From: Salinivirgaceae bacterium
GTDB taxonomy: Bacteria > Bacteroidota > Bacteroidia > Bacteroidales > SZUA-534
DNA length: 60,497 bases
Reading direction: 5' to 3'
Assembly (NCBI GenBank): GCA_016342715.1
Contig: JAEINW010000005.1
Span: forward strand, 1-60,497
The notes under the pieces are model-generated. The model saw only the letters and a list, made by a program, of their open reading frames with translations, made no database searches and was not told where the DNA came from. Made by a program: the position numbers and the translations under genes. Shown in pieces: positions 1 through 60,497 of the stretch (its first letter is position 1; the number at the start of each line of letters is the position of its first letter).

Positions 1-2
1 AA

Positions 3-107
3 AAGGCCAAAGCTATGCATTTCCTGCTATATTTAGCAGAGTGGAATCAAATAAAACTTGCTTACCGAATTAATGTGTTTTTAAATGTAAATAAATATTG
101 GCGTTAA
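3..107 (+). CDS. 3' end of a CDS truncated by the window start (unknown product)
   Basis: Open frame from the left edge (KAKAMHFLLYLAEWNQIKLAYRINVFLNVNKYWR*), ending at TAA 105-107; no start in window. Confidence 0.25.
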   Translation, partial: KAKAMHFLLYLAEWNQIKLAYRINVFLNVNKYWR

Positions 108-142
108 AAAACATTATATTGCAACTTGAATAAAAAAATAGT

Positions 143-538
143 TTGATTTTGAAAACAGCTGAGGTTAGAATTGATAAGTGGTTATGGGCTGTCCGAATTT
201 TTAAAACTCGCAGTCAGGCTGCTGAAGCATGCAAAAAGGGTAGGATTTATATTAATGACGAAGAGATAAAAGCATCGAGGGCGGTTAAGTTGCATGATAT
301 TGTAGAAGTTAAAAAGCCGCCTATTACCTATCGGTATAAAGTAAAGGAATTGTTAGCAAGAAGAGTAGGTGCTAAATTGGTCGAAAATTACATTGAAGAT
401 ATTACTCCTGAGCAGGAGATTATTAAATTTGATATGATGCGATTGAATTTGGAAGGTTATCGCGATAGAGGTGCTGGCCGTCCAACGAAAAAAGAACGTA
501 GAATTTTAGATAAATGGCAAGATGAAGGCGATGAATAA
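143..538 (+). CDS. hslR: RNA-binding S4 domain protein (Hsp15-like)
   Basis: RIDKWLWAVRIFKTRSQAAEACKKGRIYINDE S4 motif and basic C-terminus. Confidence 0.85.
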   Translation: MILKTAEVRIDKWLWAVRIFKTRSQAAEACKKGRIYINDEEIKASRAVKLHDIVEVKKPPITYRYKVKELLARRVGAKLVENYIEDITPEQEIIKFDMMRLNLEGYRDRGAGRPTKKERRILDKWQDEGDE

Positions 539-1022
539 AATTTTAGTTTCATTTCTGGTATTGTTTTTTATTCTTGGATGTGATATTGAGTCGGTGGATT
601 ATCCACCTGAGCCCTATGTTGAGTTTAAAGATGTTATTGTTGAAAATAGTGTTGATCTTTTAGATAATCCCATTAGGAATGTAAGCTTGCATTTTTATTT
701 AATTGATGGAGATGGAGATATTGGACCATTATTAGAAAATACAGAGATATATAGAAATTGTAATTGGGAATTATATTATTTCAATAATAATGAGCGAATG
801 CATGATACAATGCTTCATGATTCAATTATTTGGGTTGATATACCAAGTGCAGGTGAGTTGGGTCAAGATCAATCATTAAAAGCTGATGTTTTTATAACAA
901 TAGAATTTACAAGTGCTCCACAATCAACTTATGATACTTTTCAGTTTTCAATTCAAGTATTTGATATGGCGTTAAATGAAAGCAACATTGCTTGGTCAGA
1001 TACAATTATTTTTGTTGAATAA
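522..1022 (+). CDS. Putative lipoprotein, unknown function
   Basis: Signal peptide plus lipobox-like ILGCD; overlaps the end of the S4 gene. Confidence 0.7.
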   Translation: MKAMNKILVSFLVLFFILGCDIESVDYPPEPYVEFKDVIVENSVDLLDNPIRNVSLHFYLIDGDGDIGPLLENTEIYRNCNWELYYFNNNERMHDTMLHDSIIWVDIPSAGELGQDQSLKADVFITIEFTSAPQSTYDTFQFSIQVFDMALNESNIAWSDTIIFVE

Positions 1023-1037
1023 AATGAGTATTGTGAT

Positions 1038-1260
1038 TTGCAATACAAAAGAATTCATAAGCAATTTTTCCCATCAGGTACTTTTTTACCCATGACAAAA
1101 AAGATATTTATAATAGCAACTGGAAAAATATTGGCTTGCGAAAAAATAAGTCACGATTTTTCAATTGGCTGCATAACAAAAGCTGGTATTGACCTTGATT
1201 TAAGTATAATTAAGAACTATTCAGGGGTGAAAAATGTATTTAAACTAACTTTTAATACGA
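1038..1260 (+). pseudogene. Remnant resembling a SPASM domain of a radical SAM peptide maturase
   Basis: PSGTFLPMTKKIFIIATGKILACEKISHDFSIGCITKAGIDLDLSIIKNY resembles SPASM segments (GTC.P...L.V...GKI..CE+I...F.IG.V...G.DLD..II..Y); 5' radical SAM part and C-terminal Cys cluster are absent. Confidence 0.4.
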
Positions 1261-1262
1261 AC

Positions 1263-1291
1263 AAAAAAGCTACCCTGTTGATAGCTTTTTT
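1263..1291. terminator. Bidirectional intrinsic terminator
   Basis: AAAAAAGCTA-ccctgttga-TAGCTTTTTT hairpin with A/T tracts on both sides. Confidence 0.6.
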
Positions 1292-1665
1292 CATAATGCA
1301 AGATCATAGTCTTTTGTTAAAATATCAATTGGTATTTTAAGAACTTCATTAATTTTTCTGATCATTTCTAAAGACAATTTTCTTTTCTTTTTTAAAACCT
1401 TTGAAGTATTCCCTTTATCTCCTAGCAGATCAGCCAAATCTTTTTGAGATATATTCATATCTTCCATACTGCACATAATTGCATCAATTGGATCAAGTGG
1501 TAATACTGGAAAATGTTGTTTTTCGTAATTTTCTATTAATAATGCCAATAATTCAAATTCATCTCCACCAGGAGTATTCGGTTCAACATTATTAATTAGC
1601 TCACCAAACCTAATAAGAGCATTTTTATACTCTGTTTCAGTTTTTATGATTTTCCACGTTTTCAT
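1291..1665 (-). CDS. higA: HigA-type antitoxin, helix-turn-helix
   Basis: MNISQKDLADLLGDKGNTSKVLKKKRKLSLEMIRKINEVLKIPID HTH_XRE; directly downstream of a HigB-like toxin. Confidence 0.8.
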   Translation of the reverse strand: MKTWKIIKTETEYKNALIRFGELINNVEPNTPGGDEFELLALLIENYEKQHFPVLPLDPIDAIMCSMEDMNISQKDLADLLGDKGNTSKVLKKKRKLSLEMIRKINEVLKIPIDILTKDYDLAL

Positions 1666-1688
1666 AACTTGTAGCTTAAAACTTATAT

Positions 1689-1994
1689 TTAAATTGTTAT
1701 TGTATTCGCATCAATTGAATCATACTCTGCATGAGTTCCTATGAATCTAATCACAGCCACTTTAAAGTTGAAGTCGAATTCAACTATTAAGCGGTAATTA
1801 TTGCCTTTAATATTAAAACAAACCCTATTGTTTTTTAAAAGGCTAACTTTATAAGGACAATTAAGAACTTCATTAAAATTATTAAAATCCTGTTTTTCAA
1901 TAAATTTGTACCAGTTTCTTAGATTCTTTTCACATTCTGCATGTTTAGCAAAAAATGCTTTAAGTGTTGAATAATTGTATATTCTCATGTTCAA
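1689..1994 (-). CDS. higB: HigB-family toxin (mRNA interferase)
   Basis: NNRVCFNIKGNNYRLIVEFDFNFKVAVIRFIGTHAEYDSID, typical HigB C-terminus; operonic with higA. Confidence 0.85.
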   Translation of the reverse strand: MNMRIYNYSTLKAFFAKHAECEKNLRNWYKFIEKQDFNNFNEVLNCPYKVSLLKNNRVCFNIKGNNYRLIVEFDFNFKVAVIRFIGTHAEYDSIDANTITI

Positions 1995-2572
1995 AATATT
2001 TCCCTCTTTTTAGAGGATGCAACAAGGGATTAATTTTTCTCTTGTCTTTCATAATCACGTGATTTTAGTTTTTTGAATCTCTTTTAAGAATACTTTTATT
2101 AAAAAGACAGTACAAATATAATATAAAGTTGTCATAACGACAACCTCAATGCAATATTTCTTGAACTTATTTATTTGGGCTAATCAAACGGAGAATATTT
2201 GGCTCATTCCAGAACAAACTATTTAGGGGTAAAAAAAGTAATAAACTTCATATGTTTTTTGGATCAAGAGTTGCCGATGGAAATTTAGTTTCATAGGAAA
2301 TTAATTCTTTAGTTATATAATCAATGTGCTTTTCTAACAAGTCTGTTTTTCTGCATTCAATTTTTACATTTGGTAGCCTTTTAGCTTGTATTTACGGTTG
2401 CTATATGCTAATGATAATAAGCGTATAGCGTTACAAGGATAATAAAAATATTTTATTATCCTTACTTGAATATTTATTGTATTTATGCTAGAATGCTACA
2501 ATAAATGATACAATATGTGTTTTGTAAGTCTTTGGAATTCTGTTAGTTTTGAAATTTATCTACAAAAAGCAT

Positions 2573-2702
2573 AAAAAAGAGCTTCCTGGGAGGAAGCTCT
2601 TCACTTAATCTATAATCAGGTAGTATTTTTAGAATAATTTACCAAAAGAAAGGTTTAACAACAAACAACATTTAACAACTATTTTTAACCACGTACCTGA
2701 TT
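2573..2702 (-). ncRNA. Candidate structured small RNA with closing stem and intrinsic terminator
   Basis: On the minus strand: 9-bp long-range stem AATCAGGTA/TACCTGATT (2694-2702 with 2614-2622), then 11-bp hairpin AAGAGCTTCCT-CCC-AGGAAGCTCTT followed by a U tract (2601-2573). No convincing ORF. Confidence 0.5.
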
Positions 2703-3206
2703 AGAAAACGTTACTTATCAAAAATAATGCCAAAAATAATAAATATAAAAATTCACTTTTTCATTGTGCTATATTAAGCTAACGATTTTGACATTAGATT
2801 GTTGCAAAAAAGTCAGGTATTTTTTTATTTATTTATTTGTGGTAATATGTAGGGTGATAAAAAATTATTGATATTGACTAAACAAAAAAGTAATAAAATA
2901 AACCTTCTATTCTATAGAGTTATGGTAATATTGCTTTAATAATAAGCTATGAAATTTATATTTATTCGAGATTTGTCATTTTGCCAGTTGCTAATGACAA
3001 TTTTGGATTTATTTTTTAAAAAAGAATTATATAGCTTAGTAGATAAGTTCATATGTACAGGCGCAGCAATTATAAGGGCTTATTGTGTGTACAAATGCTG
3101 CCAAAAGCTGCGCAAGCTGACAGATTTGACCTGACAAGGTTCGAAGGTGTCAGCGTCTTTCTCACGAAATGAAATTAAGTACTTAACTACTGACTCTAAA
3201 TAATTA

Positions 3207-4331
3207 TTATAAATCATCAACAATTAAAAGAAGTGTATTTATTAATGATTCACCAAGTTTTTCTGATCTGTCTGGCGACCATCCGAAAATATGATCGGGG
3301 AGATTGTTATTTTGTTTAAATGGCATTTCCAGTGTTTGTGATAAACACTTAAATTCCTCACCTATTGCTTTGGAGCAAATGTTTAAATTTGCTGAACCTG
3401 GTTCGTTTTTTGGATAGCCTTCTATGTCCTGAAAATCAGGACTTATTTGCCTCCATGAATCAGAAAATTTGTCTGTTAGTTTTTTTAACTTTTCATTGAA
3501 TGATGGTATGCCTTCAATGCCTGATAGAAATACAAAAGGAAGACCTTCATCACCATGAATATCTAAACTAAGATCAATGCCAGTTTCTTTCATTTTATTT
3601 TTCACATGAAAAACTTCCGGGCTTTTTTCAATACTGGGATTTGCCCATTCTCTGTTCAGGTTAATTCCTGCGGCATTGGCTCTTAAATTCCCATGAAAGC
3701 TTCCGTCAATATTTATATTTGGAACTAAATAGAAAACCGCTTTATTTAATAATACGATGGAAGCTGGGTCGTCATTATCTAAAAGTCGATTGATAAAACC
3801 CTGCATAAACCATTCGGCCATTGATTCGCCTGGGTGTTGGCGTGCAATAATCCAAATTTTCTTTTTATTTGGTGAGGGTTCTCCAATAATTAATAAATCA
3901 ATGTCGCGTTGTTCAACCGTATTGCCCACGCTTGTTAAAATGCAGCGATGCGATAGTTGAGCCTGATGCACAAGATCTAAGTGGTTTTCATAGGTAAACG
4001 GAGCAAAATATGCAAAATAAACAGAATTATGTTTGGGCATTAATTCAATGGTAAGTTTTTTCCCATCAAATGATGTTGGTACCTGAAACCAAGTTAAACG
4101 ATCGTATGATGCTCTTGCGAAATAATTCTCCCATCCTTCGGGGAAAGAGGCTTCTGAAGCATTGGTGATATGAATTTTACATGGATATCCCTCAGCACCT
4201 TGTAATCTGAAATAAAACCATTGAAAATAGTCTGAGTTGGTGTCTTTTCTTATTTCAAGTTCAATATTGTTATGGGTTTCGCAGTTTTTAACGATAATGT
4301 TTCCTCCATCGAAATTTGAGCTGATTTTCAT
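3207..4331 (-). CDS. M14-family zinc carboxypeptidase (cytosolic carboxypeptidase-like)
   Basis: RQHPGESMAEWFMQGFI, NIDGSFHGNLRANAAGINLNREW, LDIHGDEGLPFVF motifs; start probably MKISSNFDGG rather than the longest ORF start. Confidence 0.85.
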   Translation of the reverse strand: MKISSNFDGGNIIVKNCETHNNIELEIRKDTNSDYFQWFYFRLQGAEGYPCKIHITNASEASFPEGWENYFARASYDRLTWFQVPTSFDGKKLTIELMPKHNSVYFAYFAPFTYENHLDLVHQAQLSHRCILTSVGNTVEQRDIDLLIIGEPSPNKKKIWIIARQHPGESMAEWFMQGFINRLLDNDDPASIVLLNKAVFYLVPNINIDGSFHGNLRANAAGINLNREWANPSIEKSPEVFHVKNKMKETGIDLSLDIHGDEGLPFVFLSGIEGIPSFNEKLKKLTDKFSDSWRQISPDFQDIEGYPKNEPGSANLNICSKAIGEEFKCLSQTLEMPFKQNNNLPDHIFGWSPDRSEKLGESLINTLLLIVDDL

Positions 4332-4362
4332 GTCTGTAAATTTTAATATCAAATTTAATAAA

Positions 4363-5517
4363 TTACAAATTAGCAAAAACAAGTTTATAATTTACAACTT
4401 TTACATTTTTATAGTAAAAATGTATAATATCTAAGAAAGAATAATTCTGCCGAGCCATCTCCATGCCACCTTCTTGCGATAATCCAACACCATGACCATA
4501 GCCACGACCTTCAATAAATAAATAATTGCCCTTGGGGATTAATGAAAACCAAGTGGAACGAAGTTTAAAATCTTCACGGATTTTTCGCAATGGAATGGTG
4601 TCGTTTTTTATTTCTAAATATTTCAATCTATTTTTTTGCAAGAAAGTTAAGCTGTCAGTATCAATACTATCAATAATAATTCCATTGTTTTCAAGATATT
4701 TATACCAATCAGATAATAAAATTGAATCTTGCCAAAAGGTATTTCTTTGATCTAAACTAAAGGGATCAGGGGTTCCTTTAAGATATGAAGTAGATGAAAG
4801 CCATACATCTTCGGAATTTAATGTTTGACCCCCAGAATTTGAGTGAAAGGCTGCAGTAATTAGTCGTTGTAAGGTGTCAATAATTACTAAATCGTTGGTG
4901 TGTTGAACTGCTTGTAAAATTAATTCATTTTTTGTGCTCACACCTTTAAATACTTGGTGATTAACATCATCACCCAGAATGTATTTTTGCTTTCCTTCGC
5001 GATTTATTATCTCCAATAAATAGGTTCTACTAATAATTGCTTGTGATTTATAGAATTCATAAGGAGCATTGGGGCCAGCTTCAGCTTCAACAACGCCAGC
5101 AAGGTAGGTGTCAATGTCGGTATAATTCAGAACGCAGAGTTCTCCATTTTGGGTGTTAATTGTGAAATTTCCATTATAATTCCGTGGTGTAAGTGCTGGG
5201 TAAGCCGATTCTACTTTGCATAAGCTATTTTTGCTAAGGCTATTAAATTTTATGGTTTTAAAAATGCCAATATGTTGATCCAAATCCCAAACACTAATAG
5301 AGTCTTTTAAAGCTGTAAAGTATATGATGTTATTTTTTTTGAGTTTGTATACTTTTCCTTGTTCAGTTAAAAATTCATATTTTCCATCAATGGGACTAAT
5401 TATCATTGTTTTAACCGAGAATTGATTAAAAATATTTACCCTTATATCCGTTGCAAAAGTTGAATTGCAAGTGATAATGAATGTAAATAGTAAAATATAA
5501 TACTTGTACTGAAACAT
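4363..5517 (-). CDS. SpoIID/LytB domain-containing protein
   Basis: YLAGVVEAEAG...YKSQAIISRTYLL...AAFHSNSGGQT...GRGYGHGVGLSQEGGMEMA hallmark motifs. Confidence 0.88.
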   Translation of the reverse strand: MFQYKYYILLFTFIITCNSTFATDIRVNIFNQFSVKTMIISPIDGKYEFLTEQGKVYKLKKNNIIYFTALKDSISVWDLDQHIGIFKTIKFNSLSKNSLCKVESAYPALTPRNYNGNFTINTQNGELCVLNYTDIDTYLAGVVEAEAGPNAPYEFYKSQAIISRTYLLEIINREGKQKYILGDDVNHQVFKGVSTKNELILQAVQHTNDLVIIDTLQRLITAAFHSNSGGQTLNSEDVWLSSTSYLKGTPDPFSLDQRNTFWQDSILLSDWYKYLENNGIIIDSIDTDSLTFLQKNRLKYLEIKNDTIPLRKIREDFKLRSTWFSLIPKGNYLFIEGRGYGHGVGLSQEGGMEMARQNYSFLDIIHFYYKNVKVVNYKLVFANL

Positions 5518-5551
5518 GAATCAAAATTTGTGCGAAAGTAGGCTTTTTATT

Positions 5552-6679
5552 CTAATTTGTTATATCTTCAAATATACCTTTTGCTGCTTTGTCTGAGGCA
5601 CCGGGTGATCCCATAATATTTTGCAATTCGGCATAATTTGTCAACATTTTGTTTCTATAAGTTGAATTTTCAAGCAGCATTTTTAGCTCTTTAACTAAAT
5701 ACTCTTTTTTAAAGGTGCTTTGAGTTAATTCTTTAACAGCTTCAAACTCGAGTATTAAATTAACAAGTGAAAGCCATTTTACTTTAAGTATGCTTCGTCC
5801 TATTTTATATAGGAAATTCCCAATGTTGGTATGGTAACAAACTATTTGAGGAAGGTTTAAAAGTGCGGTTTCTAAAGTTGCAGTTCCTGAGGTTACTAAT
5901 GCGGCTTTGCTTTGTTTTAATAATTGATAGGTTTGATCGTAAAGTACTGGTATGTTATGTTCTCCAATAAATTCCTTGTAATATTCATCATCAATTGCAG
6001 GAGCACCACCGCATATAAACTGATGATTTGGAAAAAAATGACTCACTTCAATCATTACTGGAAGCATTAATTTAATTTCTTGTTTTCTGCTACCAGGTAA
6101 AAGAGCAACTATGGGTTTTGAATCTAATTTATTTTCTGAAGTGAATTGTTCAAAACTTTTTACGTCATCTTTTTGTGAATGAATTTCATCATTTATTGGG
6201 TTACCAACATAGTTTACATCAAAATCGTATTTTTTATAAAATTCAGTTTCGAAGGGAAGTATGGTAAACATTTTATCCACAAACTTTTTGATTTTGTGTA
6301 CTCTATTCGTTTTCCATGCCCAAATTTTTGGTGATATATAGTAATGCACCCGAATGCCTTTTGATTTTGCAAATTCAGCAATTTTCAAATTGAATCCGGC
6401 ATAATCAATTAGAATTAATACATCGGGATTGTATTTTTCGACATCCGATTTGCAGAAATTTATATTTTTTGCAATGGTGCGAATATTCATAAGCACTTTT
6501 ATAAAACCCATAAAAGCTAATTCTCTAATATGTTTTACTGGTTCGCCTCCATATTGTGACATGTTATCGCCACCCCAGAATCGAAACTCGGCATTTTTAT
6601 CGACAGTAGTCAACGATTTCATTAGATTTCCACCATGTAAATCGCCACTCGCTTCGCCAGCAATTATATAATACTTCAT
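5552..6679 (-). CDS. lpxB: Lipid-A-disaccharide synthase
   Basis: MKYYIIAGEASGDLHGGNL, YISPKIWAWK, LLPGSRKQEI, SGTATLETAL. Confidence 0.95.
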   Translation of the reverse strand: MKYYIIAGEASGDLHGGNLMKSLTTVDKNAEFRFWGGDNMSQYGGEPVKHIRELAFMGFIKVLMNIRTIAKNINFCKSDVEKYNPDVLILIDYAGFNLKIAEFAKSKGIRVHYYISPKIWAWKTNRVHKIKKFVDKMFTILPFETEFYKKYDFDVNYVGNPINDEIHSQKDDVKSFEQFTSENKLDSKPIVALLPGSRKQEIKLMLPVMIEVSHFFPNHQFICGGAPAIDDEYYKEFIGEHNIPVLYDQTYQLLKQSKAALVTSGTATLETALLNLPQIVCYHTNIGNFLYKIGRSILKVKWLSLVNLILEFEAVKELTQSTFKKEYLVKELKMLLENSTYRNKMLTNYAELQNIMGSPGASDKAAKGIFEDITN

Positions 6680-6691
6680 AGTATTTAAAAT

Positions 6692-6988
6692 TTACGACAT
6701 GTAAAGGATTAGAACAAGGATTCCGTAAAACATTGTTGAAAGCAGGGCTCCGCGTGCTTGATTTAGCTTATCTTGTTTGCTCCAAAGAAAGAACAAACCT
6801 GCGCCCGGCATTAAACTTAGCGAAACAATTTTGTACAAGAGACCTATGTTTTGAAAGTGATGTAAGCATTGCATAAATGAATCGTATTTTGAACTTGAGT
6901 ACAAAACAAATCCAAAAACTATTAGAGCAGGAATAATTAATCCGGCAATTACACCGATTGAAACTATATCTTTTTTATTTGTTGCCAT
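6692..6988 (-). CDS. Small membrane protein, unknown
   Basis: Three predicted hydrophobic segments; abuts surE. Confidence 0.65.
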   Translation of the reverse strand: MATNKKDIVSIGVIAGLIIPALIVFGFVLYSSSKYDSFMQCLHHFQNIGLLYKIVSLSLMPGAGLFFLWSKQDKLNQARGALLSTMFYGILVLILYMS

Positions 6989-7770
6989 TATTTGATGGAA
7001 TTTAGGTTTGTAATTTTATCTAAGCTATCAAAATCAGTAAAATCATTTCTAACAGGAACAATGCTTGCAAAATTGTTTGCAAGTGCCCATTCATCAGTGT
7101 CAGTAGCTCCATTTTCATGATTGTTAAAACTCCCGGTTAACCAATAATAGGTTCCATTATGCGGATCTATTCGTTTTTCATATTCCTCTTTCCAAACTCC
7201 ACGAGCTTGTCGGCAAACTTTAACTCCTTTAAAATCATCTTCGGAAACTACCGGAAAGTTAACGTTTAAGCAAGTGTATTTAGGTAAGCCATTTGCTAAG
7301 ACTTTTTTAAAGATCGATTCGCCATGTTTTTTTGCCACGCTAAAATCGGCATTCATGCTATGTGAACATAAGGAATAACCAATAGATGGAATTTCATTTA
7401 AGCTTCCTTCAATGGCGCCACCCATAGTTCCTGAATAAATCACACTAATTGATGAATTTGATCCGTGATTTATTCCAGAGACTAAAATATCCGGTCTTCT
7501 ATCTAATAGTTGATTTAATGCAATTTTCACGCAATCAACCGGAGTTCCATTTACTTTGAATATTTCTACACCTTCTTCACTTTCAAGTTTTGTTACTCGT
7601 AAAGGAAATTTTATGGTTATGGCATGCGACATTCCAGATACACCTTGTTCTGGGGCAACTACAACAACATCGCCATAGGGTTTAACCATATCAATAAGTA
7701 CTTTGAGCCCTGGAGCAAAGTAGCCATCGTCGTTGGTGATTAGTATTAGAGGTCGTTTGTTTGTTTCCAA
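6988..7770 (-). CDS. surE: 5'/3'-nucleotidase SurE
   Basis: LITNDDGYFAPGLKVL, VAPEQGVSGMSHAIT, VSGINHGSNSS. Confidence 0.95.
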   Translation of the reverse strand: METNKRPLILITNDDGYFAPGLKVLIDMVKPYGDVVVVAPEQGVSGMSHAITIKFPLRVTKLESEEGVEIFKVNGTPVDCVKIALNQLLDRRPDILVSGINHGSNSSISVIYSGTMGGAIEGSLNEIPSIGYSLCSHSMNADFSVAKKHGESIFKKVLANGLPKYTCLNVNFPVVSEDDFKGVKVCRQARGVWKEEYEKRIDPHNGTYYWLTGSFNNHENGATDTDEWALANNFASIVPVRNDFTDFDSLDKITNLNSIK

Positions 7771-7964
7771 TTTCGTAATTTTTATTGCAAATATAGTTTG
7801 ATAAATTATGAATACTAAAATTTGTTCAAATTACTGAGCATATTTATTAAGGAAAATTCAATGTAAATTGTTAAAAGATGTGTAAATACCCTCATACATT
7901 ACCATGCGAATTTTAAAAAAAAACTTACTTTTGTTGCTTGTTTTAAATATAATATAAACATCGT

Positions 7965-10415
7965 ATGAAGATTTCTTATAATTGGCTTAAGCAGTACATT
8001 GATATAAATATAGAAGTTGAAAAATTGTCTGAGATTTTAACAGCTATTGGACTAGAGGTAGGTGGTATTGAAGAGTTTCAGTCAATTAAAGGTGGATTGG
8101 AAGGTTTGGTAATTGGAGAGGTGAAAACATGTACAGCCCATCCAAACTCCGATCATTTGAGCTTAACTACTGTCGATTTAGGAAATGGTGAGACAACACC
8201 TATTGTTTGTGGGGCACCCAATGTGGCAGCCGGACAAAAGGTTGTGGTTGCAACTGTTGGTACAACACTTTATAGTGAAAATGATTCTTTTGTTATCAAG
8301 AAATCGAAAATTCGTGGTGAGGAATCATTGGGAATGATATGTGCAGAAGATGAAATTGGCGTTGGAGCCTCTCACGATGGCATTATGGTTTTGCCTGAGG
8401 ATGCAAAAGTTGGAACTCCGGCAAAAGAGTATTTCAATATTGAAAACGACACGGTTATTGAAATTGATTTAACTCCCAATAGAATTGATGGAGGTTCGCA
8501 TATTGGTGTTGCTCGCGATGTGATGGCTTATTTAAAGCAAACTCAAGAAATTAGTTATTTAATGCCATCTGTTGAAAGTTTTACCGTACACAATACCGAT
8601 TTGGAGATTCCAGTTGAAGTTGAAAATACTAAAGCTTGTCCAAGATATGCTGGGGTTACTTTATCAGGATTAAAAGTTGAAGAATCGCCAGAATGGTTAA
8701 AAAATAGATTGAACGCTATTGGTTTAAAACCAATAAATAACATAGTAGACATTACCAACTTTGTTTTACAAGAGGTTGGGCAACCCTTGCATGCTTTTGA
8801 TGCTGCCAAAATAAAAGGGGGAAAAGTTGTTGTTAAAACAATGGCTAAAAATTCACTATTTACAACTCTCGACGAAGAAGAAAGAAAGCTTCATGAAGAT
8901 GATTTGATGATATGCAATGCCGAAGAAGGAATGTGTATTGCCGGTGTTTTTGGTGGTAGTGAATCAGGAGTTACTGAAAAAACAACTAGTGTGTTTTTAG
9001 AAAGTGCTTGTTTTAATCCGGTTTACGTTCGTAAAACGGCACGTCGTCAGGGTTTAAATACCGATGCTAGTTTCCGCTTTGAGCGTGGTGTTGATCCAAA
9101 TATTACCATATATGCTTTGAAAAGAGCAGCCATGTTAATGTGTGAAATTGCAGGGGCTAAAGTAAGTTCAAATATTGTTGATGTTTATCCTGAGCCTGTA
9201 GCCGATTTTGAAGTAGAGCTTCGTTATTCTCAGGTGAAAAGACTTATTGGTGAAGAAATACCGAAAGATAAAATAAAAAATATTCTTGAAGCGCTGGAAA
9301 TTAAAATTGTAAAAGAGGATGATGAAAAGCTTCTCTTACTTGTGCCACCTTATCGTGTAGATGTTCAAAGAGAATGCGATGTAATTGAAGAAATTTTAAG
9401 AATATATGGTTACAATACTGTAGCAATTTACGATCATGTAAATTCTACCTTAGCCTATGCTCCAAAACCCGACCCAAATGTTTTAAAGGAGTTAATTGCC
9501 AATCAGTTAAGTGGTGTTGGTTTTAATGAGATGATGGCGAATTCATTAACAAAAGTTGATTATTATGAAGGCTTAGAAACTTATAAAAAGGAGAATGTAG
9601 TTAATATTTTTAATCCCTTGAGTCAGGATTTGAATGGCATGCGCCAGACCTTATTGTTTGGAGCATTAGAAGCTGTTTCATTTAATAGTAATCGTCAAAA
9701 TGCAGATCTTAAATTATTTGAATTTGGCAATTGCTATTTTTACAATGGAAAAGAGCAAAACGAAAATCCCTTAAAAAAGTATTCTCAATCGGAAAAACTT
9801 TCAGTAGTTGTTTCAGGGAATCGTTCGGCTGAATCGTGGATGCAAAAGACTGAGCCAGTTAGTTTTTATTATATTAAATCCGTTGTTGAAACTGTTTTTG
9901 AAAAAATGGGGGTGAACCTGCAAAAAACAAAAACTGAAGCTATATCAAATGAATTATTTAGCGAGGGGCTAACTTTTGAATACAATAATAATTCGATTGG
10001 TAAAATTGGATCAGTTCATAAAAAAATACGAAAGGGATTTGAGATAAAGCAAGATGTTTATTTTGCTGAGCTAAATTGGGATGCACTTTTGAAAATAGCA
10101 AAAAAACATAAAGTTGAATATGCCGAAATCTCCAAATTCCCTGAAGTAAGGCGAGATTTATCACTTTTGTTGGATGCAAAAATTTCCTTTGATGAACTAA
10201 GAAACGAAGCTTTTTCGGTTGAAAGAAAACTTTTAAAAAATGTTTCATTATTTGATGTTTACGAAGGAGATAAAATTGGAGAAGGTAAAAAATCGTACGC
10301 TTTGAGTTTTGTTTTACAGGATGAAAATAAAACATTGAACGATAAACAGATTGATAAAATTATGAATAATATGATTAGAACATTTGATCAAAAATTTGGG
10401 GCAAAAATTAGATAG
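7965..10415 (+). CDS. pheT: Phenylalanyl-tRNA synthetase beta subunit
   Basis: N-terminal tRNA-binding domain, B3/B4 region, RRDLSLLLD and C-terminal FDX-ACB domain. Confidence 0.97.
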   Translation: MKISYNWLKQYIDINIEVEKLSEILTAIGLEVGGIEEFQSIKGGLEGLVIGEVKTCTAHPNSDHLSLTTVDLGNGETTPIVCGAPNVAAGQKVVVATVGTTLYSENDSFVIKKSKIRGEESLGMICAEDEIGVGASHDGIMVLPEDAKVGTPAKEYFNIENDTVIEIDLTPNRIDGGSHIGVARDVMAYLKQTQEISYLMPSVESFTVHNTDLEIPVEVENTKACPRYAGVTLSGLKVEESPEWLKNRLNAIGLKPINNIVDITNFVLQEVGQPLHAFDAAKIKGGKVVVKTMAKNSLFTTLDEEERKLHEDDLMICNAEEGMCIAGVFGGSESGVTEKTTSVFLESACFNPVYVRKTARRQGLNTDASFRFERGVDPNITIYALKRAAMLMCEIAGAKVSSNIVDVYPEPVADFEVELRYSQVKRLIGEEIPKDKIKNILEALEIKIVKEDDEKLLLLVPPYRVDVQRECDVIEEILRIYGYNTVAIYDHVNSTLAYAPKPDPNVLKELIANQLSGVGFNEMMANSLTKVDYYEGLETYKKENVVNIFNPLSQDLNGMRQTLLFGALEAVSFNSNRQNADLKLFEFGNCYFYNGKEQNENPLKKYSQSEKLSVVVSGNRSAESWMQKTEPVSFYYIKSVVETVFEKMGVNLQKTKTEAISNELFSEGLTFEYNNNSIGKIGSVHKKIRKGFEIKQDVYFAELNWDALLKIAKKHKVEYAEISKFPEVRRDLSLLLDAKISFDELRNEAFSVERKLLKNVSLFDVYEGDKIGEGKKSYALSFVLQDENKTLNDKQIDKIMNNMIRTFDQKFGAKIR

Positions 10416-10418
10416 TTA

Positions 10419-10940
10419 ATGAGTTCTAAGAAAAAAATAAAGATACTAAAAAGCGATATTACGCAACTTGATGTAGATGCAATTGTAAATGCGGCAAATG
10501 AGAGTTTGCTAGGTGGGGGCGGTGTTGACGGTGCAATCCATAGAGCTGCTGGTAGAGAGTTATTGTATGAATGTGAAACTTTAAATGGCTGCAAAACTGG
10601 CGATGCAAAAATTACTAAAGGTTATAATTTATCAGCAAAACATGTGATTCATACTGTGGGGCCTATTTGGCGTGGAGGCGAAAATAATGAAGCAGAATTG
10701 TTAGCCAATTGTTATAAGAAAAGTTTAGAATTGGCAGCTAATAATTCATTAAAGACGATAGCTTTTCCAAATATAAGCACAGGAATTTATGGGTATCCGA
10801 AGTCAGATGCCGCAGAAATTGCTCTAAATGAGGTGCTAAGATTTCTAAACCATAATGAATCGTTATCAAAAGTAATTTTTGCTATATTTGATGACGAAAA
10901 TTTTGAATTATACAAAAAGCTGTATAAAAATAGGGTTTAA
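10419..10940 (+). CDS. Macrodomain protein (O-acetyl-ADP-ribose deacetylase-like)
   Basis: [26 protein letters not shown]...[19 protein letters not shown]...[12 protein letters not shown]. Confidence 0.93.
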
Positions 10941-10951
10941 AAAAGAATATT

Positions 10952-11326
10952 TTGGGGTATTTAAAATTTGATGCAACTGAAGATCGTCCGGAAGTTTTAA
11001 TGGATGCTGATTTATCTATTTTTCAGATTCAGGGGAATTCTACACCAGAAGATGTAAACATGGTTTATAAACCAATTACCGATTGGTTAGATTCTGATGG
11101 TTTGCACTTGGATCATTGTCAGTGTAAATTGTTTTTTCGCTACTTGAGTACGTCTTCCCATCATATGGTTTATAATGTGTTGAAAAAATTAGATGGTTTG
11201 TATAATCAAGGGCGGCAAATTTCAATTGAATGGGCCTACGAAAATATTGATGATGATATGCTTCGTTTAGGACTTGATTTTGCCTCTATTTTGGAAATCC
11301 CATTTGAATTTAGTCCACGTAACTAA
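10952..11326 (+). CDS. SiaC-family (DUF1987) regulatory phosphoprotein-like; TTG start
   Basis: LKFDATEDRPEVLMDADLSIFQIQGNSTPEDV...YFNYLSTSS-like FFRYLSTSSHHMVYNVLKKLD; whole-length SiaC pattern. Confidence 0.8.
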   Translation: MGYLKFDATEDRPEVLMDADLSIFQIQGNSTPEDVNMVYKPITDWLDSDGLHLDHCQCKLFFRYLSTSSHHMVYNVLKKLDGLYNQGRQISIEWAYENIDDDMLRLGLDFASILEIPFEFSPRN

Positions 11327-11332
11327 TTCCAC

Positions 11333-11923
11333 ATGATTACATTATTAATAATTATTGTAACAGCGTTGTTTTCAATAGCCGCTTTTAAACAAGCAGATTT
11401 AAAATACAGGTTTATTTTTAGTCCTTATCAGGTTATTCACAGAAAGCAATGGTATCGAGTTTTTTCTGCGGCATTTTTACATGCCAATTGGGAGCATTTA
11501 ATATTTAATATGCTCTCGTTTTATTTTTTTGCTCCCTATGTTGAAGCTCGATTAGGGATTCCTAAATTTTTAATAATCTATTTTGGAGCCATTGTAGTTT
11601 CAAGTATAAAAGATTTAGTCAAACATAAAGATAATCACGCCTATAGCGCATTGGGAGCCTCTGGAGCTGTTTCGGCAATAATATTCACTTCAATATTGTT
11701 GAATCCTACAAGTAAAATTATGTTTATTTTACTTCCAATTCCTATACCAGCCGTGATTTTCGGACTTATATATTTGGCCTATTCATATTATATGGGCAAA
11801 AAAAGCACCGATAACATTGGTCATGATGCTCACTTTTGGGGAGCAATTTTTGGCTTTGTCTTTCCCATTTTATTAATGCCTTCTTTATTTTCAAATTTTA
11901 TTAATCAGCTATTTTCTAATTAG
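11333..11923 (+). CDS. Rhomboid-family intramembrane serine protease
   Basis: HANWEHLIFNMLSFYFF, GASGAVSAIIF catalytic Ser loop, DAHFWGAIFGF catalytic His. Confidence 0.9.
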   Translation: MITLLIIIVTALFSIAAFKQADLKYRFIFSPYQVIHRKQWYRVFSAAFLHANWEHLIFNMLSFYFFAPYVEARLGIPKFLIIYFGAIVVSSIKDLVKHKDNHAYSALGASGAVSAIIFTSILLNPTSKIMFILLPIPIPAVIFGLIYLAYSYYMGKKSTDNIGHDAHFWGAIFGFVFPILLMPSLFSNFINQLFSN

Positions 11924-11927
11924 TAAA

Positions 11928-12397
11928 ATGCAAAAATTTGTTTTTTTCGATCGCGATGGAGTTATTAATAGTGATGTAGGTCACTATTATATTTTTAAAG
12001 CTGAGGATTTTAAAATAAACGATGGAATTATTTATGCCATGCATCAATTGCAAGCTAATGGATTTAAATTTATTGTAGTAAGCAATCAAGGGGGTGTATC
12101 AAAAGGTATTTACACAAAAAATGATGTTCATAAAGTGCATGAAAAGTTTCTGAATATTCTTGAGAAATTTACTATTGTCCACATCATAGCGATATTGAAA
12201 AATGCATTTGCCGCAAACCTGATTCATTGATGATTGAAAAGGCTATAGCAAGGTTTGATATTGACGTTTCTTTATCTTATTTTATTGGGGATAGTGAAAA
12301 AGATATTAAAGCGGCAGAAAAAGCTGGAATTAGAGGTATTAAAATTGAGTCAAATGAAAATATTGAATCCATTTTGAATCTAATTATTAATGAGTAG
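11928..12397 (+). pseudogene. gmhB: Frameshifted HAD-IIIA phosphatase (GmhB-like)
   Basis: FFDRDGVINSD (frame 1) then, in another frame, IYYCPHHSDIEKCICRKPDSLMIEKAIARFDIDVSLSYFIGDSEKDIKAAEKAGI to TAG 12397; a few codons missing at the junction near 12167-12177. Confidence 0.8.
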
Positions 12398-13253
12398 CAA
12401 TTATAATTTGATATCCTTCAATAAGGAATATATTCCATCTGATGCTTTTCGGATAAAAACTACCAATAGAGCATTTCGCTATGGCGATGGTTTTTTTGAA
12501 AGTATGCATGCAAATGGTTTGGAAGTTCAATTTATTAATGATCATTTTGAAAGAATTTTATATGCAGCTAATTGTCTTGATTTGGAGTTGCCAGAATATT
12601 TTTCGTTAGAATTCTTAAAAAAACAGATATCAGGCTTGTTATCGCGCTTAAAATTATTTCAAGGTGCAAGAGTAAGACTTTCCATTTATCGATCGGGAGA
12701 AGGGTTTTATATTCCAGAAACAAATAGGGCCGATGTATTAATTGAGGCGGCATATTTGAGTAAAGGTTTTTATGAATTAAATATATCGGGAATTACTATC
12801 GATGTATATAAAGATGTTCCTAAACAAAGAACCGCTTATGGAGCAATTAAGAGTATAAATGCAATGTTTTATGTTTTAGCAGGGAATTATGCAAAAAAGA
12901 ATAATTTAAACGATGTGTTACTTGTTGATGCGCAAGAAATAATCGTTGAAGCAACTTCATCTAATTTTTTTGCAATTAAGGGAAACGAACTATATACACC
13001 ATCTCTCGAGTTAGGCTGTGTGCATGGAATTATGAGAAAGCAAATTTTAAATAGAGCTACAAATATGAATTATATAATTCATGAAAATGCGATACTTAAA
13101 GAGAGTGATTTATTGCTAATGGATGAGCTGTTTTTAACCAATGCTGTGGTAGGTATAAAGTATGTTTCGGGCTTTAGGAATAAACGATATTTTAAACGCT
13201 CGGCTCAAAAAATGGTACATGCATTAAATCAATTGGCTTTTCCTAATTCATAG
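12390..13253 (+). CDS. Class IV PLP-dependent aminotransferase (BCAT / aminodeoxychorismate lyase-like)
   Basis: FRYGDGFFESM, KSINAMFYVLAGNYAKKNNLNDVLLVD, EATSSNFFAIKGNELYTPSLELGCVHGIMR. Confidence 0.85.
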   Translation: MSSNYNLISFNKEYIPSDAFRIKTTNRAFRYGDGFFESMHANGLEVQFINDHFERILYAANCLDLELPEYFSLEFLKKQISGLLSRLKLFQGARVRLSIYRSGEGFYIPETNRADVLIEAAYLSKGFYELNISGITIDVYKDVPKQRTAYGAIKSINAMFYVLAGNYAKKNNLNDVLLVDAQEIIVEATSSNFFAIKGNELYTPSLELGCVHGIMRKQILNRATNMNYIIHENAILKESDLLLMDELFLTNAVVGIKYVSGFRNKRYFKRSAQKMVHALNQLAFPNS

Positions 13254-13848
13254 AAGGGTTTGCAGGGGCGTTAGCCCAGAGTGAATATGAATCACCAAGT
13301 TTATTAAGAATCTCTTTCCAGGTATTTTTGTTGGCAGTCATAATGGTTTTAGGTTTTATGTCAGAAACAATCCAGAACTTTTCTTTAATCTCTGATTGCA
13401 GTTGCTCAGGTGCCCATCCACTATATCCTAAATAAAATCGAATTTCTTTGGGTGTAATTTTTTTTTCAATTATGTGCTCTTTTAATAATTCAAAATCACC
13501 ACCCCAATAAATGTCACCTTTAATATGGGTACTTTTTGGAAATAAATCAAAGCGATTGTGTAAGTAGTGTAAGGTGTCTGGATTTACTGGACCACCAACA
13601 AAACATTTTGCATCAAAACTCGGAAAATCTGCCATAATATCGTTTATGTGAACCTCCACCGGTTTATTTAAAATGTATCCAAGCGTACCTTCTTTTTCAT
13701 TGTGTTCGGTAATCAATACAACAGATCGTCCAAAATAGGAGTCAGGCGAAAAGGGCTCAGAAATTAAGCACTTGCCCTTTTCAACATTTGTTAAATTGTG
13801 ATTTATGTTAAATAAGTTTATATCAATTCCCATTTTCATATTTTTCAT
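13243..13848 (-). CDS. YqgE/AlgH family protein
   Basis: GKCLISEPFSPDSYFGRSVVLITEHNEKEGTLGYILNKP, FVGGPVNPDTLHYLH, YLGYSGWAPEQLQSEI. Confidence 0.92.
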   Translation of the reverse strand: MKNMKMGIDINLFNINHNLTNVEKGKCLISEPFSPDSYFGRSVVLITEHNEKEGTLGYILNKPVEVHINDIMADFPSFDAKCFVGGPVNPDTLHYLHNRFDLFPKSTHIKGDIYWGGDFELLKEHIIEKKITPKEIRFYLGYSGWAPEQLQSEIKEKFWIVSDIKPKTIMTANKNTWKEILNKLGDSYSLWANAPANPSMN

Positions 13849-13928
13849 GCCTAATGTAAATATAAAAATAATTTTGCGGAATGTTAAATCGCAGGTTTAT
13901 AAATAACTTTTAATTTATTAAAAACTGA

Positions 13929-14528
13929 TTATTTTTTCGGTTTGCCATACTTTGATATCCAAAAAAGCCATAAAAATAGTATTAGTGGATACATAAGTAC
14001 AGGAGTGGCAATGTCGTGAACTAAAGTGGTATTTTGTTCATTATAGAATTGACCTACACAAATTATTGTTGTGCGAATTATATTAAACCCGATTAAAAGA
14101 AGTATGCCTAATATTATATACCAAATTTTATGGTAGGTTCTCCCAAATTGAAATAGAATAAAAAATACAAAAAGGGATAGATGTCTGAATCCTAAACAAC
14201 CATACTCAAAGCGAACGCCGGAAGTGTTAATTATTTTTAGATATTTACCATGACTAAAAGTTTCATATCCTAAAAGGTTGAGATTTTTTTCTGTTGAAGA
14301 AACTAAAATATTTCTTAAGAGCTTATCTATTCCTGAAGATTGTATTTTAGATACAACCCATGGTATGTCATTCAATAGAATAGTAAAAAACCAAGCTAAA
14401 AAAAAAGAAATAATGAAGCGCATTATTTCTTTTTTCAGTGTTTTCGAAATATTTTTTAAAGGGTTATGCTTTTGAAATATATCTTTAATTTGAAGTATCA
14501 TCTTTAATTTTTCTAATAAAATAGACAA
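13929..14528 (-). CDS. Exosortase/archaeosortase family protein
   Basis: Multi-TM protein with the conserved Cys (EYGCLGFRH), Arg (NIIRTTIICVG) and His (LVHDIATPVLMY) in the expected order. Confidence 0.75.
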   Translation of the reverse strand: MSILLEKLKMILQIKDIFQKHNPLKNISKTLKKEIMRFIISFFLAWFFTILLNDIPWVVSKIQSSGIDKLLRNILVSSTEKNLNLLGYETFSHGKYLKIINTSGVRFEYGCLGFRHLSLFVFFILFQFGRTYHKIWYIILGILLLIGFNIIRTTIICVGQFYNEQNTTLVHDIATPVLMYPLILFLWLFWISKYGKPKK

Positions 14529-14799
14529 AACTGCCTATCATTAAAAAAGCAATTCCTCCTGAAATAGGTATTGGGTTACCTCCACCTCCATCTCCGGGAT
14601 CAGGAGGTTGAAAAGTTTTGGCATTGCCATCGGTATTCCAAGCATTATCTTTTGAAAATGATTTTTTGCTAAAACTGCCTCCTTTTTTATTTTGCGCAGG
14701 GGGATTCCCGTCTGCAAACAAAAAATTTGGCATAATTAGTAAAATGAATAAAGCGTAGAATAATTTTGTTACTTTTTTAATCATAAGGAAATAATCCAC
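14485..14799 (-). CDS. Small secreted protein with PID-CTERM-like C-terminal sorting signal; candidate exosortase substrate
   Basis: Signal peptide; low-complexity middle; C-terminal PPDPGDGGGGNPIPISGGIAFLMIGSFVYFIRKIKDD = motif + TM + basic residues; overlaps the exosortase ORF. Confidence 0.7.
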   Translation of the reverse strand: MDYFLMIKKVTKLFYALFILLIMPNFLFADGNPPAQNKKGGSFSKKSFSKDNAWNTDGNAKTFQPPDPGDGGGGNPIPISGGIAFLMIGSFVYFIRKIKDDTSN

Positions 14800-14829
14800 T
14801 TCAATTATGCAAAAATGATAATTTTTTTT

Positions 14830-17800
14830 TTATCTCACAACTACTTTTTGAGTAACTGTAAAATCTTTAAATATAATTTTAAGTATATATGTTCCGGGTT
14901 GGGAAACATAAACTTTCTGTAATGCACTGTTGTTGGTGTTTTTTGCATCAACCACTCTTCCTGAAATATCAAACGTTTGAATATAAGAATTGGTTCTATT
15001 AAATTCATTTGTTTTTATGAAAATAGTTTTTCCATAGGTATATATTAATAAATCGTTGATATTTTTATCTTCATCTAAGGAGAGCGCATTGGAAGTAAAG
15101 ATCATTGAAAATCGATCCAAGCAGTATCCAAAAGCATAATCACCAGCGTTTAAATATACATAGTACGATTTGCTTTTTAAATTGGTATAGGTATTTGTAA
15201 CATTGTCAAACAAATAAATGTAAATATTATCTGGAATATTTAATATTTCAGAAGCTGAAAAAATTATTTCTCCATCCTGTAATACTCGAACACCCATATT
15301 TACTGAAAAATCATTTTCAGAAAGATACGTAAGTTTGTCTGGATTATAAGTATCTATTGCTAATGCTGTATTTTCATCAGGCATGCTAAATATTTGAGCA
15401 GTGTTTTCATTGTTAGTGAATTTTTTATAGGCATCAAATTCAGAATCAAAATAATCTGTGGCTCCATCGTAAAACACAATAAACGCATTGGTTGTTGTAC
15501 CTTCTTTTTTTGCTTGCAAGCGAACCATTTGTTTTTCAGAATCGATACTTTTTCTAAAGTCCTGACTATTAGATGCACGAACGGCGTTGGTTGTTCCAAT
15601 AGTCCCATTTGCTGATGCATGAACGAAAAATCCTTGGCAAGCAGCAATGTATTTTGATCCATCTCCAGTACTTGTGGTTCTATTCCATGTTGTATAACCG
15701 CCGCTTGAAGAATTGTAATAATAGGCAGTGGCATCAACATTTGTTAATGTCCAACCGCTTGCTTCCCAGTCAATGGTGCATGGATAAGGGTTTCCAACTA
15801 AATTCCATCCATAAGCATCACCGGCTGAGGTGTTTGTTACACCAATGCTTTGTGAGCCAGTATTAAAAGTTCCGCTAAAAGAAAGTGTTTTGTTCGCTGT
15901 AAACCATATGCTTGTACCTTCCATTGCACTAATAGTTGTGCTACCTGTTATTGGTGCCCATGCTGGAGTAGTTTCATCCCACTCATCCCCAACGAGTCCA
16001 GAAAAAGTTGTTAACGATGTTGGAGAAGTTGGAAAACTTATTAAATGTTGTGGATGTGTTGCATTATAATTTATATATCTATTTAATGTTGAAGTTCCAG
16101 ATACGGAAAGAGTTCCTGTTCCGGGAATTACAATCATTCCACTTGGGCTTGCATCTGCTGAGGCTCCTAATGTCAAATCATTTGAAACAGACAAACTATT
16201 GCCATCAGCAATGTTTATATATGTGCCGGCCTGTAATACTGCATCATTACTCACAGTTAAAGTTCCACTATTAATATCAATATATGCTGTTCCAGCACCC
16301 GACTGAATTGTAAGGTCATTATTTACGATTAAACTTCCGCTGCTTATAGTAACATTTGCCCCATCTGCAATGGTTAAAAAATCAACAGTTTCTGTTCCCG
16401 TAATTATCGGGTCGTTCGTCACATCAGGAATGCTTACTGAATAATCACCCGTTGGAACTTGTGCGATACTCCAATTGGCCCCAGTTCCCCAATCGGTTTC
16501 AAAGCCAGAATATCCACCAATCCATGTAGCAGGACCAATTGTTGAAGTGGAATTTGGATTAGAAGAGGCCGTGGCTGTATAATATTTAGTATTCGAACCA
16601 GTGTTGTTGTATTCATAAACCCTAAAATGGTAGGCGGTTAATTGAGTAAGACCAGTAACTGTAACCGAAGTGCCAGATCCATTATAAACTACATAATTTC
16701 CAGTCCCAATTTGATCTCCTAATACATACACAGAATTTGCTGTATATGCATTGTTGTCTTGAGGATTTGCATCAACCGCAGCACCTTGTTTAACAAGAAC
16801 AATTCTATTTTCTCCATTACCATTGATCCACGATACTTGCATGGAGTTGGTTTTTTTGTTTGAAAATGAAATGGTGTGTGCTTGCCCTGTGGGTGCAGGT
16901 TTTAAAGTAAACGAACTATTAGGGTTGTCTGTTGCTGTAGCTGTATAATATGCCTCATTTCCATCAGCATTGTTGTATTCAAATACCTGAGCGTAGTACT
17001 CTATATTTTCGCTTAATCCTGTTACATTTACAGAGGTACCAGATCCATTATAAACAATATAATAGCCAGAAAGATCTCCAGGAATGAGTTGATCTCCACT
17101 ACCGAAAACTGTACTTGCATCATAGGTTTCATTATCTTCAGGATTTGAAATAGTTCCACTTCCTGCTTTTAATGCAACAATTCTCCTTGCTCCATTCCCA
17201 TTGGTCCAGTTTATGGTAAATGTAGTAGTACCAATGTTTGTAAAATTAATTGAACTGGCTTGTGTTGTGGGTGCGTCTTGAGCAGCTGTAGTTCTATTGA
17301 TACTAGGAGCACCTGTGAGAAGATAATTGTTTTTGCCACTATTGTATTCGTAAACTTTGAAATAATAGGTTGTTGATCCTTTTAACCCAGTTACAGAAAC
17401 GCTATTGCTGGTCCCATTGTAAACCACATAATTATTTGATCCAACAAGATCACCACTTCCAAATATGGAGCTTGCTGCATACGTTTCTGCATCCACGGGT
17501 TCCGATGAAATAGGTCCATCTTCACGCGCTACTACAATTCTATTATTTCCGTTCCCATTTGTCCAAAGTAAGTTAATCGAGGCTGAACCAACATCTGTAG
17601 ATGAAAAACTTGAGGCGGCAGTAGTAGGCTCGGCTGCAAGGGTTGTATCATTAGCTATAGATGAAGTCGTCAAAAATTTTGTATAGTCACCTGTATTATT
17701 GTATTCGAAAACTCTGAAAAAATATTCGCTCCCTGTACCTAGATTGGTCACATCAACGCTGGTGGCTGGGCCATCATATACAACACGACTACCTGACCCG

Positions 17801-20800
17801 ATATCAGTTCCTGAGCCAAATACAGAACTGGCAGTATAGCTACCCCCATCAGAAGGCACGTCTGTTATAGTAGATCCTAGTTTTCCAACAACTAAAATAT
17901 TATCCCCGTCACCCCTAGTCCAATGTACCGTATAAGAGTCTGTAGCATAATCATCAAAAAGAGTAATTGCTGCTTGAGATGTAGGTGGCCCTAAAATTGT
18001 TGTTGTTGTGTTTGGGTTGTTCCCAACGAAGCCGTCTATTTTATAATCTGAATCTACTCCTGAGTTTGAATATTCATATACTTTAAATGTGTATTGAGTA
18101 TCTTGGGTTAAACCAGTAACCGTTACCGTATTTGATGATCCATTATAAACCACATAATTGTCAGTTCCTATTTCAGTTTCGACTGTGCCAAAAGTTGCAT
18201 TTGCCGTATATGCTGTATTGTCAACCGGGTCAGCATCAACGCTTGCGCCTTGCTTGGCTAAAACAATTCTATTGCCAACCTGACCATTGGTCCAAGTTAA
18301 GGTTACCTGATTGCTTTGAAGGCTACTAAAAACAATGTTAGATGCTTGGGTTGATGGTTCACCAGAAAGCGTACTTTGATTATTTGGATTACCGGTAGCA
18401 GAAGCTGTCATGTAATTGATATCGGTTCCAGAATTATTGTATTCAAAAGTTCTAACATGATAATCAGTACCTGTAGTTAAAGCAGTAATATTTTCACTAG
18501 TACCTGAACCAATATATAAAACATAATTACCCGCACCAATTTGAGTTCCACCTTCAAAGACAGCATCTGCTGTATATGTTGTACCATCAACAGGAAAATC
18601 AGAAACTGCTGAACCCGATTTCGCTAAAACAATTATTCCATCACCATTACCTCTTGTCCAGCTTGTTGTAAAGGTTGTTGTAGCTAAGGAACTAAAAGCA
18701 ACATTTGTTGATTGAGTAGTTGGTTCCAGTTTTAATGTTGTTGAGTTTGCTGGATTTCCTAAACCTACACCGGTAAAATAGTTTTCAGATCCCAAGCTTC
18801 CATTAAATTCAAAAATTTCAACCCAATAAGTTGTATTTGCAGAAAGATTCGTTAGCGACACACTGCTTCCAGTACTATTATAAACCACATAGTAGCCAGA
18901 AGTTCCCAATTGATCTCCTTTTGTAGACCAATTATTGCTTGCCGTATAGGATGTTGCATCCACAGGATTCTCAATACTCCCTTGAGTTGATTGTCGAACA
19001 GCAACCAAACTATTAGTGCCATTGCCACCAGACCAGCTAATGGTCATTGAGGTAGTATTTACTGAAGTAAAAGCAATAGTATGGGCTTGTTCAGTTGGCT
19101 CTGTCATTAACGTAGTTTGACTTGTCGGGTTAGTACCTGCTCCAGAGGAGATAAGGTACTTAGTGTTTAAGCCAGAATTGTTATATGTGAAAGCTCTAAA
19201 AAAATATTCTGTATTATCTGAAAGTCCTAAAACTGTAACTGTTCCTGTGGCTCTAGCACCATCAAATACAATAAATTCTCCGGTTCCTAGAATATCTTGT
19301 CCATTATTAAAAGTGTTGTCATCATCATAGTCAGTGCCATCAGAAGGGACATCATTTATGGAACCACTTTCCTTTGCCACAATAATTACATTTTCTCCAT
19401 CTCCACCAGTCCAATTGACAACTATCGATGAGATTGTTGTTGTACCAAATGTAATGTCAGATACTTGAGTTGTTGGAGCAGTTGCAAGGGTTGTGGTACT
19501 TGCAGGGTTGCCAAAGCCATCTCCAGTAAAATAGTTTTGAGATCCTACGCTTCCATTAAATTCAAAAATTTCAACCCAATAAGTGGTGTTTACTGTAAGA
19601 TTGGTTAGAGAAACGCTGCTTCCAGTACTATTATAAACTACATAGTAGCCAGAAGTTCCCAATTGATCTCCTTTTGTAGACCAATTATTGCTTACAGTAT
19701 AGGAGGTGCCATCTGTTGGATCTTCTATTGTTCCCTGAGCCGCTTCTCGCACAGCAACTAAAGTGTTGCTTCCATTTCCACCAGACCAACCAATTGTCAT
19801 TGAAGTTGTATTTAAAGAAGAAAAAGCAATGGTGTGAGCTTGTTCTGTAGGCTCCGAGGCAAGGGTTGTAATGGAAGATGGGTTAACTGATGCAGTGACA
19901 TCGGAATATTTTGTATTTGATCCTGTATTGTTATATTCCACAACCTTAAAGTAGTATAAGGTTCCTGCATTTAATCCAGAAGTAGTAAAACCCGTTAATC
20001 CATCATCGGTACCATCATAAACTATTTTCACCCCACTATTAGTTGGCGCCAGTGTGTAGTCATTGTCAAAAGATGCTGAGTAATCATTTCCATCAAGGTC
20101 AATTGCTGCCGGAAAAGATGGCGATGTAGATGCCATACATATTCTTCTTGTACCATTACCGACCATCCATTTTACTAAAACGGAAGAACTTTGAACATTA
20201 TCGCTCAGATTTAAAGTATGAGCCTGTGTTGTTGGAGCAGCTGCTAGGGTAGTAGTACTTGCAGGGTTGCCAGAGCCACCACTACCTGTAAAATAGTTTT
20301 CGGTTCCTGAACTACCATTGAAATCAAATATTTCAACCCAATACGTTGTGTTTACACTAAGGTTTGAAAGTTCTACAGCACCGGTACTATTTGGTCCATT
20401 ATAAACGACATAATACTCTGAGATTCCAAGTTGGGATCCTTTAGAAGTCCAATTAGAGCTAGCTGTATAGGAAGATCCATCTATTGGATCTGTAATTGAC
20501 CCCTGTGTAGATTCTCGAACTGTCACCAGAGTGTTAGTGCCATTGCCCCCAGACCAATTAATGGTCATTGTTGTTGTGGCAATAGGGTCGAATGTAATTG
20601 TAGTGGTTTGAGTGGTTGGTTCCGAGGCAAGTGTTGTAACGGAAGATGGGTTAACTGATGCTATGGCATCGGAATATTTTGTATTCGATCCTGTGTTATT
20701 ATATTCCACAACCTTAAAGTAGTATAAGGTTCCAGGACTTAAGTTAGTGGTGGTAAATCCGGTTGTGCCATCATCAGTTCCATCATAAACAATTTTCACC

Positions 20801-22110
20801 CCATTATTTGCAGGCGCAAGGGCAAAGTTATTGTCAAAATCTGCTGAGTAATCATTTCCGTCAAGTAAAGATGCTGCCGGAAAAGATGGTGAAGTAGATG
20901 CCATACATATTCTTCTCGTACCATTACCGACCGTCCATTTTACTAAAACGGAAGAACTTTGAACATTATCGCTCAGATTTAAAGTATGAGCCTGTGTTGT
21001 TGGAGCAGCTGCTAGGGTAGCAATACTTGCAGGGTTGCCAGAGCCATCACCTGTAAAATAGTTTTGAGATCCTGCGCTCCCATTAAATTCAAAAATTTCT
21101 ACCCAATAAGTGGTATTTACTGTAAGATTGGTAAGAGAAACGCTGCTTCCAGTACCGTTGTAGATTAAGTAATAACCGGATTCGCCTAATGCATCTTCTT
21201 TGGCTGACCAATCGTTGTTTACAGTATAGGAAGTGCCATCTGTTGGATCTTCAATTGTTCCTTGAGCCGTTTCTCTAACTGCAACTAAAGTGTTGCTTCC
21301 ATTTCCTCCAGACCAACCAATAGTCATTGAGGTTGTATTTAAAGAAGAAAAAGCAATCGTGTGAGCTTGTTCTGTTGGTTCTGTACTAAGCATTATTGTG
21401 TCATTTATACTTTCTGTTGTCAGATAATCAACATTTGATACAGAGTTGTTATACTCAAATACTCTAAAATGGTAGGTGTTTCCTGCAAGTAAGTTGTCCA
21501 CATCAACTGATGTTGATGTACCATCGTAGAGTACAAAATTTCCAGTTCCAATTTGGCTGCCGCTTCCAAATGTGGGATTTGCTGTGTACGTGGTTCCATC
21601 CACAGGAAATGACGATACCGCAGCACCTTTTTTTGCTACTACTAAAATACTATCACCATTGCCACGAGTCCAGTTAGCTGTTAGTGTGGTTGTGGCAACC
21701 GAAGAAAAGTCATTAATAGTTGCCTGGCCGTCTGGTTCACCTTTTAAAGTTGTGAATGAACCACTTATTGATTCTTTTACGGGATTCGTTCCGCCGTTAA
21801 AAAACGTAGCTTTAAATTTGTAATAATACATTACCCCTGAACTTAAGCCAGTAGCTAAATAGTCAATTGTAAAATCATCACCAGTTGCGCTAACCCAATT
21901 GTATAATGGACTTGAAAAGTCTGAATCATCGTCAATGATTACTTTATGTTGATACACTAAGGCATATGAACTATTATCAACATCACCATGCAGTATTGCT
22001 GAACTAGCAGTAACTGTATTAAATGATAAATTTCCAATACTATCGGTTATTTGAGAAAAACTTATTATTGAGATTAATAATAATGATACAACGAATGCAA
22101 ACCTCTTCAT
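14830..22110 (-). CDS. Giant (2426 aa) secreted protein with about 14-15 tandem fibronectin-III-like modules and a T9SS C-terminal sorting domain
   Basis: Signal peptide; repeated (T/E)(P)TTQA...NWTGGNG...VVYNG...YYFKVYEYN modules; WIGGYSGFETDWGTGANWS domain; C-terminus QTFDISGRVVDAKN...YVSQPGTYILKIIFKDFTVTQKVVVR. Confidence 0.92.
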   Translation of the reverse strand: MKRFAFVVSLLLISIISFSQITDSIGNLSFNTVTASSAILHGDVDNSSYALVYQHKVIIDDDSDFSSPLYNWVSATGDDFTIDYLATGLSSGVMYYYKFKATFFNGGTNPVKESISGSFTTLKGEPDGQATINDFSSVATTTLTANWTRGNGDSILVVAKKGAAVSSFPVDGTTYTANPTFGSGSQIGTGNFVLYDGTSTSVDVDNLLAGNTYHFRVFEYNNSVSNVDYLTTESINDTIMLSTEPTEQAHTIAFSSLNTTSMTIGWSGGNGSNTLVAVRETAQGTIEDPTDGTSYTVNNDWSAKEDALGESGYYLIYNGTGSSVSLTNLTVNTTYWVEIFEFNGSAGSQNYFTGDGSGNPASIATLAAAPTTQAHTLNLSDNVQSSSVLVKWTVGNGTRRICMASTSPSFPAASLLDGNDYSADFDNNFALAPANNGVKIVYDGTDDGTTGFTTTNLSPGTLYYFKVVEYNNTGSNTKYSDAIASVNPSSVTTLASEPTTQTTTITFDPIATTTMTINWSGGNGTNTLVTVRESTQGSITDPIDGSSYTASSNWTSKGSQLGISEYYVVYNGPNSTGAVELSNLSVNTTYWVEIFDFNGSSGTENYFTGSGGSGNPASTTTLAAAPTTQAHTLNLSDNVQSSSVLVKWMVGNGTRRICMASTSPSFPAAIDLDGNDYSASFDNDYTLAPTNSGVKIVYDGTDDGLTGFTTSGLNAGTLYYFKVVEYNNTGSNTKYSDVTASVNPSSITTLASEPTEQAHTIAFSSLNTTSMTIGWSGGNGSNTLVAVREAAQGTIEDPTDGTSYTVSNNWSTKGDQLGTSGYYVVYNSTGSSVSLTNLTVNTTYWVEIFEFNGSVGSQNYFTGDGFGNPASTTTLATAPTTQVSDITFGTTTISSIVVNWTGGDGENVIIVAKESGSINDVPSDGTDYDDDNTFNNGQDILGTGEFIVFDGARATGTVTVLGLSDNTEYFFRAFTYNNSGLNTKYLISSGAGTNPTSQTTLMTEPTEQAHTIAFTSVNTTSMTISWSGGNGTNSLVAVRQSTQGSIENPVDATSYTASNNWSTKGDQLGTSGYYVVYNSTGSSVSLTNLSANTTYWVEIFEFNGSLGSENYFTGVGLGNPANSTTLKLEPTTQSTNVAFSSLATTTFTTSWTRGNGDGIIVLAKSGSAVSDFPVDGTTYTADAVFEGGTQIGAGNYVLYIGSGTSENITALTTGTDYHVRTFEYNNSGTDINYMTASATGNPNNQSTLSGEPSTQASNIVFSSLQSNQVTLTWTNGQVGNRIVLAKQGASVDADPVDNTAYTANATFGTVETEIGTDNYVVYNGSSNTVTVTGLTQDTQYTFKVYEYSNSGVDSDYKIDGFVGNNPNTTTTILGPPTSQAAITLFDDYATDSYTVHWTRGDGDNILVVGKLGSTITDVPSDGGSYTASSVFGSGTDIGSGSRVVYDGPATSVDVTNLGTGSEYFFRVFEYNNTGDYTKFLTTSSIANDTTLAAEPTTAASSFSSTDVGSASINLLWTNGNGNNRIVVAREDGPISSEPVDAETYAASSIFGSGDLVGSNNYVVYNGTSNSVSVTGLKGSTTYYFKVYEYNSGKNNYLLTGAPSINRTTAAQDAPTTQASSINFTNIGTTTFTINWTNGNGARRIVALKAGSGTISNPEDNETYDASTVFGSGDQLIPGDLSGYYIVYNGSGTSVNVTGLSENIEYYAQVFEYNNADGNEAYYTATATDNPNSSFTLKPAPTGQAHTISFSNKKTNSMQVSWINGNGENRIVLVKQGAAVDANPQDNNAYTANSVYVLGDQIGTGNYVVYNGSGTSVTVTGLTQLTAYHFRVYEYNNTGSNTKYYTATASSNPNSTSTIGPATWIGGYSGFETDWGTGANWSIAQVPTGDYSVSIPDVTNDPIITGTETVDFLTIADGANVTISSGSLIVNNDLTIQSGAGTAYIDINSGTLTVSNDAVLQAGTYINIADGNSLSVSNDLTLGASADASPSGMIVIPGTGTLSVSGTSTLNRYINYNATHPQHLISFPTSPTSLTTFSGLVGDEWDETTPAWAPITGSTTISAMEGTSIWFTANKTLSFSGTFNTGSQSIGVTNTSAGDAYGWNLVGNPYPCTIDWEASGWTLTNVDATAYYYNSSSGGYTTWNRTTSTGDGSKYIAACQGFFVHASANGTIGTTNAVRASNSQDFRKSIDSEKQMVRLQAKKEGTTTNAFIVFYDGATDYFDSEFDAYKKFTNNENTAQIFSMPDENTALAIDTYNPDKLTYLSENDFSVNMGVRVLQDGEIIFSASEILNIPDNIYIYLFDNVTNTYTNLKSKSYYVYLNAGDYAFGYCLDRFSMIFTSNALSLDEDKNINDLLIYTYGKTIFIKTNEFNRTNSYIQTFDISGRVVDAKNTNNSALQKVYVSQPGTYILKIIFKDFTVTQKVVVR
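16550..21830 (-). repeat. Tandem intragenic repeat of FN3-like modules with a 768-bp higher-order unit
   Basis: TGCCATACAT... begins at 20131 and again at 20899 (768 bp apart); about 80 bp identical around 20170-20250 and 20938-21019. Confidence 0.8.
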
Positions 22111-22317
22111 ATGTTAATGTGTTAATTATTTCATTATAACAAATAACTTCAAAAATAGTTGAAATCTCCTTAATATTTAGGACTTTTGCGATTTAATTTG
22201 ATTAAGAGCCAATGAAAATTGATTAAAATTTAAATGATGTGATAAATCTTTATTATGTTAGCCAATTGAATGAAAGAATAATTAATCTTTTTAAGTTTGT
22301 ATCATAAAAACTAAATA

Positions 22318-23091
22318 ATGCGAATAAAAACCTTTCAAATAATAGTTGTCATATTAATTTCACTTTCTTTTTCAAATTGTGCGCGATATAAGAAGATTGT
22401 TTTATTAAATGATGTGTACAAATCGATAGATTCAACCTCGGTAAATCACATGAATGCAAAATTTAGTGAAACAATACTTAAAACAAATGATAAAGTATTC
22501 TTGAGTTTGCATGGCTTAGATTATGAACAAACAGAATCATTTAATAAGCAAAGTAGAACTACAAGTTATAACGATATTTCTGTTTTTTTACAAAGTTATA
22601 TTATTGATTCTGAAGGTTTAATTAATATTCCAATATTGGGTAAGGTACTAATTGTTGGTTTAACTGTAAATGGGGCTGAAAAGTTAATTCAAGATAAAGT
22701 AGATGAATATTTAATTGGGGTTACCGTAGAATTGCGATTGATGAGTTTTGAAGTCTCTATTATGGGAGATGTAAAGCAGCCAAATAAATATTTGGTGTTG
22801 AAACAAAAAATAAATGTATTTGAAGCGATTTCTTTATCTGGCGGTTTTACGGCGCATGCTGATTTATCTAAAGTAATGGTTATTAGAGATGTTGGGGATT
22901 ATTCTGAAACTGCAGTTCTAGATTTAACAAATTCCGAAATTTTCGATAATGCGTATTATTGGTTGCGCCCAAACGATATTGTTTATGTAAAACCCATGAG
23001 ATCAAAAGCCTTAAGTATTAATTCTCAAACAATATCGATTACACTTTCTGGTTTAACCACATTGTTATTATTTTTAACATATTTCCAATAA
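22318..23091 (+). CDS. Polysaccharide export outer membrane lipoprotein (Wza-like)
   Basis: Lipobox FSNCAR; SLB/poly_export motifs (YIIDSEGLINIPILGKVLIVGLTVNGAEKLIQ). Confidence 0.9.
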   Translation: MRIKTFQIIVVILISLSFSNCARYKKIVLLNDVYKSIDSTSVNHMNAKFSETILKTNDKVFLSLHGLDYEQTESFNKQSRTTSYNDISVFLQSYIIDSEGLINIPILGKVLIVGLTVNGAEKLIQDKVDEYLIGVTVELRLMSFEVSIMGDVKQPNKYLVLKQKINVFEAISLSGGFTAHADLSKVMVIRDVGDYSETAVLDLTNSEIFDNAYYWLRPNDIVYVKPMRSKALSINSQTISITLSGLTTLLLFLTYFQ

Positions 23092-23092
23092 A

Positions 23093-25489
23093 ATGACTGA
23101 TTTAGATTCAATATATAAAGAGGAAACCATCGATATTAAAAAGTATATTTTTAAAATTATATCAAATTGGTATTGGTTTGCAATCACTGTTTTTCTTGCT
23201 GTTTCGGTAGCATATTTTGTTAACCGCTATAGTGAAAGGGTTTACCAGGTTTCATCATCGATTTTAATCAGGGAATCTAACGATCAATCGTTTTATAACG
23301 ACGAAATGATTCAAGGATTGGATTTATTTAACCAAAATTTTAATATTCAGAATCAGATGGCGATACTTCGTTCATTTGATTTAAATCACAGAGTGATAAA
23401 TGAATTGGATTTTGGAATTTCGTATTTTGGCATAGGAAGAGTAAGAGAGCCTGAAATTTATCAGCCAGCATTTATTGTAAATGTTGACACCAGTCATCAC
23501 CAAATGTATTACTTGCCTGTTTATATTACATTTATAAATCCGAATGAATATATATTGGAAATAGAAGATATTGAAGTTAATAGGACATTGAATCTTGGAG
23601 AGACATTTGAAAATGACTATTTCAGTTTTAATATTACCATTCGTGATATTGAAAATTTTGATTTTGAAACAAATAATAGATTTTACTTTTATATTAATAA
23701 TCCTTTGCAATTAACTAATTATTACCGTAATAAGTTAGGTATAGGTTTGTTGGACGAAGAGGGCTCTGTGTTGTCAATTAGTACGCAAGGATATGTGGCT
23801 AAAAAGGAGGCGGTTTATTTAAACAAATTGGCTGAAGTTTTTATCAAAATTGAAATTGAAGATAAAAATCAAATAGCCATTAATACCATTAAATTTATTG
23901 ATGATCAAATTACTGCAATTGTTGATTCCTTAGCGGTAGCAGAAGGCAATCTTCAGGATTTTAGGACTGAAAATAAAATAATTGACCTAACGCAAGAAGG
24001 CAGAAGTTTGTATATGCAATATGAAAGTTTGGAAAACGAAAAAGCAATACTTTCTGTACAAGATAAATACTATCAGTATCTAAAAAAATACTTATATGAA
24101 AAAGGAAAAGATCAGGATATAATTATTCCAACATCAGTTGGAGTAAAAGATCAATTGCTTGTTAATTTGATTATGCAGATAAATGTATTAAATAGTGAAA
24201 AGGTAAGCCTAAAATTGCAATCGATTAAAACAAATCCGAAACTAAACTCAATTGAGTCAAAAATTGATGAGTTGAAGAAGATGCTGAAAGAAAACGTAAT
24301 GAATTTAATTGCTACAAATCAAATTGCAATTGATGATATTGCTTCTCGAATTAGCAAGCTAAACATTAGTATAGAAAAACTGCCATATAACGAAAGACGC
24401 TTAATAAATATTCAAAGGAAATTTGATCTGAATGATCAAATATATACTTACCTACTTGAAAAAAGGGCTGAAACTGGCATTAGCATGGCTTCGAATTTGC
24501 CAAATGCTAAAGTTTTAGATAAAGCAAGAGTTGAGCAGTCTGTAATAATTTCTCCAAAAAACAAGTTAAACTATTTAATTTCTTTAGTTATTGGAGGCTT
24601 AATTCCTTTTTTAATAATTGTTCTTAAAGATTATTTTAATGATAAAATTTTATCGAAGAAGGATATTGAAGAAAAAACAAAAGCTCCAATTGTTGGTCTT
24701 GTAGGGCATAATACAAAAGATACTGAACTTGTAGTTTTTGACAATCCAAAATCGGCCATTTCGGAATCTTTTAGAACCATTAAAACGAATTTGCAATATT
24801 TGCTATTAAGCAAACATGCTAAAGTAATTACCATTACATCAACAATGAGTGGCGAAGGCAAAACATTTTGTTCTTTAAACCTTGCCTCAATCATAGCAAT
24901 GACTGATAAAAAGACGCTCCTAATTGGAATGGATTTACGAAAACCCAAAATACACCGTCATTTTGATATTGACAATTCGATTGGATTAAGTACCTATTTG
25001 ATAGGTAAAGAAAGTATTGAGAATATTATCTTTCCATCAGAAATTGACGGGTTATTTATACTTCCTTCTGGACCGATTCCCCCAAATCCTGCAAAATTAT
25101 TAGAAACTCAAGCATTGGATGATTTAATGAAATTTGTTCGAGAAAAGTATGATTATATTGTAGTTGATACTCCGCCAATTGCTTTAGTTTCAGATGCATT
25201 ATTATTTTCAAAATATTCAGACATAAACTTATTTGTAATTAGACAAAACTATTCTCATAAAGATGTTTTGGATTTAGTGAATGACCTGAACAAAAAACCA
25301 AATATACCAGAATTTAATATTTTAATAAACGATGTTAAAGTGCCTGGGTATTATGGTAAGAGATATGGATACGGCCATGGGTATGGATACGGTTATGGAT
25401 ACGGTTATGGTTATGGAGCTGGATATTACGAAGACGATGATGAACCAAAAACAATGTTTGAAAGAATTCAAAAAAAGTTTAAGAATTAA
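23093..25489 (+). CDS. Polysaccharide biosynthesis tyrosine autokinase (Wzc-like) with Gly/Tyr-rich tail
   Basis: Wzz domain; TSTMSGEGKTFCSLNLA Walker A; LLIGMDLRKPKIH; VDTPPIALVSD; tail GYYGKRYGYGHGYGYGYGYGYGYGAGYYEDDDE. Confidence 0.93.
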   Translation: MTDLDSIYKEETIDIKKYIFKIISNWYWFAITVFLAVSVAYFVNRYSERVYQVSSSILIRESNDQSFYNDEMIQGLDLFNQNFNIQNQMAILRSFDLNHRVINELDFGISYFGIGRVREPEIYQPAFIVNVDTSHHQMYYLPVYITFINPNEYILEIEDIEVNRTLNLGETFENDYFSFNITIRDIENFDFETNNRFYFYINNPLQLTNYYRNKLGIGLLDEEGSVLSISTQGYVAKKEAVYLNKLAEVFIKIEIEDKNQIAINTIKFIDDQITAIVDSLAVAEGNLQDFRTENKIIDLTQEGRSLYMQYESLENEKAILSVQDKYYQYLKKYLYEKGKDQDIIIPTSVGVKDQLLVNLIMQINVLNSEKVSLKLQSIKTNPKLNSIESKIDELKKMLKENVMNLIATNQIAIDDIASRISKLNISIEKLPYNERRLINIQRKFDLNDQIYTYLLEKRAETGISMASNLPNAKVLDKARVEQSVIISPKNKLNYLISLVIGGLIPFLIIVLKDYFNDKILSKKDIEEKTKAPIVGLVGHNTKDTELVVFDNPKSAISESFRTIKTNLQYLLLSKHAKVITITSTMSGEGKTFCSLNLASIIAMTDKKTLLIGMDLRKPKIHRHFDIDNSIGLSTYLIGKESIENIIFPSEIDGLFILPSGPIPPNPAKLLETQALDDLMKFVREKYDYIVVDTPPIALVSDALLFSKYSDINLFVIRQNYSHKDVLDLVNDLNKKPNIPEFNILINDVKVPGYYGKRYGYGHGYGYGYGYGYGYGAGYYEDDDEPKTMFERIQKKFKN

Positions 25490-25497
25490 AAAATATT

Positions 25498-27399
25498 TTG
25501 ATGCGTTTTTTTACCAGATTTTGTATTCTTATTTTGTTTCAAATTAGTTCTTGTTATTTATTTGCAAACGATTCAGCTAAGATTTCAGTCAACCTTCCAC
25601 CAATTATTTTAAAAGGTATCCCGGCAGAAATAGAAATTACCGCTGATAGAAACGACACCTCATATTTAATTCCATTAAAAATTGGAGTAGAAAACCATCT
25701 GGTTTCTGTTGATTTTGGCAAAGGGTATTTTAAATATACTTTTCAAGAAAAACAAGAAATTGTATCGGAATACATGGAGCAAGATGTTCCGGTAAATCCT
25801 ATTCCCTTATGGTTATCTATTTTCCCACCTATGATAGCTATTTTAATGGCTCTGTTTTTTAAGGAGGTTATAACTTCACTCTTTACTGGCTTAGCTGTAG
25901 GAACTTCAATAATTTATATTTATTCTACAGGTTCCATAATTGGAATTTTTAACGGTTTATTTGCTATTGTTGATACCTATGTGTTGGAATCGTTAACAGA
26001 CAGTGGTCATGTGTCAATTATTGTATTTTCGATGATGATAGGTGCTATGGTAAATATAATTACCAAAAATGGAGGAATGAAGGGTGTGGTTAATAAATTA
26101 ACTAAGTATGCAAAAACACCACGTTCAGCTCAATTTATTACTTGGCTTTTAGGACTTGCCATTTTTTTCGACGATTATGCAAATACATTGGTTGTGGGAA
26201 ATACCATGCGCCCTGTAACTGATAAATTAAACGTTTCTCGACAAAAACTAGCATACATTGTTGATAGTACAGCAGCTCCAGTTGCTGCAATAGCATTTGT
26301 AACTACTTGGATAGGGGCCGAATTGAGTTATATTCAATCGGGAATATCTACCTTAGGAATTTCCATTTCTCCATATACCGTATTTTTAAATTCATTGGCA
26401 TATTCATTTTACCCAATTTTCACGCTGATATTCATATTTATGCTAATATATAGGAATGCAGATTTTGGTCCTATGTATAAAATTGAAAAGCAAACTAGGA
26501 AAGAAGGGGTAAAGGTTGATGAATCAAAAGTAGGTTTTTCAAATCAGTTAAATGAGCTGGAGGTTCGCGAAGATATTAAAGCTCGATGGTATAATGCAGC
26601 GATCCCCGTTTTTATTGTAATATTTGGAACCTTTGCCGGCTTATTATATACAGGTTGGGATGTGAATGTTAAAAATGATATTACACTAACTTTTGGACAA
26701 AAGCTTTCTACTATAATTGGAAACTCTGATTCATATAAAGCCTTATTATGGTCATCATTAATTGCCACTATTGTTGCTGTTTTAATATCCTTAGTCCAAA
26801 AACTCTTAACTCTACAAGAATCAATTGATAGTATAATTAATGGTTTTAGAACCATGTTAACAGCAGTTGTAATTTTAATTTTGGCTTGGGCAATTGCGCT
26901 GGTAACAGAACATTTGCATACTGCTGATTTTATTGCACAAGTAATTGTTGAGTCTAGTTTGTCCCCAATATTTGTGCCGCTAATAACATTTATTTTAGCT
27001 GCTTTGGTTGCCTTTAGTACTGGATCATCGTGGGGAACAATGGCCATTCTTTATCCTTTAGTTTTACCAGCTTCATGGTTAATAACCAAAGAATATAATT
27101 ATGAATATGCCCACTCCTTAAATATTTTTTATAATGTGGTTGCAAGTGTTTTAGCAGGTTCTGTTCTTGGCGATCACTGTTCTCCAATTTCTGATACAAC
27201 TATATTGAGTTCATTGGCTAGTTCTTGTCCACATATTGAACATGTTCGAACTCAAATGCCATACGCCTTAACTGTAGGTGGAGTTGCTGCGTTTGTGGGT
27301 GTTTTGCCAGCAGCAATAGGAGTCCCATGGTGGATAACTTTTCCGGCTGGAATAGGTGTAATGTTTTTGATAATAAAATATATTGGTAAAAAGCATTAA
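25498..27399 (+). CDS. NhaC-family Na+/H+ antiporter with N-terminal secreted-type extension
   Basis: Multi-TM; FFDDYANTLVVGNTMRPVTD, FSTGSSWGTMAILYPLVLP, GDHCSPISDTTILSS motifs. Confidence 0.88.
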   Translation: MMRFFTRFCILILFQISSCYLFANDSAKISVNLPPIILKGIPAEIEITADRNDTSYLIPLKIGVENHLVSVDFGKGYFKYTFQEKQEIVSEYMEQDVPVNPIPLWLSIFPPMIAILMALFFKEVITSLFTGLAVGTSIIYIYSTGSIIGIFNGLFAIVDTYVLESLTDSGHVSIIVFSMMIGAMVNIITKNGGMKGVVNKLTKYAKTPRSAQFITWLLGLAIFFDDYANTLVVGNTMRPVTDKLNVSRQKLAYIVDSTAAPVAAIAFVTTWIGAELSYIQSGISTLGISISPYTVFLNSLAYSFYPIFTLIFIFMLIYRNADFGPMYKIEKQTRKEGVKVDESKVGFSNQLNELEVREDIKARWYNAAIPVFIVIFGTFAGLLYTGWDVNVKNDITLTFGQKLSTIIGNSDSYKALLWSSLIATIVAVLISLVQKLLTLQESIDSIINGFRTMLTAVVILILAWAIALVTEHLHTADFIAQVIVESSLSPIFVPLITFILAALVAFSTGSSWGTMAILYPLVLPASWLITKEYNYEYAHSLNIFYNVVASVLAGSVLGDHCSPISDTTILSSLASSCPHIEHVRTQMPYALTVGGVAAFVGVLPAAIGVPWWITFPAGIGVMFLIIKYIGKKH

Positions 27400-27408
27400 A
27401 AAAAGTAG

Positions 27409-27457
27409 GCAGTTCTCAGTACTCATTATTGATTGAGGACTGAGAACCTAAGACTGC
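27409..27457. terminator. Convergent-gene hairpin terminator
   Basis: GTTCTCAGTaCTCA...TTGAGgACTGAGAAC stem between convergent nhaC-like and BCKDH genes. Confidence 0.55.
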
Positions 27458-27481
27458 TTTTAATAATAAGCTTCAGTTAGT

Positions 27482-29875
27482 CTAATATAACTTAGGATAG
27501 CTATTGGGTTTTGCTTCGTGCATCATGCCATAAATAGTTTCAAAAACATCTTCCGCATTTGGATTTGAAATGTAATCGCCATCGGTTGCAAATGCCGGAC
27601 GGTGATCTTTTGCTGTCAATGTTTTTGGCGCAGAGTCTAAATGAAAATATGCTTTTTGATCTTCCAATACCTTTTTCATCATGTACGATGTAGCCCCACC
27701 AGGAACATCTTCGTCAAAGAAAAGTACACGGCCTGTTTTTTTAATCGATTCAACAATCATTTGATCAATATCAAAGGGCAACAAAGTTTGAACATCAATT
27801 AATTCGACATTAATATTAAAATCTTTTAATTGAGATACAGCATCTTGTGCAATTCGCACACACGAACCATAGGTTACTAAGGTAACATCGCTACCAATGT
27901 TTAATATTTCTGGTTTTCCTAATGGAATTTTATACTCACCAATATTGTCGGGCTTTTTCTCTTTTAATCGGTATCCATTTAAGGGCTCTATAACCAAGGC
28001 TGGATCTTCTCCTTCGAGCAAAGTGTTATACAAACCTGCGGCTTGGGTCATGTTTCGTGGAGCACAAACATACACTCCACGTATGGAATTTATCACCATA
28101 CTAAGGGGTGATCCGGAATGCCAAATGCCTTCTAGTCGATGGCCACGGGTTCTGATAATTAAAGGAGCCAATTGACCGCCTTTTGTTCTCCAAGCTAGAG
28201 TCGCTAAATCATCGCTTACAGGTTGTAATCCATATAATAGGTAATCAAAATATTGAATTTCAGCAATCGGACGCAATCCACGCATGGCCAATCCAATTCC
28301 TTGGCCAATTATGGTAGCTTCTCTAATTCCAGTATCGGTGACTCTTAATTCACCATATTTGGCTTGCATTCCTTCTAAGCTTTGGTTTACGCCACCAATT
28401 TTTCCAGTGTCCTCACCAAAGGTTACCAGTCGGGGTTCTTTTTCAAATAATTTATCAAAATTGTCTCGCAAAATCTCTCGTCCGTTTATTTCAATAGATT
28501 TCTCTGAATAAATAGGAGCTACTGGTTTAACTTTTAGCGCAGATTTATCGTAGTCATTATATAAAAAGGTACTATAGCGCTCTTGATTTATTTCGTAATT
28601 TCTAGCTAACCAAGTAGATAAATTTTCTTGTAATTCTTTTCTAATACTGCAGTCGGAACATACGTGGCGTAATATTTTCTTTGCGGTTGAAAAATTATCC
28701 TTTCTAACAGGAAAAGTGATGTTTCTTAGTTCATTTGCATATAGAGTTACCTTATCAATCCCTTCGCGTTTGCATTTGCACGTTTTCTTTTCAATGATAC
28801 TTAATAACTTATTCTTTTCATCAATAAGTGGAGATGTGAAGTCTTTCCAGGCTTTTTTGCGGGCGTTTTTTGCAACGGTTTCTGCTTCTTTTTCAATGGC
28901 TTCAAGTTCTTCTTTTGTTGCTATGTTTTCATTTATAATCCAATCATGCATTTTAAGAATTCCGTCGTACTCTTTTTCCCATTCCAAGCGTTCTTTTGTC
29001 TTGTAGCGCTCATGCGATCCAGATGTGGAATGACCTTGGGGCTGTGTAATTTCTTCAATATGAAATAATACTGGTTGGTGTTTCTCCCGACATTCTTTTA
29101 TACCTTTTTCATACAATTCAACCAATTCGTTGTATTGCCAACCTTTGCCTTTATATATTTTAACACCGGGGCTATCTTTCGTGGGTTGGATGCCGGATAA
29201 AAGTTCTGAAATGCTTTCTTTAGTGGTTTGGTATTTTTTACTAACCGAAATTCCATAACCATCGTCCCAAACAGATACTGCCATAGGTATTTGTAAAACT
29301 CCAGCAGCATTTATGGTTTCAAAGAAATGACCTTCCGATGTACTTGCATCGCCAATCATTCCAAAGGCCACCTCGTTACCATTTACTGAAAAATTATTCT
29401 TTTTATTCAACTCAGGATTGTTTCGATAGAGTTTTGAGGCATAAGCCAAACCAATTAATCTTGGCATTTGTCCAGCCGTTGGCGATAAATCGGCAGCTGT
29501 ATTTTTAAGTTGGGTTTGGTCTTTCCAATTTCCGTTTTCGTCAATGTATCGGTTGCCCCAATGATTGTTAAAGGAACGGCCAGCATTGCTGGGGTTATTT
29601 TTTATATCTGTATCGCCATACAATTGGGCAAAGAATTCTTCGGGGCTTGACATACCCGTAGCAAACATAAAAGTTTGATCGCGATAATACCCCGAACGCC
29701 AATCACCCTTTTTAAATTGTCTAGCGGCAGCAACCTGTGCAATTTCTTTTCCATCGCCAAATATGCCAAATTTTGCCTTGCCAGTTAGTACTTCACGGCG
29801 GCCAATTAAGCTTACTTGCCTGCTTATATTTGCAAGTTTATAATCGTCAAGAATTTCTTTTTTCGATAAGTTCAT
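27482..29875 (-). CDS. Branched-chain 2-oxoacid dehydrogenase-type E1, alpha/beta fusion
   Basis: E1-alpha (GDASTSEGHFFETINAAGVLQIPM) followed by E1-beta (FGEDTGKIGGVNQSLEGMQAKYG...AEIQYFDYL) in one ORF. Confidence 0.9.
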   Translation of the reverse strand: MNLSKKEILDDYKLANISRQVSLIGRREVLTGKAKFGIFGDGKEIAQVAAARQFKKGDWRSGYYRDQTFMFATGMSSPEEFFAQLYGDTDIKNNPSNAGRSFNNHWGNRYIDENGNWKDQTQLKNTAADLSPTAGQMPRLIGLAYASKLYRNNPELNKKNNFSVNGNEVAFGMIGDASTSEGHFFETINAAGVLQIPMAVSVWDDGYGISVSKKYQTTKESISELLSGIQPTKDSPGVKIYKGKGWQYNELVELYEKGIKECREKHQPVLFHIEEITQPQGHSTSGSHERYKTKERLEWEKEYDGILKMHDWIINENIATKEELEAIEKEAETVAKNARKKAWKDFTSPLIDEKNKLLSIIEKKTCKCKREGIDKVTLYANELRNITFPVRKDNFSTAKKILRHVCSDCSIRKELQENLSTWLARNYEINQERYSTFLYNDYDKSALKVKPVAPIYSEKSIEINGREILRDNFDKLFEKEPRLVTFGEDTGKIGGVNQSLEGMQAKYGELRVTDTGIREATIIGQGIGLAMRGLRPIAEIQYFDYLLYGLQPVSDDLATLAWRTKGGQLAPLIIRTRGHRLEGIWHSGSPLSMVINSIRGVYVCAPRNMTQAAGLYNTLLEGEDPALVIEPLNGYRLKEKKPDNIGEYKIPLGKPEILNIGSDVTLVTYGSCVRIAQDAVSQLKDFNINVELIDVQTLLPFDIDQMIVESIKKTGRVLFFDEDVPGGATSYMMKKVLEDQKAYFHLDSAPKTLTAKDHRPAFATDGDYISNPNAEDVFETIYGMMHEAKPNSYPKLY

Positions 29876-30128
29876 AATATTTTATTAATCCTATGTAGTA
29901 AAAAGGCAATTAAGTATAGTGTTTATTTTTGCTTACAGTTATTTCGTTTCTAGAACGAATTTAAAGCTATTATTGTTCAGTGGTAAAAATATGTTTTGAA
30001 AGTATTTTCTTTTTAAAAAATAAAATATAGAGACTTTATATATCTAGAACTATAGATGTGTGAATATATGTGGTTAAATTTAGAAATTTTGAAAAACGAA
30101 ATGTTATCTTTGTAAAAAAATAAGTGTT

Positions 30129-30350
30129 ATGAAAGTTGTTTTGTTGGCTGTTGTGATATTGGGTATTGGTATTCTAGGGATGGCATTTAATATTGTTTTT
30201 AGGAAAAAGAAATTTCCAGAAACTCATGTAGGACAAAATAAAGAGATGCGTAAAAAAGGCATTGTATGCGCACAAACAATGGATAAGATGGAGCAGGCTA
30301 AAGCTAAAAAGCAGGCTCGATTTAAGAATGTTCGAATAATGAAAGCATAG
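30129..30350 (+). CDS. Small single-TM protein, unknown
   Basis: TM then basic Cys-containing tail; TATCTTTG -7-like box at 30105-30112. Confidence 0.6.
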   Translation: MKVVLLAVVILGIGILGMAFNIVFRKKKFPETHVGQNKEMRKKGIVCAQTMDKMEQAKAKKQARFKNVRIMKA

Positions 30351-30401
30351 TTTTTATGAACATTATTTCATCTATTTCCTTATAGATTGAAAGATTAAAT
30401 C

Positions 30402-30560
30402 ATGCAAATACTTGTTTCAATAATAGTTTTGGCAATAGTAATGGGTGGATTATTTCTAATCACTCTCAGCAGGGGCGAAGGAAAAGAATTAAAAAAATCG
30501 TGTGCCTGTGCCATTCCAACGCCTAAGGGTGAAAAGGGAATGGGTTGTGGTTGTTCCTAA
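30402..30560 (+). CDS. 52-aa single-TM Cys-rich small protein (not in ORF track), possibly NqrM-like
   Basis: ATG 30402: MQILVSIIVLAIVMGGLFLITLSRGEGKELKKSCACAIPTPKGEKGMGCGCS*; TM followed by CxC...CxC. Confidence 0.6.
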   Translation: MQILVSIIVLAIVMGGLFLITLSRGEGKELKKSCACAIPTPKGEKGMGCGCS

Positions 30561-30567
30561 ATTATTT

Positions 30568-32907
30568 TTAGTATTCATAAGTCTCATAGGCATATCCATA
30601 ACCATATGCTTTCTTGCCAGTTTCCATAAAATTTGTAACCAAATTAAGGTTTTTAATTTTTTTACTATCAAGACCTTTAATTAAATTTGATAACTGATTT
30701 TTTCGGGTATAATCATATCTTATTACACATAAATTTATATCAGAAAATTTACTTAACACATATCCCTCAGAAATTATTCCAATGGGAGGCGTATCAATTA
30801 TTATATAGTCATATATTTTTTTCAATTCTTGAAATAGTGTTTCAGTTTTTTCTGAAGCAACCAATTCTGAGGGATTTGGAGGAATTGTACCCGTTTGAAT
30901 AATTGATAAGTTTTCAATTTCAGAGGGTTGGATTATTTCATTAAGAGGTATCTTACCAATTAAATAATTTGTTAAGCCAAAATTGACTTTTGGAATATTA
31001 AAGAAGAGCTTTGGTTTTCTTAGATCGAACATAACAAGAACAGTGTTTTTTCCATTTATTGCCAAACTATGAGCTAAATTATTTGAAATAAAGCTTTTCC
31101 CTTCGCCTTGCATAGTTGATGAAACCAGTATTACTTGTGGTCCGGAATGTTTTTTTGCAAAATCTAAATTTGTGCGTAACATTCGGAATGACTCAGCTAT
31201 TTGTGATTTCGGATTCGAGAATACAATATTAGAATCTTTTATTTTTTGCTTGATTATGTGTCCAAGTATTGGAAGACTTGTTTCTTTTTCAATATCGCTA
31301 TCCATAATTATTTTACTATTTAAATAGTATTTCAAGTAAATAAAAATGCCAGGGATAAGAATTCCAATAATAAAACCAATCAAATAGTTCAATTTGTTAT
31401 TTACGCCAGTCATTTTATAATTTGATGGTCGTGCAATGTCAATAACTTCGTTCATTGGAATATTAGATGCTTTGGCCAATAAGGTTTCTGATCTTTTTTG
31501 TAATAAGAAAGTGTAGATGTTATCGAAAATTTTGAAGCTTCGTTCATAATTGAACAAGGCTCGCTGAGTTTTGGGTATATTATTTATTTGCAACAATACT
31601 TTATCTATTCTTGAACTTAGTTCGGTAAGGGTTAAGTCTAGATTTTTATTTTCGTTTTGTACATATTCTTGAATTACCGACTTTGAACTTTCAATTTTTG
31701 CTACCAGCGAGTTTTTGTAGGGATTCTCTTTATTATTATCAAATTTTATATTATTGAGTTCGCCTTGTTGATTGATTAAATTTGCAATTTGCGAATTAAG
31801 AATTGGATTGTTTATATTCATTAACGAGGGAGCAATAATTTCGTTAACCTCATTTTTTTTATCGAGGGTTTCAAATAAATAAGTGTAATATTTTTTTTTG
31901 ATCAGGGCTTCCGCTTTTTGGTTTTGAAGCGTCCCTAGCTTTTCGAACATAGCTTGCGATTGAAAATCAATATTCAATGCACTTTTGGTGGATTGAAAAT
32001 TCTGTAAACTTTTTTCAGATTTGTACAATGAATCATTTATCTCTGATAAATGATTATCGATAAAATCAAGGGATTTTTCGGCAACTCTATTTTTTGTGGA
32101 GAGTTCTTTATTTAAATATTCTTCGGTGAGTTTATTTAAAAAGGTAACCGCTTTGTACAGATTATTATGCTCAAGCGAAACTCTAATAATTGATGATTTA
32201 TCGACAATCTCAAAATTAATTTGTGAAAATTCATTTACTATTTGATTCAGACTATTAAAAGTAAAATAGAAGTTTTGCTTAGGAAGGTTGCTGTTCGTAT
32301 GATTTATGATTATTTTAAATCGAAAGGCATCGGATTCAATCCATTCCTTGTTTTTAATAATTTTTGAATGGCTTGGTATCGTTTTGAATTCAGTAATTTG
32401 ATTTGTTTTATAATCATAGCATTTAACCAATGCTTCATCCCAAAACAATTCTATGGAATCGGAAGCATGAAATATAACATTAAATTTGAAATTGATGGGC
32501 TGTAAGTAATTGGAGTCTATGATTACAGTAAATGGATGTTTTTCATATATTTCGTTTGAAAAATATTTCAACTGTTCAAAATACGAAACATTCAGTTGGA
32601 GTTTTTCAACAACCTGCTTAATAAGTGTATATGATTGCAAAATTTCAATTTCATTTTGAATTTTATTCTTATTTTCATATAAATCTAATCCTAAAATTAC
32701 CTGAGGGTCAAGCGCAGTTTTATTGTCATTAATTAGTAAGGTTGTTGAAACCTTATAGCTTGGTTTTTGAAATTTATTAATAAAAAAAACTATTATAGTT
32801 GAAAGAATTATACCAATTAGGAACAACTCCCAATGTCGCCAGATTTTAAAAAAAACTTCTTTAAAATCTATGGTTTCTTCAGAAAAAGTATCTTGGTTAT
32901 ACATCAA
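30568..32907 (-). CDS. Second polysaccharide tyrosine autokinase (Wzc-like)
   Basis: Wzz domain; SSTMQGEGKSFISNNLA; MFDLRKPKLF; IDTPPIGIISE; Tyr-rich tail KAYGYGYAYETYEY. Confidence 0.93.
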   Translation of the reverse strand: MMYNQDTFSEETIDFKEVFFKIWRHWELFLIGIILSTIIVFFINKFQKPSYKVSTTLLINDNKTALDPQVILGLDLYENKNKIQNEIEILQSYTLIKQVVEKLQLNVSYFEQLKYFSNEIYEKHPFTVIIDSNYLQPINFKFNVIFHASDSIELFWDEALVKCYDYKTNQITEFKTIPSHSKIIKNKEWIESDAFRFKIIINHTNSNLPKQNFYFTFNSLNQIVNEFSQINFEIVDKSSIIRVSLEHNNLYKAVTFLNKLTEEYLNKELSTKNRVAEKSLDFIDNHLSEINDSLYKSEKSLQNFQSTKSALNIDFQSQAMFEKLGTLQNQKAEALIKKKYYTYLFETLDKKNEVNEIIAPSLMNINNPILNSQIANLINQQGELNNIKFDNNKENPYKNSLVAKIESSKSVIQEYVQNENKNLDLTLTELSSRIDKVLLQINNIPKTQRALFNYERSFKIFDNIYTFLLQKRSETLLAKASNIPMNEVIDIARPSNYKMTGVNNKLNYLIGFIIGILIPGIFIYLKYYLNSKIIMDSDIEKETSLPILGHIIKQKIKDSNIVFSNPKSQIAESFRMLRTNLDFAKKHSGPQVILVSSTMQGEGKSFISNNLAHSLAINGKNTVLVMFDLRKPKLFFNIPKVNFGLTNYLIGKIPLNEIIQPSEIENLSIIQTGTIPPNPSELVASEKTETLFQELKKIYDYIIIDTPPIGIISEGYVLSKFSDINLCVIRYDYTRKNQLSNLIKGLDSKKIKNLNLVTNFMETGKKAYGYGYAYETYEY

Positions 32908-32908
32908 T

Positions 32909-33670
32909 TTACATGGTTATTGCTAAAACTGCTATTACAATAGAAATGGTTGAAATGAATAATCCATAAGGCATTTTTTCATAGGTATATGATTTACTTT
33001 TTAGTGATGGAACATATATAACATCGTTTGGCATTAAGTAAAAATAGTCTGAAGATAAAATATTTTTATCTTGCAAATTCAACTGAACAGTTTCTGAACC
33101 AGTAGATGTTTGACGAACCAAAGTAATGTCGGCTCTATTTGCATAATCTTTGAAGCCTCCACAAATTGCAACAGCCTCTAAAACATTAATTTGTTCTTCA
33201 GGAACATTAAATTTTGAGGGGTCTTCTACCTCGCCTAAAACAGAAACAACATAACTTACCATTTTTACCGATACGGTAACATCCTTAAAAAAAGTGTTCA
33301 TAGTGGTTTGTAATTGTTTTTGCACCTGTTCAACGCTTAAGTCTTTAACATACATTTTGTCAATAAATGAAAAGGTTAAATAACCATCTTCGTTAACAAC
33401 ATAACTGTTTAAATACAGGTATGTTTGGTTCATTAATGTTGGAAGATTCGATTGAAAGTATGCACTGGTGGCTTTATCGGTACTGTAAATATTAATATAA
33501 ATATTATCTCCAGATTGAATTTTATAAGCCGTTTTTTTTGTGTTTGCGAACTGAGTTTCTGCTGAATTTGAATCTTGAAGAATCCAGGTTTTTTGTTGCC
33601 TTATGCACGATGAAAATAGCAACGCTCCAATAATTATTACATAAATAATCTTTGTTTTTAAAGCTTTCAT
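32909..33670 (-). CDS. Second polysaccharide export lipoprotein (Wza-like)
   Basis: Lipobox FSSCIR; poly_export/SLB pattern; 1-bp gap to the kinase. Confidence 0.9.
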   Translation of the reverse strand: MKALKTKIIYVIIIGALLFSSCIRQQKTWILQDSNSAETQFANTKKTAYKIQSGDNIYINIYSTDKATSAYFQSNLPTLMNQTYLYLNSYVVNEDGYLTFSFIDKMYVKDLSVEQVQKQLQTTMNTFFKDVTVSVKMVSYVVSVLGEVEDPSKFNVPEEQINVLEAVAICGGFKDYANRADITLVRQTSTGSETVQLNLQDKNILSSDYFYLMPNDVIYVPSLKSKSYTYEKMPYGLFISTISIVIAVLAITM

Positions 33671-33690
33671 ATCAATAATAGTTTAATTTA

Positions 33691-35301
33691 TTAATCTTTT
33701 TTTGAATCTGCCCATAAATCAATTTTTTCACCATTTCTGTAGGCAACTATAAATGCACCAGGAACCCCACATTTTCTGCGTGCAAAATTTGCAGGCCAAA
33801 ATCTTTTGAAATTTCCAAACGAATATTTATGCCAACCATCTTCGTACAAATAATTTATAGGAACTTTGCCACTATATATTTCTTTAAGAGTATTATTGTC
33901 AAGCGGTACTTTGTCTGCGGCTATTTGAATAACAATAATCGTTTTGTTTGAGCTTAAACTTTTTAAATCGATAAAGTCTAAAGGTGGAATACTTCCTTTT
34001 TCTGCGTGAACATATTTTAAGTAATATTTAACCTTTTTTCCATCTTTATAGGCCATTACAAAAGCATCAGATACCATCGATTCTTTTTTTATTCCAACAG
34101 CTTCTCTAAGGGTTGAGCATTCCGCAATATAATATTTATACCAACCTTCTTCTTGGAACATTTGTATTTTTCTGGGGCCATTATATATTTTTGCTAATTT
34201 ATTTTCAGACAAAGGTACATTATCAGCAGCTATTTGAACTCGGAACACCAAGTTGGCCCTTGAGTTGCTATTTATTGGTGTATAGTCTTGATTTCGTGTT
34301 TCATGGGATGACTCAGTGTTATTGCTTGTCTCATCAGTTGAATTTTGTTCTGTTTTCGCATTATTTTGTTCATTGTTTTTTGAAGTGGAAATTTGGGCAT
34401 TTATTTGCTTTTCTGGTTCTTTATATTGCACCTTAGTGTCAATCGCAACCATATCATCAACTGTATTGAAGGCGGTTGAATCATCCAAAACAATATCAAA
34501 CGCTTCTTCTTCGTATAGATATGCATTCCACCTATCTATAAGATTGTCCAAATCATAGGAATATATATTATAAAAACTGTTTGTTGTGTCCTCTTCATAA
34601 TTACTTATAGCAAGCTGAATTGATTCTACTATTTCATTATTTATGATGACATTTGCATAGGTAATATCGCTTTCAACGTGTGGAATATCATTTTTAATAG
34701 ATGTATTTTCAGTGCTTAAATTGCTTGAATATCCCTTTTTTATGAGATAGGTCTTACTAGCCAGTGAGTAAAATGTAAAAAATTGTTTTGCATTTAAATG
34801 TATTAAATCCCATGAGTTATCATTTTTTTGCAAAATGAGTATCATTGAAATCGTGTCTTCTGTATTTTCTAATTCATTTGTTGTTAATGTTAGTTTTTTG
34901 TATTCGTCCTGTATGAACATAACATTCAAATCTAAACTTAATTTGAATTCTTGAATGGAATCAATGGAGTACTTTGTGCCATTAACATATGCGGTGTAAA
35001 TATCAGATAGTTTTTGTTTTAGAAGGAGTCTATTGTTGAGAGTTTCAAAAATTTCTCTTGAAATAGGTATGGTGTAAATATCTTGAGCAATACTATCAAA
35101 AAATGTGGTAGCAAAATAATTAAAAATCGCAATATCTGTTTGGGAAAGTTCTTCTTCAATTGTTATTATTTCTTGTTTATCGGCATCTTCAAATTCATCA
35201 ATCCAATTATTGTTCGACTGGGAATAACTATTGATACCAATAATTAATTGTAAAAAAATGAAAACAATGCACCTCACAAGGATGTTTCTTTTTATTAGCA
35301 T
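33691..35301 (-). CDS. Secreted protein with two C-terminal SPOR-like repeats
   Basis: VFRVQIAADNVPLSENKLAKIYNG...EEGWYKYYIAEC and VIQIAADKVPLDNNTLKEIYSG...EDGWHKYSFGNF. Confidence 0.65.
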   Translation of the reverse strand: MLIKRNILVRCIVFIFLQLIIGINSYSQSNNNWIDEFEDADKQEIITIEEELSQTDIAIFNYFATTFFDSIAQDIYTIPISREIFETLNNRLLLKQKLSDIYTAYVNGTKYSIDSIQEFKLSLDLNVMFIQDEYKKLTLTTNELENTEDTISMILILQKNDNSWDLIHLNAKQFFTFYSLASKTYLIKKGYSSNLSTENTSIKNDIPHVESDITYANVIINNEIVESIQLAISNYEEDTTNSFYNIYSYDLDNLIDRWNAYLYEEEAFDIVLDDSTAFNTVDDMVAIDTKVQYKEPEKQINAQISTSKNNEQNNAKTEQNSTDETSNNTESSHETRNQDYTPINSNSRANLVFRVQIAADNVPLSENKLAKIYNGPRKIQMFQEEGWYKYYIAECSTLREAVGIKKESMVSDAFVMAYKDGKKVKYYLKYVHAEKGSIPPLDFIDLKSLSSNKTIIVIQIAADKVPLDNNTLKEIYSGKVPINYLYEDGWHKYSFGNFKRFWPANFARRKCGVPGAFIVAYRNGEKIDLWADSKKD

Positions 35302-35427
35302 AAAAAAAGTTTATTTGGATTTTATAAACTTTAGAAACTCGTTGTAACAAATATATGTTAATAAATCATGTTTTCCTATTGAGTTATATTATATCAACTC
35401 ATAGGGTGATGACAAACAATCCAGATG

Positions 35428-36432
35428 CTATTGTGGGGTTATAGCACGTTTGAAGTTATTTGATGCGTAGGTATTAAATTCTTGAGAGGAGTCGGAATAT
35501 ATTAAGTAAACATCTATGAAATCTAGTTTTTCCGATAATTCGATACTCTTTTCAAGCCCCATTACCATAAAAGCGGTTGCAAATGCATCGGCAGTCATGC
35601 AATCATCGGCTAATACCGAAGCGCTTAATAAATTACTTCGTGCCGGAAAACCCGTTTTTGGATTTATGGTATGAGAATATTTTACACCCGCTTTTTCATA
35701 GTATTGGCGATAATTGCCCGATGTGGCAAGGCTTTTGTTTTTCAAACCAACTACTTCCTGCAATTCTCTATTGCTTAGCTCTTTATCTTCAATGGGTTTG
35801 TCAATTCCAATGCGCCAGTATTTGCCTTTTGCATTTTTTCCACGGGCTCTAACTTCACCACCAATTTCAACCATGTAATTATTAACTCCATGAGCTTCAA
35901 TTACTTTTGCTGCAACATCAACTCCAAAGCCTTTTGCTATGGCACTTACATCGAGTTTAATGCCTTGAATTTCTTTAATTATTTTATGATTTTCAAGTCT
36001 TATTTTATGATAGCCTACAAAGAGCATGAGCGAATCAATTTTAGCACTGTCGGCATGGGTCGATTCATCGAAACCAAAACCCCAGGCATTTACTACCGGA
36101 GCTACTGTTATGTCAAAGGCTCCATTGGTAATTGCCGCTATTTCTTGCGAACGTAAAAAGCATTGTTCAAAATAGGTGTCACAGGTAACTTCACGATCGT
36201 TGTTATTAATTCTGCTTATGATAGAATTCGGATCGTAATTACTTAATGAATTATTAAAAACCTTTAATTCGGCTAATATATCGTCTTGAATATTTTTACC
36301 AGAAGGGTGTTCATATATAAAACTATAGGATGTTCCAAAAATGAAACCTTGGTTTTTTATGTATTCCGATTGGTTTGAACATGAAAAAAGAAATAGGGAG
36401 ACAATAATTAGGAGAATATTTTGCTTTTTCAT
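35428..36432 (-). CDS. apbE: FAD:protein FMN transferase ApbE (lipoprotein)
   Basis: FGTSYSFIYEHPSG, GAFDITVAPVVNAWGFG, KLDVSAIAKGFGVD, YMVEIGGEVRARG, ADAFATAFMVMG; start likely MKKQNILL. Confidence 0.93.
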   Translation of the reverse strand: MKKQNILLIIVSLFLFSCSNQSEYIKNQGFIFGTSYSFIYEHPSGKNIQDDILAELKVFNNSLSNYDPNSIISRINNNDREVTCDTYFEQCFLRSQEIAAITNGAFDITVAPVVNAWGFGFDESTHADSAKIDSLMLFVGYHKIRLENHKIIKEIQGIKLDVSAIAKGFGVDVAAKVIEAHGVNNYMVEIGGEVRARGKNAKGKYWRIGIDKPIEDKELSNRELQEVVGLKNKSLATSGNYRQYYEKAGVKYSHTINPKTGFPARSNLLSASVLADDCMTADAFATAFMVMGLEKSIELSEKLDFIDVYLIYSDSSQEFNTYASNNFKRAITPQ

Positions 36433-36532
36433 AGTTGGAATTGTTTTAGCCACGAAGATCATGAATAATTTAAAAATAATCAAGGGTGTATTTATGATTA
36501 TTCCGTTTTATAAGGGCTTATAAATAAAAAAA

Positions 36533-36553
36533 ACCGCTCATAAAATGAGCGGT
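36533..36553 (-). terminator. Intrinsic terminator after nqrF
   Basis: ACCGCTCAT-AAA-ATGAGCGGT with a T tract on the minus strand. Confidence 0.75.
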
Positions 36554-36560
36554 TGAAATA

Positions 36561-37820
36561 TTATGATCCAAAGTCATCGAAGGCAACCATTTCATCTGGT
36601 ACTCCCATATCGTACAGCATTTTATTAACTGCATCATTCATCATTGGAGGTCCGCATAAGTAGTATTCAATATCTTCAGGTTCTTCATGTTTAGTTAAGT
36701 ATTTATCTAGAATAACCTGATGGATAAATCCAGTAGGTCCTTCCCAATTATCTTCAGGCAATGGTTCTGATAACGCCAAATGCCATTCGAAATTTGGAAA
36801 TTCTGCAGCAAGAGCATCAAATTCTTCCTTATAAAAAACCTCTTTCATAGAGCGAGCTCCATACCAGAAAGTGGCTTTTCTTCCAGTTTTAGCTGTCTTA
36901 AATAAATCGAAAATATGAGAACGCATGGGAGCCATTCCAGCACCACCGCCAATAAACATCATCTCGTTTTGTGTATCTTTAATAAAGAATTCACCATAAG
37001 GTCCTGATACTGTGACTTTATCGCCAGGTTTACGTGAGAAAATGTAAGAAGAACAAATTCCTGAATTTACTTTCATGAAATCATTTTTATTTCTATCCCA
37101 AGGTGGAGTAGCAATACGGATGTTCAACATTACAATGTTTCCTTCAGCTGGATGATTGGCCATAGAATAAGCACGATAAGTTGGTTCTGGGTTTTTCATA
37201 TGTAATTTGAAAATACCCATTTTTTCCCAATCTTCGCGGTATTCGTCTTCAATAATCATGTCCTTAAAGTCAACATTAATTTTAGGAACATCAATTTGAA
37301 TATATCCACCGGATTTAAAATCAAGAGTTTCACCTTCAGGTAGTTTAACAACAAATTCTTTAATAAATGTGGCAACGTTATGGTTTGAAATCACTTCGCA
37401 TTCCCATTTTTTGATGCCCAAAATTTCTTTGTGAACACGCATGTTAATGTTGTCTTTCACTTTTACCTGACAAGCTAAACGCCAATTGTTCTGAGCTTCT
37501 TTTCTGGTAAAGTAACCGGTTTCGGTAGGTAAAATTGACCCTGCACCATCGTCAACCTGACATTTACACATGGCACAAGTACCACCACCGCCACAAGCCG
37601 AGGGTAAAAATATTTTATTTTGACCTAAAGTGCTTAATAGAGTGCTTCCTGGCTCAACTACCATCTCTTTTTCACCATCATTAATACTAATAGTGACTTC
37701 TCCAGAAGGCATTAGTTTCTTTTTTGCATAAAGCAATATGGAAACTAAAAGCAACAGAACTAATAGGAAAATTCCAATACTAGATCCGATAATTAAACCA
37801 CTTGCTGCTAATATTATCAT
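36561..37820 (-). CDS. nqrF: Na+-NQR subunit F
   Basis: 2Fe-2S CGGGGTCAMCKCQV; FAD/NAD domains RAYSMANHP, FIGGGAGMAPMRS, YLCGPPMMN. Confidence 0.96.
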   Translation of the reverse strand: MIILAASGLIIGSSIGIFLLVLLLLVSILLYAKKKLMPSGEVTISINDGEKEMVVEPGSTLLSTLGQNKIFLPSACGGGGTCAMCKCQVDDGAGSILPTETGYFTRKEAQNNWRLACQVKVKDNINMRVHKEILGIKKWECEVISNHNVATFIKEFVVKLPEGETLDFKSGGYIQIDVPKINVDFKDMIIEDEYREDWEKMGIFKLHMKNPEPTYRAYSMANHPAEGNIVMLNIRIATPPWDRNKNDFMKVNSGICSSYIFSRKPGDKVTVSGPYGEFFIKDTQNEMMFIGGGAGMAPMRSHIFDLFKTAKTGRKATFWYGARSMKEVFYKEEFDALAAEFPNFEWHLALSEPLPEDNWEGPTGFIHQVILDKYLTKHEEPEDIEYYLCGPPMMNDAVNKMLYDMGVPDEMVAFDDFGS

Positions 37821-37838
37821 AATTAAAATTTTTCTAGG

Positions 37839-38456
37839 TTATAATTTAATACCCATAAAGCTCATGAAAGCGAGTCCCATAAGTCCTGTAATAATAAAGG
37901 TTATTCCGAGTCCACGAAGCGGGGCAGGAATGTCTGAGTATCTTATTTTTTCGCGAATAGCTGCAATACCAATAATTGCAATAAAGAATCCAATTCCAGA
38001 TCCAATACCAAATGTAGTAGCTTCTGCTATTGAATTGTAATCGCGCTCTTGCATAAATAATGAACCACCTAAAATAGCACAGTTTACAGCAATTAAGGGA
38101 AGGAAAATGCCCAGCGATGAATAAAGCGCAGGTGCGAATTTTTCAACTACCATTTCAACCAATTGAACCATGGATGCAATTACTGCAATAAACATAATAA
38201 AGCTTAAGAAACTTAAATCAACTGTTTTAAAATCATCGCTTAACCAGGCTAATGCACCTTCGCGTAATACATAATTGTGCAATAAATAATCCACAGGAAC
38301 GGTAATGCCAAGTACAAATACCACGGCAAGTCCTAATCCAACAGAAGTTTTTACTGTTTTTGAAACAGCAAGATACGAGCACATGCCTAGGAAGTAGGCA
38401 AATACCATGTTGTCAATAAATATTGACTTAACAAATATATTTACTAAATTTTCCAT
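37839..38456 (-). CDS. nqrE: Na+-NQR subunit E
   Basis: RnfA/NqrE family, [33 protein letters not shown]. Confidence 0.96.
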
Positions 38457-38464
38457 AGACCTTA

Positions 38465-39118
38465 TTATTTATCTTCAATTAAATCTCTATTTCTACTTCT
38501 GTGAATCCAGATAATTACACCCACAGTTATTAAGGCCATTGGTGAAAGTACCATCAGGCCATTGTTCTCATAAAATCCACCATTCTTAATATACCAGGCG
38601 TCAGGAATAACTGAAAATCCGAATAGGGATCCACTTCCAAATAATTCACGAAAAAAGGCAACGATCATAAGAATTAAACCATAACCCGCAGCATTCCCAA
38701 TTCCATCAAGAAATGATGGCCAAGGTTTATTTGCTAAGGCAAAAGCTTCTAAACGACCCATGATAATACAGTTGGTAATAATAAGTCCTACAAATACTGA
38801 AAGTTGCTTACTAACGTCGAAAACAAAAGCTTTTAGAACTTGGTCAACAAGGATTACCAATAAGGCAATAATAACAAGCTGTACAATAATTCTAATACGG
38901 TTTGGTATGGTGTTTCTAAGTAAGGATACAATCACATTTGCTAATGCTAGAACGGCCATAACTGAAAGAGCCATTACAAAAGCAGGTTTCATTTTTACGG
39001 TAACAGCAAGAGCTGAGCAAATACCCAATACTTGAACGGTAATCGGATTTTCTTTGCTAAGCGGATTAAAAATCAGCTTGCGGTTTTTTGGTGAAAACAA
39101 AGGTTCTTTTTCACTCAT
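38465..39118 (-). CDS. nqrD: Na+-NQR subunit D
   Basis: [32 protein letters not shown]. Confidence 0.96.
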
Positions 39119-39120
39119 AA

Positions 39121-39843
39121 CTAATTGTTTTGATTTTTTAAGAAATTCTCATAAGTCGCTAGGCAATCGCTGATCATTTTAGTTACTCCATCACTGGTAA
39201 TTGTTCCTCCAGAAATGGCATCTACAGCATGTAAATCGTTTGGTGCAGCCCCACCTTTGGTAACTTTAATGGATACTAATTTGCCCTGTTCGTTGAATAT
39301 TTTCTTTCCAACAAATGGGTTTGAAAACCAGGTCTGATTAATTTCAGCCCCTAAGCCAGGAGTTTCACCCTTATGGTCGAAGTTTGCTCCGTAAATAGTA
39401 TTCATATCATCTTCAAGAGCTATGAATCCCCAAATTGGTCCCCACAGTCCTTTGCCGCGTATGGGTAAAATATATTTTATCGATCCATCATTTTCTTTAC
39501 ATTCAAAAACGGGAAGCTTTTGGTTTTCAACAGCTTTTGCTTGTTCTTTATGTAAATTTACTATAAATGCGTCTCCTTCAATGCGTTCGCCTTTTGAGTT
39601 TACAATATAACTATTGGTTATATATTTTTTGTATTCCGTTTCAACGTAAACTGTTTTATCGGGAGCACTTGCTGCGTCTAAGCCTTTTTTAACAGATAGC
39701 AGAATATTAGATTTTTTTTCAATCTCAATATTTCTATCCTGAAAAGGTTTTAGAACGATTGATGCGCTTGATAAAATAGTTGCAGCAACAATTACCATTA
39801 TGGCTGCATATATAAATGTGTAACTATTTCCCTGTGTATTCAT
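39121..39843 (-). CDS. nqrC: Na+-NQR subunit C
   Basis: [15 protein letters not shown]-attachment motif DAISGGTIT. Confidence 0.96.
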
Positions 39844-39846
39844 ATT

Positions 39847-40995
39847 TTAAGCTTTTACAGATGCGCGTTTAAGTCTTCGTTTAATATTTGCCTGAACCAC
39901 GTAATGATCAATTAGTGGGGCAAATACATTCATAAGTAAAATGGCAAGCATCATACCTTCAGGATAAGCTGGGTTTAGAACTCTGATTAGCACAGCAATA
40001 AATCCAATTAAAAATCCATAAATGTATTTTCCTTTGCTTGTTTGAGCTGCAGAAACCGGATCGGTTGCCATAAAAACAGCACCAAATGCAAAACCACCCA
40101 TTATTAAGTGATAATATCCTGGTAATTGCATAAATGCATTATCGGCAGGAGCAAGGGCATTAAAAATGTAAGCCATAACCAAAGCACCAACCACTGTTGA
40201 AGCCATAATTTTCCAGCTTCCAACCCCAGTGTAAATAAGAATAAATGCACCTATTAATATGGCTATGGTTGAGGTCTCTCCAATGGAGCCGGGTATATTT
40301 CCCATAAACATTTCCATAACGCTGGGAAGGTTTGCTGTATGTCCGGCAGCTGCTTCGGCCAGTGGAGTTGCACCTGAAAAACCATCGGCTTTTTCAGCAA
40401 TCCAAACCGCATCGCCACTCATGTGCGACGGATAGGCAAAGAATAAAAATGCACGAGCTGTTAATGCCGGATTCATAATATTCATTCCTGCGCCTCCAAA
40501 TGCTTCAACACCAATAATTACTGCAAAAGCAGTTGCAACAGCAACCATCCATAAAGGAACACCAACCGGAACGATAAGTGGAATAAGCATTCCTGTTACA
40601 AAGAATCCTTCTTTTACTTCATGTCCACGCATTTGGGCAATAATAATTTCAATACCCAGCCCAACACCATAGGATACCACAATAATTGGAAGAATTTTTA
40701 GGAATCCGTACCAAAAGGCAGTCATTATATCAACAGACTCACCCAAGGATAAAAAATGTTGAACACCTGTATTCCACATGCCAAAAAGCAAGGCAGGAAT
40801 CATGGCAATAACAACAATCATCATTAATCGTTTGGAGTCTTTGCTGTCACGAATGTGAACGCCTGATTTTGTGGTTGTGTTCGGAACAAAAAACAAGGTT
40901 TCAATGGCATCAAACATTGAACGAAACGCTTGCAATTTTCCACCTTTTTCAAAACTAGGCTTTATCTTGTCAAATTGTTTTCTTATTAATTTCAT
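39847..40995 (-). CDS. nqrB: Na+-NQR subunit B
   Basis: FMN-attachment motif DGFSGATPL; NPALTARAFLFFAYP. Confidence 0.96.
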   Translation of the reverse strand: MKLIRKQFDKIKPSFEKGGKLQAFRSMFDAIETLFFVPNTTTKSGVHIRDSKDSKRLMMIVVIAMIPALLFGMWNTGVQHFLSLGESVDIMTAFWYGFLKILPIIVVSYGVGLGIEIIIAQMRGHEVKEGFFVTGMLIPLIVPVGVPLWMVAVATAFAVIIGVEAFGGAGMNIMNPALTARAFLFFAYPSHMSGDAVWIAEKADGFSGATPLAEAAAGHTANLPSVMEMFMGNIPGSIGETSTIAILIGAFILIYTGVGSWKIMASTVVGALVMAYIFNALAPADNAFMQLPGYYHLIMGGFAFGAVFMATDPVSAAQTSKGKYIYGFLIGFIAVLIRVLNPAYPEGMMLAILLMNVFAPLIDHYVVQANIKRRLKRASVKA

Positions 40996-41001
40996 AGTTA
41001 T

Positions 41002-42360
41002 CTAGCTTGTTTCTTTAATCATTAAATCAAAGCCTTTTCTCAATGTCTCTTGAACCGGAATTTTTGAAGTACACACAAATTCGCAAAGTGCGAAATCGTC
41101 CTCGCCTACTTCGTAAATTCCCAATGCTTCCATTTGGTCAATGTCTTCAATCATTACCGATTTTAACAAGTGAACCGGGAGTATATCCATAGGTAATACT
41201 TTATCATATTCCTCAGTGAAAACAAATGGACGTTTCCCTCCGTGAAGGTTTGCGTTCATTTTGAATTCTTTTCCTGGCATGAGCCATGAGAAAAATGATC
41301 GTGAAACACTGAATTTTTTAAGTCCCGGTAAAATCCATCCTAAAAATTCATAATCATCACCTTCAGGAATAACGCTTACCTGATTGTGATAAAAGCCTAA
41401 GAAACCATCACTTACAATTTGGATTCCGCTAAGCACATTACCACTTATGTAGCGCAAGTTTTCAGAAGAATTTATATTGTCTCTCAACATATACTCAATG
41501 CTCACCCCAACTTTTGCTTTGTAATATTGGGGTTTTTTAATCTCTGATCCCGTTAAAGCAATAATTTTCGAGGCATCAAAAATACCATGATTGAATAGTC
41601 GTCCAATAATTAAAATATCCTGAGGATTAATGTGCCAAACAATTTCTCCTTTGTTTATTGGATCGATGTGATGAATTTGAATGCCTACATTTCCTGCCGG
41701 ATGTGGGCCGGTAATTGTATTTAACTCAACGCCCTTAATGGCTGAAAAAACTTTGTTGGTTCGATAGGCTCCATTAACTGTTAAGTGAATAGGTCCTTCG
41801 GTCAATTTCTTCAAAGCATCAATCCCTGTTTGAAAATCTTTTTCCTGTCCATTTAAAATGAAGTCGTAATCGGGAGCCAGTGGTGAGCTATCAAAAGCTG
41901 AAACAAAAATAGCCTTTGGCATATCTTCTGGATTTGCAATTACATCGTAGGGACGTTGGCGAATAAATGGCCAAATACCCGATTCGAGTAATAGTTCAAT
42001 TACTTTTTCACGCGATAATTCATTTAAATTACCCGTTTCAAACTTTAGGTATTGCTGATTTGCTTCAGGTTCAATAACAAACTCTAAAATTTTCCGGCGC
42101 TCACCTCTAATAATACTTTTTAATGTACCACTCACAGGTGACGAAAGCTTAATCGAAGGTTTATTCTTATTGAAAAAAATTGCCTCACCGGCTTTTACTT
42201 TATCTCCTTCTTTAAAAAGAGATTTTGGCGTAAACGACGGAAAATCCGTTGGTCGGAGTGCAAATAAACTGCCTTCGTACTGGCTTTTGTTTAAAAACTT
42301 TTCGGCTTTCCCCTTTATAGGAATGTTTAGCCCCTTTCTAATTTTTATTTTATGCGGCAT
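41002..42360 (-). CDS. nqrA: Na+-NQR subunit A
   Basis: IRKGLNIPIKGKAE start; order NqrA-F. Confidence 0.96.
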   Translation of the reverse strand: MPHKIKIRKGLNIPIKGKAEKFLNKSQYEGSLFALRPTDFPSFTPKSLFKEGDKVKAGEAIFFNKNKPSIKLSSPVSGTLKSIIRGERRKILEFVIEPEANQQYLKFETGNLNELSREKVIELLLESGIWPFIRQRPYDVIANPEDMPKAIFVSAFDSSPLAPDYDFILNGQEKDFQTGIDALKKLTEGPIHLTVNGAYRTNKVFSAIKGVELNTITGPHPAGNVGIQIHHIDPINKGEIVWHINPQDILIIGRLFNHGIFDASKIIALTGSEIKKPQYYKAKVGVSIEYMLRDNINSSENLRYISGNVLSGIQIVSDGFLGFYHNQVSVIPEGDDYEFLGWILPGLKKFSVSRSFFSWLMPGKEFKMNANLHGGKRPFVFTEEYDKVLPMDILPVHLLKSVMIEDIDQMEALGIYEVGEDDFALCEFVCTSKIPVQETLRKGFDLMIKETS

Positions 42361-42705
42361 ATTGCGATTATATGTTTAATAAAATCGATACAAAGATAAT
42401 TAATTTACTAGTTTATGAAATGGTAAAAGGTGGTCATAAGTCAATATTTGTATATGACATGTGTCAAGTTTTGTGTTGTTATGATTGCTTGAAGTGTTTG
42501 TTTGAATGTTCATTTACTTGTAAATTATTGATAATTATTTAGCTATGTAATTTGTATATGTTCAAGTGTTATTTTTGTCATCAATATTAATGTACAATAG
42601 CAAGTGCTATATTGTTTATTCAAATGTTGTAAAAATCGTTTTAAGCGAATTCAAAACTAAAAGCGGAATCTTGAATTCCACAATGTGGGTTCATATTATT
42701 ACTCT

Positions 42706-42824
42706 CCCGAGATTCTCGGGATCGTGAGAATAGTTCGCTTTGCTCATGATAAAAGTTCCACGCAGCTTGCTGCGAGAAAATAAAAGTTCTACTATTTTGA
42801 TACCTCGTCTGCTTGCAGCGAGGT
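42706..42824. repeat. Cluster of three intergenic hairpins (REP-like)
   Basis: CCCGAGATTCTCGGG (42706-42720), CGCAGCTTGCTGCG (42761-42774), ACCTCGTCTGCTTGCAGCGAGGT (42802-42824). Confidence 0.65.
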
Positions 42825-42868
42825 AGTTCTTTTTTTTCATTCTGAATTAAAAATATATTACTTATCAT

Positions 42869-44233
42869 TTGAAGATGGTTTTATATATTGCACAATATTT
42901 GTTAATTAAAATCGATAAAAAACTATTACAAATGACCGGGGTAAAATACAAATTATTGATGATTCTTTTAAGTTGTTTTATATTTCAATTTAACCAGTAT
43001 TTATATAGTCAAGGAGTTGATGTAAATTCGAAATATGAAACAAGTATATCAACAACTCATATAAAAACATTGCGTGCATATGTTCAAGGTAATGAGTTAT
43101 CTTATCCTGCCATTGAATTAAATAGCAAGCAAAAAATTCAAATTGAATTCGATGATCTGTCACTTGATTCAAAGGATTACTATTACCAAATAATCCATTG
43201 CAATAACGATTGGACCAGCTCTGAACTTTTTTCCGATGAGTTTATGGATGGATTTAATGAAAATAGTGTAAATAATTATGAATTCTCAATAAATACAACA
43301 GTTCCTTATATTCATTATAATGTTGTTTTACCCAATAATGATGTTGAATTTCTTGTATCGGGGAATTACGTATTTAGAGTAATTGAAGGAGAAAATCGCG
43401 ACAGCACAATTCTTACTGCTCGATTTTCAATATATGAACCCATAGTTAATATTCAAACTGAAATAATTCGTCCTTTAGGAAGTGAATTTCAGAACACTGG
43501 GCAAGAAATTAGGCTAAAAATAAACCATGCTGAACTTTCAATTAGTCATCCCTTTAATGACGTAAAAGTTTACATTTCTCAAAATAATCGACCTGATAGA
43601 GTTTTGAAAGACATTAAACCAGTTTTTGTACAAAACGATGAATTGGTTTATAATTTTTCAGGTGAAAATACTTTTTTGTCGGGGAATGAATTTAGAATTA
43701 TTGACTTTAATAACCAGCATAAATTGGGTTTAAATATTAACGATGTGCAATTTTACGATTCAATTTATCATGTGCAAGTTCGCTTAGATGAAAGGAGAAG
43801 CTCAAAACGCTATTTGTTTTTTGAGGATATGAATGGCAAATACATTATAAATGTTGAAGATGGCTATGACCCACAAATTTTTGGCGACTACGCTAATGTT
43901 TATTTTTCAGTTCCAATGGAGGAGCCTTTTTTTGACGGAGCTGTATACATTTATGGAGCACTAAATAATTGGAAATGTAATTATGACAGCAGAATGGAGT
44001 ATAATTTTGATAAAAAAATGTATGAAGGTAAACTGCTTTTAAAACAAGGATACTATAATTACACCTATGCTTTTGTTAATAATTATGACTTTACTATTGA
44101 TGAAAGTGTTCTTGAAGGAAGCCATTATCAAACCGAAAACGATTATGTTATTTATGTGTACCATCGTGATTTTGCTCAAAAGTTTGATCGTTTGGTTGGA
44201 TACAAAGTAGTAAATTCCCTGCATGCTGAATAA
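42869..44233 (+). CDS. DUF5103 / T9SS plug-protein-domain family protein
   Basis: Signal peptide; IKTLRAYVQGNELSYPAIELNSKQKIQIEFDDL..YYYQIIHCNNDWTSSELF family pattern. Confidence 0.8.
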   Translation: MKMVLYIAQYLLIKIDKKLLQMTGVKYKLLMILLSCFIFQFNQYLYSQGVDVNSKYETSISTTHIKTLRAYVQGNELSYPAIELNSKQKIQIEFDDLSLDSKDYYYQIIHCNNDWTSSELFSDEFMDGFNENSVNNYEFSINTTVPYIHYNVVLPNNDVEFLVSGNYVFRVIEGENRDSTILTARFSIYEPIVNIQTEIIRPLGSEFQNTGQEIRLKINHAELSISHPFNDVKVYISQNNRPDRVLKDIKPVFVQNDELVYNFSGENTFLSGNEFRIIDFNNQHKLGLNINDVQFYDSIYHVQVRLDERRSSKRYLFFEDMNGKYIINVEDGYDPQIFGDYANVYFSVPMEEPFFDGAVYIYGALNNWKCNYDSRMEYNFDKKMYEGKLLLKQGYYNYTYAFVNNYDFTIDESVLEGSHYQTENDYVIYVYHRDFAQKFDRLVGYKVVNSLHAE

Positions 44234-44276
44234 TTCCTTTTTGTTTCAATTAGTATTTATACCTTTGTAGCTCTTG

Positions 44277-44470
44277 GTGGAATTCCTTTTTATATGGGAA
44301 TCCTTAATATGGGAATCCGGTTAAAATCCGGAGCTGTACCCGCAGCTGTAAGCCTTTAAATGCTTATTATTAAAGCCACTTTCTAAATAATTAGGAGGGA
44401 AGGTAAAATAAGTAAGGTGAGCCAGAAGACCTGCCATAAAACTTAATTATTACAAACTTCGGGATAAAGT
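44277..44470 (+). promoter_or_regulatory. Cobalamin riboswitch
   Basis: GGGAATCCGGTTAAAATCCGGAGCTGTACCCGCAGCTGTAAGCC...GCCACT...GGGAAGGT...AGTAAGGTGAGCCAGAAGACCTGCC; TACCTTTG -7-like box at 44260-44267. Confidence 0.95.
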
Positions 44471-44520
44471 TTGGGAAGACATTCCTTTCCTTTTTACCGC
44501 CAAATCAGAACAAAAAAATT

Positions 44521-45387
44521 GTGATTATGACACAAAAACTTAAAATTGACTTGAGTAGAGTTTTGTTTTTCTTGATTTTGCCCGCATTGTTTTTTACTTC
44601 GTGCAAGAATATAAAAACAGAATCAAAAACAGAATTTTCAGGCTTGCGAATAATTTCATTAGCTCCATCAATTACTAAAGAATTAATTTATTTGGGTGTT
44701 GAGGAAAATATTGTTGGGGCTACTAATTATTGCGATATTTCAAAAGACTCACCAGATCTTGTAGTAGGATCGGCCATTGATATTAATATTGAGAAAATAC
44801 TTTTATTAAAACCCGATGTGGTGTTTGCAAGTACTTTAACCAAACCATCAAATATTGAGACCTTAAAGGAAAATGGCTTGCAGGTTTATCAATTGGGCAA
44901 AATGAGTTCCTTTAAAAATATTTGTGATGAATTTTTGGCCATTGGGAAGTTGGTTGAAAAGGAGAAAGTAGCCATATCGATAATTAAAAAAGCGAATCAA
45001 ACCATTGATAGTTTAAAATTAAGTATTCAGCACAGAGATAAACAATCGGTATTCTTTCAGATTGGTGCAAAGCCTTTATTTGCAGTAATTCCTAACACTT
45101 ATATGGAAGATTTGATTATTTATGCCAATTGTGAAAATATTTTATTTGATTTGGAACATGGAACTGTAACTCGTGAAAGTGTTTTGAAAAGAAATCCGGA
45201 TGTTATTTTTGTTGCAACTATGGGAATTGTTGGTGAAGAAGAAAAGAATATTTGGGAAAGCTATGGTGATATTAATGCTGCTAGAAATAACAAGGTATTT
45301 ATTATCGATTCTAATACTGCTTGCACTCCATCGGTTATTGCATTTACCGAAACATTAACCCAAATGGTTCATTATATTTATAATTAA
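44521..45387 (+). CDS. btuF: Cobalamin ABC transporter substrate-binding lipoprotein
   Basis: LRIISLAPSITKELIYLGVEENIVGATNYC; downstream of cobalamin riboswitch. Confidence 0.9.
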   Translation: MIMTQKLKIDLSRVLFFLILPALFFTSCKNIKTESKTEFSGLRIISLAPSITKELIYLGVEENIVGATNYCDISKDSPDLVVGSAIDINIEKILLLKPDVVFASTLTKPSNIETLKENGLQVYQLGKMSSFKNICDEFLAIGKLVEKEKVAISIIKKANQTIDSLKLSIQHRDKQSVFFQIGAKPLFAVIPNTYMEDLIIYANCENILFDLEHGTVTRESVLKRNPDVIFVATMGIVGEEEKNIWESYGDINAARNNKVFIIDSNTACTPSVIAFTETLTQMVHYIYN

Positions 45388-45548
45388 AGGAGAATAATTG
45401 AATATTAAAAACAGATGAAACCTTCATGCACCATTTGTTTATAAAAGGAGATAAATTAATCATGGAGTTGCACGAATTTGAAATAGGAAAGTAAAATTTT
45501 GTATTATTATTTTTTTGAAAAACAAACATATAACTAATTTGCATTTTA

Positions 45549-46550
45549 GTGAAAGGAAAATATTTTAAATGGGTTTATTACATTATAATACTTTTTGTAT
45601 TATTAATTCTTAGTGCCTGGATATCGGTGTCGTTTGGCGAAATTGATTTTTCGCTTATTGAATTGTTTCAAATTATGAAAAGCAAAACTGGCATTGAATA
45701 CACCATTTTAAACAATATTCGAATTCCCAGAATTCTTTTGGGACTAGCCGTAGGGGGAGCTTTAAGCCTTTCGGGAGTTATTTTGCAAGGGATTTACCGA
45801 AATCCTTTGGTAGAGCCTTATACTATGGGGATATCAGGTGGAGCAGCTTTGGGAGTTGCATTGGCAATTGTTTTTCAATTGTCATCGGTTTTCGGAAGCT
45901 TTTTTTTACCTGTTTCAGGTTTTATTGGTGCAGCCATTACCATTTTTCTGGTTTACTTTTTATCCATACGGAACAATCATTTAAACATTAATAAAATGCT
46001 ATTGATTGGTGTTATGGTAAGTTTTATTGCATCATCGGCAGTAATGTTTTTAATGTCAACTACTAGCACCGAGAATGTGCATAGTATTGTATTTTGGATA
46101 ATGGGATCGCTCGACACAAGCAATCAATTTTTAATTCGAATTGTCACCATATCATCTATATCAGGTTTAGTATTGACATATTTATTTGCTAATCAATTAA
46201 ACGCATTGCGTTTGGGTGAATCAAAGGCTAAACATTTAGGTGTAAATACTAATTTAACCATTCGGGTTTTATTTATTGTGGCATCGTTGCTTACAGGTAT
46301 TAGTGTTTCGGTTGTTGGTGTTATTGGCTTTGTGGGTTTAATAGTGCCTCATATGCTACGAATGGTTTTTGGTACCGACTATAGAATATTGCTAATTACA
46401 TCGTTCTTGGGAGGGGGAATCTTCATCATTTTATGCGATTTGGTCTCACGAACAATTATTTCGCCCAACGAATTGCCAATTGGTGTAATAACAGGAATGA
46501 TAGGTGGAGTAATCTTTATTTTTGCGCTTAGTAAATCAAAAATTAATTAA
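45549..46550 (+). CDS. btuC: FecCD/BtuC-family ABC permease
   Basis: IRIPRILLGLAVGGALSLSGVILQGIYRNPLVEPYTMGISGGAALG. Confidence 0.92.
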   Translation: MKGKYFKWVYYIIILFVLLILSAWISVSFGEIDFSLIELFQIMKSKTGIEYTILNNIRIPRILLGLAVGGALSLSGVILQGIYRNPLVEPYTMGISGGAALGVALAIVFQLSSVFGSFFLPVSGFIGAAITIFLVYFLSIRNNHLNINKMLLIGVMVSFIASSAVMFLMSTTSTENVHSIVFWIMGSLDTSNQFLIRIVTISSISGLVLTYLFANQLNALRLGESKAKHLGVNTNLTIRVLFIVASLLTGISVSVVGVIGFVGLIVPHMLRMVFGTDYRILLITSFLGGGIFIILCDLVSRTIISPNELPIGVITGMIGGVIFIFALSKSKIN

Positions 46551-46561
46551 AGAAAATTGAA

Positions 46562-47359
46562 ATGTTAGTTGTATCTGATTTAAGAAGTGGTTATGCCAAT
46601 AAATTTCATTTAAAAGAGATATCGCTTAAAGTGGATAAGGGTTCTCTTACAGGAATTGTGGGACCCAATGGATCGGGGAAAACAACTTTGTTCATGACTC
46701 TTACTGGCGAATTGGGTATCCAAAATGGAAAAGTGATAATCGATGGCAAAGATATTTCAGCTTTATCACCCAGAGAAAAAGCACATAAAATTGCTATTGT
46801 AACTCAAAATACTGAGGTTTTTGATATTTCGGTTGAGGATTATGTATTGATGGGAAGGCTACCCTATAAAAAACCATTTCAGCTTTTTGAAAAAGCCAAA
46901 GATTTTGCTTTGGCCAACAAATTCATGAAGCTTACCGGAGTTTTTGAGTACAAAAAAAAGCTAATGACAGAACTAAGTGGAGGCGAACAACAATTGGCTG
47001 CCATTGCTCGTGCCCTTTGTCAGGAACCTGAGTTGTTATTGCTTGATGAACCCACATCTCACCTTGATATTGCTCATCAACTGAGTGTGTTAAATTTAAT
47101 TCAAAAGCTAAATGCCGATTTGGGACTTACCGTATTAATGATTATTCACGATTTAAATTTGGCTAGTGAATATTGCGATCACATTGCAATGATGCATAAA
47201 GGATCTATCCATACCAAAGGTATACCAGAAGATGTTTTGAATTACAAAAACATTGAGTTTGTTTATGATACGGTTGTAATTACACAAACTAACCCATTGT
47301 CGAAAAAGCCAGCAATTTTTTTAGTTTCTGATAAGGTTTTAGCACAGAATAAAAAGTAG
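46562..47359 (+). CDS. btuD: ABC transporter ATP-binding protein (BtuD-type)
   Basis: GPNGSGKTT, LSGGEQQLAAIARAL, LLLLDEPTSHLD. Confidence 0.92.
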   Translation: MLVVSDLRSGYANKFHLKEISLKVDKGSLTGIVGPNGSGKTTLFMTLTGELGIQNGKVIIDGKDISALSPREKAHKIAIVTQNTEVFDISVEDYVLMGRLPYKKPFQLFEKAKDFALANKFMKLTGVFEYKKKLMTELSGGEQQLAAIARALCQEPELLLLDEPTSHLDIAHQLSVLNLIQKLNADLGLTVLMIIHDLNLASEYCDHIAMMHKGSIHTKGIPEDVLNYKNIEFVYDTVVITQTNPLSKKPAIFLVSDKVLAQNKK

Positions 47360-47595
47360 GAAATACAATTTATAATAAAAATAGTTATCTGTAAAATATG
47401 GATTATATTGAAAAGTTGTGGAGCAAGCTAAAAATTTTGAAAAGGTCAGTCATAAATGATATAGTTTAGAATTTAAACAACCTCGCTGCGAGCATCGGGG
47501 AAAAAGACACCCTCTGTTATTTCAAATATCCATTTGATGCTTTTTATTATCATTTGTTTCGATTTTGCAATGTATATAGTTTGGTAACTTTAAAA

Positions 47596-47645
47596 GCGAA
47601 GCAGGCGCTTCGCTATCCAGAGGAACTCACAGCGCCTGCTGTGAG
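47596..47645. repeat. Paired inverted REP-like hairpins with complementary loops
   Basis: GCGAAGC-AGGC-GCTTCGC (47596-47613) and CTCACAGC-GCCT-GCTGTGAG (47626-47645). Confidence 0.7.
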
Positions 47646-47674
47646 AATAAATTCCAATATTTTGTAGCTCTCAA

Positions 47675-47709
47675 CTCCCTCCCTAATTTTAGGGAGGGCT
47701 GGGGAGGGT
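47675..47709. repeat. CTCCCTCCCTAATTTTAGGGAGGGCTGGGGAGGG intergenic repeat
   Basis: Palindromic CCCTCCCTAATTTTAGGGAGGG; widespread Bacteroidetes-type intergenic sequence. Confidence 0.6.
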
Positions 47710-48048
47710 AAAAAAATACTTTAATTAATTTTTAAAGAAGCAAAGTAGATTTAATTCAAATGATTATTTATCTGTAATGGCTGAAAGCCATAAATAATAT
47801 AGCTTAGGGCAACGCCCTAAGTTATTTGTAGTTAATAACAAGCGATGCAAGCATAAAATCTATTTTTATGAAATTATCTACATGCATCGCAACAATTTAA
47901 TATTAAATATTTAGGTGATGTTTTTATTTAAACCCACAACTTTTCAAATTGATCCTAAAATATTGGTATTTAGAGCATGTTGCTATTTTAAATAATTATT
48001 TAGTAAAGTAAATAATGCTATAAAAAAAGTAGTACATTTGTCAAGAAT

Positions 48049-48250
48049 TTGGTGTTCCGCTTTCGATTTATCGAAATGGAATGAAAAGGGAATCCGGTTA
48101 AAATCCGGAGCTGTACCCGCAGCTGTAAGCCTTAACAACTTAATTGTTGAGCTTTCTTAATCCTCGCCACTGACCCGAGTAATCGGGACGGGAAGGCTAA
48201 AGAAAGTAAGGTGAGCCAGAAGACCTGCCAGATATAATTTGTTCGGGAAC
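48049..48250 (+). promoter_or_regulatory. Second cobalamin riboswitch
   Basis: Same core as the first (GGGAATCCGGTTAAAATCCGGAGCTGTACCCGCAGCTGTAAGCCTT...AGTAAGGTGAGCCAGAAGACCTGCCA); TACATTTG box at 48033-48040. Confidence 0.95.
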
Positions 48251-48264
48251 AAACATTATGGAAA

Positions 48265-50244
48265 ATGCTAGGAATTTTATATTCAATTAGAGAAAAAAGG
48301 AAGCTTATTGGCTTGCTGGTATTGGTATTTTTGAGCTGGTCAAATTTGATACTGGCAGATAATATACCTGATACTGTGCATATTGATGAAATTGTAATAT
48401 CATCGGAAAATATTAACCGTTTTCAAACCGGAGCTAAAATAGTAGAGATTGATGCTAAGCAGCTGGAGCTTTTGCAGGATGGGAATTTGGAACAGCTTTT
48501 GAGCAGAACTACACCAATCGCATTCAAAACAATGTCAGGTTCACTTTCAACTATTCGAGTTCGTGGTACCTCTCCCAATCATACAAGTGTAAATTTTGGA
48601 GGATTAAATATTAACTCCCTTACACTTGGTCATAGCAATGTGAGTAATATTCCCATGTATTTATTCGATAAAATTGGCTTGCAATACGGAAGTAGCAGTG
48701 CAGTAAATGGTTCGGGAAGTATTGGTGGCGCAGTTCATTTGGGATTAACTAATTATTGGGTTGATGGTTTTAAGGCCGAGGTTCGATCTGCTTTCGGTTC
48801 AACAGGCGAACAATTATATGGAACAAAATTGTTTTTTGGAAATGGGAAATGGGAAACAGTAACCAGAGCCTACTATTATTACAATAAGAATGAGTTCTCA
48901 TTTTTAAATTCGAGCACAGGTAACGTCGAAAATGGGAAAAAAATATTTGAAGATGTTCAGAAAAGTGCAAACATTGAGAATAAAGGATTGCTTCAAGAAT
49001 TCAATTACAAATTTGCTAAAAATGAAACTTTTAAATTGATGGCGTGGGTTGAGGATGATTGGCATTTAATTCAGCAAAACATGGCAACCAATTGGGATAA
49101 TCCGGACATGAGGGAGTCTTTGAAAGATGATAATATTCGATTATGGTCTACCTATAATAATCGCAAACACCTTTTCAAGTACCATATAGGTGCTGGATAT
49201 GTATTTGATAATTCTGTTTACAACAATACGAATGAAAAAATTAAAACTCAACGTGCTGTAGGTGATGCATATGTAGAACATGATATTAAGCCATATTTGA
49301 GTTATAAAATTGGATTAAAAGCTACAAAGGTTAAAACGGATGTATATTCTTATAATGGGAGTTTAGACGAAGAGAGGTTGGATATGTTTCTTCAGTTTAG
49401 ATATAAATTGTTTAATAAATTAGAATCAACCTTTAATTTAAGACAAGGGTTTGTTAGTGATTATTCGGTTCCATTTACGCCAACCCTTGGACTTTCATAT
49501 ATCCTAACATCAAAGGAGAAAATTCATATAAAAGTTACTGGAAATATTGCAAAAAATTATCGGGTTCCAACTTTTAACGATCGCTTTTGGGGGACTCAGG
49601 GCAATCCCGATTTATTTCCGGAAGATGGAATGAATTATGAATTGGGTTCGAAAATGAGTTTTTGGGATAGTAAAATATCTGGAAATCTTAGCTTGAGTAC
49701 TTTTTACATTGATGTAGAGAATTGGTTATTATGGGTTCCTGGAACAAATGATTGGTATCCAGAAAATGCACAACGAGTAATAAGTAAAGGTTTTGAATGG
49801 CAGGGTAGTATCAAAAATGATGTGGGATGGGGTAGTGTTAATTCTGGATTTGTGTATGCTTACACTTCCACACAAAGGATTAAACCCAAAAACTTTATTG
49901 ACAAGGAAAATGATCCAAGCTCAAATGCTTTTGGTCGGCAATTAGAATATGTGCCTTTGCATAGTTGTAAAATATATTCAAGCCTTGATTTTAAAAAATG
50001 GAGCGCAGGGTTCGATGGGCAAATGGTGCCTTGGCAGTACACTAATAAGGAGGAGGACGATATTCTTGATGGATATTTTATGCTGAACTTTAATATTCAA
50101 AGAGAAATAGAAATAGATAGCAAACATAAATTACAAATTAGGGCACTTATTAATAACATTCTTAACGTCAATTATCAATCAAGTTATGGTTATGCCATGC
50201 CACGCTTAAATTTTAAATTAAGTATAACATATAATTTTAACTAA
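48265..50244 (+). CDS. btuB: TonB-dependent cobalamin receptor
   Basis: Plug domain (TIRVRGTSPNHTSVNFGGLNINS...GSGSIGGAVHL), C-terminal beta-barrel; cobalamin-riboswitch leader. Confidence 0.92.
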   Translation: MLGILYSIREKRKLIGLLVLVFLSWSNLILADNIPDTVHIDEIVISSENINRFQTGAKIVEIDAKQLELLQDGNLEQLLSRTTPIAFKTMSGSLSTIRVRGTSPNHTSVNFGGLNINSLTLGHSNVSNIPMYLFDKIGLQYGSSSAVNGSGSIGGAVHLGLTNYWVDGFKAEVRSAFGSTGEQLYGTKLFFGNGKWETVTRAYYYYNKNEFSFLNSSTGNVENGKKIFEDVQKSANIENKGLLQEFNYKFAKNETFKLMAWVEDDWHLIQQNMATNWDNPDMRESLKDDNIRLWSTYNNRKHLFKYHIGAGYVFDNSVYNNTNEKIKTQRAVGDAYVEHDIKPYLSYKIGLKATKVKTDVYSYNGSLDEERLDMFLQFRYKLFNKLESTFNLRQGFVSDYSVPFTPTLGLSYILTSKEKIHIKVTGNIAKNYRVPTFNDRFWGTQGNPDLFPEDGMNYELGSKMSFWDSKISGNLSLSTFYIDVENWLLWVPGTNDWYPENAQRVISKGFEWQGSIKNDVGWGSVNSGFVYAYTSTQRIKPKNFIDKENDPSSNAFGRQLEYVPLHSCKIYSSLDFKKWSAGFDGQMVPWQYTNKEEDDILDGYFMLNFNIQREIEIDSKHKLQIRALINNILNVNYQSSYGYAMPRLNFKLSITYNFN

Positions 50245-50263
50245 ATATTAATATAACTCAATT

Positions 50264-51358
50264 ATGAAAACAAGATTATTACTTGCTGCTATTTTAGTTG
50301 CTGTTTTTTCTGTATTTGTATCATGTACAAAAGATGATGATAATACGAACCCCGTTGTTGAAAATGCTATAAAAGGCAAATACATTATTAATTATGGTAA
50401 TTATACAGGAACAAAATCGAGCATAAGCCTTTTTGATACAGAAAAGGATGAAATGATTAATAATTATTATTCGACAATTAATGATATTGATCCAGTATCG
50501 AACTATCAATATGCATATAGTTATGAGGGGAAAGTATATTTCATGGGGAATAATGTTGATAAAATAACATATGTAGATAATCAAACTTTTGTACAAACAG
50601 AAAATGGTATTAGTAATGAAATAGTAAAGCCAAGGTGTTGTGTAGCAAATGGTAATACTTTGTATGTTTCTTGTTGGGGTGGCGATGTTTGGGTAGATAA
50701 TACAGTTTCCTATATTGCAAAAGTTGATTTGACTACAATGGCTGTATCGAAAATAGCTCTTCCTGGTGGACCTGAAGGTTTAGTAATAGCAAATGGGAAA
50801 TTATATGCAGCATTAAATTACATAGACAAAGTAGCATCGATAAATCTTGAAAATGATGAAGTTTCTTTAATTGATATGCCTACAATGTCTACTTATTTTA
50901 TTAAAGATAAAGATGATAATTTATATGTTTCAATAGTAGGTTATTATGGTGAAGTTTCTGATTCTTTAGGTTTAGGATATATAAATACAACTACAGATAA
51001 ACTAGAAAATGTTTATCCACTTTCAGGAATAAGCTCAAGCTATGGTAGTCAAATTGCTGCAAACAGCGATTTAACAAAACTATATGCTGTTGCGGCAAGT
51101 TATAATGCAATCTGGGAACTTGTTGGTTCAGTGGCAGAATTTGATATGAATACTAAATCTTTTGCTTCTGAGATGTTTGTTGAAGGAATTGTTGGAATAA
51201 ATGGAGTTTCTGTTGATGCTGAGACGAATAATGTTATGGTATTAAAAACAGCAGGAGCTGATGCTAACGGAAGTGTATCCTCGTATAAAAAAGATGGAAC
51301 TTTTATAAAAGAATATACAGTAGGAATTGCTCCAGGTATGTTATTAACTGTTGAGTAA
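50264..51358 (+). CDS. YncE/DUF5074-like beta-propeller lipoprotein, BtuG-like candidate
   Basis: Lipobox SVFVSCTK; repeated propeller-like blades; immediately follows btuB. Confidence 0.75.
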   Translation: MKTRLLLAAILVAVFSVFVSCTKDDDNTNPVVENAIKGKYIINYGNYTGTKSSISLFDTEKDEMINNYYSTINDIDPVSNYQYAYSYEGKVYFMGNNVDKITYVDNQTFVQTENGISNEIVKPRCCVANGNTLYVSCWGGDVWVDNTVSYIAKVDLTTMAVSKIALPGGPEGLVIANGKLYAALNYIDKVASINLENDEVSLIDMPTMSTYFIKDKDDNLYVSIVGYYGEVSDSLGLGYINTTTDKLENVYPLSGISSSYGSQIAANSDLTKLYAVAASYNAIWELVGSVAEFDMNTKSFASEMFVEGIVGINGVSVDAETNNVMVLKTAGADANGSVSSYKKDGTFIKEYTVGIAPGMLLTVE

Positions 51359-51487
51359 GTCAATTGTTAGAATAAAAATTAATTGCAAACTATTTATAAT
51401 TCTTATTGGTGCATTGATTGATTTTGCCTCAATAAAAAATCAGGTTTGGTGACTGTTGAAATTAGATATCAAACTGATGTTTTACAT

Positions 51488-51517
51488 ACAACCCCATTTT
51501 GTTTTTAATGGGGTTGT
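51488..51517 (+). terminator. Hairpin after BtuG-like gene
   Basis: ACAACCCCATT-ttgttttt-AATGGGGTTGT. Confidence 0.55.
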
Positions 51518-51547
51518 TCCTTATTTTAAATTTGTAAAGAATAAGCC

Positions 51548-52057
51548 ATGACAAAAATTACATTCATAACCGGAGGAGCTCGATCGGGTAAAAGTAGCTT
51601 TGCTCAAAAGCTGGCTGAGGAGCTTTCTGCTTCACCTGTTTATTTGGCCACTGCTCGAATTTGGGATAAGGATTTTCAAAAACGGGTGAACAGACATAAA
51701 GCCGAAAGAGGCGAACACTGGCAAACCATTGAAGAAGAAAAGCAGTTAAGTACATTGATTTTGCATGATAAAACGGTGGTGCTCGATTGCATTACGCTAT
51801 GGTTAACCAATATTTTTCATGACAATAAATACCATGTTGAAAAATCGTTAGCCGAAGCAAAAAAAGAATGGGATAAATTTGTCAGAAATGATTTTCAATT
51901 ACTGGTAGTTAGCAATGAACTAGGAATGGGAGTTCATCCTGAACATGAATCGGCAAGAAAATTTATCGATTTGCAGGGCTGGATGAATCAATACATTGCA
52001 AACACTGCTCATATTGTTTATTTAATGGTATCGGGCTTGCCTGTTAAAATAAAGTAG
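51548..52057 (+). CDS. cobU: Adenosylcobinamide kinase/guanylyltransferase
   Basis: FITGGARSGKSSFAQKLAEEL, HKAERGEHWQTIEE, VSNELGMGVHPE. Confidence 0.95.
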   Translation: MTKITFITGGARSGKSSFAQKLAEELSASPVYLATARIWDKDFQKRVNRHKAERGEHWQTIEEEKQLSTLILHDKTVVLDCITLWLTNIFHDNKYHVEKSLAEAKKEWDKFVRNDFQLLVVSNELGMGVHPEHESARKFIDLQGWMNQYIANTAHIVYLMVSGLPVKIK

Positions 52058-52230
52058 ATGGATGAGAAGAAGAGAGTCTGAAAGGCTCTAATAACTATAA
52101 CTTGGGGCAACGCCTCAAGTAAGCATACACGGAACAAAAAAATCGTCGCAAGTAGTTTGTTTATTTATAATTGAAGAGAAGCATGCGACGAAAACTTGGA
52201 TAACATTTACTTGCTAAAGTATTGAAAATA

Positions 52231-53229
52231 ATGAAAGAACAATTACAGCATAAAATAGATTTTAAAACAAAACCGCTCAGATCGCTAGGTAAATTGGAAG
52301 AAGTAGCCTTAAAAATTGGAATGATCCAGAATACCTTAACTCCTGAATTGAAAAACCCAACCCATCTGGTATTTGCCGCCGACCATGGTTTGGCAGACGA
52401 AGGTGTCAGTCCTTATCCAAAAGAAGTAACTTATCAAATGGTTATGAATTTTTTAAATGGCGGAGCTGCAATCAATATTTTTTGTCGTCAAAACGATATC
52501 AAGCTCAAAGTAATTGATGCTGGTGTAGATTTTGATTTTCCAGCGGAAAGTAATCTGATTCATGAAAAGATTGCAAGAGGTAGTAAAAATATTTTGAAAG
52601 AGCCTGCCATGTCAATGGAAACTTGTCAGCAAGCCATGGATAAAGGAAAAGAAATATTAAATGCAGAATTTGATAAGGCTTGTAATATTATCAGTTTTGG
52701 TGAAATGGGAATTGGCAATACATCGGCTGCAGCTTTGCTTTTGAATAAATTTACCGGATTAGCTATTGAAGAATGTACAGGTCGTGGAACCGGACATAAT
52801 GATGCTGGATTGAAAAAGAAAATTTCAATTTTGAAAGAGGCTTCAACAAAACATCAGGTCAATTCTCCAAAAGAAATACTTGCTGCTTATGGAGGACTTG
52901 AAATTGCCATGATGTGTGGTGCTATGTTGCAAGCCAAAGAAAATAATATGACCATTCTGGTGGATGGTTTTATAGTAACATCGGCTTTATTAGTGGCTTA
53001 TGAAATGGATAAATCTATATTGGATAACTGTATTTTTTGTCATCACTCACAAGAAAAGGCACACAAACATATGTTGGCTCATATGGGTGTTGAGGCTTTG
53101 GTAAATTTGAATATGCGACTTGGCGAAGGTACTGGAGCAGCGGTTGTTTATCCTATAATTAAATCAGCTGTGCTATTTTTAAATGAAATGGCTAGCTTTG
53201 AAGATGCCGGAGTAACTAATAAAGACTAA
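52231..53229 (+). CDS. cobT: Nicotinate-nucleotide--dimethylbenzimidazole phosphoribosyltransferase
   Basis: LGKLEEVALKIGMIQ, FAADHGLADEGVSPYP, GEMGIGNTSAAALL, GRGTGHNDAGL. Confidence 0.95.
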   Translation: MKEQLQHKIDFKTKPLRSLGKLEEVALKIGMIQNTLTPELKNPTHLVFAADHGLADEGVSPYPKEVTYQMVMNFLNGGAAINIFCRQNDIKLKVIDAGVDFDFPAESNLIHEKIARGSKNILKEPAMSMETCQQAMDKGKEILNAEFDKACNIISFGEMGIGNTSAAALLLNKFTGLAIEECTGRGTGHNDAGLKKKISILKEASTKHQVNSPKEILAAYGGLEIAMMCGAMLQAKENNMTILVDGFIVTSALLVAYEMDKSILDNCIFCHHSQEKAHKHMLAHMGVEALVNLNMRLGEGTGAAVVYPIIKSAVLFLNEMASFEDAGVTNKD

Positions 53230-53286
53230 TTATTTAATAATAGATCAGGTTTATCTTTCAACGATATAAAAACCTGACAGGTCTTA

Positions 53287-54081
53287 TTGGATTTTGAAAT
53301 AAATATGCGAAAAGAACTAAAAATATTCTTCACAGCCCTGATGTTCTACACACGGTTCCCGGTGCCTAAAAGCACAGGTTTCTCTAACGAAAATTTAAAC
53401 AGAGCTACAAAATATTTCCCCCTGATTGGTTATATAGTTGGAGGTTTGGGTGCTTTAGTTTTTTTTGCAGCCAATCAGTTTTTATCGGTGCAAATTTCCA
53501 TAATAGCAAGCTTGTGTTTAATGATATTAGCAACAGGAGCTTTTCATGAAGATGCTTTGGCAGATTTTTGCGATGGTTTTGGTGGTGGCTATGGAGTTGA
53601 AAATATTTTAAAAATAATGAAGGATAGTCATATTGGAACTTATGGTACGGTTGGCTTAATTCTTTTATTATTTTCGAAATTTGCTTTATTAACTGAAGTT
53701 GATGTGAAAACAATTCCTATACTAATAATTGTTGGCCATGTAGTAAGCAGAGTAAATACTGTTATTTTAATTTTTAGTTCAAGCTATGTTCGCGATTCCT
53801 ACGGAAGTAAATCAAAACCAGTGGGCGAAAAGCATAAAAATGTTGATTTAGTAGTTGCTCTTTTTATAGGTTTAGTTCCCTTGTTTTTGCTGCCGCTTTA
53901 TTGTATCCCTGTAATTTTATTAGTTCTATCAGCAATCTTTTTATATTTCCGTTATTACATCCATAAAAAAATTGGCGGATACACAGGCGATGTTTTAGGA
54001 GCCTTACAACAATTCTCTGAGGTGGGTATTTATGTTTCCTTTTTTTTAGCACAATATCTTTATGCATTTATATCTAGTTAG
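53287..54081 (+). CDS. cobS: Adenosylcobinamide-GDP ribazoletransferase
   Basis: FYTRFPVP, GAFHEDALADFCDGFGGG, KDSHIGTYGTVGL, GYTGDVLGA. Confidence 0.95.
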   Translation: MDFEINMRKELKIFFTALMFYTRFPVPKSTGFSNENLNRATKYFPLIGYIVGGLGALVFFAANQFLSVQISIIASLCLMILATGAFHEDALADFCDGFGGGYGVENILKIMKDSHIGTYGTVGLILLLFSKFALLTEVDVKTIPILIIVGHVVSRVNTVILIFSSSYVRDSYGSKSKPVGEKHKNVDLVVALFIGLVPLFLLPLYCIPVILLVLSAIFLYFRYYIHKKIGGYTGDVLGALQQFSEVGIYVSFFLAQYLYAFISS

Positions 54082-54610
54082 GCATACACAAGTTGATGTT
54101 CCAAGGGGAATGTGTTATGGTCGAACCGAGGTAGGCCTGGCAAAAACTAATTTGGCTGAATTTGGAGTGGTGGCTAAAAATTTGGAAGGGATTAAATTCA
54201 AATACGTTTATTCTAGTCCCTTATTAAGATGTTTGAAACTTGCTAACTTCTTAAATGAAAAATTAGACTTGCCTAAAATTATCATTGATGATCGTTTACA
54301 AGAATTAAATTTTGGAGTTTGGGAAACCAAACTGTGGTCAGATATTGAGCAAATGGAATATGCTACAGGATGGTTTCACGATTTTGTAAATATTCCCTGT
54401 CCCAATGGAGAAAGCTATTTGCAGTTAATTTCCAGAGCAAAATCATTTATTCATGATTTTAAAATGATGGATACTAACAATAATATTTTAATTGTAACAC
54501 ATGGGGGAGTGGTTCGAGCTATAAATCTGCTTATTAAAAACATTGATCCTTTAAAGGCCTTTGATTTGGAAGTAGATTATGGGCAAATAATAAAACTGGA
54601 AATAAATTAG
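54062..54610 (+). CDS. cobC: Histidine phosphatase (alpha-ribazole phosphatase)
   Basis: LYLVRHTQVDVPRGMCYGRTEVGL, VTHGGVVRAI; overlaps cobS by 20 bp. Confidence 0.9.
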   Translation: MHLYLVRHTQVDVPRGMCYGRTEVGLAKTNLAEFGVVAKNLEGIKFKYVYSSPLLRCLKLANFLNEKLDLPKIIIDDRLQELNFGVWETKLWSDIEQMEYATGWFHDFVNIPCPNGESYLQLISRAKSFIHDFKMMDTNNNILIVTHGGVVRAINLLIKNIDPLKAFDLEVDYGQIIKLEIN

Positions 54611-54616
54611 TACAAA

Positions 54617-56083
54617 ATGAATAAGCTTCGACCCATAATGTTTGTAGGAACCGGTTCCGACGTTGGAAAATCCATTATTAATGCGGCTTTTTGTCGCATT
54701 TTTTTGCAAGATGGCTTTAAACCTGCACCTTTCAAAGCTCAAAATATGTCACTGAATTCATATGCAACTCCCGATGGATTAGAGATTGGTCGAGCACAAG
54801 CGGTTCAGGCCGAAGCGTGTGGTTTGGAAAGTAAGGTTGAAATGAATCCTATTTTGCTAAAGCCTACTTCGGAGATGAATGCCCAGATAGTTTTAAACGG
54901 AAAACCTTTGGGGAATAAATCAGCATCGGAATATTTTTTAGGAAGCGATCGTGATGCGTTGTTTGCAGAAGTAATGAAATCATATGATAAGTTATTTGAG
55001 CATTATAATCCTCTTGTAATTGAAGGAGCTGGTAGTATTTCAGAAATGAATTTATGGGATAAGGATATTGTAAATATGCGAGTAGCATTGGCAAGTAATG
55101 CGGCAACTTATTTAATTGCTGATATTGATAGAGGTGGTGTGTTTGCTAGTGTTTATGGTAGCATAAAATTATTACCTGCAGAGGAAAGAAAGTTGATAAA
55201 GGGAATTATCATAAATAAATTCCGTGGCGATTTAGCTTTATTTGAAGATGGAAAGAAAATGCTGGAAGAACTATGTGGAATTCCAGTAGTAGCAATTATT
55301 CCTTATTATCGCAATATTTTTATTGACGATGAAGATTCAGTGGTTCTGGACAAAAAGATTGCTAAGCTAAAAACTAAGAAGCTCAATATTGTTGTAGTTT
55401 TATTAAAACACATGAGCAATTTTACCGACTTTAATGTGTTGGAACGAATTCCTGAAGTAAATCTATTTTATACCCACTCGGCTGATGATGTTATTAGCTC
55501 TGATATTGTAATAATACCTGGTAGCAAAAATACCATTGAGGATTTAATATATTTGCGAAAATCGGGAATGGCAAAAGCCATTTTACAGGCACATGATTCG
55601 GGTAAAGCAGTTTATGGAATTTGTGGTGGTTTTCAAATGATGGGCGATGAAATATTCGATCCACAGCATTTGGAAAGTGAAGTGGAAGTAATAAAAGGCT
55701 TGGGTTTACTTCCGGTTAAAACCATTTTAACTCCTGAAAAAACAACTGAACAGTGTGAATTTAAATTTCAGAATAATACGGAAGTTTGCAAGGGATATGA
55801 AATTCATATGGGAGAAAGCATGTCGGATAATAAATCACCTCTTGCTATACTATGTAATGGTAAAAAAGATGGTTACATAAAAAACTCAAAAATATGGGGT
55901 ACATATATTCACGGAATTTTTGACAATATTTCAGTAATAAAAGAAATTGTGAAAGTTAATGGGGGAGATGATGTTCAGGATTTTGATTTGAACGATTTTA
56001 AGCAAGCTCAGTACAATAAACTAGCTGATCTTGTGCGAGAATGTTCTGATATGGATTATATATATAAAACTCTAAAGGAATAG
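54617..56083 (+). CDS. cobQ: Cobyric acid synthase
   Basis: MFVGTGSDVGKSIINAAFCRIF, PFKAQNMSLNSYAT, YGICGGFQMMG. Confidence 0.95.
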   Translation: MNKLRPIMFVGTGSDVGKSIINAAFCRIFLQDGFKPAPFKAQNMSLNSYATPDGLEIGRAQAVQAEACGLESKVEMNPILLKPTSEMNAQIVLNGKPLGNKSASEYFLGSDRDALFAEVMKSYDKLFEHYNPLVIEGAGSISEMNLWDKDIVNMRVALASNAATYLIADIDRGGVFASVYGSIKLLPAEERKLIKGIIINKFRGDLALFEDGKKMLEELCGIPVVAIIPYYRNIFIDDEDSVVLDKKIAKLKTKKLNIVVVLLKHMSNFTDFNVLERIPEVNLFYTHSADDVISSDIVIIPGSKNTIEDLIYLRKSGMAKAILQAHDSGKAVYGICGGFQMMGDEIFDPQHLESEVEVIKGLGLLPVKTILTPEKTTEQCEFKFQNNTEVCKGYEIHMGESMSDNKSPLAILCNGKKDGYIKNSKIWGTYIHGIFDNISVIKEIVKVNGGDDVQDFDLNDFKQAQYNKLADLVRECSDMDYIYKTLKE

Positions 56084-56142
56084 ATTGATTTAATAGACCT
56101 GTCAGGTTTTAATTTTAGGCCTATTGATTATAAAACTAATTG

Positions 56143-56721
56143 TTAGGTTTCTGCCAACCTTCCGTCTAATTCTAACTGATCGGCAATTTTTGCCATTCCT
56201 TCAATGGTAAGGGTAATGATTTCAGTTAGTTCCATTTCCATCAATTCGGCACCTTTTTCAATAATGCTGCGGTCAATTTTTGCTGCAAAATTTTTATTGT
56301 TCCATTTCTTTTTAACCGATTTAGCAGTCATATCTAGAATGCTTTTGGTAGGCCTAACTAAAGCCGATGTGGTTACCAAGCCTGTTAATTCATCAATAGT
56401 AAAAAGTGTTTTTTCAAGAAGCGATTCTGGTTTAATATCATTACAAGTCCCCCAAGCATGGCTTAATACAGCGCGAATATATTCTTCGGGCCAATTGTTT
56501 TCTTTTAAAATCTCTTCGGTTTTTATACAATGCTGTTCTGGAAATTTTTCGTAATCCAAGTCGTGAACCAAACCAATAATTCCCCAAAGCTCTTCATCTT
56601 CATTAAAATGTTTGGCAAAATGACGCATGGTAGCTTCAACTGCTAAGCCATGTTTTACTAAACTTTGCGTTTTGTTGTACTCTTTTAAAAGTTCAAAAGC
56701 TTGTTCTCTTGTTGGTTTCAT
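56143..56721 (-). CDS. HD-domain phosphohydrolase
   Basis: LVKHGLAVEATMRHFA...IIGLVHDLDYEKFPEQH...AVLSHAW. Confidence 0.88.
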   Translation of the reverse strand: MKPTREQAFELLKEYNKTQSLVKHGLAVEATMRHFAKHFNEDEELWGIIGLVHDLDYEKFPEQHCIKTEEILKENNWPEEYIRAVLSHAWGTCNDIKPESLLEKTLFTIDELTGLVTTSALVRPTKSILDMTAKSVKKKWNNKNFAAKIDRSIIEKGAELMEMELTEIITLTIEGMAKIADQLELDGRLAET

Positions 56722-56788
56722 ATAATATTTTTTAATTTGCTTACGAAAAATATAAAATTTCCACGCAAAGATCGCAATGATTTAACGC

Positions 56789-56828
56789 AAAAAACGCAAA
56801 GAAATAAATAATTCTTTGCGTTTTTTTT
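56789..56828. terminator. Hairpin AAAAACGCAAAGAA...TTCTTTGCGTTTTT
   Basis: Long inverted repeat with flanking A/T tracts. Confidence 0.6.
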
Positions 56829-56876
56829 GAATTTTATTTTTTGAGCTTTGTTGGTATAGCTTTTATTTTATCAATT

Positions 56877-57057
56877 CCCAGCTCCCGCACTAATGACTGA
56901 TTAAAAAAACGAAGCTCGTGCGCATGTCCTCACGCGTTCGTTGTAAACAAAAGAAATTAAAATAAGATATAAGCCTAGCAAAAATGTTAGGCTTTTTTTT
57001 AATAAAGTTAGCCCTTTAGTTATTAATTTGACCACACGAGAGGACTCGTGCGGCAGC
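56877..57057. repeat. 181-bp REPIN-like element, copy 1
   Basis: Same sequence as 58001-58181 with 3 visible mismatches; contains oppositely oriented TCCT/AGGA-loop hairpins and an internal terminator hairpin. Confidence 0.85.
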
Positions 57058-57096
57058 AGCGCAATCGCGCACTAGAGGGACGGTAGCGGAGAAGGA

Positions 57097-57430
57097 GTAG
57101 ACCTTTGTCTAAAGCAAGAAAATATGAAAAGTGGAGCTGTGGAGCTTTCTCCATTGTAAGAAAGAACGAAAGGTGAAGGCATGGATATTTGCCCATTGCA
57201 TCGGAATGACAAAGAAAGGCATGGAGATTTGTCCAAAGTAAGAAAGGATGACCGGTGGACTCGTGGAGATTTGTCCAAAGCAAGAAAGGACGAAAAGTGA
57301 AGGTATGGAGATTTGTCCATTGCATAGGAATGACAAAGAAAGACATGGAGATTTGTCCAAAGTAAGAAAGGACGACCGGTGGACTCGTGGAGTTTTGTCT
57401 AAAGCAAGTAAAAACTGAAAGTGGCGGTGT
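57097..57430. repeat. Minisatellite of 40/42-bp units with 124-bp higher-order period
   Basis: Unit starts at 57141, 57183, 57223, 57265, 57307, 57347, 57389 (GGAgatTTGTCCaaagyaagaaaggac...). Confidence 0.9.
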
Positions 57431-57523
57431 GAAAGTACCTCCATGGCTTGAAAATTCCAACAGAGTAATTGAGGGGGTTTGTACCTGCTAAAAAAATACA
57501 AGTGTAGACATTGTACCCCTGCT

Positions 57524-57547
57524 GGCGCGAGCTTTCAGCTCGTGTCC
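57524..57547. repeat. REP hairpin at the RAYT 3' flank
   Basis: GGCGCGAGCTTTCAGCTCGTGTCC. Confidence 0.65.
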
Positions 57548-57553
57548 AATTAT

Positions 57554-58000
57554 TTATAGCTCATCAATTTTTATTACTCCGTTACCATCAGTAAAATTGG
57601 AAGCGCTACTATAGTTACCTTCGGTGAGCTCGTAAACTCGGTTCCAGTGGTGAGGCTCCAAAACAAAACCAGATTCCACTGGATTGTAATGTATATAATC
57701 CAATTTTTGCTGAATTACATCAATGCTCCATAATTCAATCGGTTTATTGTGTTGTTGCCAAAACTGTCGCTTTTTAACATTACTATTCTTTCTACCTGCC
57801 CTTTCCATCATCCAAAGTAACCATTATTCGCAAAGCTCATGAGGGCTAAAGCCGTTCTTTTCTACTTTCTTGTGGATTCTCTTCAATCAGGCTTTGAAGT
57901 TTTTTGAAGTATGCGTCTTGAATTCACCTAATAATTTACTTGGGTTATTATTAAAATCTTTAAATATTAAGTGAACATGATTTGGTAAAATACAATAGGC
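57554..58000 (-). pseudogene. Truncated, frame-disrupted REP-associated tyrosine transposase (RAYT / Y1_Tnp)
   Basis: Minus-strand reading: ..YCILPNHVHLIFKDFNNNPSKLLGEFKTHTSKNF.. (HxH motif) then WMMERAGRKNSNVKKRQFWQQHNKPIELWSIDVIQQKLDYIHYNPVESGFV; 5' end replaced at the repeat junction. Confidence 0.85.
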
Positions 58001-58181
58001 CCCAGCTCCCGCACTAATGACTGATTAAAAAAACGAAGCTCGTGCGCGTGTCCTCACGCGTTCGTTGTAAACAAAAGAAATTAAAATAAGATATAAGCCT
58101 AGCAAAAATGTTAGGCTTTTTTTTAATAAAGTTAGCCGTTTAGTTATTAATGTGACCACACGAGAGGACTCGTGCGGCAGC
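58001..58181. repeat. 181-bp REPIN-like element, copy 2
   Basis: Direct repeat of 56877-57057; hairpin CGCGTG-TCCT-CACGCG perfect in this copy. Confidence 0.85.
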
Positions 58182-58233
58182 GGGGGGTAAAGTTAAACAA
58201 TTGAGAATTTAAAAGTCCCAGTAAAAATTATCT

Positions 58234-59568
58234 TCAATGTTTTTTTATTTTATTTATTGTCTGTATAATTAACCATAAATTATTATAATCAACTTCATCA
58301 AATCTATCCCATACTTCTTTTGTTTTATTTTCTTGAGAATAATAAAAGTTATAATAATTAAAATAAATCCTTAAACCGAAATCATCAAAATCATAACCAT
58401 GCTTAGCAAAAATCATATTAGCTAATAATTTCAATTCGTAAGTTGTTAAACTTACCATATCATTAGCAAGCAACAATTTATTTGAAAATAATTTAAAATA
58501 TAAAAGCTCTAGCTCTGAATTTGGCTTATAAGCATACTTATAAAACTTATCGTTTAGTTTTACTTTAAAATAAATATTCTGAGTTTTTTTATTGCTTTCA
58601 TCATACCCAATTAACTTATATTTATTTTTACTTGAAGGAGCTAGTATTTCTTTGAATATCGTTGTATTTGCTATTTCCAATTTATCTTTATCAACAACAC
58701 AAGAAAACCTACTGTCTGCCAGTTTCTTTAAGGTATGTATAAACAACTTAGAATCATCTATACTAGAATGCATATAAAAAAAATTATACTCCAAGTTATT
58801 TACTCCTTTAAAGTTATATGTAATATCTTCTAGCTTATTCTTTTCAATATCATATAGGAAATAACTAAGGCTAGAATAGCCCCCTGCCCATTCTCCAAAT
58901 TCTAATATGTATTTATCTTCAAATAATCTATACCCTGACACAAATTCCTGTTCTGAATCTAACATATCTGACATTTGAAACAGAATATTAGTTTCATTTT
59001 TAGATAAATTAACTGATGAAATTGATTTATCCTTTTCGTTGAAATAATAAAAAATTGTATCTGCGTAGTAAAAAATACCATAAATAACATCTACAGGTGA
59101 CTTACTAACTTTACCCTTTAAAACTAGAGAATCTGATAGTTGATAAAAATAAGTAGAATCTTTACTTCCACTACAGAAAAATAAATTTCTATTATCAATA
59201 TACAATTTGTAAACACCCCCTTTAACAAGTTCTGGCTCCAAAGCATCAAGAATTACGTAATCAATAAATCTATTTGAATTCTCAATATTCTGTTTGAAGA
59301 CTTTTAAAGAAACAGAATCAATATGATACAAAAAACGAACGTTTTCATTAATTTCATCAACATTAATACCTATGCTAAAATCAAAAGATTTAATAAGGAA
59401 AGTGTCTATTAATTGCTTTTCTTCTGACTTTAATTCAATATCTACAACCGTATCACTTAGAATAATAAACTCCTTATTAGGAGCGACCTCTTTCGTTTTA
59501 GTTTGTTTAATAGAACATTCACAAAATAATAATGCCACTATAATAAAAAATAAATATCTTGTTTGCAT
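58234..59568 (-). CDS. Lipoprotein with C-terminal YARHG-like domain; candidate immunity protein
   Basis: Lipobox LLFCECS; LTTYELKLLANMIFAKHGYDFDDFGLRIYF; starts 2 bp after the upstream gene's stop. Confidence 0.6.
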   Translation of the reverse strand: MQTRYLFFIIVALLFCECSIKQTKTKEVAPNKEFIILSDTVVDIELKSEEKQLIDTFLIKSFDFSIGINVDEINENVRFLYHIDSVSLKVFKQNIENSNRFIDYVILDALEPELVKGGVYKLYIDNRNLFFCSGSKDSTYFYQLSDSLVLKGKVSKSPVDVIYGIFYYADTIFYYFNEKDKSISSVNLSKNETNILFQMSDMLDSEQEFVSGYRLFEDKYILEFGEWAGGYSSLSYFLYDIEKNKLEDITYNFKGVNNLEYNFFYMHSSIDDSKLFIHTLKKLADSRFSCVVDKDKLEIANTTIFKEILAPSSKNKYKLIGYDESNKKTQNIYFKVKLNDKFYKYAYKPNSELELLYFKLFSNKLLLANDMVSLTTYELKLLANMIFAKHGYDFDDFGLRIYFNYYNFYYSQENKTKEVWDRFDEVDYNNLWLIIQTINKIKKH

Positions 59569-59570
59569 CT

Positions 59571-60497
59571 TTATCTTAATTTTAATTCTGGTTCATTCAT
59601 TGGTTTATTTGGAATTTGACTTATTTCTTTAGGGGTCATTTTTTTAAGCGGGTTAGCTTTATACTCTAGTCTTTCTGATAAAGTTGGGAAAGATTCTATA
59701 AGAACAAAAGCTTGTAAATTTTTAATTTTTGCATCGGAATAAACGCCTCCTTCTCCCAATAATGGGAACTTGCCTACTTTAAGTCCTGCTTGTACAACGT
59801 TTCCAAAATTATATTCCATCTCATTCACCTCGATTGTTGATAGTTCATCAGTCGAAAGACCTGTAGTAATATGACCACTTGAACTGCTACCGGAATTCCA
59901 GGAATAATAAACCATTCCTCCTGCATTTACATAATTCCAAGATTCATTTAAAGAAACTTCATGAAATACGTCTGGATAACTATTCATTATTTCATTCATT
60001 GCATTCGCATTAACCCTATAATCAACCCCAGTTGATAATTGTTTATTCCCATCTTTATTTGTAAATAACTTATCTTCCCATGGATTACCGTATCCCATGC
60101 TATCAGTTAAATCATATCCAAATTGATTACACCAAGTTACACTTTTACCACTCTTTAGTTCATATGTTTCCTTTCTTACTGTTTCATCTAAAAAATCTCC
60201 TTTTGCAATATCAACTCTAATTTTTCCCCACATGAAATCTGTCTTTGCATTTTTAATTGGGATATAAGCATGGTTCGGTTGATAATAATCTTTTTGTGCC
60301 AGGCTTGAACCTCTTGAAGCCAATAATTTATCTCTACCTAAAATATTTGGTTTAGATTTATTATAATCAAGTCCTCTAGGGGTCATTTTCGTTAATGGTG
60401 CCAAAGCCTCTTCCAACCCATCTGTAAATAGCAAATTTAAAATCACCAATTTTTCGCAATTGGTTTTCACCACTTTTTCGCAAATGCAAATCACCAC
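59571..60497 (-). CDS. C-terminal part of a protein with CHAP/NlpC-P60-like cysteine peptidase (peptidoglycan amidase-like) domain; N-terminus outside window
   Basis: VTWCNQFGYDLTDSMGYGNPW...NANAMNEIMNSYPDVFHEVS...VNAGGMVYYSWNSGSSSSGHITTGL (Cys and His in the expected context). Confidence 0.6.
   Translation of the reverse strand: MVICICEKVVKTNCEKLVILNLLFTDGLEEALAPLTKMTPRGLDYNKSKPNILGRDKLLASRGSSLAQKDYYQPNHAYIPIKNAKTDFMWGKIRVDIAKGDFLDETVRKETYELKSGKSVTWCNQFGYDLTDSMGYGNPWEDKLFTNKDGNKQLSTGVDYRVNANAMNEIMNSYPDVFHEVSLNESWNYVNAGGMVYYSWNSGSSSSGHITTGLSTDELSTIEVNEMEYNFGNVVQAGLKVGKFPLLGEGGVYSDAKIKNLQAFVLIESFPTLSERLEYKANPLKKMTPKEISQIPNKPMNEPELKLR

What the first reader, a model, noticed from the sequence alone, without database searches (positions are those of the whole stretch)
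58234..60497. Candidate peptidoglycan-targeting toxin with a translationally coupled lipoprotein
Sequence: the right-edge ORF has a WCNQFGYD...GHITTGL arrangement like CHAP/NlpC-P60-type amidases, and its stop lies 2 bp before the start of a lipoprotein with a YARHG-like C-terminus. Established: immunity proteins to cell-wall-degrading effectors are commonly periplasmic lipoproteins encoded just downstream. Inference: this is a toxin/immunity pair and YARHG-like lipoproteins could be an under-described immunity class.
Basis: partly seen in the sequence, partly recalled or inferred. Interest (0 to 1): 0.72.

Follow-up and report, generated by a model that had tools for sequence, protein, structure and literature searches.

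The report
Orphan Rhs wall-cutting toxin with YARHG immunity
This is the tail end of a toxin gene that bacteria use against each other, predicted to cut the cell wall and lying beside the gene for its likely antidote; a mobile element has inserted right at the toxin's delivery boundary, and the antidote's YARHG domain, a domain with no known function, follows this kind of toxin in three different genomes.

Summary
In detail: a Cys/His domain (WCNQF...SGHI) ends 2 bp before a YARHG-domain, lipoprotein-like gene. The N-terminus was misread, because 60423-60497 is the end of an insertion sequence found at ten places in the genome. The real gene remnant is 59571-60422 and starts at the DGLE that closes an Rhs core. 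Contig C120 ends at what looks like the opposite IS end, in the same motif, after only ~55 codons of Rhs core. A 60%-identical relative (genome G102) has an Rhs core, the same C-terminal domain and, 1 bp downstream, a 55%-identical YARHG protein, inside an array of Rhs toxin/immunity cassettes. Two more distant homologues in G614, in a non-Rhs protein, are also each followed directly by a YARHG protein. Profiles chain the domain, weakly, to the peptidoglycan amidase Tse1/Tae1. Best reading: an orphan, IS-interrupted Rhs-CT cassette for a papain-like (NlpC/P60/Tae1-like) amidase toxin with its YARHG immunity protein. Most YARHG proteins (18 of 18 checked) have no toxin beside them, so YARHG is a module recruited into this immunity lineage and not an immunity class. 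No activity was tested, and structure prediction was uninformative.

The parts
59571..60422 (-). 3' remnant of an Rhs-type toxin gene: last residues of the Rhs core (DGLE) plus the C-terminal toxin domain, 283 codons + stop
   Evidence: the relative has the TIGR03696 Rhs core directly upstream
59571..60188 (-). predicted papain-like (NlpC/P60/Tae1-like) amidase domain; candidate catalytic Cys (60129-60131) and His (59871-59873), candidate third residue Gln in VVQAG (about 59790-59792)
   Evidence: Cys, His and Gln invariant in the window, G102 and one G614 homologue; Cys-Asn and Ser-Gly-His kept in all seven; remote link to Tse1/Tae1
58234..59568 (-). putative immunity lipoprotein (444 aa) with a C-terminal YARHG domain, translationally coupled (2-bp gap)
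   Evidence: adjacency conserved in G102 and at two G614 loci
58327..58491 (-). YARHG domain (protein residues 360-414)
   Evidence: Pfam PF13308 E=1.5e-8
60423..60497 (.). end of an insertion sequence (TGTAAATAGCAAATTTAAAATCACC...) interrupting the toxin gene and ending the contig
   Evidence: the same 75 bp at ten places, mostly contig ends; a different repeat, consistent with the opposite IS end, lies at the end of contig C120 inside an Rhs core stub

Best explanation
The two genes are an orphan Rhs C-terminal toxin/immunity cassette. The toxin domain is a papain-like cysteine amidase of the NlpC/P60/Tae1 kind. When fused to an intact Rhs core it would be delivered to a neighbouring bacterium and would cleave peptidoglycan peptides there, through a Cys-His(-Gln/Asn) centre. 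The secreted, probably lipid-anchored YARHG protein encoded directly downstream protects the producer in the periplasm, by binding the toxin, the wall, or both. In this genome the cassette has no full delivery gene: only ~55 codons of core precede it, and an IS sits at the core/toxin junction. It is therefore probably a silent reserve or decaying cassette in which only the immunity gene may still be useful. Shown: gene order, homology, Rhs fusion in the relative, IS interruption, recurrence of the YARHG partner. Inferred: toxicity, peptidoglycan target, protection, silence, and the pairing of the two contig ends.
For: The G102 relative has an Rhs_assc_core (TIGR03696, E=9.6e-21) ending directly before the homologous domain, and a YARHG protein starts 1 bp after the stop, inside an array of Rhs core/CT/immunity cassettes. 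The window remnant begins with DGLE, the end of the core. G614 has two loci in which a distant homologue (first locus: hhalign 96% probability, score 62.8 against a maximum of 22 in 100 shuffles) is immediately followed by a YARHG protein. Cys and SGH are invariant in seven homologues. One homologue (L094), and the seven-member profile that includes it, recover only Tse1/Tae1 entries at the top of the PDB search, E about 0.0035. A secreted immunity protein fits a periplasmic target.
Against: The Tae1 link is indirect: it disappears when L094 is left out, and neither the window domain alone nor the three-sequence profile hits Tse1. No Pfam or NCBIfam toxin or amidase family matches. AlphaFold models without an alignment are unusable (pLDDT 29.5 and 35.1). 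The lipobox is atypical. Pairing of the C120 and window flanks rests on matching position only; the flanks were not joined.
Confidence: 0.75

Rival explanations
1. The domain is an ordinary housekeeping or scavenging wall hydrolase, and the YARHG protein is an unrelated secreted neighbour.
For: NlpC/P60-type enzymes are common in cell-wall upkeep (general knowledge); YARHG proteins are common in Bacteroidia without toxins.
Against: Fusion to an Rhs core inside a cassette array in G102; the domain is very rare (G102 only, besides the window's own genome, among 197 relatives; no other genome among 392 of the class); the same neighbour recurs at distant loci.
Confidence: 0.05
2. The C-terminal domain is a papain-like toxin with a target other than peptidoglycan (protease, deamidase or transglutaminase-like), still neutralised by the YARHG protein.
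For: Cys-His papain-like toxins with several targets are listed among Rhs toxins (PMC3482391); the Tae1 link is remote and depends on one member.
Against: A secreted, probably periplasmic partner and remote similarity to Tse1 rather than to other papain-like enzymes in the PDB; YARHG is itself hypothesised to bind peptidoglycan (PMC3355149).
Confidence: 0.15
3. A qualification rather than an exclusive rival: the cassette is a decayed pseudogene with no current role. The IS insertion and core loss have killed the toxin, and both ORFs remain open only because the event is recent.
For: IS at the core/CT junction and only ~55 codons of core in C120.
Against: Both remaining ORFs are fully open and well conserved against G102; orphan Rhs cassettes elsewhere can be expressed and active (PMC3967940, abstract only).
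Confidence: 0.4

Closest known systems
Orphan Rhs-CT/immunity cassettes (e.g. Salmonella orphan rhs, PMC3967940; PMC3150448)
   Same: Toxin domain with only the end of an Rhs core, downstream immunity gene, cassettes arranged in arrays with partial cores (G102)
   Different: Here an IS also cuts the core/CT junction; Bacteroidota-type genome rather than Salmonella; a large (444-451 aa) secreted immunity protein
Tae1/Tse1 T6SS peptidoglycan amidase (catalytic Cys30-His91, PMC9270033) and its immunity protein Tai1
   Same: Remote profile match; Cys near the start, NAN motif, GH motif; immunity partner encoded with the toxin
   Different: Rhs-fused, with extra insertions; the partner has a YARHG domain and is about 440 aa; direct similarity of the window domain to Tse1 is not detectable
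Tox-NLPC/P60 toxin class of polymorphic toxins (PMC3482391)
   Same: Papain-like wall peptidase at the tip of Rhs proteins, reported from Bacteroidetes
   Different: That table lists no immunity partner for the class; here a recurring partner is seen. Membership in the same sequence clade was not tested
YARHG domain proteins (PF13308, PMC3355149)
   Same: Significant Pfam match, C-terminal position in a secreted protein
   Different: The YARHG paper mentions neither toxins nor immunity; here the protein is encoded directly downstream of an amidase-like toxin domain

Membership tests
Rhs polymorphic toxin | Rhs-associated core upstream of the C-terminal toxin | tested here: met
   Met in the relative (TIGR03696 E=9.6e-21). 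In the window only the terminal DGLE remains before the IS; a core stub lies at the end of C120
Rhs polymorphic toxin | Immunity gene directly downstream of the toxin domain | tested here: met
   Adjacency only: 2-bp gap here, 1 bp in G102; protective function not tested
Rhs polymorphic toxin | Complete Rhs shell and delivery region in the same gene | tested here: not met
   Interrupted by an IS; the C120 stub has ~55 core residues. Hence filed as an orphan cassette, not as a complete Rhs toxin
NlpC/P60-Tae1-like papain-fold amidase | Conserved Cys and His in the right order and context | tested here: met
   Cys-Asn and Ser-Gly-His invariant in 7 homologues
NlpC/P60-Tae1-like papain-fold amidase | Significant sequence or fold match to a solved or curated member | tested here: inconclusive
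   Tse1 at E=0.0035 with L094 or the 7-member profile; lost without L094; no Pfam hit; fold prediction failed
NlpC/P60-Tae1-like papain-fold amidase | Cleaves peptidoglycan | not testable with these tools
   needs a biochemical assay
YARHG domain protein | Pfam PF13308 above its gathering score | tested here: met
   34.9 bits against a cut-off of 27; G102 37.6; G614 36.4 and 36.8
Bacterial lipoprotein | Canonical lipobox with a small residue before Cys | tested here: inconclusive
   LFCEC / LFWEC: Cys conserved but Glu precedes it

The most novel reading that the evidence does not exclude
YARHG proteins encoded next to this amidase clade are a dedicated, so far undescribed immunity family in Bacteroidota, paired across Rhs and non-Rhs delivery architectures, with the YARHG domain as the constant, functional part. 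Its proposed affinity for peptidoglycan would let it guard the wall substrate or hold the inhibitor at the site of attack. This would give the YARHG domain its first concrete role.
Probability: 0.4. Interest if true: 0.62.

Novelty: new variant of a known kind. Interest (0 to 1): 0.45.

Why it matters
YARHG was described in 2012 as a domain 'in search of a function'. A recurring partnership with a wall-cutting amidase toxin gives a directly testable function, and a candidate partner for Rhs toxins of the Tox-NLPC/P60 kind, for which the main survey lists no immunity protein. It also gives a clear example of an orphan Rhs cassette cut by an IS exactly at the core/toxin junction.

Tried and rejected
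AlphaFold2 of each window protein without an alignment: pLDDT 29.5 and 35.1, not used for fold search. Plasmid and phage tblastn of the window and G614 domains: nothing; plasmid tblastn of the lipoprotein: nothing. Pfam, NCBIfam, PADLOC and PHROGs on the toxin: nothing significant. Rejected: YARHG as a general immunity class; homology between the N-terminal parts of the window and G614 YARHG proteins (score 14.6, within the shuffle range); weak A4 hits in G665, G1040, G597 and G098, which read as a Gfo/Idh-like oxidoreductase, a GH2-like hydrolase and repeat proteins. A reversed-sequence control alignment (A8) was made but not searched. The Tse1 sequence itself was not fetched for a direct comparison.

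Full report
What is there. The window is contig C278 of a 5.5-Mb, 358-contig genome. At its right edge two genes run leftwards: an ORF of 308 codons (59571-60497) and, 2 bp after its stop, a 444-codon ORF (58234-59568). The second has a signal-peptide-like start and a C-terminal YARHG domain (PF13308, E=1.5e-8).

The right edge is an insertion sequence. The last 75 bp (60423-60497) occur, 99-100% identical, at ten places in this genome, mostly at contig ends; in the eight separate places whose flanks were read, each copy starts at TGTAAATAG after a different flank. What remains of the gene is 59571-60422, beginning DGLEEALAPL. The IS family was not determined.

The lost side. A search of the same genome with the Rhs core of the relative described below found a stub on contig C120 (55 residues, 74% identity) that ends at ...DLDG, where a different 75-bp repeat starts; that repeat lies at nine places, again mostly contig ends. 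This is what the opposite end of the same IS would look like, in the same codon region. The two flanks were not joined, and their pairing is an inference. The stub has no complete Rhs core, and a thioredoxin-like gene lies just before it, so the cassette looks like an orphan even without the IS.

The relative. Of 197 related genomes, G102 alone (besides the window's own) holds a close homologue: 60% identity over residues 17-283. Its 494-aa ORF has the Rhs-associated core (TIGR03696, E=9.6e-21) at residues 148-230, followed by the same C-terminal domain. The next gene, 1 bp on, is a YARHG protein 55% identical to the window's. The locus is an array: a longer Rhs ORF with another C-terminus and a MORN-like partner (my reading; no Pfam hit), then this cassette, then a third C-terminus with an RDD-family neighbour, then a further partial core. 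This is the layout of Rhs orphan cassettes (PMC3150448, PMC3967940, abstracts only).

Distant partners. A profile of the two domains found one locus in G614 (E=1.1e-4), and a three-sequence profile found three more there. Two G614 loci keep the WCN...SGHIAT pattern at the end of a ~507-aa protein with an unrelated N-terminus. Both are followed directly (4-bp gap; 4-bp overlap) by proteins with a YARHG domain (E=5.1e-9 and 3.9e-9). The toxin homology is well above chance: hhalign score 62.8 against at most 22 in 100 column shuffles. Two further G614 loci and one in G331 carry more distant Cys/His domains (score 45.5 for the three together, against at most 22 in shuffles) followed by other secreted-looking proteins without YARHG. 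So the YARHG partner goes with the WCN subclade in at least two lineages (window/G102 and G614). At one to ten YARHG genes per about 4,000 genes (a rough estimate of mine), chance adjacency in two lineages is of order 1e-5 or less.

Not the other way round. Of 18 YARHG genes found elsewhere in the class with the lipoprotein profile, none has a recognisable toxin domain upstream, judged by reading the upstream ORFs. Only the last ~120 residues around YARHG are shared between the window and G614 partners; the N-terminal parts are not detectably related. YARHG is thus a reused module and not an immunity family by itself.

What the toxin domain is. Cys-Asn and Ser-Gly-His are invariant in all seven homologues, and Gln of QAG in the window, G102 and one G614 member. 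Searched against the PDB, the G331 member L094 and the seven-member profile rank eight Tse1/Tae1 sequences first (E about 0.0035). In that alignment the Tse1 GHVA motif, which I take to hold the published catalytic His91 (PMC9270033), lies opposite the SGHI motif; the aligned stretch starts just after Cys30. The link is carried by L094: without it no PDB hit remains, and the profile of L094 with its two nearest G614 relatives has none either. I therefore claim a papain-like, Tae1/NlpC-P60-like amidase as the most likely reading, not as proven membership.

Mechanism. Inferred: an Rhs protein carries the amidase to a neighbour's periplasm, the amidase cuts peptidoglycan stem peptides, and the secreted YARHG protein protects the producer. 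The 2012 proposal that YARHG binds peptidoglycan (PMC3355149) suggests a variant in which the immunity protein is held at, or shields, the substrate; nothing here separates that from simple cleft binding.

Novelty. The library has five papers that mention YARHG, and the polymorphic-toxin survey PMC3482391 is not among them. That survey lists Tox-NLPC/P60 with Rhs in Bacteroidetes and gives no immunity partner. I found no report of the pairing in this library, which lacks most subscription journals.

Noticed in passing
window 57104-57423: Tandem array (124-bp unit, 2.6 copies; inner period 42 bp) that reads as spurious ORFs, beside a short ORF at 57554-57811 that looks to me like a REP-associated transposase remnant (no Pfam hit).
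   Followed up: partly
G000:C153 (L016:1868-5686): The same genome holds a 1272-aa protein that reads as phospholipase-D-like plus Rhs-like parts, ending in an HNH-like WHHVVEQ C-terminus with a small downstream ORF: another likely polymorphic toxin.
   Followed up: no
G614 C1 near 97, 142, 175 and 282 kb (L065, L083, L092, L093): Four amidase/secreted-partner pairs; a helix-turn-helix gene lies near two of them and a CHC2-type primase near two: a possible mobile toxin family with exchangeable partners (YARHG or beta-propeller-like).
   Followed up: partly
L094:2392-4703: G331 lipoprotein-like protein with a Tse1-like C-terminal domain followed 2 bp later by a secreted protein: a candidate effector/immunity pair without an Rhs core.
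   Followed up: partly
L012:12610-14050: Third G102 cassette: Rhs core stub with an unknown C-terminus and an RDD-family membrane protein in the immunity position.
   Followed up: no
window 14830-22110: 2426-aa protein with many fibronectin III and purple-acid-phosphatase N-terminal-like repeats.
   Followed up: no
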